Positions 1 to 48,303 of a stretch of DNA of 48,303 nucleotides are shown here, one piece after another (the stretch's first letter is position 1; every line of letters begins with the position of its first letter). The DNA lies in the NCBI GenBank assembly GCA_945865695.1, contig CAMBFX010000003.1, positions 1-48,303 of the forward strand, written 5' to 3'. This stretch comes from Chryseobacterium gleum. GTDB taxonomy: Bacteria > Bacteroidota > Bacteroidia > Flavobacteriales_D > UBA2798. The notes under the pieces were generated by a model, which did no database searches, was not told the origin of the DNA, and saw only the letters and a program-made list of their open reading frames with translations. Made by a program: the position numbers and the translations under genes.

Positions 1-1812
1 ATGGACTTCTTGGGATTAAAAACGTTGACGATTATTCGTGATGCATTAGCATTGATCAAGAAAAATAAAAATATTGATATCGATATTGATAAAGTTCCAT
101 TGGATGATGCAAAAACTTTAGAATTGTATCAGCAAGGTTCTACCACTGGAACATTCCAGTTTGAATCGGTTGGAATGCAAAAATATTTGAAGGAATTAAA
201 ACCCGATCAGTTTGAAGATTTAATTGCGATGAATGCCTTGTATCGTCCGGGACCGATTGAATATATTCCAAGTTTTATTAAGCGTAAACATAAATTAGAA
301 GAAGTTTCTTATGATTTACCAGAGATGGGCGAACTCCTCGAAGAAACGTATGGAATTACGGTTTACCAAGAGCAAGTAATGTTGCTCTCGCAAAAACTCG
401 CGAATTTTACTAAAGGCGATGCCGATACTTTGCGAAAAGCAATGGGTAAAAAGTTGATTGATGTTTTGAATAAAATGAAAAATAAATTTATCGATGGAGC
501 TGTTGCCAATGGGCATCCCGCAGATAAATTAGAAAAAATATGGACCGACTGGGAAGCATTTGCATCGTATGCTTTCAATAAATCACATTCTACTTGCTAT
601 GCTTTTGTAGCATTCCAGACTGCGTATTTAAAAGCACATTACCCTGCAGAATACATGGCTTCGGTATTAACGCATAACTTGAGTAATATCGATAATATTA
701 CTTTCTTCATGGAAGAATGTAAGCGAATGGGCATTCCTGTATTAGGACCAGATGTAAATGAAAGTGATTTTCAATTTTCGGTGAACGAGAAAAATGAAAT
801 TCGTTTTGGAATGGGCGCGATTAGAGGTGTTGGAGAAAATGCGGTAATTTCTATTGTAGAAGAAAGAGATAAAGCAGGAAAATTCAAATCAGTTTTTGAA
901 TTGGTGCGCAGAATAAATTTAAAAACGTTTAATAGAAGAACTTTTGAAAGCTTGGTTTTAGCAGGAGCATTGGATAGTTTCGGAATTAAACGTCCGGCTT
1001 ATTTCATGGAGGAAAGTGCAGGAAATAATTTCATTGGGAAAATATTAAAATATGGAAATTCCCATCAAGATGGAGAAAATTCCAATCAACAATCTTTATT
1101 TGGTGATTCGGTTGAAGTAGAAATAGCAGAACCAGCAGCACCACATAGCGAAGATTGGGGAACCTTAGAAAGATTGAAGAAAGAAAAAGAAGTAGTAGGA
1201 TTTTTTATTTCAGGACATCCATTAGATGATTATAAAATAGAGTTGAAACATATTTGTGAGGGAACATTAAGTGAATTGAATGAAGTGGGAACTGGTTTCT
1301 CCTCTAAAGTTTTTAAAATTGGTGGAATCATTTCTACTGTAGAACATCGCACCACCAAGACTGGAAAACCGATGGGATTTTTTACCGTGGAAGATTATCA
1401 TGCCACTACCCGATTTGTTTTGTTTGACGAACAGTATATGAAATTGCGCCACATGTTAGTGGAAAATACTTTTGTTTTCATTCATGGAAAAATGGAAAAA
1501 AGAAGATTTGGAAATATGGACGAACATGAATTCAAGATTTCTCAAATGGAAATTTTGGCATTGGTCAGAGAGAAATTAGCGAAGTGGCTGCAAATAAAAT
1601 TGGATTTGATTGATGTGAACGAAAAATTGATTGATGATATAGAAAAATTATTTACTGAAAATAAAGGAAAATGCAGAGTGAAATTTTCTGTTTCAGATTC
1701 TGCGGAACAGATTAAAATAGATTTGCCTAGTAACGGGAACGGGATTAATGTAACGAATGAATTGTTGTTTGCGCTGGAAGAAATGAAATTGGGATATGAG
1801 ATTTTGACTTGA
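1..1812 (+). CDS. dnaE: DNA polymerase III subunit alpha, C-terminal half (5' end outside window)
   Basis: This is the replicative polymerase subunit, of which only the last 603 residues are in the window. The first residues (MDFLGLKTLT) match the palm motif that in E. coli alpha carries the third catalytic aspartate. The following QFESVGMQ, LYRPGP, YQEQVM, LRKAMGKK and FNKSHS motifs belong to the thumb and fingers region. A helix-hairpin-helix lies near residues 270-325 (GMGAIRGVGENA) and an OB fold near 430-515. The last roughly 80 residues correspond to the tau-binding tail. The PHP domain and the other two catalytic aspartates must lie upstream of base 1. The gene ends in MKLGYEILT followed by TGA, and this end is repeated several times downstream. 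Confidence 0.97.
   Translation: MDFLGLKTLTIIRDALALIKKNKNIDIDIDKVPLDDAKTLELYQQGSTTGTFQFESVGMQKYLKELKPDQFEDLIAMNALYRPGPIEYIPSFIKRKHKLEEVSYDLPEMGELLEETYGITVYQEQVMLLSQKLANFTKGDADTLRKAMGKKLIDVLNKMKNKFIDGAVANGHPADKLEKIWTDWEAFASYAFNKSHSTCYAFVAFQTAYLKAHYPAEYMASVLTHNLSNIDNITFFMEECKRMGIPVLGPDVNESDFQFSVNEKNEIRFGMGAIRGVGENAVISIVEERDKAGKFKSVFELVRRINLKTFNRRTFESLVLAGALDSFGIKRPAYFMEESAGNNFIGKILKYGNSHQDGENSNQQSLFGDSVEVEIAEPAAPHSEDWGTLERLKKEKEVVGFFISGHPLDDYKIELKHICEGTLSELNEVGTGFSSKVFKIGGIISTVEHRTTKTGKPMGFFTVEDYHATTRFVLFDEQYMKLRHMLVENTFVFIHGKMEKRRFGNMDEHEFKISQMEILALVREKLAKWLQIKLDLIDVNEKLIDDIEKLFTENKGKCRVKFSVSDSAEQIKIDLPSNGNGINVTNELLFALEEMKLGYEILT
1777..1810 (+). repeat. dnaE 3'-end repeat, native copy
   Basis: These 34 bases, which encode the last residues EEMKLGYEILT of DnaE plus the first base of the stop codon, recur without mismatch at 3397-3430. 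They recur in diverged form at 1903-1936 and at the end of the 3111-3344 copy. The two perfect copies are about 1.6 kb apart and bracket a RhuM gene, as the ends of an inserted segment would. Confidence 0.9.
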
Positions 1813-1902
1813 GGATCCTGACGAACTCGAGGACTCGTTGTCTGGATTAGTTCGACCATCGCTTTTCATTTCGATTGCATATCATGAAAATCGGGTCTCA
1901 CT

Positions 1903-1936
1903 AAGATGAAGTTGGGGTATGAGATTTTGACTTGAG
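1903..1936 (+). repeat. dnaE 3'-end repeat, second copy
   Basis: This short copy of the dnaE end still encodes KMKLGYEILT followed by TGA. The differences from the native copy within MKLGYEILT are silent. It lies about 90 bases after the true dnaE stop, and the DNA between (1813-1902) is not dnaE-like. No start codon or gene belongs to it. The rest of 1937-2079 is AT-rich leader sequence of the next gene with nothing else recognisable. Confidence 0.85.
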
Positions 1937-2079
1937 ATTTTTTTTAACTCTTTTCGTATTTTGAATTATTTTAATGGTTAAATTTATTTATTATTTTCAC
2001 TCAATGAAAAGTCTAAATTAGGAGTAGCATTACACTTTATTTGAGTTAGAAAAAACATCGAAGAAAAAAATAAAAAGAA

Positions 2080-3069
2080 GTGAGTACAGAATTAATCATA
2101 TACCAAACCGAAGACGGTAAAACAAAAATACAAGCTCGGCTTAAAGATGAAACGGTATGGCTTACACAGGAGCAAATTGCTGTTTTGTTTCAGCGCGACC
2201 AATCTGTTGTTTCAAGGCATATTAACAATGTATTTAAAGAGAGCGAGTTAGACAAAAAAAGCAATATGCAAAAAATGCATAATGCAAATTCAGATAAACC
2301 GATTCTTTTGTATAACCTAGATGTGGTTATTTCCGTAGGTTACCGGGTAAAATCACTACGTGGTGTACAATTTCGCAAATGGGCTACAGCCTTGATAAAA
2401 GAATATATCATCAAAGGCTTTGCCATGAACGATGAGTTATTGAAAGAAGCAGGAGGTGGCAACTATTTTGATGAATTACTTGCACGAATAAGAGATATCC
2501 GTTCTTCAGAAAAAGTATTTTGGCGTAAAGTTTTAGATATTTATGCTACAAGTATAGATTATGAAGCTTCTGATTCACTTTCTCAAACATTTTTCAAAAC
2601 TATACAAAATAAAATGCACTGGGCAGCACACGGGCATACTGCTGCCGAAATAATACACCAAAGAGCTGATGCAGGAAAGCAACATATTGGTTTAACTCAT
2701 TTTAAAGGCAATACACCAACCAAACAAGAAACCGAAATAGCTAAGAATTATTTAAATAAACAAGAACTCGAAATTTTGAATCGGATGGTAACTGCATATC
2801 TAGAAGTAGCCGAAATACAAGCAATGAATAGACAGCCCATGTTTATGAAAGATTGGATTCTTCGCCTCGATGGCTTTTTAGCTATGACTGGCAAAGACAT
2901 ATTAGACCATACTGGAACAATTAGCCACGAAACAGCAATAGAAAAAGCGCATTTGGAATATGAAAAATACAAAAAACTGACCGGAAGCGAACTTAGTAAA
3001 GTTGAGCAGGATTTTGTAAAACAAATTGAAAATACAGCAAATCAATTAAAAAAAAGTAAAAAGAAATAA
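2080..3069 (+). CDS. RhuM family protein (full length)
   Basis: This 329-residue protein belongs to the RhuM family, named from a gene on Salmonella pathogenicity island 3. Its biochemical role is not established. The N-terminus (residues about 5-65) has the family pattern ETVWLTQEQIAVLF followed by a helix-turn-helix-like stretch (QSVVSRHINNVF). The signature YNLDVVISVGYRVKS and FRKWAT follow near residues 87-110. The C-terminal half carries the EIAKNYLNKQELEILNRMV and MFMKDW motifs of complete members. The start is GTG, because an in-frame stop lies 9 bases upstream. It sits between copies of the dnaE end and is the first of three RhuM genes within 4 kb, which points to an acquired accessory module. 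Confidence 0.9.
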   Translation: MSTELIIYQTEDGKTKIQARLKDETVWLTQEQIAVLFQRDQSVVSRHINNVFKESELDKKSNMQKMHNANSDKPILLYNLDVVISVGYRVKSLRGVQFRKWATALIKEYIIKGFAMNDELLKEAGGGNYFDELLARIRDIRSSEKVFWRKVLDIYATSIDYEASDSLSQTFFKTIQNKMHWAAHGHTAAEIIHQRADAGKQHIGLTHFKGNTPTKQETEIAKNYLNKQELEILNRMVTAYLEVAEIQAMNRQPMFMKDWILRLDGFLAMTGKDILDHTGTISHETAIEKAHLEYEKYKKLTGSELSKVEQDFVKQIENTANQLKKSKKK

Positions 3070-3110
3070 TTATTCCGAAATAGTTCTTTTAACATACGAT
3101 CAAACTGGAC

Positions 3111-3344
3111 AAAGTTCTACAGACGAAAAATTTAGATTTACCCGATGTGAATGAAAAACGGATTGATGATAAAGAAAAATTATTTACAGAACATAAAGGA
3201 AAATGCAGGGTGAAGTTTTCTGTTTCTGATTCTGCAGAACAGATTAAAATTGATTTGCCTTCTAATGGAAATGGAATTAATGTAACGAATGAATTATTGT
3301 TTGCGCTGGAAGAAATGAAACTTGGTTACGAAATATTAACTTAG
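3111..3344 (+). pseudogene. Duplicated DnaE C-terminal tail
   Basis: The frame reads KVLQTKNLDLPDVNEK and continues to the same MKLGYEILT end as dnaE, so it is a second copy of roughly the last 75 codons. A GTG at 3147 could start a 65-residue peptide. Comparing by eye the last 48 codons with native dnaE, about 17 codons differ and every difference is synonymous; a few amino-acid changes occur only further upstream. That pattern means the copy came from a dnaE gene that diverged under purifying selection in another lineage, not from a recent local duplication. Nothing shows that it is expressed. Confidence 0.85.
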
Positions 3345-3364
3345 AAATATTAAGATTAATTATT

Positions 3365-3390
3365 TCCACCTACGCTAAAGCTACGGTGGA
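3365..3390. repeat. Small inverted-repeat element (TCCACC...GGTGGA)
   Basis: The sequence has outer arms TCCACC and GGTGGA and an inner GCTAAAGC dyad. Elements with a core like TACGCTAAAGCTACG are widespread intergenic repeats in several bacterial groups. That identification is from memory and is tentative. It separates two copies of the dnaE end. Confidence 0.4.
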
Positions 3391-3396
3391 CGAAGG

Positions 3397-3430
3397 GAAG
3401 AAATGAAATTGGGATATGAGATTTTGACTT
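3397..3430 (+). repeat. dnaE 3'-end repeat, perfect distal copy
   Basis: This copy is identical over 34 bases to 1777-1810 and is followed by TAG, not TGA, so it also closes the reading frame. It directly follows the small inverted-repeat element. Between here and the next gene (3431-3543) nothing further is recognised. Confidence 0.9.
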
Positions 3431-3543
3431 AGGGAATTAATCTAATTCTATGCATAAACTCAATTCACAAGACGTTCTATTTCGATCCCCCATTTGAAAT
3501 GAACCCTTCTGCAATCCAACTGTACTATATCTAAATTAGCCTT

Positions 3544-3927
3544 ATGAAAAATTTATACATCCTCCTATTATCGCTTATTTCAATAAATTCATTAGCACAA
3601 ACAGAGGTAATGAGCATGATGGGAATGAAGGAGCATGTTTTCCGCACACTTCAAGATGATTTTTTCTATGACTCAAAAGACACTATAGTTATTGAGCAAG
3701 AAAATGGAAATTTAGTGAATTATATTTTCAAAGGTGGAATAGTTGATCACGCTATTATTGTGAGAAGTGCCAATCAAATGACAACTACTTTAACTTGGCT
3801 AGAAACATTAACGAAAGAAGATGATTATTACTTTTATTCCATGAATGATCATCTTTATGGTCTATTTTTAATGGAATTAATGGATGAATCTTATTTTGGA
3901 TTATTTGTAACAAGAATGCCGGATTAA
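3544..3927 (+). CDS. Small secreted protein of unknown function
   Basis: This 127-residue protein opens with a signal peptide (MKNLYILLLSLISINSLAQ; cleavage likely after the Ala or Gln near residue 18-19). The remainder is mixed alpha/beta in appearance, with DTIVIEQENG and ARSANQ-like strands and a C-terminal YGLFLMELMDESYFGLF segment. I recognise no family. It is monocistronic, follows the last dnaE-end copy, and converges on the next RhuM gene with 50 bases between. It may have been the original neighbour of dnaE or part of the inserted material. Confidence 0.7.
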   Translation: MKNLYILLLSLISINSLAQTEVMSMMGMKEHVFRTLQDDFFYDSKDTIVIEQENGNLVNYIFKGGIVDHAIIVRSANQMTTTLTWLETLTKEDDYYFYSMNDHLYGLFLMELMDESYFGLFVTRMPD

Positions 3928-3977
3928 AGATTTAAAGTAGTGATATGATGTAGTTGAAAATGGCCATCATCTAATTT

Positions 3978-4730
3978 TTAATTCCATAATTCATAAAGTT
4001 TTATTTCATCTTCGTTGAGAAAATTCTTAGCAATTCCTACATCTGATTTCTTAACCGAAACTTTTCCTGCCTTATCAAAGGATTTCATACCCAATAAAGG
4101 CAATTCTGCATCTACTCTTCGATAAATCAATTCTGCAGCGGTTTGTTCACTAATTGCCCACAATAATTTATTCTGAATAATCTTAAAAAATTCAACAGTA
4201 CTTTCATCCTTCGGGCTGTAATCGATGCTCGTGGTAAAAATATCTTTTATTTTCTGATAGAAAAACCGTTCTGATAAACGTATTTCCCGAATACGTTCTT
4301 GCAATTCATTGAAATAATTCATTGAATTTCCTGATTTGAAACGGTCATCGTTAAGAGCAAAACCTTTAATAATATATTCTTTTAATCTTTGGGTAGCCCA
4401 GATTCGAAATTGAGTGCCTTGTGGCGATTTAACTCGATATCCTACAGAGATGACTACATCAAGATTGTATAAAAACACCTCATTTTCTTGAACTTTACCT
4501 TGTATTGCGCCATGTTGAGTGGTTGTTCGGGATTTCCGAACAACCACTTTTTCGTCTAATTCTCCTTCCGAAAATAATCCTTTAATGTGTTCGCTGATTG
4601 TAGACTTAGCTTTGCCAAATAATTCACACATTTGAGATTGTGTTAACCAAACAGTTTCATCTTCCAGTTTAACATCAATTTTGATATTTCCTTCTTGGTT
4701 TTGATAAATTAAAATTTCACCTGTATTCAT
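3978..4730 (-). CDS. RhuM family protein, C-terminally shortened
   Basis: This 250-residue protein has the complete RhuM N-terminal half: ETVWLTQSQMCELFGKAKST, a helix-turn-helix-like region, and YNLDVVISVGYRVKS with FRIWATQRLKEYIIKGFALND near residues 88-125. It then follows the family to GIAKNFLNEDEIKLYELWN and stops. The full-length relative at 2080-3069 continues about 90 residues beyond this point, including the MFMKDW motif, and nothing resembling that tail was seen past the stop. It is therefore probably a truncated copy that may be non-functional, or a short natural variant. The start ATG at 4730 is unambiguous. Confidence 0.85.
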   Translation of the reverse strand: MNTGEILIYQNQEGNIKIDVKLEDETVWLTQSQMCELFGKAKSTISEHIKGLFSEGELDEKVVVRKSRTTTQHGAIQGKVQENEVFLYNLDVVISVGYRVKSPQGTQFRIWATQRLKEYIIKGFALNDDRFKSGNSMNYFNELQERIREIRLSERFFYQKIKDIFTTSIDYSPKDESTVEFFKIIQNKLLWAISEQTAAELIYRRVDAELPLLGMKSFDKAGKVSVKKSDVGIAKNFLNEDEIKLYELWN

Positions 4731-4786
4731 TTATTAAAATATTGTTGTCAAACAAAGTTAAAATATTAAATGAATGAGAATAGAAA

Positions 4787-4807
4787 AAACTAAATTTTGT
4801 AGTTGAG
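4787..4807. repeat. Direct repeat flanking the RhuM-Fic segment, left copy
   Basis: Twenty of these 21 bases match 6211-6231 (shared core AAAACTAAATTTTGTAGT). Weaker similarity with short gaps extends about 30 bases further left in both copies (TGAGAA, then A-rich). It lies upstream of the shortened RhuM gene. The pair brackets the RhuM-Fic gene and a small gene remnant. Confidence 0.6.
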
Positions 4808-4842
4808 TTTATTCAAGAGAATTCAAAAGCAATTTTAACTAA

Positions 4843-4944
4843 TCATTTTTTTTCTAGGTGAAACAAATCTCCATTCTTCAACTCATACTCCCTATTAAAC
4901 GCTTCCTGCGAAACTTTAAAATAATCGGCAAGGATGAGAATGGT
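4843..4944 (-). pseudogene. Remnant of a gene tail, possibly ImmA/IrrE-like
   Basis: Read on the minus strand, this 33-codon stretch gives TILILADYFKVSQEAFNREY and then ELKNGDLFHLEKK before TGA, with a stop just upstream. The LADYFKVSQEA pattern resembles the C-terminal region of ImmA/IrrE-type metallopeptidases or a small helix-turn-helix. The zinc motif and everything upstream are missing. The surrounding 4731-5075 interval otherwise holds only a direct repeat and a short purine-rich repeat. The family identification is weak. Confidence 0.35.
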
Positions 4945-4980
4945 TTATTTGGATAAACACAATTTAAATGGGAAAATTTA

Positions 4981-5008
4981 CCGCAGAGAACGCAAAGGGC
5001 GCAAAGGG
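4981..5008. repeat. Intergenic CGCAGAGAACGCAAAGGGCG repeat
   Basis: The unit CGCAGAGAACGCAAAGG followed by GCGCAAAGGG has a seven-to-nine-base internal periodicity. Similar sequences are common as dispersed intergenic repeats in many genomes. It lies about 70 bases past the end of the RhuM-Fic gene and probably encodes nothing. The plus-strand frame through it is spurious. Confidence 0.5.
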
Positions 5009-5075
5009 AAGACATGAATTCAAATTCTCAACTCCCCATCAAATTCACAATCAATTTCACCATGATATCCATTTC

Positions 5076-6011
5076 TTAGGGTTTGCTTTCTGCAATAAGG
5101 ATAGTGATTGCAACGAGTGCATTATCCGCAATATATTTGCTTCCATCAGATCGAAAAAGTTTTTTGTTTTTATCAAGGAAGAAAACAAATAATCCTGCTG
5201 CGATTCTTTTGTTTCCATCAGAGAAAGAATGATTCTTTACAACGAAATATAAAAGATGAGCGGCTTTTAAATAAATGCCTGGATATAATTCCTTCCTCTC
5301 AAAAGTTTGATAAATGGTTTCCAATGAACTTCTAAATGATTTATCTTTTTGATTACCGAAAAGTTGTCCAGCTTTGTGAGCTTCTCTCCAAATTTTAATT
5401 TGATCAATGGCTTCTTTGTAATTTAATTGAACTGTTTTTTCTTTTCCCGCATTAGGAATGCTTAATTTTTGATGATCATATTTATCTAATAAATCTAAAG
5501 CATGTGAATATTCGGTCACCACTTTTAATAATCCTATTGCTTCGTCACTCGAGAGTTCTTTTTTCTTTACTACATTTTCGAGTAACTTGATACTTTGTTT
5601 TAATTCATGAAGCTGTTCTTCTTTCGCTTTTAGTTTATCAATATTGACAGCGTAACCTTGGAGCAAATAATCTTTCAAACGTTGAGTTGCCCATTGACGG
5701 AATGCAATTCCTTGTTTGGAATTTACTCTATATCCCAATGAAATAATTACATCTAAATTATAATAATCAATAGTTCTTTCAACAGTTCTACCTGCCTCCT
5801 TTTGAACTGTTGCATTTTTTGCAACAGTTGACTTATAATTAAGCTCCTTTTCTTTGAATATGTTACTTAAATGCCTTGATATAACAGACTTATCCCTTGC
5901 GAATAATTGTGCTAATTGGTTTAATGAGAGCCAAACAGTTTCGCTTTCGAAACGAACTTCAACATGATTTTTTCCGTCCTTACTTTTAAAAATTTCTATT
6001 GCTTTTTCCAT
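5076..6011 (-). CDS. RhuM/Fic-DOC fusion protein
   Basis: This 311-residue protein joins a RhuM N-terminal region (ETVWLSLNQLAQLFARDKSV, YNLDVIISLGYRVNS, FRQWATQRLKDYLLQGYAV) to a C-terminal Fic/Doc domain. A linker with LKAKEEQLHELKQSIKLL, probably a coiled coil, separates them. The Fic motif is HSFSDGNKRIAAG at about residues 261-273. The Lys after Asn (GNKR) is the Doc-type variant; phage P1 Doc phosphorylates EF-Tu and does not transfer AMP, so phosphotransfer is the better guess. The start is taken as the ATG at 6011; an upstream TTG at 6041 would lie inside a 27-bp palindrome. No separate antitoxin gene is adjacent, and the RhuM region might serve for regulation. Confidence 0.88.
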   Translation of the reverse strand: MEKAIEIFKSKDGKNHVEVRFESETVWLSLNQLAQLFARDKSVISRHLSNIFKEKELNYKSTVAKNATVQKEAGRTVERTIDYYNLDVIISLGYRVNSKQGIAFRQWATQRLKDYLLQGYAVNIDKLKAKEEQLHELKQSIKLLENVVKKKELSSDEAIGLLKVVTEYSHALDLLDKYDHQKLSIPNAGKEKTVQLNYKEAIDQIKIWREAHKAGQLFGNQKDKSFRSSLETIYQTFERKELYPGIYLKAAHLLYFVVKNHSFSDGNKRIAAGLFVFFLDKNKKLFRSDGSKYIADNALVAITILIAESKP

Positions 6012-6028
6012 ATTTTTCAAATGTTTCA

Positions 6029-6055
6029 GAGGTGCTCGCAATTTGCGACCACCTC
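6029..6055. promoter_or_regulatory. 27-bp palindrome, candidate operator
   Basis: The arms GAGGTGCTCGCAA and TTGCGACCACCTC are complementary except at one position and are separated by a single base. The site ends 18 bases before the ATG of the RhuM-Fic gene and is clearly richer in G+C than its surroundings. A dimeric DNA-binding protein, perhaps the helix-turn-helix-bearing RhuM-Fic product itself, would fit. A hairpin in the mRNA leader is an alternative, since the loop is too short for an ideal stem-loop but not excluded. Confidence 0.55.
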
Positions 6056-6210
6056 CATTAATAGGTTAATTTTATTAGTAATAAATTAGATTAAATTGTT
6101 TAATAATTTTATAAAATCTATTAAACTCTGGATTTGGGATTCGATAAACAAAATATCCCTTTTCAATTCTGATGATGTAAAAATAAAATGGATTTTTGAG
6201 AAGAAAAAAT

Positions 6211-6231
6211 AAAACTAAATTTTGTAGTCGA
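6211..6231. repeat. Direct repeat flanking the RhuM-Fic segment, right copy
   Basis: This is the partner of 4787-4807, with one mismatch in 21 bases. The two copies are in the same orientation and about 1.4 kb apart. The interval 6056-6210 between the palindrome and this repeat contains no recognisable gene. Confidence 0.6.
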
Positions 6232-6239
6232 AATAAAAA

Positions 6240-6584
6240 CTACTCTTCCTCAATCACCGTAAATTTCTCTGGAGCCACATAACTCAATTCTTCAGAAACG
6301 AAAAAAATGGTATTTGATTTTTGAATAGCGAAAACTTTGTAATTGTACACGGTATCAACAACGGCATTTCCAATTTGGTTTCCATGAGCATAGCGTTCTA
6401 CTACTTTCCTGAAATATTTGGTAGGTTCATAATAATATAAAACTTGTTCATCTCCGTTTTGCTCCACCTTATTAGGTTTACCTTTTTTTGAAAGTAAAGA
6501 GTCGATTGATTTTCCTTCCCAACGTTGGATGCTGCATCCGATTAATAATAATGAGGAAAGCAGAATGAGGATAATTGTTTTCAT
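6240..6584 (-). CDS. Small lipoprotein, unknown function
   Basis: This 114-residue protein has a type II signal sequence with lipobox LLIGC, the lipidated Cys being residue 17. The mature part begins with IQRWEGKSIDSLLSKKGKPN and then VEQNGDEQVLYYY. This opening resembles the SmpA/OmlA (BamE-like) pattern, where a short helix is followed by G-x-P and a strand ending in aromatic residues, but the resemblance is weak. It is likely anchored in the inner leaflet of the outer membrane. It stands alone, and its promoter must lie in the 366-base gap to its right. Confidence 0.75.
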   Translation of the reverse strand: MKTIILILLSSLLLIGCSIQRWEGKSIDSLLSKKGKPNKVEQNGDEQVLYYYEPTKYFRKVVERYAHGNQIGNAVVDTVYNYKVFAIQKSNTIFFVSEELSYVAPEKFTVIEEE

Positions 6585-6950
6585 ATTAAAAGCGTGTTGG
6601 TGACAATTAATTTAACCAAACCTAATCCAACAAGTTTCGTTTCTCACTTTTTTGGAGCTATTTTAAAAATAGATGTTAAATAACATGAACGGCGTTATAA
6701 ATCATCGTCCAAATTAAATAGCAAAGTTTATTAGATAGCAAATTGACAATTATGCAAATTCTATTGGTTGAGTGTTTTAAAATTCAATATTAAATCAATT
6801 AAATTCTGGATATAAAATCCATTCCATTAATATTTCGCCACTCATTTTCGCTGGATTTCTACCTATATCCCGATAAAATACCACTCATGTAAATAAATAG
6901 CCTATTTGCTTTCCATTTTCTATTTTCGCATTCTAAAATTTTACCTATTT
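6585..6950. other. Gene-free divergent intergenic region
   Basis: This 366-base AT-rich stretch separates the leftward lipoprotein gene from the rightward M16 operon, so it should hold the promoters of both. I found no convincing Bacteroidota promoter pair (TTTG and TAnnTTTG at correct spacing), no hairpin, no RNA gene and no gene remnant. Confidence 0.6.
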
Positions 6951-8264
6951 ATGAAACTAACTCATTACCTGTGTTTATCGGGATTAGCAATGCTAAGCAT
7001 CGGTGTTTCTGCACAGAAAATTGAATTTCAGGAATACGACCTGAAAAATGGTTTGCATGTCATTTTACATGAAGATCATACAACTCCCATCGTTACTGTA
7101 TCTGTATTGTATCATGTGGGTTCAAAAAACGAAGATCCAAAACGTACAGGATTCGCACATTTTTTCGAGCATTTAATGTTTGAAGGTTCTGCGAATATCG
7201 GTCGTGGCGAATACGGAAAAATTATCGAAGAAAATGGTGGTGTTTTAAATGCCAACACTTCTTTTGATAGAACCTATTATTATGAAATTCTTCCTTCCAA
7301 TCAAATGGAATTAGGTTTGTGGATGGAAGCAGAAAGAATGCTTCAGTTAAAAGTTGATTCTGTAGGTGTAGAAACACAACGCGGTGTAGTAAAAGAAGAA
7401 TTAAATCTTCGTGTATTGAATCAACCTTATGGAAGTATCCTTCAGCAAACATTCAGTCACGCTTTTAAAGTTCATCCTTATCGTTGGACACCCATCGGTG
7501 ATGCGCAATACATCAATGCGGCCACCTATGAAGAATTCATGGATTTTTACAAAACATTTTATGTTCCTAATAATGCAACTATTTCTATCGCGGGAGATTT
7601 TAAACCTGAAGACGCAAAAAAATGGATTGAGAAATATTTTGGACCGATTCCAAAAGGAACAAAAGCAATTCCTCGTCCGAAAGAAGTAGAGCCTAAGCAA
7701 ACTTCTGAAATCAGAGATACTGTTTATGATAATATCCAATTACCAGCTGTAATCATGGGTTATCATATTCCAGGCCAAGGAACACCTGATTATTATGCAG
7801 TGAATATGTTGGCGCAATTATTATCACAGGGAGAAAGTTCAAGAATCGCTAAAAATGTAGTGGACAAACAACAAAAAGCGATTTTCGCAGGAGCCTTTCC
7901 ATTGCCTTCAGAAGATCCTGGATTGACTTTGATGTTTGGAATTTGTAATATGGGAATTCAACCAGATGATTTGGAAAAAGCAATCGGTGCTGAAATTGAA
8001 AAAACACAAACAGAATTAATCAGTGATGAAGAATTTCAGAAATTGAAAAATCAGATTGAATCGGATTTTATTACTTCTAATTCAAGTATGGCTGGAATTG
8101 CAGAAAGTTTAGCTAACTATGAAGTTTATTTCGGTGATGCTAATCTTATCAATACAGAAATCGATCGTTACATGAAAGTAACGAAAGAAGATATTCAACG
8201 TGTAGCAAAAGAATATTTCAGAAAAGAAAATCGCGTTGTTTTATATTATTTACCTAAACCATAA
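6951..8264 (+). CDS. Secreted M16 family zinc peptidase (catalytic subunit)
   Basis: This 437-residue protein is an M16 (insulinase/pitrilysin-like) metallopeptidase. It has the inverted zinc motif HFFEH at residues 70-74, preceded by GFAHFF, and the distal glutamate in VVKEEL near residue 150. The start ATG at 6951 was chosen because it begins a clean signal peptide (MKLTHYLCLSGLAMLSIGVSAQ). A longer frame from 6906 would put 15 hydrophobic and aromatic residues before it. The C-terminal domain has GESSRIAK but lacks the conserved Arg/Tyr pair, as is usual for the zinc-binding member of two-chain M16 enzymes. The partner gene follows after 35 bases. It probably works in the periplasm on peptides. 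Confidence 0.93.
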   Translation: MKLTHYLCLSGLAMLSIGVSAQKIEFQEYDLKNGLHVILHEDHTTPIVTVSVLYHVGSKNEDPKRTGFAHFFEHLMFEGSANIGRGEYGKIIEENGGVLNANTSFDRTYYYEILPSNQMELGLWMEAERMLQLKVDSVGVETQRGVVKEELNLRVLNQPYGSILQQTFSHAFKVHPYRWTPIGDAQYINAATYEEFMDFYKTFYVPNNATISIAGDFKPEDAKKWIEKYFGPIPKGTKAIPRPKEVEPKQTSEIRDTVYDNIQLPAVIMGYHIPGQGTPDYYAVNMLAQLLSQGESSRIAKNVVDKQQKAIFAGAFPLPSEDPGLTLMFGICNMGIQPDDLEKAIGAEIEKTQTELISDEEFQKLKNQIESDFITSNSSMAGIAESLANYEVYFGDANLINTEIDRYMKVTKEDIQRVAKEYFRKENRVVLYYLPKP

Positions 8265-8299
8265 TTCTTCCTTCAACGAAAGAATAATGAAATAATAAA

Positions 8300-10447
8300 A
8301 TGAAAAAAATGAAAAAGCTAAAATATATATCACTTGTTTTGATTGCGGCAATCATGGTCAATTCAGCCAATGCACAAAAAACAACTAAAGTAACTGCAAC
8401 TGGAACTGAAAAACTAGATCGTTCAGTAAGACCAACAGCAGGAACAGCTGCAACTATCCAATTGAAAAAACCTGAGATGTTCACTCTGGATAATGGATTA
8501 AAAGTTTTTGTTGTTGAGAATCACAAAAACCCGAGTGTTTCACTTTCCATCCAATTGGATATTCCTCCAATGAAGGAAGGAGATAAAACAGGAGTTTCTC
8601 AATTTTCTGGAGAACTTTTAGGAACAGCAACAGAAACAAGAACTAAGGATCAAATCAATGAGGAAGTAGATTTCATTGGCGCCTCCTTAAATACATCAGG
8701 TGGTGGAATTAGTGGTGCTTGTTTGAAAAAACATTTACCTAAATTAATGGATGTACTAACAGATGTATTATTGAAACCAGTTTTCAATCAGGAAGAATTG
8801 GATAAATTAAAAACACAAATGAAATCCAATCTTGCTTCAAATAAATCTTCACCGGCCAACATGGCTTCAAACCTTAAAGCGAAATTGGTTTACGGAGCTA
8901 ATCATCCCTATGGAGAAGTGATGATGGAAGCTAATGTGGATAATATTACATTAGAAGATTGTAAGAAATATTACGCTGATTATTTCCGTCCTAATGTTGG
9001 TTATCTTGCAATTGTTGGTGATATCACTAAAGCTGAAGCAAAAGAATTGTGTGCTAAATATTTTTCAGGGTGGAAAAAAGGAGAAATTCCAAAATCTTAT
9101 ATACCGCCAGTGCAAGGACCTGCTCAAACAAAAGTTTGTTTTGTTGACAAGCCGGGTGCTACACAAACAACCATTCATATTACTTATCCTGTAGATTATA
9201 AACCCGGGAGTGAAGATGCGATAAAATGTGCAGTGATGAATGATATTTTAGGTGGATCATTTTCTGCTCGTTTATTCAGAAATCTTCGTGAAACTTATCG
9301 TTTGACGTATGGCGCCTATTCTGATTTATCTTCAGATAAATATGTAGGAAATTTTGATGCTAATGCAGATGTTAGAACTATTGCCACAGACAGTGCATTA
9401 GTACAATTCTTTTATGAGATTAATAAAATGCGCAATGAACCTGTTTCACAAAGAGAATTACAAGGAGTAATCAATAATTTGACCGGTATATTTTCATTGG
9501 CTTTAGAACAACCTTCTACCATCGCAAGTTTTGCAATGAACATTGATAAGTATAATTTATCTCCCGACTATTATGCTAACTATTTAACTGCACTTTCAAA
9601 AGTAACTATTGAAGATGTTCAAGCGATGGCTAAAAAATATTTGAAGCCAGAAAATGCTTATATCATTTTAGTTGGAGACAAAGAAGTAATTTCAAAAGAT
9701 GTAGCCAAATACAGCAAAGACGGAAAAATAGCTTATTATGATAGCTACGGAAATGATTTTGTTGAATTGAAAAAAGCGCCTGAAGGTGTAACTGGATGGA
9801 CTGTTTTAGATAATTATATAAAAGCAGTTGGTGGAGAGGTAGCCATGAAAAAAGTAACTAGTTTGAAAATTGTGATGAGCGCTACACTTCAAGGAATGGC
9901 AATTGACCAAACTGTAATGAAAAAAGCGGTTAAAGGTGGAGGTAATAAAATGAAATCTTCATTTGGTTCAGGTATGATGGTTTTACAAAGCTCAGTTTTT
10001 GATGGCACCACTGGATATTCAGCAGATATGCAAAGTGGCAAAAAAGATTTTACTCCAGAAGAAATCACCGAAATGAAAATGGATGCGCAGATGTTTCCAG
10101 AATTATTTTACAAAACAAATGGATACCAATTTAATTTATTAGGAATAGATAAAGTAGATGAGAAGGAAGCCTATAAAATCGAAATGGTAAAACCAAATGG
10201 TGATAAGCAAACGGAATGGTATGATGTTGCTACAGGTTTTCAAGTGATGACTGCTGTTACGCAAGATGGAAATACTATTGAAACTAAATTTTCTGACTAC
10301 AAAGAAATTGAAGTGAAGAAAATAGGGAAATTGAAATTTCCGAATAAGGTTTCTGCAATGGTTGGCCCAGGAATGGTTTTGGAATTCGTTGCAAAAGAAA
10401 TATTAGTGAACTCTAAATTAGATGATGCTTTGTTTAGTGCAAAGTAA
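8300..10447 (+). CDS. Secreted M16-like peptidase subunit without zinc motif, with C-terminal extension
   Basis: This 715-residue protein starts with a signal peptide (MKKMKKLKYISLVLIAAIMV, cleaved near NSANA-Q). Two M16 domains fill residues about 45-480. At the place of HxxEH the sequence is QFSGELLG, so it cannot bind zinc. Its second domain has LRETYRLTYGAYS, which holds the Arg/Tyr pair missing from the upstream partner. The two proteins thus complement each other as a heterodimer. Residues about 490-715 form an extra beta-rich domain (LDNYIKAVGGEVAMKKVTSL, and later TKFSDYKEIE) resembling LolA-like outer-membrane lipoprotein carrier folds in pattern. It is in an operon with the upstream gene and ends before a terminator. 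Confidence 0.9.
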   Translation: MKKMKKLKYISLVLIAAIMVNSANAQKTTKVTATGTEKLDRSVRPTAGTAATIQLKKPEMFTLDNGLKVFVVENHKNPSVSLSIQLDIPPMKEGDKTGVSQFSGELLGTATETRTKDQINEEVDFIGASLNTSGGGISGACLKKHLPKLMDVLTDVLLKPVFNQEELDKLKTQMKSNLASNKSSPANMASNLKAKLVYGANHPYGEVMMEANVDNITLEDCKKYYADYFRPNVGYLAIVGDITKAEAKELCAKYFSGWKKGEIPKSYIPPVQGPAQTKVCFVDKPGATQTTIHITYPVDYKPGSEDAIKCAVMNDILGGSFSARLFRNLRETYRLTYGAYSDLSSDKYVGNFDANADVRTIATDSALVQFFYEINKMRNEPVSQRELQGVINNLTGIFSLALEQPSTIASFAMNIDKYNLSPDYYANYLTALSKVTIEDVQAMAKKYLKPENAYIILVGDKEVISKDVAKYSKDGKIAYYDSYGNDFVELKKAPEGVTGWTVLDNYIKAVGGEVAMKKVTSLKIVMSATLQGMAIDQTVMKKAVKGGGNKMKSSFGSGMMVLQSSVFDGTTGYSADMQSGKKDFTPEEITEMKMDAQMFPELFYKTNGYQFNLLGIDKVDEKEAYKIEMVKPNGDKQTEWYDVATGFQVMTAVTQDGNTIETKFSDYKEIEVKKIGKLKFPNKVSAMVGPGMVLEFVAKEILVNSKLDDALFSAK

Positions 10448-10451
10448 AAAT

Positions 10452-10492
10452 TTAACCACGAATTACAAGAAGTAGACACAAAGTTCACAAAG
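10452..10492. repeat. Degenerate intergenic ACCACGAATTACA / CACAAAG repeat
   Basis: The unit pattern TTAACCACGAATTACAAGAA followed by ACACAAAGTTCACAAAG is of the kind found as dispersed intergenic repeats in many bacteria and is related in style to the repeat at 4981-5008. It lies between the M16 stop codon and its terminator. The identification rests on appearance only. Confidence 0.35.
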
Positions 10493-10513
10493 AAAAAATG
10501 AAGAATAATATTT

Positions 10514-10540
10514 AAGCGGCTTTCGGGCCGCTTTTTTTAT
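10514..10540 (+). terminator. Rho-independent terminator of the M16 operon
   Basis: A perfect 7-bp stem AAGCGGC / GCCGCTT with a six-base loop (TTTCGG) is followed by a run of seven T. It is placed about 65 bases after the last M16 stop codon. This is the clearest terminator in the window. Confidence 0.92.
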
Positions 10541-10686
10541 TATTAATACCTTAAAAATTATTGCTTTTTTATTCAGATTGATTGTTATTGAGATCAATAA
10601 AATTCAATTATTTTGATAGTAGAAAAAATATCAATTGATAATAGCGCCAATCTAAGTAACTTGGGTTAATAAATTAATTTATTATC

Positions 10687-10708
10687 AACTCATTTTGAAA
10701 AATGAGTT
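10687..10708. promoter_or_regulatory. Perfect 10-bp inverted repeat upstream of the deacetylase gene
   Basis: The arms AACTCATTTT and AAAATGAGTT are separated by two bases and end 28 bases before the ATG at 10737. It could be an operator or a leader hairpin at the head of the glycan locus. Because the region is AT-rich, a chance origin is possible. The rest of 10541-10686 shows nothing recognisable. Confidence 0.4.
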
Positions 10709-10736
10709 ATATTTAATCTAACTTTTCATTTAGCTA

Positions 10737-11573
10737 ATGATGACAGAAATAAAAACATTTAAAGAATTTAATTCAAAACAAAAAGTATTTGATAAACTAA
10801 GAAATATTGGAAGAAAACTTGCAATTTCTAGTTTGTCTATGAAATATGACATTTCAAAAACCACTAATTGGATAAAACTACCCTATTACCACCATGTATT
10901 TGATGATGAAAAATTAAATTTTGAAAGTCAACTAAAATATCTAAAAAATTTTGGTGATTTTATCAGTATGGATAAAGTTTGCGAATTGGTGAATGGTAAC
11001 GAACCCATTGATGGCCGTTATTTTTCACTGAGTTTTGATGACGGCTTTCTTAATTGTCGAAATAATATGATGGAAATAACTAGCAATTTGAATATTCCTG
11101 TCATTATTTATCTTCCGACTGATTATGTTGGATTGAATGCTTCCTACGCAAATGACATCGAAAAAATCAAGCAATTTTATCCCGAGGATCCGAAATTAAT
11201 TTCATTTTTGAGTTGGGAAGATTGTAAAGAAATGCTTTTACATAATATCACTTTTGGTTCTCATACCTGTAGTCATGCCAATTTATCGAAACTACATTCT
11301 ACTGGAATTGAAACTGAACTTAGAAATTCAAAAAACATAATAGAAGAAAAGCTAAATACATCTTGTTTGCATTTTGCATGTCCATGGGGTCGTATTGGAA
11401 TTGATTTTCACCCTGAAATTACGACTGATATTGAAAAAAGAATCGGATTTAAATCTTTCGCCACCACCAACAGAGGAAAAATGCAAAAAAATGATAATCT
11501 ATATCAGTTGAGGAGAGATCATTTATTGGCTGAGTGGGGTAATTATCAATTAAAATATTTTTTTGGAAAATGA
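10737..11573 (+). CDS. Polysaccharide deacetylase family protein
   Basis: This 278-residue protein has the NodB homology fold. Motif 1 is SLSFDDGF (the Asp pair near residues 101-102), motif 2 is GSHTCSH (residues 174-180, the two metal-binding His), and motif 3 is FACPWGR. Such enzymes remove N- or O-acetyl groups from sugars or, in some loci, from other acyl substrates. No signal peptide is evident, so it likely acts in the cytoplasm on precursors or is associated with the membrane. It overlaps the next gene by 4 bp (ATGA), so the two are co-translated. It is the first gene of the glycan locus. Confidence 0.88.
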   Translation: MMTEIKTFKEFNSKQKVFDKLRNIGRKLAISSLSMKYDISKTTNWIKLPYYHHVFDDEKLNFESQLKYLKNFGDFISMDKVCELVNGNEPIDGRYFSLSFDDGFLNCRNNMMEITSNLNIPVIIYLPTDYVGLNASYANDIEKIKQFYPEDPKLISFLSWEDCKEMLLHNITFGSHTCSHANLSKLHSTGIETELRNSKNIIEEKLNTSCLHFACPWGRIGIDFHPEITTDIEKRIGFKSFATTNRGKMQKNDNLYQLRRDHLLAEWGNYQLKYFFGK

Positions 11574-12670
11574 TTACTCGTAATGAATTAAATATTCGAC
11601 ATGCAAAATCAGAGGACGCCATTGAAGTCTGTAAGCTTTTGAAAAAACTTGGACTCAATCAACCAGCTAATCAAGAAGCCATCCAACATTGGCAAAGATT
11701 ATGGAATGAAAATCCATTTTATAAAACTTTTAAACTAGAATATTTTTATGGTTGGGTAATGGAGCATAATGGAAAAATTGTAGGCTTTTTTGGCAATATT
11801 CCGAGAATATATTCTTTGAATGATAAACTAATTCCTGTTGCAATTGCTAGTCAATGGGGAGTGAAGAAAGAATACAGACAATACACCGATTTATTGTCGG
11901 AGAAATTTTTCAATGAAAATCCCATAACATTAAAGTTGGTTACTACAGCAATAAAACCAACTGGACGTATTTTTGAAAAATTCAATGGCAAAAGAGTTCC
12001 GAATAATCAGTTGGACAATGTGTATATGGTTCCATTTGATTTATTCAAACTCATTCAACATAAATACACCAATTCATTGCTGAAATTTTTTATTACCTTT
12101 TTGAGTTACATTATACCATGGAAATGGAAGTTTCGTACAATCAAAAAAAACAACGCGATACGTGAAATAAAAATTGAAAACGCAGAAAATAATCTCGAAG
12201 AATTTTTAAATCGATTTATGAATCAATCAAAAGGATTAATTGCCACACGAAATCTGGAAACATTAAAATGGTTTTATTTAGGTGGAATTCGCAGACTTGA
12301 GAAAAAATTTTTTATTTACGAAGAAAAAAATATTATTACTGGTTTTGCCTCTATCATTGAGGAACCGATTGAGGGAAATTCAAGCATAAAAAGATTTAAG
12401 GTAATTGATGTTCTTGCAGAAACCAATAAGGTAAAAAAGGAAATCATTACAGAATTAATTCGAAATTCTTTTGAAATGAAAGCTGATGTTTTGGAGTTTC
12501 ACCACTGCGGATTGATAAATAAATCAGAAATTCCATTTTTTATTTTGACAAGAAAATACAAACAATTTCCCGCATACTATCATTCTTCTGATTCAGAATT
12601 AGATTTAATATTAAATAATCAAAATAGCTGGAATCTCATGCCATTTGATGGTGACACCGCATTATCCTGA
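11570..12670 (+). CDS. GNAT-type N-acyltransferase
   Basis: This 366-residue protein begins with a GNAT-like pattern (LNIRHAKSEDAIEVCKLLKKLG, and GWVMEHNGKIVGFFGNIPR followed by ASQWGVKKEYRQ where acetyl-CoA would bind). A second, less conserved half follows, as in two-domain acyltransferases of exopolysaccharide loci. It probably transfers an acyl group to an amino sugar or lipid-linked intermediate. It is coupled to the deacetylase by a 4-bp overlap; a deacetylase and an N-acyltransferase together could exchange the acyl group on a sugar nitrogen. The substrate is unknown. The 37 bases to the convergent next gene hold no clear terminator. Confidence 0.75.
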   Translation: MITRNELNIRHAKSEDAIEVCKLLKKLGLNQPANQEAIQHWQRLWNENPFYKTFKLEYFYGWVMEHNGKIVGFFGNIPRIYSLNDKLIPVAIASQWGVKKEYRQYTDLLSEKFFNENPITLKLVTTAIKPTGRIFEKFNGKRVPNNQLDNVYMVPFDLFKLIQHKYTNSLLKFFITFLSYIIPWKWKFRTIKKNNAIREIKIENAENNLEEFLNRFMNQSKGLIATRNLETLKWFYLGGIRRLEKKFFIYEEKNIITGFASIIEEPIEGNSSIKRFKVIDVLAETNKVKKEIITELIRNSFEMKADVLEFHHCGLINKSEIPFFILTRKYKQFPAYYHSSDSELDLILNNQNSWNLMPFDGDTALS

Positions 12671-12707
12671 TATCAATTAAATATATTTTGAGATATACGA
12701 AAGGATT

Positions 12708-13853
12708 TTAGCTCAATAATTTAAAATATTTATTGCTAAGTTCAGTGACGTCACTTCTTTCTTTCCCAATAATATTTGCAGCAGAGTGAAATGATTTCCA
12801 ATCGAGATCATTCCAATCTACCAATGATTCGATTACCTCCACATATCTACTTTCGTTTAATAAATCAATTATAAAACCAGCGTTCAGAGATTCCGTCTTT
12901 ATCCACGGAGTGCGGTCACTAATGATTACCGGGAGACCGCACATAAAACTTTCCAAAATAATATGTCCAAAATTTTCGCCCCTGGTAGGAAGAAAAAGAA
13001 AATCATATTCAGATAAAACATCAAATAACAATTCAGAATGAAGATTTCCTTTATAATTGACGGAAATATTACTTGGCATCTTTTCAATTATTGATTTACA
13101 TTTCTTCCAATATTCTCCATCATAAATACTACCAAAAATATCCAATTCAATATGTCCTTTGCATTTTGCTAAAACTTCGAGCGCAAATAAAGTGTTCTTT
13201 TCAGGAGCAATTCGCGCAACAGAAACTAATTTTAATTTGCCTACTATCTTTGTATGAATTATTTCTATTCTTTCAATTTGTAACCTAGGAAAATTATCTG
13301 CGACAATTATTCTTTTAAATGATTTGATGTTCCTTCTAACTTGATTTGATTCAATTTCATTCGAAACATGAAATGTAGCTTCCTGATAAAATTTACTTAA
13401 ATTAATCCATTTCAAAAACAATTTCTTCTTGATAGATTTTATCTTAAGTGCTTCGATAGCTAACATCCCACGGGGAGAAACCACAATATTTTTATGATTG
13501 AAAATTTTCGAAGCCATTAAGGGCAATATTGAAAATTTTTTTGAGAATAGTCCCATAATCATTATTGTCTGATAACTTCGTTCCTTCAACAAATTCACAT
13601 AATGATTTTTGTTTTGATGATGTTTATCCAAATACATTATTTTTTCACCATTGGGTCCCATCAACCAATGATTAAATTTAATATCAGAATACGGAATACT
13701 CTCAGTATATTCTGTATTACCAGTAACAACAAAAAATTCGTAATGTAATTTTAAATGCGCAATCATATTAAAACAAGATCTAACCGGACCGCCAGCTTTG
13801 TAGCCAGGAAAATACCAATCAATAAAAATGAGGATTTTCGGTTTTTTTGTCAT
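12708..13853 (-). CDS. Glycosyltransferase family 4 protein
   Basis: This 381-residue GT-B fold enzyme has an N-terminal GT4 opening (LIFIDWYFPGYKAGGPVRS). Its C-terminal domain has LVSVARIAPEKNT for the nucleotide-sugar side and the E-x7-E motif in GENFGHIILES near residues 301-311. It transfers a sugar from an activated donor with retention. The start overlaps the asnB stop codon by one base (TAATG), and it is the last gene of the long minus-strand operon. Donor and acceptor cannot be told from sequence. Confidence 0.92.
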   Translation of the reverse strand: MTKKPKILIFIDWYFPGYKAGGPVRSCFNMIAHLKLHYEFFVVTGNTEYTESIPYSDIKFNHWLMGPNGEKIMYLDKHHQNKNHYVNLLKERSYQTIMIMGLFSKKFSILPLMASKIFNHKNIVVSPRGMLAIEALKIKSIKKKLFLKWINLSKFYQEATFHVSNEIESNQVRRNIKSFKRIIVADNFPRLQIERIEIIHTKIVGKLKLVSVARIAPEKNTLFALEVLAKCKGHIELDIFGSIYDGEYWKKCKSIIEKMPSNISVNYKGNLHSELLFDVLSEYDFLFLPTRGENFGHIILESFMCGLPVIISDRTPWIKTESLNAGFIIDLLNESRYVEVIESLVDWNDLDWKSFHSAANIIGKERSDVTELSNKYFKLLS

Positions 13854-15733
13854 TAGGATCTGATATTATTTCTTTGCAACCAATCTTCAAGAACTACCAA
13901 ATACCAAACTCGTGAAAATGTAACACGTTTATCTCTATTTAAGAAACATTTCCAATGAAGAATAATTTCTTTTTCATTAAAAAGTTCACGTTTAGATAAG
14001 GAATAAATACGTTCTTCACAAAATGATTTCAACTCATTTTTCATCCACCCTTCCCAAGGAAAAGTGAAACCCATTTTCTGTCGATTGACAATTTCAGATG
14101 GAATTAAATCACCCAATGAATCTATTAATAATTTTTTAGGTGAATGAGGAATTTTAAATTCATCCTTTACACCTAAAACATAAGAAACTAAATGATGATC
14201 TAAAAACGGAACGCGAACTTCTAATGCATGCGCCATACTCATTTGATCGGTATCACGTAATAATACATTTTGCAAATAAGTACTTAATTCGAAAATTGAA
14301 ATTTTAGATAAATCAGCATAAGAATAAGCTAATCGATTGCTTCGTATCAATTCATGAATTATTTCTGAAACTCTATTGACAGAAATATTTTGTCTACCCG
14401 TTAGCTCAATGATCTTCTTTTCTGTCAGTACTTTTCTCATCAAAGGATAAGTCGATTCTATTGAAAATTTATTTAATCGCAAAAATTCACTTAATTTATC
14501 TGATGAGATAGAAGGTTTTACTTTTTGCAAAACATGGGCACCAAATCCTCTCATTCCATTTGGAAAAACATGCAACCATTTTTTAGATTGAATTTTTTTT
14601 AATTGCATAAATGACTCGTAACCCGCAAATAATTCATCACCACCTAATCCAGAAATTGCCATTGTAATTCCTGCCTCTTTGGTGACTTTAGAAACCACAA
14701 ATGTATTTGGGCCATCCCCAGATGGGTGATCCATGGCCGCCAATGATCCTGGCATCATTTTCAAAAAATCATTCGGAGACAATTTGATTTCAGTGTGATC
14801 GGTAGAATATTTTTCAGCAATTATTTTTGCATACTTTGCTTCGCTAAATTCGGATTCATCAAATGAAATACAAAAAGTTTTTACCGCTTGGGATGAATTC
14901 TTAGCCATCATAGCAACCACAGCAGACGAATCTATTCCACCTGATAAAAAAGCACCAAAAGGAACATCGGCCACTAAACGTTTCTGAACTGCCTTTTCAA
15001 ATAAAGAACAAATATTATTCGTTACTTCTTCATAAGAAACAGTATTTGAAATATTTTCCGCGCATGAATCAACAGACCAGTATTTCTTAATCTGTGTTTC
15101 ATTTTTTCGAATCAACATAAAATGTCCGGGCATCAACATTTCCACATCCTCAATCATCGTTTGAGGAGCGTGCACCGTTTGATAACGGAGATAATCTTCT
15201 AATGAATTTTCATTTATTCGTCGTGGAATCAAATCAGATGATAATAATGCTCTGAGTTCTGATGAAAACAAAATACTATTTTCCTTTTTATAAAAATAAA
15301 CTGGTTTAATTCCTAAGCGATCGCGAACAATTAATAATTCATTTTCTATCGCATCCCAGATAGCAAAAGCAAACATTCCTTCCAATCGAGAAATAAAATC
15401 AATTCCCCATTTTCGATAGGCATTTAATAATACTTCGGTATCTGATTTTGTTCTGAAATTAAAATCTGTAAGTTGTGATTTTAAATTATTGTAATTGTAA
15501 ATTTCACCATTAAATACCATTGCATACCTTTTATCCTCACTAAAAAAAGGTTGATTGCTTTCCACACTTAAATCAATTATTGATAATCTTCGATGACCTA
15601 AAACAATATTATTTCCCTCGTAAATTCCATCGGCATCTGGTCCACGATGAGAAATGGCAAAATTCATCCTTTGCAATATCTCTCTTGCATTATCTACTTT
15701 TTGAGTGCCAAATATTCCGTTAATCCCGCACAT
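13853..15733 (-). CDS. asnB: Asparagine synthase (glutamine-hydrolysing)-like protein
   Basis: This 626-residue protein has an N-terminal glutaminase domain with the nucleophile Cys2 (MCGINGIFG), RGPDADG and NGEIYNY motifs. The C-terminal synthetase domain has the pyrophosphate loop SGGIDSS at residues 264-270, and SGLGGDELFAGY and DQMSMAHALEVRVPFLDH follow. The full length and both active sites look intact. In surface-polysaccharide loci such proteins are often not general asparagine synthetases; they amidate a sugar carboxylate or peptide substituent, and that is plausible here. It lies head to tail with a GT4 gene on each side with no spacing. Confidence 0.93.
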   Translation of the reverse strand: MCGINGIFGTQKVDNAREILQRMNFAISHRGPDADGIYEGNNIVLGHRRLSIIDLSVESNQPFFSEDKRYAMVFNGEIYNYNNLKSQLTDFNFRTKSDTEVLLNAYRKWGIDFISRLEGMFAFAIWDAIENELLIVRDRLGIKPVYFYKKENSILFSSELRALLSSDLIPRRINENSLEDYLRYQTVHAPQTMIEDVEMLMPGHFMLIRKNETQIKKYWSVDSCAENISNTVSYEEVTNNICSLFEKAVQKRLVADVPFGAFLSGGIDSSAVVAMMAKNSSQAVKTFCISFDESEFSEAKYAKIIAEKYSTDHTEIKLSPNDFLKMMPGSLAAMDHPSGDGPNTFVVSKVTKEAGITMAISGLGGDELFAGYESFMQLKKIQSKKWLHVFPNGMRGFGAHVLQKVKPSISSDKLSEFLRLNKFSIESTYPLMRKVLTEKKIIELTGRQNISVNRVSEIIHELIRSNRLAYSYADLSKISIFELSTYLQNVLLRDTDQMSMAHALEVRVPFLDHHLVSYVLGVKDEFKIPHSPKKLLIDSLGDLIPSEIVNRQKMGFTFPWEGWMKNELKSFCEERIYSLSKRELFNEKEIILHWKCFLNRDKRVTFSRVWYLVVLEDWLQRNNIRS

Positions 15734-16795
15734 CTACTTTAAAAGGTCTGAAATTTGTTTTGCCCATTTTTGAGGAGTTATTTGCTGAGCCAGTTCATGA
15801 CTTTTTTCTGCCATTCTATTTAATCGCTCAGCACTCGAGCCCATCATTTCCTTGAAAGCTTTCTTTAATTGTACTTTATTACACGCTTCAACTATAAATC
15901 CATTCTCTCCGCTTTTTACAAATTGAGAAGCAGATCCCACTCTATCTGTTGCAATTATTGGAAAACCACTCGCAGCGAATTCGTGTATAACTACACCCCA
16001 AGGTTCGAAAGAACTGGGTAAAACAAAAACACCTGTGTCACGAATGAAATTTGGAATTTCCTCGGGTTGCACAAATCCAAAATGTTTTATGCTTGGATGC
16101 TCTTTTCTCTTCTCATATTCCGCTCCAGTACCTAAGCACCAAAGTTCCCATGCATTAGGGTTTTCTTTTTGCAATTCAATAAATGCATCCCACATTTCAT
16201 AAATTCCTTTGAATGCAAGGTAACGTCCAACGAAAATAAATCTCTTTGGAAAATTATTTTTTTTCTGTTCGCTAAATCTCGAATAGTAATCATTAAAAAA
16301 ATGGGTGTCGGCAGAATAAAAACCAGTAAGAATATTTTTGTCATCGAATCCCAATTTTTGCGCAAATAATCTTTGAGATTCGCCTGGCACCCAAACTCTG
16401 TTGAAATACTTTCGAACCAACATTCCACTCAATACGGATGCCATTCTTTGTTTGAAATCACCAACCCATTGATTATCGATTCCTACAATGACAGGGATTT
16501 TCTTTTTATATTTCCTACACGCTTTTTTATATCCTCGATCCATCCAACCGCTGCAATAAATTAAATCCGGTTGAATGTTTTCCAAAACTTTTTGAATTTT
16601 TCCTCTCTTAAATTCAGTTCTATCAAAAACTTTTATATCAGGATGAAATTTAAAATCAAATGGTGCTTCTTTATTCAAGGGCCATCTAAAAAGATAAACT
16701 TCTACTTCATTTGATTTAATTAATTCTTCAATACAGGAAAGAAAATAGGAGGCCAATTCTGTATATAGGAAAACAACTTTATATTTTTTTTGCAC
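15734..16795 (-). CDS. Glycosyltransferase family 4 protein
   Basis: This 353-residue protein has a GT-B pattern: a short N-terminal domain (VVFLYTELASYFLSCI), then FIFVGRYLAFKGIYEMWDAF, and the E-x7-E motif in SSFEPWGVVIHEFAASGFP near residues 260-278. Its stop codon directly abuts the asnB start, and its own start overlaps the phosphoesterase-like gene by 17 bases. It is probably a retaining sugar transferase in repeat-unit assembly. Confidence 0.92.
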   Translation of the reverse strand: MQKKYKVVFLYTELASYFLSCIEELIKSNEVEVYLFRWPLNKEAPFDFKFHPDIKVFDRTEFKRGKIQKVLENIQPDLIYCSGWMDRGYKKACRKYKKKIPVIVGIDNQWVGDFKQRMASVLSGMLVRKYFNRVWVPGESQRLFAQKLGFDDKNILTGFYSADTHFFNDYYSRFSEQKKNNFPKRFIFVGRYLAFKGIYEMWDAFIELQKENPNAWELWCLGTGAEYEKRKEHPSIKHFGFVQPEEIPNFIRDTGVFVLPSSFEPWGVVIHEFAASGFPIIATDRVGSASQFVKSGENGFIVEACNKVQLKKAFKEMMGSSAERLNRMAEKSHELAQQITPQKWAKQISDLLK

Positions 16796-17918
16796 GTATT
16801 TTTCTTTTAAAGAATTTGAATAAAAAATAAAACAAAATGGGTATAAATATTATAGAAATTCCATACCAAAAGTATCTATGAGTGACCATTTGCCAAACGT
16901 AAAGAGGTGCCAATCGCCAATTGAAACTAGGCTCCTCTGGACGATGATTCTTCCACCAATCCATCGTATATTTTTCAAAAGGAAGTACGACATTACTGTT
17001 CAATGAAAATGTTCGAAAAGAAATTTTTCCTTGTTTGGAGTCTACTAACAAAACCGCATCTCGCGGCAAATCACGAATGGCAGTAGCAATGAACGTGATT
17101 TTTTTATTGTATGGATGATACAAAAAACTAGCAGGTGCATTTCCTAAGGAACCACTGAACAAATAAACTCTTGCATTTTCAGATGCCTTTGCAATCATTG
17201 GAAAAACTTCGTCTTTGAAATTGGTGGCAGTTGCCGATTGCGTATTATCCGGAAATAATTTCATCAAATCTTCATCCATATCTACCCATAAGGTGCGATG
17301 CATGAAAATAAAAATATTTTTAATCCTATTTTCTGTTTTTAAATTCAATTTTAAAAATTCCAATTGGGTATTTCGAATATCCCCATTATCTATTTCGGAA
17401 TCTAAAACAATGAATCGTGATGATCCAATTTCAAATGAATGGAATGTTTTTCCATAATGTGCACGATAAAATTCATTGTCCACATCATGATTACCTACTG
17501 CATTGAGAAGCGGCATCTTTAACTTAGGAAAAAGATATTTTTCATAATTATTATGGTCTCGGTCTACATTTAGAAATAAATCTCCCAAACACATTATGAA
17601 GGCTGCATTCATTCCATTCAATGTATCGATATTCGCCATTAAAGAAGCTGCAGGCATTCCAGAAGTGCTATTGGAGGCTCCATGAAAATGTCCACTTACG
17701 ATAAAACTAAAATCATCTGGGTCTACTAATTTTGATTGATTGTTAAGTTCCGATTCGACTTTATGCCTCACTAATTTTTGATTCCTGATTGAATCAGATT
17801 CATGTATATTACGAATATCAGTTGAATTGAGACCTTGGGTCAATTTACTTTTATCCATCATTTGCGATTTACAACAAATGGCAATAATCAAAAATGATAT
17901 TATCTTAATGTATTTCAT
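16779..17918 (-). CDS. Metallophosphoesterase-like membrane protein with degenerate metal site
   Basis: This 379-residue protein has a calcineurin-like phosphoesterase pattern: GDLF near residue 112 and AVGNHD at 140-145. The first motif, normally D-x-H, reads SGHFHG (residues 76-80), so the Asp is replaced. The last motif, normally GHxH, reads SGSLGN. It may therefore be catalytically inactive or use a reduced site. An N-terminal signal anchor (MKYIKIISFLIIAICC) and a C-terminal transmembrane segment with a basic tail (YGISIIFIPILFYFLFKFF) place the domain outside the cytoplasmic membrane. It overlaps the upstream CotH gene by 4 bp. Confidence 0.75.
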   Translation of the reverse strand: MKYIKIISFLIIAICCKSQMMDKSKLTQGLNSTDIRNIHESDSIRNQKLVRHKVESELNNQSKLVDPDDFSFIVSGHFHGASNSTSGMPAASLMANIDTLNGMNAAFIMCLGDLFLNVDRDHNNYEKYLFPKLKMPLLNAVGNHDVDNEFYRAHYGKTFHSFEIGSSRFIVLDSEIDNGDIRNTQLEFLKLNLKTENRIKNIFIFMHRTLWVDMDEDLMKLFPDNTQSATATNFKDEVFPMIAKASENARVYLFSGSLGNAPASFLYHPYNKKITFIATAIRDLPRDAVLLVDSKQGKISFRTFSLNSNVVLPFEKYTMDWWKNHRPEEPSFNWRLAPLYVWQMVTHRYFWYGISIIFIPILFYFLFKFFKRKIRAKKI

Positions 17919-20401
17919 TCAATAATTACTTCTGATTTTTTATCAGTTTCAAATAAATTTTTTACTTTTTCTTTACTTAAATTTCTAACTATAATCTTAG
18001 ACGGACCAAATACATCTGATTTTTTTTCTGCTTTGAATCCTAAGTCTACTTTTCGTAAATCTATTTCATTCAACTTAATTTCAGATAAGTCATAGGCAAT
18101 GAATCCCGTTTTACCATTACTGATTTTAATATTGCTTCCTCGAATATCGGCTCCATTATTAGCCAGGACAGCATTTTTACAATGATTAAATGTCAAAACA
18201 TTGAAAAATCCGGTACTGCCATTGAGTTCAACTGCATTTTTTATGCAATTATAAAAATTCACATTGTTCAAATGAATGATTGAATATTCGCCAAGTAATG
18301 CAAATTCTTTGAAATTATAAAAAGTTGAATTTATCACATTCATGGTTCCGCGAGTACATCTTACAGCTGAGAATGTCTCAGATGAAAATTGACAATGATC
18401 AAATTTTACCTCTGCTTCGTAAATAGTCATGATAGATGAATGAGAATCTGATTTTTTTACCCCTCTATTCAAATTACTAAAATCTACAAACTGAAATAAA
18501 CTTTTTTCTTTTACCTCCAATACGATGAATCCATTACCAGTGCTATCACTAGACGCAATATGAATGGGATACTCTTCCGTTCCAATAAACCTCATTGAAG
18601 ATCTAGAAATAATTCTAGCTCCAGAAATAATATTTAATGAAATAGGAGCCTTTGCCATTATTTTATATCCCGCAGGAAAAATCAAATCCTTTGTTATTTC
18701 ATGCTCACCAGCACTAAAATAAATTTCTTTTTTCGTTTCGTTTACAGAAATAAAATCAAATTCCTTATAATTGGGTGATTTTGCTAAATAATCATTATAG
18801 TATTTACGAGTACTTTCCATTTCTATTGGTTTTACATCTCTTACTACTTCACTCTTAGATCCGGGAACCATTACTATTAATTGCAATTTTTCTGAATCAA
18901 AATTATCGGGTGTTGGAAAATGAAATTTGATGGATTCATACACCACTTGCTCGTTGTTTCTTTTCGAAGAAATATAAGTTACAGCATCTAATTTTGTTCT
19001 TTTATCCTGGTACAATACGGCAACAATTTCAACTGGTAATATACTATTGGATCCAGAAGTGATATAGAGTGAATCGTTCTTAGCATCCTCTAAATAAAAT
19101 GCAGGAATGATTGGCTTTTTCAATAAAGCAATAATATTTTTTTGATTTTGATAATAAGGATCAAGGGGCATTTTTTTATAGGGAAATTCACTATAGAGTA
19201 TTGCTAAATTATTTTGAAGTTCAGCTTCCTGTTTTTCAAAAAAGCTATTTAAATATTTTGACTGAGCCACTCTTTTAAGATGCTTCACATAAAGTTTAAA
19301 AAAGTCACCATCACTAAATAAAAGTTCGTGCCATTCGGGAGTAGTTGAATGTTTATTTTTAAATTTAGATGCGCCACATAAATTACTTGTATTTCTTACA
19401 CTGAAACTTTCATACCCCACAGGTTCTAATTTTTGAGTAATGGGATTATAATAATATTTTACATCCGACCAATCTAACGAAAACTGTCCACCCACCAAAT
19501 CGAGAATAGCATGAAATCTGGCCAATTTATCTATATCAAAAGCTTCTGATGTGCTTAATTCTCCAGCCTTAAATTTTTCCATTTTTACAATGGCTTCGGC
19601 ATAATTATTTTGCGCTTCTTTCGATTTAAAATTTTCCTTCTCATCATAAGCTTCGGGATAAGAAGAATTAATTTTAAGATCATCAAAGTTCAATTTATAT
19701 TTATCATGCTCGTTTAAGCGATCATACCAATACAAATCGGGATTCAAACCTAAAATGGGTCCCTTGGGTAATTTATGGTGACCAATTAATTCTTCTGCGA
19801 AATTTTCTTCTAGGGCATAAATTCCCCAAGATTCTCCATTCACTTTTAAATTAAGAAATGAATAACGCACGGTTGCGATTCCTTCTTGTTCTAAAAGCTG
19901 ATGATAAATCCATTCATAAATATAATTTCTCGTTCCTGGATGCATCAATGAAAATATTTTCATTCCTTTAAATGCATCACCCTTTACTGTTTTTATCCTA
20001 AACGACCATTTTCCGTCTTGCAAATGATCTGTCATATGTCCTTTGAGGCGCAACTTACATTTTATCTTTTTGCCTTGATAAGAAATGATGGCCGAAACAT
20101 ATCTTTCTTCTGTTTTAGTAATAATTCCACGATTGAGATGTTGTTCTCGTTGTGATTCGAGTTTAAGATAATCTTCTTCGTTAATGGTAATTTCTGCGGT
20201 TTCATACTCGGCATCAAATGAAGCCCAATAATTAACGGTAACGGTTTTTACAAAATCACCAGCACCCGTAAATCCATGTCTTTTTGCCCAGCGATCAAGA
20301 ATAAACCATGAAGTAGATAGAATGATAAAAGAAATAAACAAAAAAGAAAGTATTATTTTCCGTCTTCGCAATCTTTTTATCGCTTTATCTTCTTTTTGCA
20401 T
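17915..20401 (-). CDS. CotH-like protein with C-terminal beta-helix
   Basis: This 828-residue protein has one N-terminal transmembrane segment (residues about 15-35) and then a CotH kinase-like domain. Family motifs are CKLRLKGHMTDH, KGMKIFSLMHPGTRNYIYEW and VNGESWGIYALEENF. CotH proteins are atypical secretory-pathway kinases. In place of the catalytic D-W-P-x-N-N and D-x-D motifs it has LDWSDVKYYY (309-318) and PVGYES, so the metal-binding Asp pair looks lost. Residues about 570-800 contain repeated short strands (IHLNNVNFYNCIKNAVELNG and similar), typical of a right-handed beta-helix of carbohydrate-active proteins. It probably binds or modifies the glycan outside the cell membrane. A 95-base gap separates it from the upstream gene. 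Confidence 0.85.
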   Translation of the reverse strand: MQKEDKAIKRLRRRKIILSFLFISFIILSTSWFILDRWAKRHGFTGAGDFVKTVTVNYWASFDAEYETAEITINEEDYLKLESQREQHLNRGIITKTEERYVSAIISYQGKKIKCKLRLKGHMTDHLQDGKWSFRIKTVKGDAFKGMKIFSLMHPGTRNYIYEWIYHQLLEQEGIATVRYSFLNLKVNGESWGIYALEENFAEELIGHHKLPKGPILGLNPDLYWYDRLNEHDKYKLNFDDLKINSSYPEAYDEKENFKSKEAQNNYAEAIVKMEKFKAGELSTSEAFDIDKLARFHAILDLVGGQFSLDWSDVKYYYNPITQKLEPVGYESFSVRNTSNLCGASKFKNKHSTTPEWHELLFSDGDFFKLYVKHLKRVAQSKYLNSFFEKQEAELQNNLAILYSEFPYKKMPLDPYYQNQKNIIALLKKPIIPAFYLEDAKNDSLYITSGSNSILPVEIVAVLYQDKRTKLDAVTYISSKRNNEQVVYESIKFHFPTPDNFDSEKLQLIVMVPGSKSEVVRDVKPIEMESTRKYYNDYLAKSPNYKEFDFISVNETKKEIYFSAGEHEITKDLIFPAGYKIMAKAPISLNIISGARIISRSSMRFIGTEEYPIHIASSDSTGNGFIVLEVKEKSLFQFVDFSNLNRGVKKSDSHSSIMTIYEAEVKFDHCQFSSETFSAVRCTRGTMNVINSTFYNFKEFALLGEYSIIHLNNVNFYNCIKNAVELNGSTGFFNVLTFNHCKNAVLANNGADIRGSNIKISNGKTGFIAYDLSEIKLNEIDLRKVDLGFKAEKKSDVFGPSKIIVRNLSKEKVKNLFETDKKSEVIIE

Positions 20402-20496
20402 GAAATTCTAGCCTTTGTTTATCAAAAAATTAGTATTCAGTTATAGGGAACAATGCAGCAAAATTAAGGATATTAATCCAATAAAACTGTAAATAA

Positions 20497-21435
20497 TCAT
20501 TGGATAGTGGTTAATGATTTTTCTAGAATAGGCAATAACAATTCGGCCATTACTGATTGTCCTTTTTCACCCATGTGAATATCGTCAATAAAAGCATCAT
20601 CCATTTCATTTAAGGCATCAAGATCGCTTATTACCTTTACATTTTCTTCTTCGCACATACGTATAATTTTTTTTCCATCGGCATTGAAATCACCTTTTTG
20701 AATTTCCTTCTTTGAGGCGTGAAGGTAAACCAACAATGGAATTTTTTTCTTGGATGCATAACTGAAAAAATTTTTCCATCCTGGATTTATTTTTGAATCG
20801 CTAAAATCTTTGAGATAATCATATTCAGCAGATCCTCCAAATAAAGCTTTTGTCTTTGGCCAAATGAATCTGGTCCATAAATCTGTTAGTGCAAGCAAAG
20901 GCTTTTGATTAGGCCATGCAGAATGAACGCCCACTACTTTCCTAAAATGCATATTATCCCTTAAATCATGACTGGAAAACACTAACACAATAATATCTGC
21001 ATCAAAATCTCCCTGTTTTTGGAGATAAGCAAAAGCATTTGACAAGCCCCAACTCTGAGCAGAAATATTCAAAATCTGTACTTGGTTTTTAAATTTTTCA
21101 TTCAATTTATTTTCTTCAATGGTAGTTGCCAAATTATCTTGATCAACATGTGCTCCTCCATTAAGAACAGAATCTCCAAATTCGAGAATAATGAATTTTT
21201 TTTTCTTATTTACTTTATTACTTCGCATGCCGAATTCATTGGTCACAATATGATTTCCAAATCTCCAAACATCTTGGTTGGGTTCATAAAAGTATTCATA
21301 TTGTTCATCTTCTCTATAAATCGCCAAATCCCCTAATCCGATAACAAATCGAAGGATGATCTCTGAGACGAACAGAAATAAAAACAATATTGAAAATATT
21401 TTAGCCCACTTCGGTAACTGTTTCCACTTTTTCAT
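20497..21435 (-). CDS. SGNH/GDSL-type hydrolase, membrane-anchored
   Basis: This 312-residue protein has an N-terminal transmembrane segment (residues 12-33) and then an SGNH fold. Block I is LEFGDSVLNG with nucleophile Ser89. The oxyanion region is AQSWGLSNAF, and FSSHDLRDN fills the block III position, with His where Asn is usual. The Asp/His pair is in DDIHMGEKG near residues 284-292. It likely adds or removes acetyl groups on the glycan in the periplasm. Its start lies 35 bases inside the end of the polymerase gene, so the two are tightly coupled. Confidence 0.85.
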   Translation of the reverse strand: MKKWKQLPKWAKIFSILFLFLFVSEIILRFVIGLGDLAIYREDEQYEYFYEPNQDVWRFGNHIVTNEFGMRSNKVNKKKKFIILEFGDSVLNGGAHVDQDNLATTIEENKLNEKFKNQVQILNISAQSWGLSNAFAYLQKQGDFDADIIVLVFSSHDLRDNMHFRKVVGVHSAWPNQKPLLALTDLWTRFIWPKTKALFGGSAEYDYLKDFSDSKINPGWKNFFSYASKKKIPLLVYLHASKKEIQKGDFNADGKKIIRMCEEENVKVISDLDALNEMDDAFIDDIHMGEKGQSVMAELLLPILEKSLTTIQ

Positions 21436-22741
21436 TTTCGGTTGGTTCTTCAGTTTCTATATTGAAAAGATCTTCAGTTAATAAAGTTACAATAATGAGA
21501 AATAAAATGGTGTAAGGATTCAAAGAGGCCGCTAACCAAGGTTCAAAATTAACAGAAAACATGACGGCGAATAAGGCGGGGAATGCGTAGGTATTATACC
21601 GTGATCCTTTTATAAAAATCAAAATCAAACCACGAAGAAAAGCGAATAGTCCAAACAAACCGGTATTTAACCAAACTATAAGATAAGTATTATGAACACC
21701 ACCTTCATGACCCGATTTACTGAGCATTTCGTAATTCTTTCGCATGAGATTTTCATCATATCCCATTCCTTTACCAATAAAAAAACTATCCTGAATATTT
21801 TTCCAGGCAAATTCCCAAGCAATAAGCCTTCCTGACCCCTCTTCCAAAGTTTCTAATCTTAGGGATTGACTTAAACCTAATGAAATAATAATTTTAGGAA
21901 GATAAATAATAATGACCTCCATTGAAACGAGAATAAGGAAAAAAGCAAGAAATCCAAGGAAGGAAGAATATTTAAAAAGTTGATTGAACCCATAGAACAA
22001 AACAACAGCTAACAATGCGGTTCTGGAACCAGTTTTATATAAAACATAAAACATAATTAGAAAAAGAATAATCTTTTCAGTTCGACTAAACAATTCGGGA
22101 TACTTTGAATTGATAATCGTAAAAAGAATGAAAAACAAAATCATAAAAATCCCAAGTCCGTTTGGATTTCCAAACATACCTCGTAACCTGCCACCGTGTG
22201 AAAATGCTATTTCAGAATTATAAAATCTCATTAAAAAACCAATTATGACTATAGAAAAAAGAAAATACACTAAATTTCTAAGAAAATTAGTTCCATGTTC
22301 ATCATAAGATCTAATTACATAATTGGGTACAGCAATAAAAAGAAGGAAGTAAGAAAGTAATTTCTGAAAAGAAGTTGTAAAAATAGGTGAATACAATAAT
22401 CCAATCAGGGCAAAAATAAAAAACGGAACAAAGTATTGGTATAATTTTACAATCCTTTCCTGTTTCTGCATGGTTATTATTAAGAAAAAAAATAACATCA
22501 GAATATAGATATTCTTGAAGGACTTAGCGAATGACATTTGAATCTCGAGGCTATCGGATAGAATTAAAATAAAAATGAATCCAATGAAAATCTCCTGAAA
22601 ACGATTAGCACTGAAAAGTAGAAAAAGTGAGGCGGGAATGATAAGAAAAACTCCAGGGCCAGTAAAGGCTCCAGCAATTGACCAGATGATAAGAAGCCCC
22701 AACATCTGAAAATTATTTTTCAAAAAATCGGTTGCGATCAT
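21401..22741 (-). CDS. O-antigen ligase/polymerase family membrane protein (Wzy/WaaL-like)
   Basis: This 446-residue protein consists of about ten or more hydrophobic segments. It has a large periplasmic loop near residues 300-345 (LEEGSGRLIAWEFAWKNIQD, then GKGMGYDENLM and GGVHNTYLIVWLNTG). The GxGR...W, G.G and HN.YL pattern is that of O-antigen ligases and Wzy polymerases. It would join lipid-linked repeat units into chains or ligate them to an acceptor. It overlaps CotH upstream by 4 bp and the SGNH gene downstream by 35 bp. Polymerase and ligase cannot be separated on sequence alone. Confidence 0.88.
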   Translation of the reverse strand: MIATDFLKNNFQMLGLLIIWSIAGAFTGPGVFLIIPASLFLLFSANRFQEIFIGFIFILILSDSLEIQMSFAKSFKNIYILMLFFFLIITMQKQERIVKLYQYFVPFFIFALIGLLYSPIFTTSFQKLLSYFLLFIAVPNYVIRSYDEHGTNFLRNLVYFLFSIVIIGFLMRFYNSEIAFSHGGRLRGMFGNPNGLGIFMILFFILFTIINSKYPELFSRTEKIILFLIMFYVLYKTGSRTALLAVVLFYGFNQLFKYSSFLGFLAFFLILVSMEVIIIYLPKIIISLGLSQSLRLETLEEGSGRLIAWEFAWKNIQDSFFIGKGMGYDENLMRKNYEMLSKSGHEGGVHNTYLIVWLNTGLFGLFAFLRGLILIFIKGSRYNTYAFPALFAVMFSVNFEPWLAASLNPYTILFLIIVTLLTEDLFNIETEEPTENEKVETVTEVG

Positions 22742-24291
22742 TTCAAATATTTTTTGATCAGTAAATTCATTTCATTTTCTCTATTCGTAGCAAATGCTTT
22801 TAGAATATCCACTTCTCTATTCCATTCTTCAATAGTAGCCGGCTTTCGCCATCTCTCCGTATGCCTTTGTATAGCTGGGGAAATTTGATTTTCTAAGCTG
22901 CTAATTTTATTCTTTAAATTTGCCCTAGACAAATCTTCGGAAATCATTTTACTGAACTTTTCACGAAGCAATTTGTGAAAATCAGAAGACTCCATTAATT
23001 TACGAAACAATTTACTAAACTCATCCTTTCCATCAAAAAGTCTGGCAAACATATCTTCTGAAACAGCATTTTCTCCGGTATAAGCAAAACCAAAATCCAA
23101 ATCAAAAAAAGCAAAACGCCACTTTGTAGCTGAATTTTTACTATTTGAAATCTTATACATTTTTAAATTATTTGCAGGCCAATCCGAGTTAGCGAAAAAC
23201 AATTGCCCAACCAAATAAGTAGTTAAGTCATCCATGTCAAAAACCGCTAACAATTCAGCATAATTTAATTTAGTAAGATTATCTTTTACTCTTATCAGAT
23301 TCAGAAATTCAGATTCATCACCCGCTTCTAGTGTCCAATTCTCCACAAGGGTCACTTCTTTTTCCTTACATCCAAAACTTTCTGCGATAAAATTCTCATC
23401 AACTCTGTTCTGCAAAAAATGGATTCCCCAATATTCTCCATTGATAAAAACTTCGGAAGGAACGAATCCAGATGTTAGGATTCCTGTTTTCTTAACCAAT
23501 TCTTGCATCAGCATATCCCTAAAAAGCGACTTCGTATTATCATTTCCGCCATTGCGCAAAACCAAAGATTTCAATCCATCACCATTACCGAAGAAATCAT
23601 ATTTGAAGTTTTTATTACCTAAACTTTTCGATGCCGAAAGCCGAATGGATTTTTGAGGAAAAGACCTGGTGGCCTTGCCGCTTATTTCTGCGTAAGCATA
23701 AGAAGAATAAAGAGCTTGTCCTTTGGTGTTGTAATAACTAAAAAATACGTTGCGTTTATCATTCTCTTTACGATAATAATTTGCTGGTTGGGTCCAAGGG
23801 GTGGGATAGCTAACTATTGAAGAAACGAAATCGGCATCAAAGCCCCTTACATAAATTCCGTTACTATATGAAAAAAAATCCTCCGGATGAACAAGGATTG
23901 AAATAATAGGTAGATTTAATTTATAGGGTATAAATAAATTAGAAATCCAACCTTTTGGTGTTGATTTCAAATATTGCAAGGCGCTGATTTCAGAAATAGG
24001 AAATCGCCAATAAGTAGAAGTAATGATTTGACTAATGTTCCCTTGGTAAAAATCTGAATGATTGAAACCACTTCCGATATTGTAACAATATCCGCTCGAG
24101 AAAATAAAATCTTTTTCGTTCAAGCGGCTAGGAACTGAACTAAGCATATTTTCCGATCGAACGATTTTAATATCTTTAATTGGATTGACAGAGTCTGTAA
24201 GATGAAACAAATTACCTGTGTAAAATGAGCATAAACTGGAAATGGTAATAATTACCGAAACAAAAAATAATTCCTTTTTAGAAGAGAGCAT
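22738..24291 (-). CDS. CotH family kinase-like protein
   Basis: This 517-residue protein has an N-terminal signal anchor (residues 8-25). Its CotH domain shows SFPQKSIRLSASKSLG, LKSLVLRNGGND, FINGEYWGIHFLQNRVDENF, DWPANN at 370-375 and FFDLDFGF at 395-402. These are the catalytic and metal-binding motifs of the family and they look intact, unlike those of the second CotH protein in this operon. Characterised CotH proteins phosphorylate secreted substrates; in Bacteroidota the substrate is unknown, and a glycan or surface protein is possible. It lies 4 bases after the small membrane protein gene and overlaps the polymerase gene by 4 bp. Confidence 0.88.
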   Translation of the reverse strand: MLSSKKELFFVSVIITISSLCSFYTGNLFHLTDSVNPIKDIKIVRSENMLSSVPSRLNEKDFIFSSGYCYNIGSGFNHSDFYQGNISQIITSTYWRFPISEISALQYLKSTPKGWISNLFIPYKLNLPIISILVHPEDFFSYSNGIYVRGFDADFVSSIVSYPTPWTQPANYYRKENDKRNVFFSYYNTKGQALYSSYAYAEISGKATRSFPQKSIRLSASKSLGNKNFKYDFFGNGDGLKSLVLRNGGNDNTKSLFRDMLMQELVKKTGILTSGFVPSEVFINGEYWGIHFLQNRVDENFIAESFGCKEKEVTLVENWTLEAGDESEFLNLIRVKDNLTKLNYAELLAVFDMDDLTTYLVGQLFFANSDWPANNLKMYKISNSKNSATKWRFAFFDLDFGFAYTGENAVSEDMFARLFDGKDEFSKLFRKLMESSDFHKLLREKFSKMISEDLSRANLKNKISSLENQISPAIQRHTERWRKPATIEEWNREVDILKAFATNRENEMNLLIKKYLK

Positions 24292-24295
24292 CTTG

Positions 24296-24709
24296 CTATT
24301 TCGACTTATAAAAATACATGCAGGGCAATACCAGAAATAATGTCACCATTGTTGTTAAGAACAGATTTGCAGCTCCACAACCGAATGCAACGAAAATACA
24401 TGTGAGATAAAAAACTTTGGATCGTAATGAAAATCCATCATTTCCGATGACTGGAATCAAGGCCAACAATCCGAACAACACCAGTATCCAAGGAGTTTTT
24501 AGGCTGAAGATGGCAATTGTTGTGAATATAACTTGCATAGGAACCAGATAATTCAGAAAGTGGAATTCATTCGATTCAACATTTCCTTTCTTCCAAAAAT
24601 TACGGATTAGAATTGCCAGTAGTGCTGAAATGGAAAGTTGCAAAAATAAAATAGGCAGGTCCGTTATTGAAAAACCCATCGTTAGCTGTGCTAATAGTTG
24701 TTTGAGCAT
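24296..24709 (-). CDS. Small polytopic membrane protein, DUF4956-like
   Basis: This 137-residue protein has about four transmembrane segments. The order and spacing resemble DUF4956: a first helix ending in LLAILIRNFWKK, a second with VPMQVIFTTIAIFSL, a third LFGLLALIPVIG, and a last with FVAFGCGAANLFL, which matches the small-residue GxxCGAG pattern. The usual SIVRFRT motif between the third and fourth helices is not conserved (VIGNDGFSLRSK). DUF4956 proteins occur beside CotH genes in other bacteria, and the gene here is directly upstream of one, which supports the call. It heads the minus-strand operon. Confidence 0.55.
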   Translation of the reverse strand: MLKQLLAQLTMGFSITDLPILFLQLSISALLAILIRNFWKKGNVESNEFHFLNYLVPMQVIFTTIAIFSLKTPWILVLFGLLALIPVIGNDGFSLRSKVFYLTCIFVAFGCGAANLFLTTMVTLFLVLPCMYFYKSK

Positions 24710-24800
24710 GATGATTTATTAATACTACGAAAGTACTAAATTTACATAAAATCTCCTGTTTTTATCTTGTTATTAGTATATTTACAATTAAAATTAGTAA
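24710..24800. promoter_or_regulatory. Divergent promoter region
   Basis: These 91 AT-rich bases separate two divergently read operons and must contain both promoters. Partial matches to the Bacteroidota TAnnTTTG element are present on each strand, but none has a well-spaced upstream element, so no exact site is claimed. Confidence 0.45.
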
Positions 24801-25925
24801 ATGTTACCGCTTCATCTACCATTCATTTCAGGTAAGGAAAAAGAATATGTTGCGGAGGTAATTGATAGCGGTAAACTCTCCGGCAATGGGAAATTTACTA
24901 TGTTATGCCATTCCTATTTTGAAACGAAGCTCGGTTTTAAAAAAGTACTTCTCACCAATTCCTGTACAGATGCGCTTGAAATGTGCGCACTCATTTTGGA
25001 ACTTGAACACGGGGATGAAATCATTTTACCCTCTTATACTTTCGTAACAACAGCAAATGCCTTTTATAACTATGGAGTAATTCCTGTTTTCTGTGATTCG
25101 ATGAAAGATGATCCAAATATTGACCCCCTTCAAATGGAAAGAAAAATTACCTCAAGAACTAAAGCTATTGTGGTAATGCATTATGCCGGTATTTCATGTG
25201 AAATGGAACAAATTTTGGCTATTGCGAAAAAACACTCGCTTTATGTGATTGAGGATTCCGCATTAGGATTGGGAAGCACTTACAACAAAAAACCACTTGG
25301 TAGCCTAGGTGATTTAGCTACTTTTTCTTTTCATGAAACCAAAAACATCAGCTGTGGTGAAGGAGGTTTATTAGTAATTAATAATGAAAAACTTATCCAA
25401 AAAGCAGAAATAATCTGGGAAAAAGGAACGAATAGAGCGGCCTATCTTAGAGGTGAATTCAATAAATATGAATGGATATCCAAAGGATCTTCTTTTCTTA
25501 CTTCCGAAATCCATGCCGCCTTTTTATTTGGTCAACTTCAAAATTTCGATTACATACAGCTGAAAAGGAATGAAATTTGGAATACTTATCAAAAAGCTTT
25601 TGAAGGATTTAAAAAAATTACCCTTTCCAATCCAGGTTCAAATAAAGAAGTGAACGGTAGTGTTTTTCACTTTATTTTCGATGAGCCCGCCAATAAAGAA
25701 ACATTTATCCAATTTATGAATTCTCATCATATTACTGTTTCGAGCCATTATAGGTGTTTGCACTCAAGTAATTTTGGGAAAAGTAAATTTAAATGCGCAA
25801 AATTGATAAATTGCGAAAAAATTGAATCGACCTTAATCAGATTTCCAATTTATGTTAGCCTACAATTTGAACAACAACAATTAATCATCAAAAAAACACT
25901 TGATTTTTTTAAAGCAATTGAATAA
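24801..25925 (+). CDS. rffA: dTDP-4-amino-4,6-dideoxygalactose transaminase-like (DegT/DnrJ/EryC1/StrS family)
   Basis: This 374-residue PLP enzyme follows the RffA/WecE pattern throughout: KLSGNGKFT, LLTNSCTDALEM, LPSYTFVTTANAF, VVMHYAG, SFHETKN and EKGTNRAAYLRGE. The PLP lysine is Lys181 in FHETKN, the same number as in E. coli WecE, and Asp152 contacts the ring nitrogen. The usual EDAAQG reads EDSALG, so the Gln that contacts the cofactor is Leu155. It would transfer an amino group from glutamate to a 4-keto-6-deoxy sugar nucleotide, supplying an amino sugar to the surface glycan. One base separates its stop from the next start. Confidence 0.9.
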   Translation: MLPLHLPFISGKEKEYVAEVIDSGKLSGNGKFTMLCHSYFETKLGFKKVLLTNSCTDALEMCALILELEHGDEIILPSYTFVTTANAFYNYGVIPVFCDSMKDDPNIDPLQMERKITSRTKAIVVMHYAGISCEMEQILAIAKKHSLYVIEDSALGLGSTYNKKPLGSLGDLATFSFHETKNISCGEGGLLVINNEKLIQKAEIIWEKGTNRAAYLRGEFNKYEWISKGSSFLTSEIHAAFLFGQLQNFDYIQLKRNEIWNTYQKAFEGFKKITLSNPGSNKEVNGSVFHFIFDEPANKETFIQFMNSHHITVSSHYRCLHSSNFGKSKFKCAKLINCEKIESTLIRFPIYVSLQFEQQQLIIKKTLDFFKAIE

Positions 25926-25926
25926 T

Positions 25927-26835
25927 ATGAAAATTTTAGTAACTGGAGGAGCAGGTTTTATTGGGAGCCACTTAGTAAAAGCATTGGCTGATGCAGGACA
26001 TAAAGTAGTTGTAGCCGATATACTACTAAGGGGCAATAAAATTGATCAAGAAACTTTTTCGAAAATTGATTTTCACAAATCTGATGTCAAAGATATCAAG
26101 GCAATGATAGAATTATCAAAAGGATGTGGATTGATTTTTCATTTTGCTGCAGTTCTAGGTGTAGATGTAGTAGCTGATAATCCCGTTGAAACAATGGATA
26201 CGGAAGTGATTGGGATGAGAAATATTACCGAGGCAGCATTGATTAATGGAATTGATAAAATTATTTATGCCTCCACTAGTGGAATTTATGGCCATTCTGC
26301 CTTAAATCAAACAGTAACTGAAACTATTTCTGTAGATCCAAGAACTAGTTATGCTATTGCAAAACGATATAACGAAATTTATCTTGGAGCATTGAATGAT
26401 GAAAAAGGTTTGAATTCTATTTCACTTCGTTTTTTTAATGTTTACGGACCCGGGCAAGATAATCGAATGGTTGTTCCTCGATTCATTGAGCAAGCAAAAG
26501 TCAATGAAGCTATTACCGTGTTCGGAGAAGGAAAACAAACCCGTGATTTCACTTACATTGATGATGCAATCAAATCTTGTATGCTTCTGATGGAGCATGT
26601 TCAGGGAGCCGAAATTTATAACATCGCTCATGAAAGGGAAATAAATATTCTTGAATTAGCAGAGGCAATTAAAAAAACATTTGAAAGTAAATCAGAAATT
26701 AAATTTGTTGAAGCCCCTAAGAAAAGATATGATTATGAGGTTGGGAGAAGATGGGGAAATTCTGAAAAACTTTTTAAAAGGATTAATTATAAACCTAGCA
26801 CTTCATTAGAAATAGGTTTAAGAAAAATTTCGTAA
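25927..26835 (+). CDS. NAD-dependent epimerase/dehydratase (nucleotide-sugar SDR)
   Basis: This 302-residue extended SDR begins with the Rossmann motif VTGGAGFIGSHL. It has the catalytic ASTSGIYG segment and YAIAK (Tyr-x3-Lys), followed by FFNVYGPGQ, VFGEGKQTRDFTYIDD and YNIA. The pattern fits UDP-glucose 4-epimerases and related enzymes. The start is the ATG at 25927, which begins the Rossmann strand directly; a frame opening at 25900 would overlap the aminotransferase. With the preceding gene it probably forms a nucleotide-sugar pair. Confidence 0.92.
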   Translation: MKILVTGGAGFIGSHLVKALADAGHKVVVADILLRGNKIDQETFSKIDFHKSDVKDIKAMIELSKGCGLIFHFAAVLGVDVVADNPVETMDTEVIGMRNITEAALINGIDKIIYASTSGIYGHSALNQTVTETISVDPRTSYAIAKRYNEIYLGALNDEKGLNSISLRFFNVYGPGQDNRMVVPRFIEQAKVNEAITVFGEGKQTRDFTYIDDAIKSCMLLMEHVQGAEIYNIAHEREINILELAEAIKKTFESKSEIKFVEAPKKRYDYEVGRRWGNSEKLFKRINYKPSTSLEIGLRKIS

Positions 26836-26926
26836 TTCAAATCCAAAAATCAATTTTCACAATTTGGTTGAATTTAATATCATCAAATATTATTTGAGTT
26901 TTGACGATTTTAAATTAAATTTGAAC

Positions 26927-28552
26927 GTGATTTTAAGCCCGATAATTAAATTAGCCTATAAGTGCTTTCCTTTCCTGTTCCTTACAATAGGACTAAATGC
27001 GCAATTGCATATCAAAAGTGGCACGAGTTTACATATTTCAACCAATACCGTATTAAATATTGATATTCCATCTCAAAATTTTATCATTGATTCTGGAGCA
27101 TTCGTCATAAACGATGGAAAAATAATTTTAGGTGATTCAACCGATATCGATGAATTTTTAAATTATCCGATCATTGGACTTGGCACCGAAATGACGAGCC
27201 GCAACCTTAATCAATTATTGGGAGGAATAAATATTGGGGGGTTAGGTGTTGTATTTAATGATGATTACATTACTGGCATAACCACTTTGACTAGAGGACA
27301 TAATTATTTTACAATAACCGGTATTCAAGAATCGATTAAACGATGGTTTCATATTTCAACCACAGGAACTTTTCCAACAGGTTATTCTTTAACTTTAAAT
27401 TATGATTCTACTGAATTAAATGGAAATTATGCTCAACAGAACCGAGTCATAAGCACCAACGATACCACCCAAACTTGGACCTCTTTAGGTGGACTTGCCA
27501 ATGATACATTATTCAATGCAACGGCAACAATGGGTTCAGACCATTTTTATTCTATTCTATCTACTGGTATCAGAATTACATCCATTAATGATTCCATTTT
27601 TTGTGTTGGCGATTCATTACAAGTTGATTTTGCAGTAAACGGATTATTCAATTTCAATAATAATTTCGTCCTCCAAGTTTCCAATGAAAATGGCTCTTTT
27701 GCCGCACCCGTTTTACAGGATACAATTGCTACCGATACAATAAACTTCAACGTATCATTACCCTTACTTTTAACTGAGGGTGCAGGATATAAAATCAGAA
27801 TCATATCCACCAATCCTTTTATTTCTTCGGAATATTTAGACATCACCATTTACGAATTGCCTGTTATCAATGTGACGAACCTAAATAATCAATATTGCTC
27901 TAACGAATCTCCATCTGATATTGGAATAGTTCCATATGGTGGAGTTTATGATGTGAATTTTTTATTGAACGATTCTATTTATCCTACCATCGCTTCAATT
28001 GGTATGAACACATTCACCTATACTTTTACTTCCATTAACGGCTGTACTTCTATGTATGCCGATTCCACAGAAATTATTCCGGCCCCTGCAATACCTCTAA
28101 TCTATCTTTCCAACGACACTTTATTTTCGTCCTCTTTAAGCAACAACCAATGGTATCTTGATGGAAATATGATAACAGGCTCCAACGATTATTATATAAT
28201 TCCTGATTTTAACGGAATTTATGAAGTAGAAGTAACCAACTCCGGATGTTCAAGCATTTCAGATACCTTTTCATTCAACACACTTGAAATCGGAAAACAA
28301 TTAAACAATCAAATAATTGAAATTTATCCTAATCCTGCCTTTGATAATTTCATAACAATAAATACAGAAGAAAATAAAACCGAAATTAAAATAGAAATTT
28401 TCGATTCTCAGGGTAAATTTGTTTTTTCTACTAATGAAATTTCAAAGTCGGAAAACAAGATTGATATTACATCCTTGAGCTCAGGTATTTTTTTCATTCA
28501 TATTTTCACAGGGTCTGAATTTTTTATTAAGAAATTAGTAATTGTAAAATGA
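26927..28552 (+). CDS. T9SS type A sorting domain-containing secreted protein
   Basis: The protein ends in a type IX secretion sorting domain (residues about 470-541): YPNPAFDNFITI, a beta strand region, KIDITSLSSGIFFIHIF and a basic tail KKLVIVK. The body is beta-rich with many Asn, Thr and Ser residues and an Ig-like part (CVGDSLQVDFAVNG). No ATG precedes the signal sequence. The best starts are GTG at 26927 or TTG at 26921, giving a signal peptide ending in FLFLTIGLNAQ; the frame remains open to 26864. It would cross the outer membrane through PorT/Sov-type machinery and attach to the surface or be released. It is first of five genes linked by 4-bp overlaps. Confidence 0.85.
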   Translation: MILSPIIKLAYKCFPFLFLTIGLNAQLHIKSGTSLHISTNTVLNIDIPSQNFIIDSGAFVINDGKIILGDSTDIDEFLNYPIIGLGTEMTSRNLNQLLGGINIGGLGVVFNDDYITGITTLTRGHNYFTITGIQESIKRWFHISTTGTFPTGYSLTLNYDSTELNGNYAQQNRVISTNDTTQTWTSLGGLANDTLFNATATMGSDHFYSILSTGIRITSINDSIFCVGDSLQVDFAVNGLFNFNNNFVLQVSNENGSFAAPVLQDTIATDTINFNVSLPLLLTEGAGYKIRIISTNPFISSEYLDITIYELPVINVTNLNNQYCSNESPSDIGIVPYGGVYDVNFLLNDSIYPTIASIGMNTFTYTFTSINGCTSMYADSTEIIPAPAIPLIYLSNDTLFSSSLSNNQWYLDGNMITGSNDYYIIPDFNGIYEVEVTNSGCSSISDTFSFNTLEIGKQLNNQIIEIYPNPAFDNFITINTEENKTEIKIEIFDSQGKFVFSTNEISKSENKIDITSLSSGIFFIHIFTGSEFFIKKLVIVK

Positions 28553-29379
28553 GAATCCTATTAACCCTATCGTTTTTATGCTTGATAGTTTCGAGTGCTA
28601 TCGGACAGGTTGAATCATCAAATTCTATACTCTTCATTGATACTATAGCGTCAAATAATTTAGTAAAAGGAATAAAATCTGTCGAGTCTAAAAATGATGG
28701 AATAAATGTTTCCACACTTGTTTCCGGTCAATCGAATTATTCAAACGCAATAGGAACAAATAATCTTAGTGTCACTTTACCTTTTTCACCTTCAATTATC
28801 GAAGGATTCATAATTAATTTTAAGGTTCAAAATACCAACACAGATAGTATTTCACTTTCGGTTAATGGATCTAACAGTTATTCCGTTATTAAAAATTCTG
28901 GATTCCCAATTGATTCAGCACAATTTCAACCCGGACAAATTGTATCTGTTATTTTTAATGGAAATAAATTTGTTACATTAAGTAAATTATACAAACCCTG
29001 TAAAAAAGGTTTTGTATCTGTAAACGATGAGTTTTGTATTGATTCATTGCCAAGAAACATTTCAAGTTTCTTTCCCGCAGTTCAGAATTGTGGTAACGAT
29101 GATGCAATGTTATGTACCTGGAATCAATGGTATATTGCTTGCAATGATTCTTTAGCCAATGGTTCCTCCGGTTATCTTACCAATTTCGAATGGGTAAATG
29201 ATGCTGGAAATAATGGAGCTGATGCCAAAGTTGCGGGATATAATAACGATAATGCTTATTTAGGTTATGGGTGCAAAAAAAGTTATTCTTTGCCAACTAC
29301 TTTCACTTCGCTGAATTCGGCTACTGTAACCTCTGGAAACACTGTGAATATTCGTTATAGATGCTGTTATCGCAAATGA
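28549..29379 (+). CDS. Cysteine-rich secreted paralog 1 (tail-fibre-like plus lectin-like domain)
   Basis: This 276-residue protein has a signal peptide (MRILLTLSFLCLIVSSAIGQ). Residues about 75-145 show GFIINFKVQNTNTDSISLSV, then NG, FQPGQIVSVIFNGNKFVTL. That is the pattern of a small beta domain common in phage tail fibres (f-x3-NTg-x2-L-vNG ... G-qi-x-yng-f). The C-terminal region has eight cysteines: CKKGF, FCID, NCG, MLCTWNQWYIAC, GC and RCCYRK. The A-x-LC-x-W-x-x-W-x-x-AC core resembles the C-type-lectin/FGE fold. It shares this C-terminal region with the next two genes but has a longer insertion before RCCY. Function unknown; binding of a sugar or protein is the likeliest role. Confidence 0.7.
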   Translation: MRILLTLSFLCLIVSSAIGQVESSNSILFIDTIASNNLVKGIKSVESKNDGINVSTLVSGQSNYSNAIGTNNLSVTLPFSPSIIEGFIINFKVQNTNTDSISLSVNGSNSYSVIKNSGFPIDSAQFQPGQIVSVIFNGNKFVTLSKLYKPCKKGFVSVNDEFCIDSLPRNISSFFPAVQNCGNDDAMLCTWNQWYIACNDSLANGSSGYLTNFEWVNDAGNNGADAKVAGYNNDNAYLGYGCKKSYSLPTTFTSLNSATVTSGNTVNIRYRCCYRK

Positions 29380-30143
29380 AAAAAATAATTTACATATCAA
29401 TTTACATTTTTTCGCTGATTCAAGCAGAGGCTCAAGTAACTATTGATCATAAATTAATCATGACATCGCTTGATTCAAACGAACGAATCATCTCTGGAAT
29501 TTCTGCTGCAATTGACACTAGTGATTTAGTGCCAGTAACTGATTTAATCGATAATAGATTATTATTTTCGAGCGTTAATGGCAATGATAGTCTTCTATTA
29601 AATATACCCATGCAATATGAGTTAAATGAAGGAATGGGATTTTGGATTTCTCCTATTACTAATTCAGCAAATGCAACAATGATAACTCTTAATCAATTAA
29701 ATTATTTTCCCTTAAAAGATATCAATCAATCCAACGAAACCAATTGTTTAAAATCAAATGAAATAGAATGGATAATTTATGATGGTACTTCGTTTCAAGA
29801 AATATTTGAAGGATTCAAAACTTGTCCAACTGGTTATGTTGATGTGAATACAGAATATTGCATCCAAACAAACGAAAACACAGCGGCTAATTACTGGAAT
29901 GCTATTCAAGTTTGCGAAACAGATGGCGCAAAATTATGTAGTTGGGGTGAATGGTATTTTGCTTGTCAAAAAAGTGGATTGGGTCTATCAAATATGATTA
30001 ATAATTGGGAATGGACTGAATCTGCGAATAATCATGCTACATCAGTGCTTGCTCTTGGAAATGGAAGTTGTACAACTGCCGGAGAAAGCAATACACAAGT
30101 AGTAACTGTAAAAACTTATCGTTGTTGTTATAGAAAAAAATGA
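29376..30143 (+). CDS. Cysteine-rich secreted paralog 2
   Basis: This 255-residue protein starts at the ATG that overlaps the previous stop (ATGA), giving the signal peptide MKKIIYISIYIFSLIQAEAQ. The central part (GMGFWISPITNSANATMITL, and WIIYDGTSFQEI) is a more diverged form of the tail-fibre-like domain. The C-terminus has CPTGYVDVNTEYCIQ, AKLCSWGEWYFACQKSGLGL, NNWEWTE, GNGSCTT and YRCCYRKK. The eight cysteines shared with the other two paralogs imply up to four disulfides. It is the middle copy of three tandem paralogs. Confidence 0.72.
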   Translation: MKKIIYISIYIFSLIQAEAQVTIDHKLIMTSLDSNERIISGISAAIDTSDLVPVTDLIDNRLLFSSVNGNDSLLLNIPMQYELNEGMGFWISPITNSANATMITLNQLNYFPLKDINQSNETNCLKSNEIEWIIYDGTSFQEIFEGFKTCPTGYVDVNTEYCIQTNENTAANYWNAIQVCETDGAKLCSWGEWYFACQKSGLGLSNMINNWEWTESANNHATSVLALGNGSCTTAGESNTQVVTVKTYRCCYRKK

Positions 30144-30925
30144 AAATTCTTTTTTACATATCGTTTTCAGTCATTCAAATTATTTCGTGTGCTTATGATA
30201 GCTATGCACAAATAAGTCTATCGAAACCATTAATTTTAACTTCTGGGGGCGATTCTGCGAAAGTGGAAAATTTATATACACCCAATGAATTGAATGCAGG
30301 CTTAACAGTAGGATCTGTACAATCCAACCGATTTCTATATGCAACATCAACAGGAACCGACAGTATTTTTTTAAATTTATCTGTAGCACCTGATTCGCTA
30401 ATTTCAGGGCTGGTGATATATTTCAAATCGCAGGGAACAAATACGGATTCTGTTCATGTAACATTAGATAACACTAATTATTTTCCACTTTATAAAAACA
30501 TTAATCTTCCCCTTAAATCTGATGATATTCAATCAGGGCAAATGCTAGCAATTGGATTTGATGGAAATCATTTTCAATATTTGAATTATGAAAATAATGA
30601 TTGTCCTCCAGGATTTCTTGCCGTTACTTCTGAGTATTGCATTGAGATAAATGAGAGTGTGATTGAATTACCTTATTATGATGCCCTAATAGATTGCTAT
30701 TCTAAAAATGCGCGTATGTGTAACTGGGGGGAATGGCATTATGCCTGTGCAAGCATGGGTGCAAGCATTAGTAATATGACCAATAATTGGGAATATACAG
30801 ACGATGCCGGTAATGAAGTGAATATGGTGAGAATTTGCGGAAATGGAAGTTGTACAGCCTCCGGATTGCAGAACATTCCAGTTAATTTACCAAAAAAACA
30901 CCGCTGTTGTTATTCTAGAAAATGA
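30140..30925 (+). CDS. Cysteine-rich secreted paralog 3
   Basis: This 261-residue protein has a signal peptide ending near YDSYAQ. It has the clearest tail-fibre-like domain of the three (GLVIYFKSQGTNTDSVHVTL, then IQSGQMLAIGFDGNHFQYL). The C-terminal region has CPPGFLAVTSEYCIE, ARMCNWGEWHYACASMG, NNWEYTDDAGN, GNGSCTA and HRCCYSRK, with nine cysteines: the eight shared ones plus one in RICGNGSC. It overlaps both neighbours by 4 bp. Confidence 0.72.
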   Translation: MKILFYISFSVIQIISCAYDSYAQISLSKPLILTSGGDSAKVENLYTPNELNAGLTVGSVQSNRFLYATSTGTDSIFLNLSVAPDSLISGLVIYFKSQGTNTDSVHVTLDNTNYFPLYKNINLPLKSDDIQSGQMLAIGFDGNHFQYLNYENNDCPPGFLAVTSEYCIEINESVIELPYYDALIDCYSKNARMCNWGEWHYACASMGASISNMTNNWEYTDDAGNEVNMVRICGNGSCTASGLQNIPVNLPKKHRCCYSRK

Positions 30926-32253
30926 AAATTTTCATTCATCATATCTTTATTTTTCTTTTTTTTCTTTGCCAATTATCAACGAAAGCAGAAATTAATTCTA
31001 AACCTGTAAAGTTGATTGGCAACCTAAAATCAAAATCTTTCGGACATAAAAAAATTCACATTTCCTCCTTTTATGGTACACAATTAATTCTTCTAGATTC
31101 AACTGTATCCGATAAAAATGGAACTTTTAAATTCCAGTTGAAAATTCCTAATCAATCGGGATATTACAGATTATCTATCGGTTCAACAAATTATACGGAT
31201 ATCATTTTATCACCAGGAGAAAATCCAATTATTGATTTTGAAAATGGCGAACTCAAGAATTGGCTGCAAGTGAAAAACAGCCATGAAAATAAAGCAATAC
31301 TTGAAAGTAGAATTATTTCCAAAAAGGCTGATTCAAAAACAACTATTTACAACGAACTGGTAAAAATTGCAAATGATTATCCTAATACATTTTTTTCCAA
31401 AACTACATTAGCCTATCTGCCTTATGAATATTTTTTGCCAGATACCTTTAGCTCCCCAGAAAAAAAAATAATCCATATTCAAAATCATTATTTCGATAAA
31501 GTTGATTTCAGTACCAACGAACTGATGTATTCTACATTACTACCTAATATTTTCATGCGGTATCTTGAAAATTACACTCAGTATGATGAAGAAGGATTTA
31601 AAGCGTCGGTTGATATTATTATGAAAAAAGTGAGCGTGAATGAGGACATCAGTGCTTTTACCTTAGATTTTCTTATTCAACTTTTTAAAAAAGTAGGGCC
31701 TGAAATAATTTTAGAATATGTAATTGAAAATTACTATTTCGTCAACTCATGTGGAGATTCAAAACAGTTCAATCAAGAAACTATACAAATCATTAAAGAT
31801 TACGGCAACCTTTCCGAAGGCAATATTGTTCCCGATTTCTATTACCGTGAATTCAATTGGGAAAATAACACATTCTCCGATTCTACCTCAATATATAAAT
31901 TGTGTGAAAAGAATAAATTAGTTCTTCTTGTATTTTGGTCATCCCATTGCCAATTCTGCGCCTTAAAATCTATTTTTTGGAATGAATTATTTGATCGCTA
32001 CGATAAAAAAGGATTGGAAATAATTTATATTTCACTCGACTCCGAAATAAACGATTTGACTAACGGTATCCGAGAAAAAAAACTGAACGGAAAACATGTT
32101 TGCGACTTCAATGGATGGCAAGGATCTATCGTACAAAAATTGAAAATAAACAGAACACCTTATCTGGTTTTATTATCGAACGAAGGAAAAATAATTTTGA
32201 AAGATAAAGGAGATCAACAAATCAATTCGTATCTCTCCAATTATCTTGATTGA
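30922..32253 (+). CDS. TlpA-like thioredoxin-fold protein with DUF4369-like N-terminus
   Basis: This 443-residue protein has a signal peptide (residues 1-22) and then a beta-rich domain (KLIGNLKSKSFGHKKIHIS, LLDSTVSDKNGTFKFQL) of the kind called DUF4369 in Bacteroidota. A helical middle follows, then a thioredoxin domain from about residue 325. The active site is CQFC at 343-346 in LVFWSSHCQFC, and the cis-Pro is in RTPYLVLL. It acts in the periplasm as a thiol-disulfide protein. Translational coupling to three cysteine-rich secreted proteins suggests that it forms or repairs their disulfides. Its 3' end overlaps the opposing GT4 gene by 32 bases, tail to tail. Confidence 0.88.
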   Translation: MKIFIHHIFIFLFFLCQLSTKAEINSKPVKLIGNLKSKSFGHKKIHISSFYGTQLILLDSTVSDKNGTFKFQLKIPNQSGYYRLSIGSTNYTDIILSPGENPIIDFENGELKNWLQVKNSHENKAILESRIISKKADSKTTIYNELVKIANDYPNTFFSKTTLAYLPYEYFLPDTFSSPEKKIIHIQNHYFDKVDFSTNELMYSTLLPNIFMRYLENYTQYDEEGFKASVDIIMKKVSVNEDISAFTLDFLIQLFKKVGPEIILEYVIENYYFVNSCGDSKQFNQETIQIIKDYGNLSEGNIVPDFYYREFNWENNTFSDSTSIYKLCEKNKLVLLVFWSSHCQFCALKSIFWNELFDRYDKKGLEIIYISLDSEINDLTNGIREKKLNGKHVCDFNGWQGSIVQKLKINRTPYLVLLSNEGKIILKDKGDQQINSYLSNYLD

Positions 32254-33361
32254 TTTTTATAAATAAATCATGATGCATTTTAGCCAATTTTTTCCAAGTA
32301 AATCCTTCTGCCACTTTTTTCCTGGAGTTTTCTCCTAATATTTTCTTTTTATCCGATTTCAATAAAGAAAAATCTTTTAGGGCATCACAGACCGCTGCTG
32401 CGTCATTTCGTTGTATCAAATAACCTGTTTCTTGGTTTATTAATTCTGATGTGCCACCAACATCTGAAACAATCACCGGTAATCCGAACGACATTGCCTC
32501 CAGAACCACGGTAGGCATTCCTTCAAATAAAGTTGGTAACAAAAAAACATCTGCTTCTAAATATTTTTGCTTCAATTCTTCATCCGATAGAAATCCTAAC
32601 AACTCAACATGGTGAAATGAATTGTTTTTTTTATAATATTCGAACAAAGGCCCCTTACCTCCGAGCATGAAATGAAAAGAGGAACTTTCTTTTTCATTAG
32701 CTAATTTTTGTACTGCATCAAAAAGAATATGAATACCCTTATTTTTGACAAAACGCGCCATAAAAAAAACTTTGATAGGCTCACCTGAGTCTTGGTAGTG
32801 CAATTTGAATTCGGTTGGTAATTCAACTGCGTTGGGTAAAAAAACTATTTTATCCGCAAATCCATTTTTCTTTAAAATATCCGTGAGATGACCGCCTTCG
32901 GAAGCTATATATTTTGAATTCTTAAAAATTTTGCGTTGAATCGTTTTAAATAAAAAACCAATTAGCTTTTCTTTAAATCCAATGGCTTGAAATGATTCTA
33001 AGCCATGTGGATTATTAATTAGAATTCGTTTAAATCTTTTTGCATTTTTCCATACTGTTAAACCTTGCGCATAAATTATATCTGGTTTAATTCTATCTAA
33101 TTCTTCCGAAATTCGTTGCGAATATTTATAGGTTTCCAACAGATAATTTCTAGAAATCTGTATAGGCTTAATAAAATGTTCAATAAGATTTACGTCTTGA
33201 AAAACTTCAAAATCGTGAGGATGCAGAATGTGTATTTCTAAATCTTGGTAATTTGCAAGTTCACGTAAAAGTAATGCAGAATGTCGTTGAATTCCTCCTA
33301 TTGAATGTGGAAAAATTCCATCGGTGCAAAAGGCGATTTTTATTTTTGTTCCTTCAGCCAT
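32222..33361 (-). CDS. Glycosyltransferase family 4 protein
   Basis: This 379-residue GT-B enzyme has the N-terminal GIFPHSIGGIQRHSALLLREL pattern typical of GT4. Later parts are NAVELP, FFMARFVKNKGIHILFDA, GKGPL and LLPTLFEGMPTVVLEAMSFG with the E-x7-E motif, then SDVGGTSELI. All expected motifs are intact. It is the last gene of a minus-strand run and overlaps the epimerase gene by 22 bases. Confidence 0.94.
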   Translation of the reverse strand: MAEGTKIKIAFCTDGIFPHSIGGIQRHSALLLRELANYQDLEIHILHPHDFEVFQDVNLIEHFIKPIQISRNYLLETYKYSQRISEELDRIKPDIIYAQGLTVWKNAKRFKRILINNPHGLESFQAIGFKEKLIGFLFKTIQRKIFKNSKYIASEGGHLTDILKKNGFADKIVFLPNAVELPTEFKLHYQDSGEPIKVFFMARFVKNKGIHILFDAVQKLANEKESSSFHFMLGGKGPLFEYYKKNNSFHHVELLGFLSDEELKQKYLEADVFLLPTLFEGMPTVVLEAMSFGLPVIVSDVGGTSELINQETGYLIQRNDAAAVCDALKDFSLLKSDKKKILGENSRKKVAEGFTWKKLAKMHHDLFIKINQDNWRDTN

Positions 33362-34242
33362 TGTGTGGTCTTTTCAATACCCTTCAAAATTGAATGAGTT
33401 GGTGCATAACCCAGTTTTTGAATATTACTTATGTCTGCGCGCCAATTAGAAGGATCTCCATCTCTACCCGATCCAGAAAATTTGCAAGACAATTCGTTTG
33501 AAATATTCTCACAAAACAATTTTGAAACATATTCGATTGAAATTTCTTCCCCGTTCGCAATATTATAATAAGACAATATTTTTTCATTGGTAAAAGCAAT
33601 CAATCGTATGGCTTCAAATAAATCATCGATATAAATAAAATCTCTTGTTTCCTTACCTGAACCAAACATTTCAATACAATTTGAAAGTCGACTTTTTCGA
33701 TACATATCCCAAAATATTTGTTTTTTCAATCCAGGTCCATAAGCAGAAAAAATTCGAAGTGAAGTGGCCTCCATTCCAAAATAATTTCTGAATTGATTAA
33801 CGATCATCTCACTCATCAATTTATGATTACCATAGGGAGAAATTGGATGAGCTTCTGCCGTCTCGCTAATTGGAAGTGACGATGGATTACCATAAACTGC
33901 GGCGCTAGATAAATTAATGAATCTAGTTCCGGAATGATTTTTCCATAATTCATTTAAAATTCTAAAAACAATTCTAGTATTCAATTCATAATCCAAGAAG
34001 GGATTTTCAAATGAATAAGGAACCGATGCAGAGCCTGCACAATTGATACAAATATCATATTTGTGGGAGAATATTTCATCCGGAGAATTTTCAAGTAAAG
34101 TATGATTAAAAAATCGTTTGAGCGTTTTAATTTCCGGACTTTGTATATCACATCCATAGACATCATGGCCTAACTCCAGAAATTTTTGAGTGAGCGAGGA
34201 TCCGATAAATCCATTGCATCCGAAAATCAAAATACTTTTCAT
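33340..34242 (-). CDS. NAD-dependent epimerase/dehydratase family protein
   Basis: This 300-residue extended SDR has LIFGCNGFIGSSL (the Rossmann glycine motif), INLSSAAVYG with the catalytic Ser, PYGNHK as the Tyr-x3-Lys, then LRIFSAYGPG, MFGSGKETRDFIYIDD and YYNIANG. It likely makes or interconverts a nucleotide sugar for the glycosyltransferases around it. It overlaps the upstream GT4 gene by 4 bp. Confidence 0.92.
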   Translation of the reverse strand: MKSILIFGCNGFIGSSLTQKFLELGHDVYGCDIQSPEIKTLKRFFNHTLLENSPDEIFSHKYDICINCAGSASVPYSFENPFLDYELNTRIVFRILNELWKNHSGTRFINLSSAAVYGNPSSLPISETAEAHPISPYGNHKLMSEMIVNQFRNYFGMEATSLRIFSAYGPGLKKQIFWDMYRKSRLSNCIEMFGSGKETRDFIYIDDLFEAIRLIAFTNEKILSYYNIANGEEISIEYVSKLFCENISNELSCKFSGSGRDGDPSNWRADISNIQKLGYAPTHSILKGIEKTTQWLKEQK

Positions 34243-35426
34243 TTGTTTTTTATCTCCTTTACAATCGCTGTAATCTTTGCCGCCACGTGTTGCCAGGTAA
34301 AATTAGAAATAATCTTGTTATGAAAGCCTCTTCCCAATCTTTCCCTCAAAGCTGAATCATCCAATAGCTTAATAATCGCGTCTGATAAGTCATTTGGTCC
34401 TTTATCAATCAATATTCCGTCAATTCCATCCTGAAGTACATCTTTCAAAGGTAAATAATTGGGGGCAATTACAGCTTTACTATGTAAACCGTACTCAAAT
34501 ATTTTAATTGGTGAACCATACCAATTGCTATCTGGCATAACGGTGATTTCCATTTTTCGAATAAAACTATGAACGTATCGATGCTCCACCGATCCTACCC
34601 AGATAATACAATGATCTAAACCCAACTGAGTTGATTTCTGTTTATAGTGTTGAAGATTCTGTCCTCCTCCAACAATCAAAAAAATAAAATCACTTCGCTT
34701 TTTTGATAAAATTTCTGCGGCATCAATCAATCTATCGATTCCATGCCAAGGAGCAATTGATCCAACAAATCCAATTATAATTTTTTCAGATGGTAAAGAA
34801 ATAGTTTTGGGTAGAACAAAATCTTCATTCAATGAGGAGTTATCGACAGCATTTGGAATTACAACTATTTTTTCAGCACAAATGGGTAGTTTTTTTGCGA
34901 AATATTCTTTTAATGCAGTCGATACAACGATTAGGCTAGAAGTGAGCTTGAGGTATTCTATTTCACGCTTTCTTGCACGTTTCATCAATAATGATTTTCC
35001 TTGCAGCACTACTCTTTCCTCTGTGAAAGGAGAATTGATTTCTGCAATATGGGTTACTTTTTTATTTTTACAAGCCAACACTCCTGATAATTGAAAATAA
35101 TTCGCTCTTTCATATACAAAATCGGGTAGAAATTCTGAAATTCTTTTTTCAAGTTGCTTTTGAATGCTTATGTCTGCTCGCCATAAACTTAAATCCTTCA
35201 AAGTCTCCCAAATAACGGCAGGTAATAATCGTTTGATAAAAAAATATTTACCTTTTGTTGTGATTTGAGATGGCTTGTCAATGGTTTTTTCTCCTCCTAC
35301 AATGAATGTTTCTACCGTATGACCTTCTTTTCGCAACGCTTCAATTACCTTTCTCATATGTGTAGCATAGCCCGCCTGGTCGTTTAAGCCTAAAAAGGGA
35401 TGAGGTGAAAAATATAAAATTCTCAT
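34239..35426 (-). CDS. Glycosyltransferase family 4 protein
   Basis: This 395-residue GT-B enzyme opens with ILYFSPHPFLGLNDQAGYATHM. The C-terminal domain has PNAVDNSS, IGFVGSIAPWHGIDRLIDAA and VGGG. At the E-x7-E position it has SPIKIFEYGLHSKAV, in which only the second Glu is kept, as in one known GT4 subgroup. It is linked to both neighbours by 4-bp overlaps. Confidence 0.93.
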   Translation of the reverse strand: MRILYFSPHPFLGLNDQAGYATHMRKVIEALRKEGHTVETFIVGGEKTIDKPSQITTKGKYFFIKRLLPAVIWETLKDLSLWRADISIQKQLEKRISEFLPDFVYERANYFQLSGVLACKNKKVTHIAEINSPFTEERVVLQGKSLLMKRARKREIEYLKLTSSLIVVSTALKEYFAKKLPICAEKIVVIPNAVDNSSLNEDFVLPKTISLPSEKIIIGFVGSIAPWHGIDRLIDAAEILSKKRSDFIFLIVGGGQNLQHYKQKSTQLGLDHCIIWVGSVEHRYVHSFIRKMEITVMPDSNWYGSPIKIFEYGLHSKAVIAPNYLPLKDVLQDGIDGILIDKGPNDLSDAIIKLLDDSALRERLGRGFHNKIISNFTWQHVAAKITAIVKEIKNK

Positions 35427-36076
35427 TCTAGCTCCTTTTTAAAAATATCCGCTAATTGCTTGGTAAGAATTTGCGGACTAAAATTATTCTTGATAAAATC
35501 CAAGTCAGCTTTATACAACTTGTTCAATTCATTTTTATTTTCAATCAGAAATTTTATTTTCTCAGCAATATTTTCTGCATCCATTGGATTACAAATAATT
35601 CCTAAACCAGATTTCAACAATAACCGGGAGCACTCCGATTCAGCACAGAGTGCAAGAATCGGTTTTTCGGACTTAAAATATTCAAACATTTTTCCAGGAA
35701 GCGCATATGGTTCATGATTATCCACTCCTCTTTCTAGAGGAAGAAACAACAAATCTGTATTTAACAATTTTTCCAAGGACTCTTGTTTAGTTAAATAACC
35801 TGATATTTTCACCAAGCTATTAATACCCATTTTATCCGATTGAATCTTATTTGCAGAATCAATCAGCCCCCATAAATGAAGTTCAACTCTATCTTTCATT
35901 TCTGGATATTTTTCTATGAAACATTTCAGTCCATTAAAAATAAAATAAGCTGAACGAGTATCTGGATTGTTGATTGAATAATTCCTGAATGTGAATAATT
36001 TATTCTTATAGGGAAAAGCAGGATCAAAACAGGCAAGGCTGCCGCTATATGAAATAATCAATTTATCAGTAGCCAT
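35423..36076 (-). pseudogene. C-terminal half of a frameshifted GT4 glycosyltransferase
   Basis: This 217-residue frame corresponds to the second Rossmann domain of a GT4 enzyme: LIISYSGSL at its start, VELHLWG, VKISGYLTKQESLEKLL and YALPGKMFEYFKSEKPILAL, which holds the donor-binding part. It has no N-terminal domain of its own. It overlaps the end of the N-terminal half (36066-36731) by 11 bases in another phase, and its ATG falls inside the sequence for NGY. Joining the frames by skipping one base gives IIYNGYDKLIISYSGS, which is family-like but about ten residues short of the usual linker. It is probably a broken gene; a two-chain enzyme is the alternative. Confidence 0.8.
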
Positions 36077-36731
36077 TGTAAATTATATCTATTTTCTGTT
36101 CCGTTCCAATTCCCTTATTCAAAAAAAGCTTTTTCATTTCAGAAGTAACAACAATTATACGATCTGCTTTATTTAATATTTCTTTTTCCAACAAAACATT
36201 TTTTTTCCAATGGGATTCTGATGGCCAATGCCAAGTGAAGGCGTCTGTCCATGGATCCCTAAGGTCAGCAATCCATTTTACTTTTGCTTCTCTTTTCAAT
36301 CTCTCCGCTAATAAAAGTGCTGAAAAAGGAGCGGAAGAAGTGTATACTATTTTTATATTTTCTTTTTTAATAATATCCAAAGCAACCTCAAATGATTTCT
36401 CTGCCCAAACTAATGAAGGCTCCCCATTTTTTCTATAAAAAAGGTATCTGTAAAGTCCATATAATCTAAATTTCATTAGAAAGTTTCGTCTACGAATTCG
36501 TTCATTTGAATTCACTCGAATAATTTTAAGATGAGCTGGTAAATTTTCCATCAATGACTCATCCAATGGATAATTTCCGCTATGAATAGATTCGAGATCT
36601 TGTGTGAGAACAATAGGTTCAAATGCATTATCTCTGAGATGTGATACAAATCGAACTGAACGATGCACGCCAGGACCTCCTTGGGGAGGAAACTGATAAG
36701 CGATAAACAAAACTGGTAAACGATTCACCAT
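36066..36731 (-). pseudogene. N-terminal half of a frameshifted GT4 glycosyltransferase
   Basis: This 221-residue frame has the opening FIAYQFPPQGGPGVHRSVRF of a GT4 acceptor domain. It continues through TSSAPFSALLLAERL and WIADLRDPWTD to IDIIYNGY, where intact relatives continue with a D-x-x-D linker into the donor domain. Here TGA follows at once. The remaining domain is encoded in the next frame (35423-36076). Fifty-nine bases separate its start from the next upstream gene. Confidence 0.8.
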
Positions 36732-36790
36732 ATAATCTTTCTGTTTCTTAATATCTAAGGTACGATTAATAAATCAAATGATTAGAAACC

Positions 36791-37999
36791 TTATACATTT
36801 TCGATTATTTTCATGAAGTTGGCAAATGATTGTTGAATTTCAAAATGCTCTCGCCAATATTCCTTTGCTTTTCTTCTTTTATCAGCATCTTTACAGAACC
36901 CTAAAGACAAATTTTCTAATTCTTCATGAAATTGTTTTGAACTAAAATCAATTGATAACAGTTTACCTGTTTCACTATTTACTATTTCAGCCACTCCACC
37001 TGTATCACATGCAATAACAGGGATGCCAAAACTCAAGGCTTCTTGTATAGCTAAAGGAACGCCTCCTTCGGTAGTGCTCAAATGAACAAATAAATCCACT
37101 TTATTATTTTCATAATAATTCAAAATTTCAGATGGAGAAATTCTTCCTCTTAAATCGTATTTAAATCGATTATTTTTATTTTCGCTTATCTTTTGCCTTA
37201 TTTTCTCCATTTCAATTCCGTCTCCGAAATGAACCCATTTCAAATTAAAATTCACCTTCATCAATAATTCTACTAACAAATCCACACGTTTCAATGGAAT
37301 GAGATTTGAACAACTCACTAGTGTAAATTCATCTCTTGAATGAAAATCAGCTATGAAACCAAGATCAGAGATTCCCAAATAACTTCTTTTTATCTTTTCA
37401 TGGAAAGAAGGAAATTTATTCTGCAAATGTTTTCTTGCTTGATCGGCAGCTGTTACTACAACAGAAATATTCTCTAATTGAAAATACCTCCATGGAATTA
37501 TACCTTCCTTCGTTCTTTCATCATATAAATCAAAACCATGAACTCTCGAAATGAATTTCAAATCAGGATGACGTTTTTTATAAAAGGCCAATGTGGTGGC
37601 CCAATCTTCCATCCAAAAAGTATAAAACACGGTATCTGATAAATTTTCACTTATTTCTTTCTCGATTGCAATAGACCTATCATAACACTGTATTAATTTC
37701 TGAATATTTCTTTTTAAGGATTTTAAAAAAAGCCATTTTTTATTTGACTTTAGAAATTCGATAAAAATAATTTTTAGAAAAAATAATCTGAAACTTTTGA
37801 TGGTAATTTTCTTGATTATGGGAGCTGAATGTAACACAACGTTATTCGGTAAATTTCTTGTTGTTCCTTGAGCACTATCCATCAAAGGAAAGATATGGAT
37901 TTCAGAAAACCGTTTTGCTAGCAAACTTAATTCTGGTTCAATGAATGATTCTGCATTTCCACCCGGATAGCGAGCTGTAAACAAAAACATCTTTTTCAT
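36791..37999 (-). CDS. Glycosyltransferase family 4 protein
   Basis: This 402-residue GT-B enzyme opens with MFLFTARYPGGNAESFIEPEL, typical of GT4 proteins of exopolysaccharide loci. The C-terminal domain has TLVSCSNLIPLKRVDLLVEL, WVHFGDG and LSTTEGGVPLAIQEALSFG (E-x7-E), then ACDTGGVAEIV. It overlaps the upstream GT2 gene by 4 bp. Confidence 0.94.
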   Translation of the reverse strand: MKKMFLFTARYPGGNAESFIEPELSLLAKRFSEIHIFPLMDSAQGTTRNLPNNVVLHSAPIIKKITIKSFRLFFLKIIFIEFLKSNKKWLFLKSLKRNIQKLIQCYDRSIAIEKEISENLSDTVFYTFWMEDWATTLAFYKKRHPDLKFISRVHGFDLYDERTKEGIIPWRYFQLENISVVVTAADQARKHLQNKFPSFHEKIKRSYLGISDLGFIADFHSRDEFTLVSCSNLIPLKRVDLLVELLMKVNFNLKWVHFGDGIEMEKIRQKISENKNNRFKYDLRGRISPSEILNYYENNKVDLFVHLSTTEGGVPLAIQEALSFGIPVIACDTGGVAEIVNSETGKLLSIDFSSKQFHEELENLSLGFCKDADKRRKAKEYWREHFEIQQSFANFMKIIENV

Positions 38000-38928
38000 T
38001 TTTGGGTGGTAGGTTTTCTAAGAATAATTCGACCCATCATAACAATCGTTTCTTTTAAAATATTGAAAAATTCATTGGTAAAAACAAATGATGGCGTCCA
38101 GTAGATAGCCTTACAAGAACAGGAAAACACACCTCCCATTTTTTTGGCCCATATACAGCTCCGCGCCATAGATCTGTATTTTTTGCTGATATAATGATTT
38201 TGTTCTTTTTTAGTGATGTAGGGTGCAAGATCTAAAATTTTGAAAAGATTTCGTGCACCATTAACATACAATTTAAGTTGATTTGTATCAGCTTCATTAT
38301 AATATTTAACCATACCACTCATCTCGTGATTAACGGTTACCGTTGTATAATCTGTTGACTGAAATAATGGAAATTCTTTAACGATGCGCAACCATAAATG
38401 GGTGTCCTCACCAATGTTCAAGGAAGTATCAAATTGAAATTTTTTGAAAATGGAAGCCTGAACACAAACTGTATTCATATCTAATTTCTTATGAAAAACA
38501 TAACGAACTGGATGCTCATCACCTTGAAAAATGGATAATTTAATCTTTGAATTACCTCTGTCCACAAAGGCTCCTGTTGCATAGATTCCAACTTCCTTAT
38601 TTTTACTATTTATTAATTTCTGAAGTGAATTCAAATGATCTGGAAGATAATAATCATCTGAATCAAGAAAACAAATGAAATCACCCTTTGCATGCAAAAT
38701 ACCATTGTTGCGAGAACGACTTCTTTCTTGATTGCTCTGATAAAAATAATGAATTCTTGGGTCCTTAAAACTAGCTACGGAATTTGCAGTACCATCTGTT
38801 GAGCCGTCATCAATAATGATTAATTCCCAATCAATAACTGTTTGGCTCAAAACACTTTGAATTGCAGTCATAACCATTTTTTCACGATTATAAACTGGCA
38901 AAACGATACTGAAAAATGGGTTTTCCAA
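37996..38928 (-). CDS. Glycosyltransferase family 2 protein
   Basis: This 310-residue GT-A enzyme has FSIVLPVYNREKMVMTAIQS, LIIIDDGSTDGT near residues 36-47 and the metal-binding CFLDSDDYYLP near 91. EDTHLWLRI follows. It is an inverting sugar transferase acting on the cytoplasmic side; no membrane segment is seen. It starts the minus-strand run, back to back with the MBOAT gene. Confidence 0.94.
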   Translation of the reverse strand: MENPFFSIVLPVYNREKMVMTAIQSVLSQTVIDWELIIIDDGSTDGTANSVASFKDPRIHYFYQSNQERSRSRNNGILHAKGDFICFLDSDDYYLPDHLNSLQKLINSKNKEVGIYATGAFVDRGNSKIKLSIFQGDEHPVRYVFHKKLDMNTVCVQASIFKKFQFDTSLNIGEDTHLWLRIVKEFPLFQSTDYTTVTVNHEMSGMVKYYNEADTNQLKLYVNGARNLFKILDLAPYITKKEQNHYISKKYRSMARSCIWAKKMGGVFSCSCKAIYWTPSFVFTNEFFNILKETIVMMGRIILRKPTTQK

Positions 38929-39044
38929 AATTTGCTTTTAAATTGCTAAGTTACCAATATTTAGCAGGTTCAAAAAAACGAATAAGTTCATTTTCCACTA
39001 AAAATAATTATTTAAGAATAATATTACTTTTGTTATTATCGCCT
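38929..39044. promoter_or_regulatory. Divergent promoter region between GT2 and MBOAT genes
   Basis: If the MBOAT gene begins at 39045, these 116 bases are non-coding and serve both directions. TACTTTTG at 39025-39032 fits the Bacteroidota TAnnTTTG element on the plus strand, but no TTTG is found at the expected distance upstream and the leader would be very short. The assignment is weak. Confidence 0.35.
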
Positions 39045-40460
39045 ATGGTATTTAATAGCTTTCATTTTTTAGTTTTCATGTTAGTCGTATTTGGTGGATT
39101 TTTTTTAATCCCTCACCGACTTAGATGGATATTTTTATTGGCGGCTAGCTATTACTTTTACATGGCCTGGAAGGCAAAATACGCCTTGCTAATTGTCATT
39201 ATTACGCTCATTGATTATTTCTGCGGAATAAAGCTTGCTGAAGCAAAAAACAAACGAAATCAAAAATTCTGGTTGTTATTTTCATTGATTTCCAATTTAG
39301 GAATATTAATGGTTTTCAAATACTATGATTTCTTCATAGAAAACATCAACTCTTTGTTTACCGAAATGGGAATGAATCATGAATTACCCATATTGCGATT
39401 GATATTACCTCTGGGGATCTCTTTCCATACCTTTCAAAGCATGGCCTACACTATTGATGTGTATAAAAAAAGAACATTACCGGAGAAACATTTAGGATAT
39501 TTTGCTTTGTTCATCGCTTATTTTCCTCAGATGGTAGCTGGCCCTATAGAACGCGCAGGTAATGTGATTCACCAATTCAAAGAAAAAACTAATTTCGATT
39601 ATGACCGAATCAGTGCTGGTTTTAAACTGATGATTTGGGGATTTTTTAAAAAAATAGTGATTGCAGATAGGCTAGCTGTAATTGTTGATTCAGCTTATGA
39701 TAATCCTTCTGATCACGGTGGATTGACGATGATGATGGCTACCTATGCTTTTGCATTTCAAATTTATTGTGATTTCTCTGGTTATACTGATATTGCCATT
39801 GGTGCTTCAAAAATTTTAGGTGTCAATATGATGAAAAATTTTAAAACACCTTACCTCTCTTTAAGCATAAGTGAATTCTGGAACAGGTGGCATATATCGC
39901 TTTCTACTTGGTTCAAAGATTATCTTTATATTCCTTTGGGTGGTAATCGAAAAAGTAAACCGCGCGTTTATTTAAATATTATGATTGTATTTCTCTTGAG
40001 CGGATTTTGGCACGGAGCCGAATGGACATTCATTATTTGGGGGGCTATTCATGGATTCTATACTATATCAGAAAATTTATTTCATTCGAACAATCCTAAA
40101 ATTCAATCTACAATCCGAAAAAGAATCCGTCAATTTATTCTATTCAATATGGTATGTATAGCCTGGATTTTTTTTCGTGCCAATGATTTAAACTCGGCAA
40201 CGCAAACTCTTTATTCCTTCATGCATCCTGATGTATCGGAGTGGATGAATTTCTTAAACGATTATGGAATGAAATCGATACTAATTTTGGGAATAATTTG
40301 GATCAGTTTCATATTTCTCGATCGGATAATTGAAAATAAAATACATGAGCAAAAAGCAAAGAGTTCAAAATCGGAATACGCTTTTTATACACTAATAACT
40401 GCATTAATTTTAATTTTTGGATTTTTTGGAAAAACCGAATTCATCTATTTTCAGTTCTGA
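39045..40460 (+). CDS. MBOAT family O-acyltransferase (AlgI-like)
   Basis: This 471-residue polytopic protein has the AlgI/DltB pattern. It begins MVFNSFHFLVFMLVVFGGFF and RLRWIFLLAASYYFYMAW, and later has ILPLGISFHTFQSMAYTIDV, FPQMVAGPIERA, YCDFSGYTDIAIG, FWNRWHISLSTWFKDYLYIP, and the catalytic His323 in SGFWHGAEW. The start ATG at 39045 matches the conserved N-terminus of the family; a longer frame from 38916 would run into the divergent GT2 gene. Such proteins pass acyl groups across the membrane to an SGNH-type partner for O-acylation of polysaccharide, and such a partner is the next gene. Confidence 0.93.
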   Translation: MVFNSFHFLVFMLVVFGGFFLIPHRLRWIFLLAASYYFYMAWKAKYALLIVIITLIDYFCGIKLAEAKNKRNQKFWLLFSLISNLGILMVFKYYDFFIENINSLFTEMGMNHELPILRLILPLGISFHTFQSMAYTIDVYKKRTLPEKHLGYFALFIAYFPQMVAGPIERAGNVIHQFKEKTNFDYDRISAGFKLMIWGFFKKIVIADRLAVIVDSAYDNPSDHGGLTMMMATYAFAFQIYCDFSGYTDIAIGASKILGVNMMKNFKTPYLSLSISEFWNRWHISLSTWFKDYLYIPLGGNRKSKPRVYLNIMIVFLLSGFWHGAEWTFIIWGAIHGFYTISENLFHSNNPKIQSTIRKRIRQFILFNMVCIAWIFFRANDLNSATQTLYSFMHPDVSEWMNFLNDYGMKSILILGIIWISFIFLDRIIENKIHEQKAKSSKSEYAFYTLITALILIFGFFGKTEFIYFQF

Positions 40461-41400
40461 TTTCCTGAAATTTATCAGGGCTGCAGGAATATTTTCCATT
40501 CTAACTTTAGTTTGGTATGTAACCATCATGTTCATTTCCGCCAAAATCACAATAAGTGATATACCATTGTCAAATTTTTATGCAGAATATTATTCTATCA
40601 AAGGTGGTGATACTTATTTAAGATATAGCGAATTTGATGCTTCCGATGATTTTAACGTTTTGGTTTTCGGCTCTTCACATGCGTATAGAAGTTACGACCC
40701 AAGAATTTTTAAAAAAAATAATTTGAAAATGTATAATTTGGGAAGCAGTGGTCAAAGTATGAATGATACTTATATGGTCATTTCCGAAATATTATCGATG
40801 AATAAACCTCGCTATATAATTGTTGATTTGACTCCCGGTGCTTTCGAAAGTGATGGCATCGAATCCTCCTCTAAATTAATTACCAATCTAAACTCTGTTC
40901 AATTCAAAAGAAAAATACTATTCAATAATTTGGATTGGAGAATGGTCAATGTTTATGTGAGCGGACTTTTCAACGACACCCCACCAAAACCATTCAAAGC
41001 TTCAATAAATAATGGTAAATACATCAATGGTGGTTATGTTGAAATACAAAAACAATGCAGCAAAAAATATAATTATAAAAGTATCGGCAAATCTTATGAA
41101 CCCAATGAAAAAAATGAAGAGGCTTTCCATTCACTAATCACCTTTTTGACCGAAAATAAAATAAAAACCTATTTTGTTCTTCATCCGATTCCTTTGGGAA
41201 CCAATAGAACAGAAAACAGCCGTTTTATCGAATATATCCAAAAAACAATTAAAGGTAGGAATGAAATTACCTTAATCGATTTTTCTTTTCGACATCATTT
41301 AAATGAGACTGATAATTTTTATGATCACCATCATTTGAATCAATCCGGAACTAATTTTTTTAATGAAAAATTAATTTCAGAATTGGAATATTCAAATTAG
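40417..41400 (+). CDS. DltD/AlgJ-like SGNH domain protein, MBOAT partner
   Basis: This 327-residue protein has one N-terminal membrane segment (residues about 17-42) and a periplasmic SGNH-like domain. Block I is VLVFGSSHAYRSYDP, with the candidate nucleophile Ser in GSSH at 85-88. NLGSSGQS follows, and DHHHLNQSG near residue 303 supplies the Asp and His. Its start codon is probably a TTG (40417 or 40426) inside the MBOAT gene, which implies translational coupling. It likely transfers the acyl group delivered by the MBOAT protein to the glycan. The 131 bases after it, to the convergent sulfotransferase gene, show no clear terminator. Confidence 0.82.
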   Translation: MDFLEKPNSSIFSSDFLKFIRAAGIFSILTLVWYVTIMFISAKITISDIPLSNFYAEYYSIKGGDTYLRYSEFDASDDFNVLVFGSSHAYRSYDPRIFKKNNLKMYNLGSSGQSMNDTYMVISEILSMNKPRYIIVDLTPGAFESDGIESSSKLITNLNSVQFKRKILFNNLDWRMVNVYVSGLFNDTPPKPFKASINNGKYINGGYVEIQKQCSKKYNYKSIGKSYEPNEKNEEAFHSLITFLTENKIKTYFVLHPIPLGTNRTENSRFIEYIQKTIKGRNEITLIDFSFRHHLNETDNFYDHHHLNQSGTNFFNEKLISELEYSN

Positions 41401-41531
41401 TATTTAATAACTTTCATTTTTGTATTACTATAGAGATATTTTACTTAAGAGTGCTTTTTTTCTTTAGTGTCTTTTAATTCGTAATGAGCACCAATTATTT
41501 GAAAAAATACTCTTCCATCATTTAAAATCGG

Positions 41532-42386
41532 CTATTTGATTTTAAACAAGGTGAACAGTTTATCTAATCTCGATTTTCTTGTTGCAAAACTTTTCTGACT
41601 TAAATTAAAACCACTTAAATGACCATCCTGAAAAGCTAAAATTGATTGTTTGAGTATTTCGATTTTATTTTCGAATCCCTGTATTTGATTCTTATCCTCC
41701 TCAAATTTTTTCAATGCCCAATCATATAGTTGAACATCCAATATATTTCTATTGTTGATTGCTTCTTTAACCCGTTCTTCAACCTTAATTTTTTCCTTAG
41801 ATTCATTTAAGTGACGATAATATGGATAGTTGTCCCAATTCATTTTTTCCTTTAATAAAATTAAACTTTCATTAAAGCGTTCAACAAATCCAACCGTGAT
41901 AAAATGTTTTTCAATATTTTGTTTTGCTGCCTCTAAATGTAATTTGTTTGTTTCATTAACATTTTGTGAATTAAATCCAGATATTAATCGAACTTGACCA
42001 TTATCCAGCTCTATAGATAAATCACTTAATGCAAAATCCTCTAATGACATTTTATTCTCTATTATTGGGTTATACAAATAATGATCTTTGCGACTCAAAA
42101 TGTATGAATATTGAGATATAATTCTGGAAGCAGGATTTCTTAAAAAAGTAAAATATTTAACTTGATTAGGCTCAGGAAAATGCTGATGGAGGCCAAAAAC
42201 AAAATGACCTTTCAAAATTTGTAAATTCTGCTTTTCATCATTTGGCAAATCAATAAATTCCTGCAAATTTCGTTTGCCATTTCTGATAACCATATCAAAA
42301 ACACTATTTTTCGGATAAATTCGATTAATCACAGAATGAATAGTGGTTCCTCCTGCCTTGGGTATATGTAAAAAAATGGATTTCAT
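41532..42386 (-). CDS. Sulfotransferase family 2-like protein
   Basis: This 284-residue protein has the PAPS-binding loop FLHIPKAGGTTIHSV near its N-terminus (5'-phosphosulfate site). The 3'-phosphate motif is TFLRNPASRIISQYSYIL, and LDNGQVRLISG and ITVGFVERFNESL follow. This is the pattern of Golgi-type carbohydrate sulfotransferases. The ATG at 42386 was chosen; a GTG three codons upstream overlaps the preceding stop. It is last in its operon and is paralogous to 43348-44145. It would sulfate a sugar hydroxyl; PAPS synthesis genes are not in the window. Confidence 0.88.
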   Translation of the reverse strand: MKSIFLHIPKAGGTTIHSVINRIYPKNSVFDMVIRNGKRNLQEFIDLPNDEKQNLQILKGHFVFGLHQHFPEPNQVKYFTFLRNPASRIISQYSYILSRKDHYLYNPIIENKMSLEDFALSDLSIELDNGQVRLISGFNSQNVNETNKLHLEAAKQNIEKHFITVGFVERFNESLILLKEKMNWDNYPYYRHLNESKEKIKVEERVKEAINNRNILDVQLYDWALKKFEEDKNQIQGFENKIEILKQSILAFQDGHLSGFNLSQKSFATRKSRLDKLFTLFKIK

Positions 42387-42394
42387 AATTTTCA

Positions 42395-43351
42395 CTATTT
42401 ATTTTTCTGAGAGAAATATTTCAAAATAGATGATCTTTTTTTCTGTTTATTTACCATTCTTAATTCATCTGATTTTAAAAATCGAATTATTAATAATTTA
42501 TACAGTTCCAAAAATCGTTTATAATCCTTATCACCATAAGCAACTTGCATTTCAAGAAAAATGAATCTATTGCTCACTTTTGCTATAAAATCAGGTGAAA
42601 TTTTCGCTTTATTCAAAAGTGGAAATTGATAATCACGCACAAGTGGAACACCAAAATCTAGTTGTGATAAAATACTCTGATAGATTTTTATTCTGTCATC
42701 TGTAAATCGTTGCTGAAAATTAACGGTTTTAGACCCTGGATGTTCACGAAAATGTACCAATACATCATCTGTTTTTACTATTGCATTCGTTCCAAATAAA
42801 AACCAAAACTTAAGCAACCATTCAAGATCCATTGTATAATGTAATTCTTCTGTAAGAGGTCCCAATTGACGAACGGCTTCCATGCTGAAAAAAGTGGCGG
42901 GTTGATCAATAGAAGGATGGACAATTAAATTCGATTTTTCATCGGGAAGTTTGGTTCCATTGCTGATCCATTCCTTATCTCCGCCAAAAACATGACTCTT
43001 GCCCGCAAACATATGAGTACCATCTTTAGAAAAAGCATTGGCTACCTTTTCAAAAACATTTCCATCATAGTAATCATCAGAATTAATCCAATTGAAAATA
43101 TCACCGGTGGATTTTTCCAATCCCTTATTGATGGCATGACTCTGGCCTCTATCTTTTTCACTTATCCAAAAGGACAAATGCTTTTCATATTTTTGGATTA
43201 ATTGAACGGTGTTATCAGTACTACCCCCATCAATAATGATGTATTGCAAATTAGGATACTTTTGATCGAGTACAGATTGAATCGTTTGCTCAATATACTG
43301 CCCTTGATTAAAGGTAGGGGTTACAATAGATATCTTAGGAAACTCTTTCAT
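42395..43351 (-). CDS. Glycosyltransferase family 2 protein
   Basis: This 318-residue GT-A enzyme has KISIVTPTFNQGQYIEQTIQ, YIIIDGGSTDNT, EKDRGQSHAINKG and the metal-binding NWINSDDYYDG near residue 88. HYTMDLEWLLKFW follows as the acceptor-side segment. It lies between two sulfotransferase genes, overlaps one by 4 bp and abuts the other. It may add the sugar that is then sulfated. Confidence 0.94.
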   Translation of the reverse strand: MKEFPKISIVTPTFNQGQYIEQTIQSVLDQKYPNLQYIIIDGGSTDNTVQLIQKYEKHLSFWISEKDRGQSHAINKGLEKSTGDIFNWINSDDYYDGNVFEKVANAFSKDGTHMFAGKSHVFGGDKEWISNGTKLPDEKSNLIVHPSIDQPATFFSMEAVRQLGPLTEELHYTMDLEWLLKFWFLFGTNAIVKTDDVLVHFREHPGSKTVNFQQRFTDDRIKIYQSILSQLDFGVPLVRDYQFPLLNKAKISPDFIAKVSNRFIFLEMQVAYGDKDYKRFLELYKLLIIRFLKSDELRMVNKQKKRSSILKYFSQKNK

Positions 43352-44145
43352 TGGTCATTTCCTCCTTTGAAAATACCAGTGATTTTCTTTTTCAGATGAT
43401 AAATCCGAACCGCTTTATTAAATCGACTCAATTCCATTTTGATACTGCTTTCTGGAAATTCACTTCCAAATCTTTTAGTTACAAAATCATACAACTCCAT
43501 ATCGAAATGATTAAAATCGTTGATCGTCTTTTTTGCCGAAGGTGAAATCAAATTTTCTTTTTTAACATTCACATTTGCTCTCTCATAAACCGGATATTTT
43601 TTCCAATTCATCAATAGCTTTAGGATAATCATTGATTCATCAAATTTTTCAGTTAGTCCAACAGTCAAAAAATGATTCTCGATATTATGTTTCGCCAAAT
43701 CTAAATCTTCCCTGTTTATTTCACCGAATGGTTTTGTTGACCCAGAGATATATCTAACCTGTCCGTTATCCATTTGAAGATTATCTGCATTTTTTATGTA
43801 CTCTTCCAGTTCCCAACCTTTTTCTATAATCAGTTTTGAATGGTGATGAGATTTTTTCTGCCGGATATAATAATAATAAGAAAGTACACGATCTTCAGGA
43901 TTTCTCATCATCGAATAATACTTGAAAGAGTTTCCTAATTGTTTATGGATACCAAATAAATTATGACCTTTCACCAAAGTCAGTTTTTTCAAGTCGGTAA
44001 AAAGTAATTCATTTGATCCGTCACTCATGTAATCGAGATGAAGTATATTTTCGCGTTCATAAAAATTGGAAAATATGTTATCAAGAGTTAATCCTCCGGC
44101 TTTTTCGATATGCAAGAATATTAACTTATGATTTACCAATTTCAA
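43348..44145 (-). CDS. Sulfotransferase family 2-like protein (second copy)
   Basis: This 265-residue protein aligns along its length with 41532-42386: LIFLHIEKAGGLTLDNI, KGHNLFGIH, YSMMRNPEDRVLSYYYYI, MDNGQVRYISG, FLTVGLTEKFDES. In the 5'-phosphosulfate loop the usual Pro of HIPKAGG is Glu (HIEKAGG), but the Lys needed for catalysis is kept. Two diverged copies in one operon suggest sulfation of two positions or sugars. It overlaps both neighbouring genes by 4 bp. Confidence 0.87.
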   Translation of the reverse strand: MKLVNHKLIFLHIEKAGGLTLDNIFSNFYERENILHLDYMSDGSNELLFTDLKKLTLVKGHNLFGIHKQLGNSFKYYSMMRNPEDRVLSYYYYIRQKKSHHHSKLIIEKGWELEEYIKNADNLQMDNGQVRYISGSTKPFGEINREDLDLAKHNIENHFLTVGLTEKFDESMIILKLLMNWKKYPVYERANVNVKKENLISPSAKKTINDFNHFDMELYDFVTKRFGSEFPESSIKMELSRFNKAVRIYHLKKKITGIFKGGNDQ

Positions 44146-45254
44146 TTCGATTTAAAGTTAATGATGGCATTGAACTGTTTAACATAATTCAATTTATTGA
44201 TTTGATAATCGTAATCCACTTTATTCGGAAAGGGAGTTGAGATTGCTTTCACCAATGCATCAACCGAATTTGGATCAAACCAAGTGACCATGGGAGGTTC
44301 TTGTTCTCGATGAACTGTTATGTCTGACAATATTAACCTACAATTAAGTGCCTTGGAATCTTCCACCACTGTACTCCATCCTTCAAATAAAGAAGCTTGA
44401 ATAACTGCATTCGAATGTTTCATTAAAACCAATTGATCTGCACGATCAATGAATCCTAAAAATTTTATGTTATTCTGTAATTTTAACTCCGCAACTTTAC
44501 GCTTCAAATTTTTTGTGTACTCAGGATAACGATAATCAAATTCTTTTCCGGTGAACAATAATAAAATATTCTGACCTTCCTCTAGGAGTTTCTTTACTGC
44601 ATTAATGATGGTAAGGTGGTTCTTATGTACCCAAAACTGATTAGGTGAAATAAAATAGGGTTGCATCACATCATATTTTTTCAAAACCTCATCTGCATTC
44701 AAATCACCGATGGGAGGATGAGTAACGGCAAATTGCAATAGATGTTTTGTACATTTATTATCAGGATAAAACCGATCAAAATCTTTCATTACCGATTGGC
44801 TACTAAAAACTACTTCTCCATTTGATGCCGCTATTCTAAAATTGATAGATTCACGGTTCTTCAATTCTTTTTCTGAAAAAAAATCTGGAAGATATTTTTC
44901 CTGAAAATCTCCAATCCAAAATAATTTACGTTTTACAGATCCAAAACAATCATCTTCTTTGAATGGGTAAGGAAAAACGGCATCCAATGAATGAAATAAT
45001 TTCTTCCATTTCCATCTTTTGAACCAACCTGCATTATTTACATCCCAACGTTTATAAATCACTTTTTTCAGATTTCTGTACCCTGTTTCATTTTTAAGTG
45101 ATTCAAAATCTTTTTCACTTTCACAAATGACGGTAATCAAAGGAAGTTCTGATTCTGGTAATAGTTTTATGGCGTGAATAAGATTCAAAATATAATAGGT
45201 GCCACCTATCCAGTTTTCATCATGTTTAAATAATATGGCTATATTCTTACTCAT
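44142..45254 (-). CDS. Glycosyltransferase family 4 protein
   Basis: This 370-residue GT-B enzyme opens with IAILFKHDENWIGGTYYILN, the GG motif of GT4. Later come PYFISPNQFWVHKNHLTIINA, LLLFTGKEFDYR, IKFLGFIDRADQLVLMKHS and the E-x7-E motif in SLFEGWSTVVEDSKAL. It is linked to the sulfotransferase gene by a 4-bp overlap. Confidence 0.92.
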   Translation of the reverse strand: MSKNIAILFKHDENWIGGTYYILNLIHAIKLLPESELPLITVICESEKDFESLKNETGYRNLKKVIYKRWDVNNAGWFKRWKWKKLFHSLDAVFPYPFKEDDCFGSVKRKLFWIGDFQEKYLPDFFSEKELKNRESINFRIAASNGEVVFSSQSVMKDFDRFYPDNKCTKHLLQFAVTHPPIGDLNADEVLKKYDVMQPYFISPNQFWVHKNHLTIINAVKKLLEEGQNILLLFTGKEFDYRYPEYTKNLKRKVAELKLQNNIKFLGFIDRADQLVLMKHSNAVIQASLFEGWSTVVEDSKALNCRLILSDITVHREQEPPMVTWFDPNSVDALVKAISTPFPNKVDYDYQINKLNYVKQFNAIINFKSN

Positions 45255-45255
45255 C

Positions 45256-46125
45256 TCAAGGTTTGATGCCGATAAAAGTGTAGGGTCGTCCGGGAACTAA
45301 ACTTTCGTCTAATACTAGTCCCAGTTTTCTGTTCACTCTTTTTGTATACATTTTTTTTAGCCATTTATTTTTTGCCAATGGACCAAATTTTGAACGGAGT
45401 GAATGATCAATCAAATCTTCCCTTGATTTAATTTTCTTGCGAATTGTATCTGGAGAAACGGGAAGAAAGTTAAGGGGTGATTCATAATATGAAAAATATT
45501 GGATTTCTTTTAATCCTGCTTTCTTCATGGCATCAAGATATTCAATCAACGTGAACGCATTCTCGCCGCCGTAAAATTTATGTAGCGGATGCGATTCGAG
45601 AAACCATTGTTTGTCGTTTTCATTGTAAATAACATGATCTCTTGTTGCCAAATATAATCCGCCACTTTTGAGTGAATTAACTGCATTCGCAATAAACTGA
45701 TTCAAATTAGCGGCATGATGAACCGCCTGTCTAATATAAACTATCTCATAAATGGCTTGAGTACTTTTTATGTTTTCTGCAGTTGTGGTTAATAATTGTA
45801 CATTTTCAAGACTTTCATTTTTTACAAGCCATTGTATTGCACCAGCACCAATGGTTTCACTTAAATCAGGTTCCAATGCTGTTACTTTAAAACCTTTGCG
45901 TGCAAATGAAATGGTTGCAATTCCATTACCAGCACCGATATCTAAAACATGCGAACCGGTGAAAAAACCGGCATCCTGAATTATTTTCAAAGTTTCTTTG
46001 AATTCAAGGCCATTCGAAAACTGATTAACATTTTCGGATAAATCATCACCCAAATAAGCATCCTGAACCAATTGCTTAAATTCTGGTTTTATTCGGATTT
46101 CTTTTATGATTTCTTCCCAGGTCAA
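45256..46125 (-). CDS. Class I SAM-dependent methyltransferase
   Basis: The protein has HVLDIGAGNGIATISFARKG (SAM motif I), VTALEPD (motif II) and EIVYIRQAVHHAANLNQFI (motif IV and after). It likely methylates a sugar of the glycan. The start is uncertain. A TTG at 46125, one base after the upstream stop, gives 289 residues beginning TWEEIIKEIR and matches the tight spacing of the operon. Starts up to 46197 would add 24 residues but overlap the upstream gene by up to 71 bases, and those residues look like read-through of it. Confidence 0.87.
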   Translation of the reverse strand: MTWEEIIKEIRIKPEFKQLVQDAYLGDDLSENVNQFSNGLEFKETLKIIQDAGFFTGSHVLDIGAGNGIATISFARKGFKVTALEPDLSETIGAGAIQWLVKNESLENVQLLTTTAENIKSTQAIYEIVYIRQAVHHAANLNQFIANAVNSLKSGGLYLATRDHVIYNENDKQWFLESHPLHKFYGGENAFTLIEYLDAMKKAGLKEIQYFSYYESPLNFLPVSPDTIRKKIKSREDLIDHSLRSKFGPLAKNKWLKKMYTKRVNRKLGLVLDESLVPGRPYTFIGIKP

Positions 46126-46126
46126 T

Positions 46127-47008
46127 TTAATTTTTTTTGAAATGCAAACAACAAATTCCTCTACAATGAGCAGCACCATCATTACCTTTATCTTCACCTG
46201 TATGTGGATTATAAGAAGTAGAATCCTTCAATGATTCTCTATCGGAATAATGCCAACCTTGAGATTCATAAACAAAATAACTTTCTTCAACCAATTTTGC
46301 ATCTTGCCCTAAAGCATCCAATATTCTATCTACCATCTCATTATCCAATTGTTGAAAAAAGCCATAACTTTTCCATTTTCCATAAGGAAAGGTTATGAAA
46401 ACATCACCTTGAGACTTACATACTCTAAGCATTTCTAAACATGCATTTAAATAACCATATTTTTTTTCTGAAACATTTTTATTGTTTCCAGATTCAACAC
46501 CAAAAAGTTCATTATCCATATCAATATGCTCGATTGTAGAAATGGACATAACGGCATCAAAAAAATTATCCCTGATTGGTATAAACCTTAAATCATCATA
46601 GATATAACTAATTTTTCTATTATTAAAAAATACTTTTTCAGGCGCTAAAGTTTGTATGTATAACTTTATTTTTGAGATTTTATTGGAATTCACAAACTCT
46701 GGGAAATTAAGCGTGGAGCCTGCATCCAATAAATTTTTATGATCATCAGTCAGTTTTGAAAAAAACCATCCATATTCAATTACTCTTTCATCCAAGCCAG
46801 ATGCAAATCGCTCAGGTAAGTTTTTTTTTCTGAAATACTCTAATTGAGTTTCATCTTGAATCAATTCAGAAATAACTTGCATTTTATATTGCCAATACCC
46901 CTTTGACCAAGGAATTTTTCCATTAGTGATGAAAACATCGATAAGCCCCTGGTTGGAGACCTTAACAGGTTGTTTTTTTCCTAATATTTTTTTAAAAAAT
47001 CTTTTCAT
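46127..47008 (-). CDS. SAM-dependent methyltransferase domain protein
   Basis: This 293-residue protein has a basic N-terminus (MKRFFKKILGKKQ). Its methyltransferase-like core is diverged: NLLDAGSTLNFP at motif I, YIYDDLRFIPIRDNFFDAVMSISTIEHID at the middle, and VFITFPYGKW at the last strand. The DNFFDAVMSISTIEHI segment is the clearest evidence. It is one of three methyltransferase genes in a row, two bases from the FkbM gene. The target is unknown. Confidence 0.78.
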   Translation of the reverse strand: MKRFFKKILGKKQPVKVSNQGLIDVFITNGKIPWSKGYWQYKMQVISELIQDETQLEYFRKKNLPERFASGLDERVIEYGWFFSKLTDDHKNLLDAGSTLNFPEFVNSNKISKIKLYIQTLAPEKVFFNNRKISYIYDDLRFIPIRDNFFDAVMSISTIEHIDMDNELFGVESGNNKNVSEKKYGYLNACLEMLRVCKSQGDVFITFPYGKWKSYGFFQQLDNEMVDRILDALGQDAKLVEESYFVYESQGWHYSDRESLKDSTSYNPHTGEDKGNDGAAHCRGICCLHFKKN

Positions 47009-47010
47009 CT

Positions 47011-47751
47011 TTAATTTCGGATAAATATAGCATCTTGTTGAATTGGTTTTCCATTATTGGGATTAAACAACTGATCAAAACTACCAACATAAACAAATCC
47101 TTGTTGAATCAACATCTCATAAATATCAGAGAATAATTTTTGGTCCTTGTAAAGCTCTACAAACGATGTTTCAATTAAAATCAGTTTTGTGTTTTTTAAA
47201 GTGTTTATTGCACCCTTCAAAACTTGCCACTCATATCCCTGAACGTCAATTTTCATGGCCAAGGGTGTTTCAAAAGTATTTTGACTCGCAAAAGAATCCA
47301 ATGATGTTACATTTACACTCACCTTCTTTCCTCCTTCTGTAAACGGGAAAGCTTCTTCATGTGCTTTTGCCATTGGTAAAATAGAGGAGCTAGGAGAATA
47401 AGAGCTTTGATGAAATTCGATGGTGCCGCCTGTTTCTCCAATAGCCAGATTATATGTTTTACATCTCTTTTCGTTTTTTGTTTTCTCAACTAATTTAGAA
47501 TAACACTCAGGAATGGGCTCAAAAGAATGAATATTGGCATCAGGAAAAAGGCTTAGAAATTGAATAGCGGTTTTTCCTTCATGGGCTCCGATGTCCAAAA
47601 CTGTTTTAATTTCCAACTGTTGTATCCATAAAAATTTCTGATTTGCATCAGGAACAAATTTATGTGTAGTTAAGCGAGAATGATTAGCCGGAACTTTTTT
47701 TCCAGAGATTCCAAAAACTCGTCTAGCCACTCGCTTAATTAAGTTCTTCAT
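47011..47751 (-). CDS. FkbM family methyltransferase
   Basis: This 246-residue protein has the FkbM pattern: TVLDIGAHEGKTAIQFLSLF, IHSFEPIPECYSKL, YNLAIGETGG, VTSLDSF and AMKIDVQGYEWQVLKGA, then LILIETSF. FkbM proteins O-methylate hydroxyl groups of sugars or polyketides. It overlaps the acetyltransferase gene by 4 bp and is probably a sugar O-methyltransferase. Confidence 0.94.
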   Translation of the reverse strand: MKNLIKRVARRVFGISGKKVPANHSRLTTHKFVPDANQKFLWIQQLEIKTVLDIGAHEGKTAIQFLSLFPDANIHSFEPIPECYSKLVEKTKNEKRCKTYNLAIGETGGTIEFHQSSYSPSSSILPMAKAHEEAFPFTEGGKKVSVNVTSLDSFASQNTFETPLAMKIDVQGYEWQVLKGAINTLKNTKLILIETSFVELYKDQKLFSDIYEMLIQQGFVYVGSFDQLFNPNNGKPIQQDAIFIRN

Positions 47752-48303
47752 TCTTTATTTATTAATGATTTTAATATTCTTGCTGGGTTACCCACTACTA
47801 ACGAAAAGGGAGGAATATCCTTTGTTATTATTGACCCCGCTCCAATAATTGAACCCTTCCCAATAGTTACACCTTTCATAACAATAACGTTAAAACTTAA
47901 CCAAACATTATCCTCAATAACTACAGGTTTCGTCTCTACACCCGGATTAATCTTTGGATGACCTTGAGTGGTCATTTCAATAAATGAAGAAGCGCGTTGC
48001 AAATAATCAATTTCATGACTATTCGTATCACCAATAAAAACATTATGACTAATCAAAACATCATTTCCTATTTTGATACCAAGCTCAGAACCCGACCAAA
48101 TTCTTGCCCCTTCTCCGATAAATACATTATCTCCAATTTCAATTTGGCCTGCATACCGAAAGATCAGGAGTTGCCCCTTGCAAATTACTTGATTTCCAAT
48201 TCTGATATTTTCCCTTTTATGAGATAAATTATCAATACTCGTTTTCATACTGAAACGAGTATTTTGGCCAAATAGGCAATTTTTCCTTAGCTCTATATCA
48301 TGC
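47748..48303 (-). CDS. Hexapeptide-repeat (left-handed beta-helix) acyltransferase, 5' end outside window
   Basis: The protein has left-handed beta-helix turns (IEIGDNVFIGEGARIW, IKIGNDVLISHNVFIG, VVIEDNVWLSFNVIV, VTIGKGSIIGAGSIITKD) and ends PFSLVVGNPARILKSL, typical of sugar O-acetyltransferases. The catalytic His is likely in ISHN or NSHE. An ATG at 48248 could start a 166-residue protein. The frame, however, stays open to the window edge and the added residues (IELRKNCLFGQNTRF) look like another repeat turn, so the real start probably lies beyond 48303. It is the most upstream gene of this operon that is visible. Confidence 0.88.
   Translation of the reverse strand, partial: HDIELRKNCLFGQNTRFSMKTSIDNLSHKRENIRIGNQVICKGQLLIFRYAGQIEIGDNVFIGEGARIWSGSELGIKIGNDVLISHNVFIGDTNSHEIDYLQRASSFIEMTTQGHPKINPGVETKPVVIEDNVWLSFNVIVMKGVTIGKGSIIGAGSIITKDIPPFSLVVGNPARILKSLINKE

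Follow-up and report, generated by a model that had tools for sequence, protein, structure and literature searches.

Synonymously diverged dnaE ends around a RhuM gene suggest additive recombination with a related lineage

Four dnaE ends are arranged around a RhuM gene

The window, by which we mean the whole stretch of 48,303 nucleotides that was analysed, opens within dnaE, the 5′ end of which lies past the window and contig edge. Beyond the stop codon of dnaE we found three further copies of the end of this gene, interspersed with RhuM-type genes, as follows.

1–1812, plus strand: dnaE, 3′ part, frame open from base 1 (Pfam DNA_pol3_finger, HHH_6 and OB fold)
1573–1812, plus strand: T1, dnaE's own tail, part of dnaE
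1906–1935, plus strand: T2, a 30-bp dnaE tail remnant, MKLGYEILT-TGA with two synonymous changes (BLAST E 7e-6)
2080–3069, plus strand: RhuM gene, 329 aa (PF13310; PADLOC PDC-S05, a candidate defence family), the putative cargo
3102–3344, plus strand: T3, dnaE tail copy of 80 codons plus a TAG stop (self-comparison, codon and protein alignment)
3365–3390, plus strand: short imperfect hairpin between T3 and T4, weak (z −1.8) and unique in the genome
3396–3432, plus strand: T4, a 35-bp dnaE tail remnant equal to T1, then a TAG stop (BLAST E 1e-10)
3978–4730, minus strand: second RhuM gene (PDC-S05 in PADLOC), lacking the C terminus (PF13310 positions 2–178 of 252)
5076–6041, minus strand: RhuM–Fic fusion, PADLOC PDC-S23 (profile match)

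All four dnaE ends (T1 to T4) encode MKLGYEILT followed by a stop codon, in synonymous spellings that differ, and the complete RhuM gene sits between T2 and T3. T1 ends on TGA, as does T2, which is 93% identical to dnaE over about 30 bp. Six of the terminal nine codons are changed in T3, whereas T4 retains the T1 codons, its 35 bp (3396–3430) being identical to dnaE's own end. A reading of this DNA made from its letters alone (hereafter the sequence-only reading) had pointed out a second dnaE tail 3′ of dnaE, which corresponds to T3; the two short tails were absent from it. Raw codon-usage scores favour T3 as the native tail; as the sign-swap tests were not significant (p 0.35 and 0.16; combined 0.09), codon usage was dropped as a means of deciding which tail is native.

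The gene at 2080–3069 belongs to the RhuM family on its profile match (PF13310, 348 bits against a cut-off of 33.7, positions 10–246 of 252) and matches PDC-S05 with 486 bits; it is a candidate defence gene on the basis of that database label. On the minus strand beyond T4, the truncated RhuM gene and the RhuM–Fic fusion (3978–6041) bring the number of RhuM-type genes within 4 kb of dnaE to three. An Rfam search gave no match in 1–8000, and among viral contigs we found none with a dnaE tail or a RhuM gene of the 2080–3069 type.

T3 differs from dnaE mainly at synonymous sites

Self-comparison of the window aligned 1596–1810 with 3128–3342 over 215 ungapped nucleotides at 86% identity (BLAST E 4e-66). 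A gapped protein alignment stretched T3 to 80 codons (3102–3341, with the stop at 3342–3344), rather than the 75 or so described previously, and found no dnaE similarity 5′ of 3102. Over these 80 codons, 25 differ from dnaE synonymously and 7 non-synonymously, and one codon is inserted. The amino-acid changes all lie 5′ of the last 48 codons, which agrees with the few upstream changes that the sequence-only reading had reported; its estimate of about 17 differences in the last 48 codons, all synonymous, also held, since an exact recount gave 17, of which 17 are synonymous. The stop codon differs as well. The dN/dS comparison with the native tail that the same reading had proposed yielded dS 0.85 and dN 0.058 for T1 against T3 (NG86, ungapped, 71 codons).

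If 19 substitutions fell at random within the last 49 codons, about 13 amino-acid changes would be expected, whereas we observed none (P < 1e-5). We conclude that neutral decay of T3 is rejected, as had been claimed in arguing that the copy is not a local duplication decaying as junk. The neutral-decay model still fails when half of the changes are placed in the living gene. This result bears on the possibility of an insertion with a long target duplication, or of a tandem duplication in place, with the dnaE end diverging afterwards. Direct repeats on both sides of a small selfish-type gene form the arrangement proposed for restriction–modification genes (PMC3031569), but the synonymous-only differences reject the drift of a dead copy, and homology halts at the stop codon rather than continuing. 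Such a duplication is refuted in its simple form and survives only with protein selection on the copy, which leaves it with very little probability.

The sequence-only reading had also suggested continued translation and selection of T3, in the form of a free tau-binding domain. If T3 were a functional gene by itself, or a polymerase C-terminal domain kept by selection, the lack of amino-acid change in its last 48 codons would fit. However, because the reading frame of T3 has a stop at 3090 and its sole start is an internal GTG at 3147, nothing in its sequence seems to mark T3 as a separate gene. The copy comprises the last 80 codons of dnaE only, and two of its changes, A527D and I547K, fall at conserved positions that are mostly alanine or hydrophobic among 111 DnaE sequences. 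T3 thus has neither the own start nor the conserved hydrophobic positions of a free-standing DnaE C-terminal domain. Real orthologs give the same pattern with no separate selection (see below), and about 110 other dnaE loci have no such copy. We consider a functional T3 highly improbable, and the suggestion of a free domain was not borne out.

T1 and T3 resemble orthologs from two related species

The last 200 residues of DnaE are matched at only 43–46% by genomes of the same family (n = 2), and the last 50 are poorly conserved across the group. The end of DnaE appears from these sequences to evolve fast, and we therefore tested whether the perfect conservation between T1 and T3 is strange, using 110 Bacteroidota DnaE sequences and pairs with 80–89% nucleotide identity in the tail region. 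Such ortholog pairs showed 0–9 differences in the last ~48 positions and 0–5 in the preceding 28. A Bizionia pair (L048 and L058), with differences at 5 of 28 and 0 of 48 positions, comes near the T1/T3 pattern. Since real DnaE pairs at a similar distance show a similar pattern, T1 and T3 have the appearance of an unexceptional ortholog pair from two related species. We had considered that identity of 48/48 amino acids at a dS near 0.9 might require deliberate-looking recoding, and this idea was dropped because genuine ortholog pairs nearly match these values. No tail copies 3′ of dnaE were found at the ~110 other Bacteroidota dnaE loci, which rules out dnaE as a common hotspot.

Gene-end remnants occur elsewhere in the same genome

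We searched about 1.56 Mb of the same genome, in stretches that cover about half of it, for similar remnants. At one locus (L130), a class-V aminotransferase gene (2170–3366, minus strand) is accompanied at 5930–6330 by a fragment that corresponds to its first 133 codons. The fragment is 85.5% identical to the gene and differs from it mostly synonymously (dS 0.89, dN 0.049). Homology ends at the ATG, so that the scar is mirrored to the gene start. Between gene and fragment lie a DUF559 gene, HicA with an unassigned partner gene and a further small gene, and a RhuM–Fic gene is next. This locus is unlinked to the dnaE locus, and its dS of 0.89 compares with 0.85 at dnaE. Two unlinked remnants that are equally diverged suggest donors at the same distance for the dnaE and aminotransferase remnants.

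Equal divergence of both remnants is also what co-assembled sister species would give, and the assembly, with 264 contigs and 2.8% estimated contamination, might have joined two co-occurring ones. At the 3102 junction, however, an assembler would have had no common sequence to bridge, and the bin contains only one dnaE, which makes such a join unlikely. The layout also recurs in other assemblies, on contigs of which some are hundreds of kb in length. Taken together, we regard an assembly artefact as very unlikely.

A shorter remnant lies at L150, where a 30-bp copy of the gatA tail (gatA, 8160–9575; copy, 10291–10320; 97% identity) ends at a stop codon and is located past a gene for an MNT-type nucleotidyltransferase (PADLOC PDC-S09). 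Two other repeats were observed in this genome. At L156, the end of a RelE-like toxin gene, together with the DNA 3′ of it, occurs a second time 5′ of the toxin–antitoxin pair (2051–2261 and 2794–3003, 90% identity). A 126-bp tandem array of three units at L160 (11549–11877) is made up of an ABC-F ATPase gene tail together with its spacer.

Gene-end copies are probably enriched at RhuM loci of other genomes

We surveyed 60 RhuM loci from other Bacteroidota; as controls we took 80 dnaE loci and, from the genomes that had supplied the RhuM loci, 40 matched loci of comparable size. A gene-end duplication was scored when the end of a gene was repeated within 3 kb and the middle of the gene was not. 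This was the case for 12 of 60 RhuM loci, whereas each control set gave a single such locus, among 40 matched and 80 dnaE loci respectively (Fisher, 0.013 against matched loci and 4e-5 against both control sets); the sole match among the matched controls stems from a doubtful ORF with a long exact repeat on either side of it. A stricter, hand-picked set (n = 8 loci) gave p values of 0.08 against the 40 matched loci alone and 0.003 against the pooled controls. We conclude that gene-end copies are likely to be enriched at RhuM genes, although the case is not overwhelming.

The clearest tail cases have the gene, RhuM and the copy all in the same orientation. At L250, sucD is followed by a hypothetical gene, RhuM and then a 108-bp copy of the sucD tail (96%), and at L328, pyrF is followed by a small ORF, RhuM and then a 64-bp copy of the pyrF tail (91%). 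L272 has two extra tails in the same layout as the dnaE locus. In L250 and L328 the homology reaches the stop codon and goes no further; in the window it falls short of the end of that codon by 2 bases, and in L272 by 5. By contrast, it continues beyond the stop codon in the ABC-F ATPase repeats of L160 and in the rimM tail repeat of L118, which look like plain local tandem duplications. In the latter (Flagellimonas marinaquae, 1459–1986), the rimM tail is duplicated past an outer-membrane-type gene, four of five codon changes are synonymous and homology runs 56 bases beyond the stop. Gene starts are affected at L255 and L314, where the start of an hsdR-type gene was left upstream of RhuM, which now precedes the intact gene.

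No empty sites were obtained for L250, L272, L273 and L328, which involve single-genome genera and a multi-copy gene family, and a search for adjacency of pyrF and ansA found none in relatives. In E. coli (selC region; L306–L308 and L310), RhuM lies beside tRNA-Sec, as a full gene in some strains and decayed to a pseudogene remnant in BW25113. As an old resident of this site, it proved uninformative as a test of insertion polymorphism.

These boundaries bear on site-specific integration into the dnaE 3′ end, whereby a recombinase would have inserted a small element with a replacement end, displacing T2–T4, as in e14/icd. The copies stop at the stop codon, the site was used repeatedly and the footprint of e14 is alike, with a 165-bp tail copy that has 12 nucleotide exchanges and 2 amino-acid changes (PMC11148124). 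Displaced synonymous tails are present here, the one identical stretch being the 35 bp shared by T1 and T4. However, ORFs and profile searches revealed no recombinase or integrase among the genes of 1–6600. The tails range in length from 30 to 240 bp, there is no conserved core at the 5′ boundary of T3, and elsewhere other target genes, and gene heads, serve. We consider site-specific integration unlikely.

Additive recombination at the dnaE 3′ end

We propose that T3 is a scar, left at the dnaE 3′ end by additive recombination in which a related lineage was the partner, a reading to which we assign a probability of roughly 60%. Its support comes from the four tails in differing synonymous spellings, from divergence like that of orthologs, from the recurrence of the pattern at other genes and in other genomes, and from the enrichment at RhuM loci. 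The dnaE of a related genome, brought in with neighbouring DNA, had been put forward as the source by the sequence-only reading, and fits best in view of the ortholog-like divergence and the recurrence at RhuM loci.

The incoming DNA would have comprised the terminal portion of dnaE from a relative and, after it, the RhuM gene. On one side it would pair with dnaE by homology; the other side would become joined to the recipient chromosome within the recipient's dnaE tail. A homology anchor combined with a second join in the gene end would leave one intact dnaE, a RhuM gene on the same strand immediately after it and the displaced end, T3, beyond RhuM, with ortholog-like divergence and the possibility of repeated rounds, of which T2 and T4 may be remnants. 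Repeated homology-anchored addition could in this way bring in defence genes, with old gene ends staying as remnants. The DNA may have arrived by transformation or conjugation, the joining was presumably homologous plus illegitimate, and the foreign tail may be T1 rather than T3. In this genome the layout would fit one homologous anchor and one non-homologous junction, and no dnaE similarity precedes 3102. Breakpoints always lie inside the gene end, for which random illegitimate joining alone is insufficient, and this counts against additive recombination.

We also considered, as a rather improbable variant, that RhuM-like single-gene defence candidates move as minimal cassettes, supplying the core gene in which they land with a new end of different synonymous spelling and so making insertion into essential genes (dnaE, pyrF, sucD) harmless and repeatable, possibly with a dedicated enzyme acting in trans.

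Additive recombination would suggest how recombinase-free single-gene defence or addiction genes become fixed beside essential genes. Gene ends that have diverged synonymously and lie past a newly added gene could serve as a simple search signature for recent additions and their donors. The locus also carries a caution, in that a seemingly stand-alone dnaE fragment need not be a gene.

Comparison with known systems

The locus resembles three known systems. In E. coli K-12, the cryptic prophage e14 in icd has left the icdC remnant described above, a footprint made by an integrase (PMC11148124). In both cases an essential-type gene has an intact end and a synonymously diverged tail copy lies past the insert, but the dnaE locus has an insert of only ~1.5 kb with RhuM, no integrase and four tails of differing length. 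For restriction–modification genes, insertion with long target duplication has been proposed (PMC3031569), and there, too, a small selfish or defence gene lies between long direct repeats of neighbouring DNA. The repeats at dnaE, however, are synonymously diverged like orthologs and end at a gene boundary, with RhuM or toxin–antitoxin-like genes as cargo. In the type VI secretion system (T6SS) effector–immunity arrays of Vibrio cholerae, sequential displacement has been attributed to homology-facilitated illegitimate recombination (PMC5361080). Modules enter these arrays through one homologous anchor and older gene ends are shifted downstream, as we propose for dnaE, where the anchor would instead be a housekeeping polymerase gene and the cargo a candidate defence gene.
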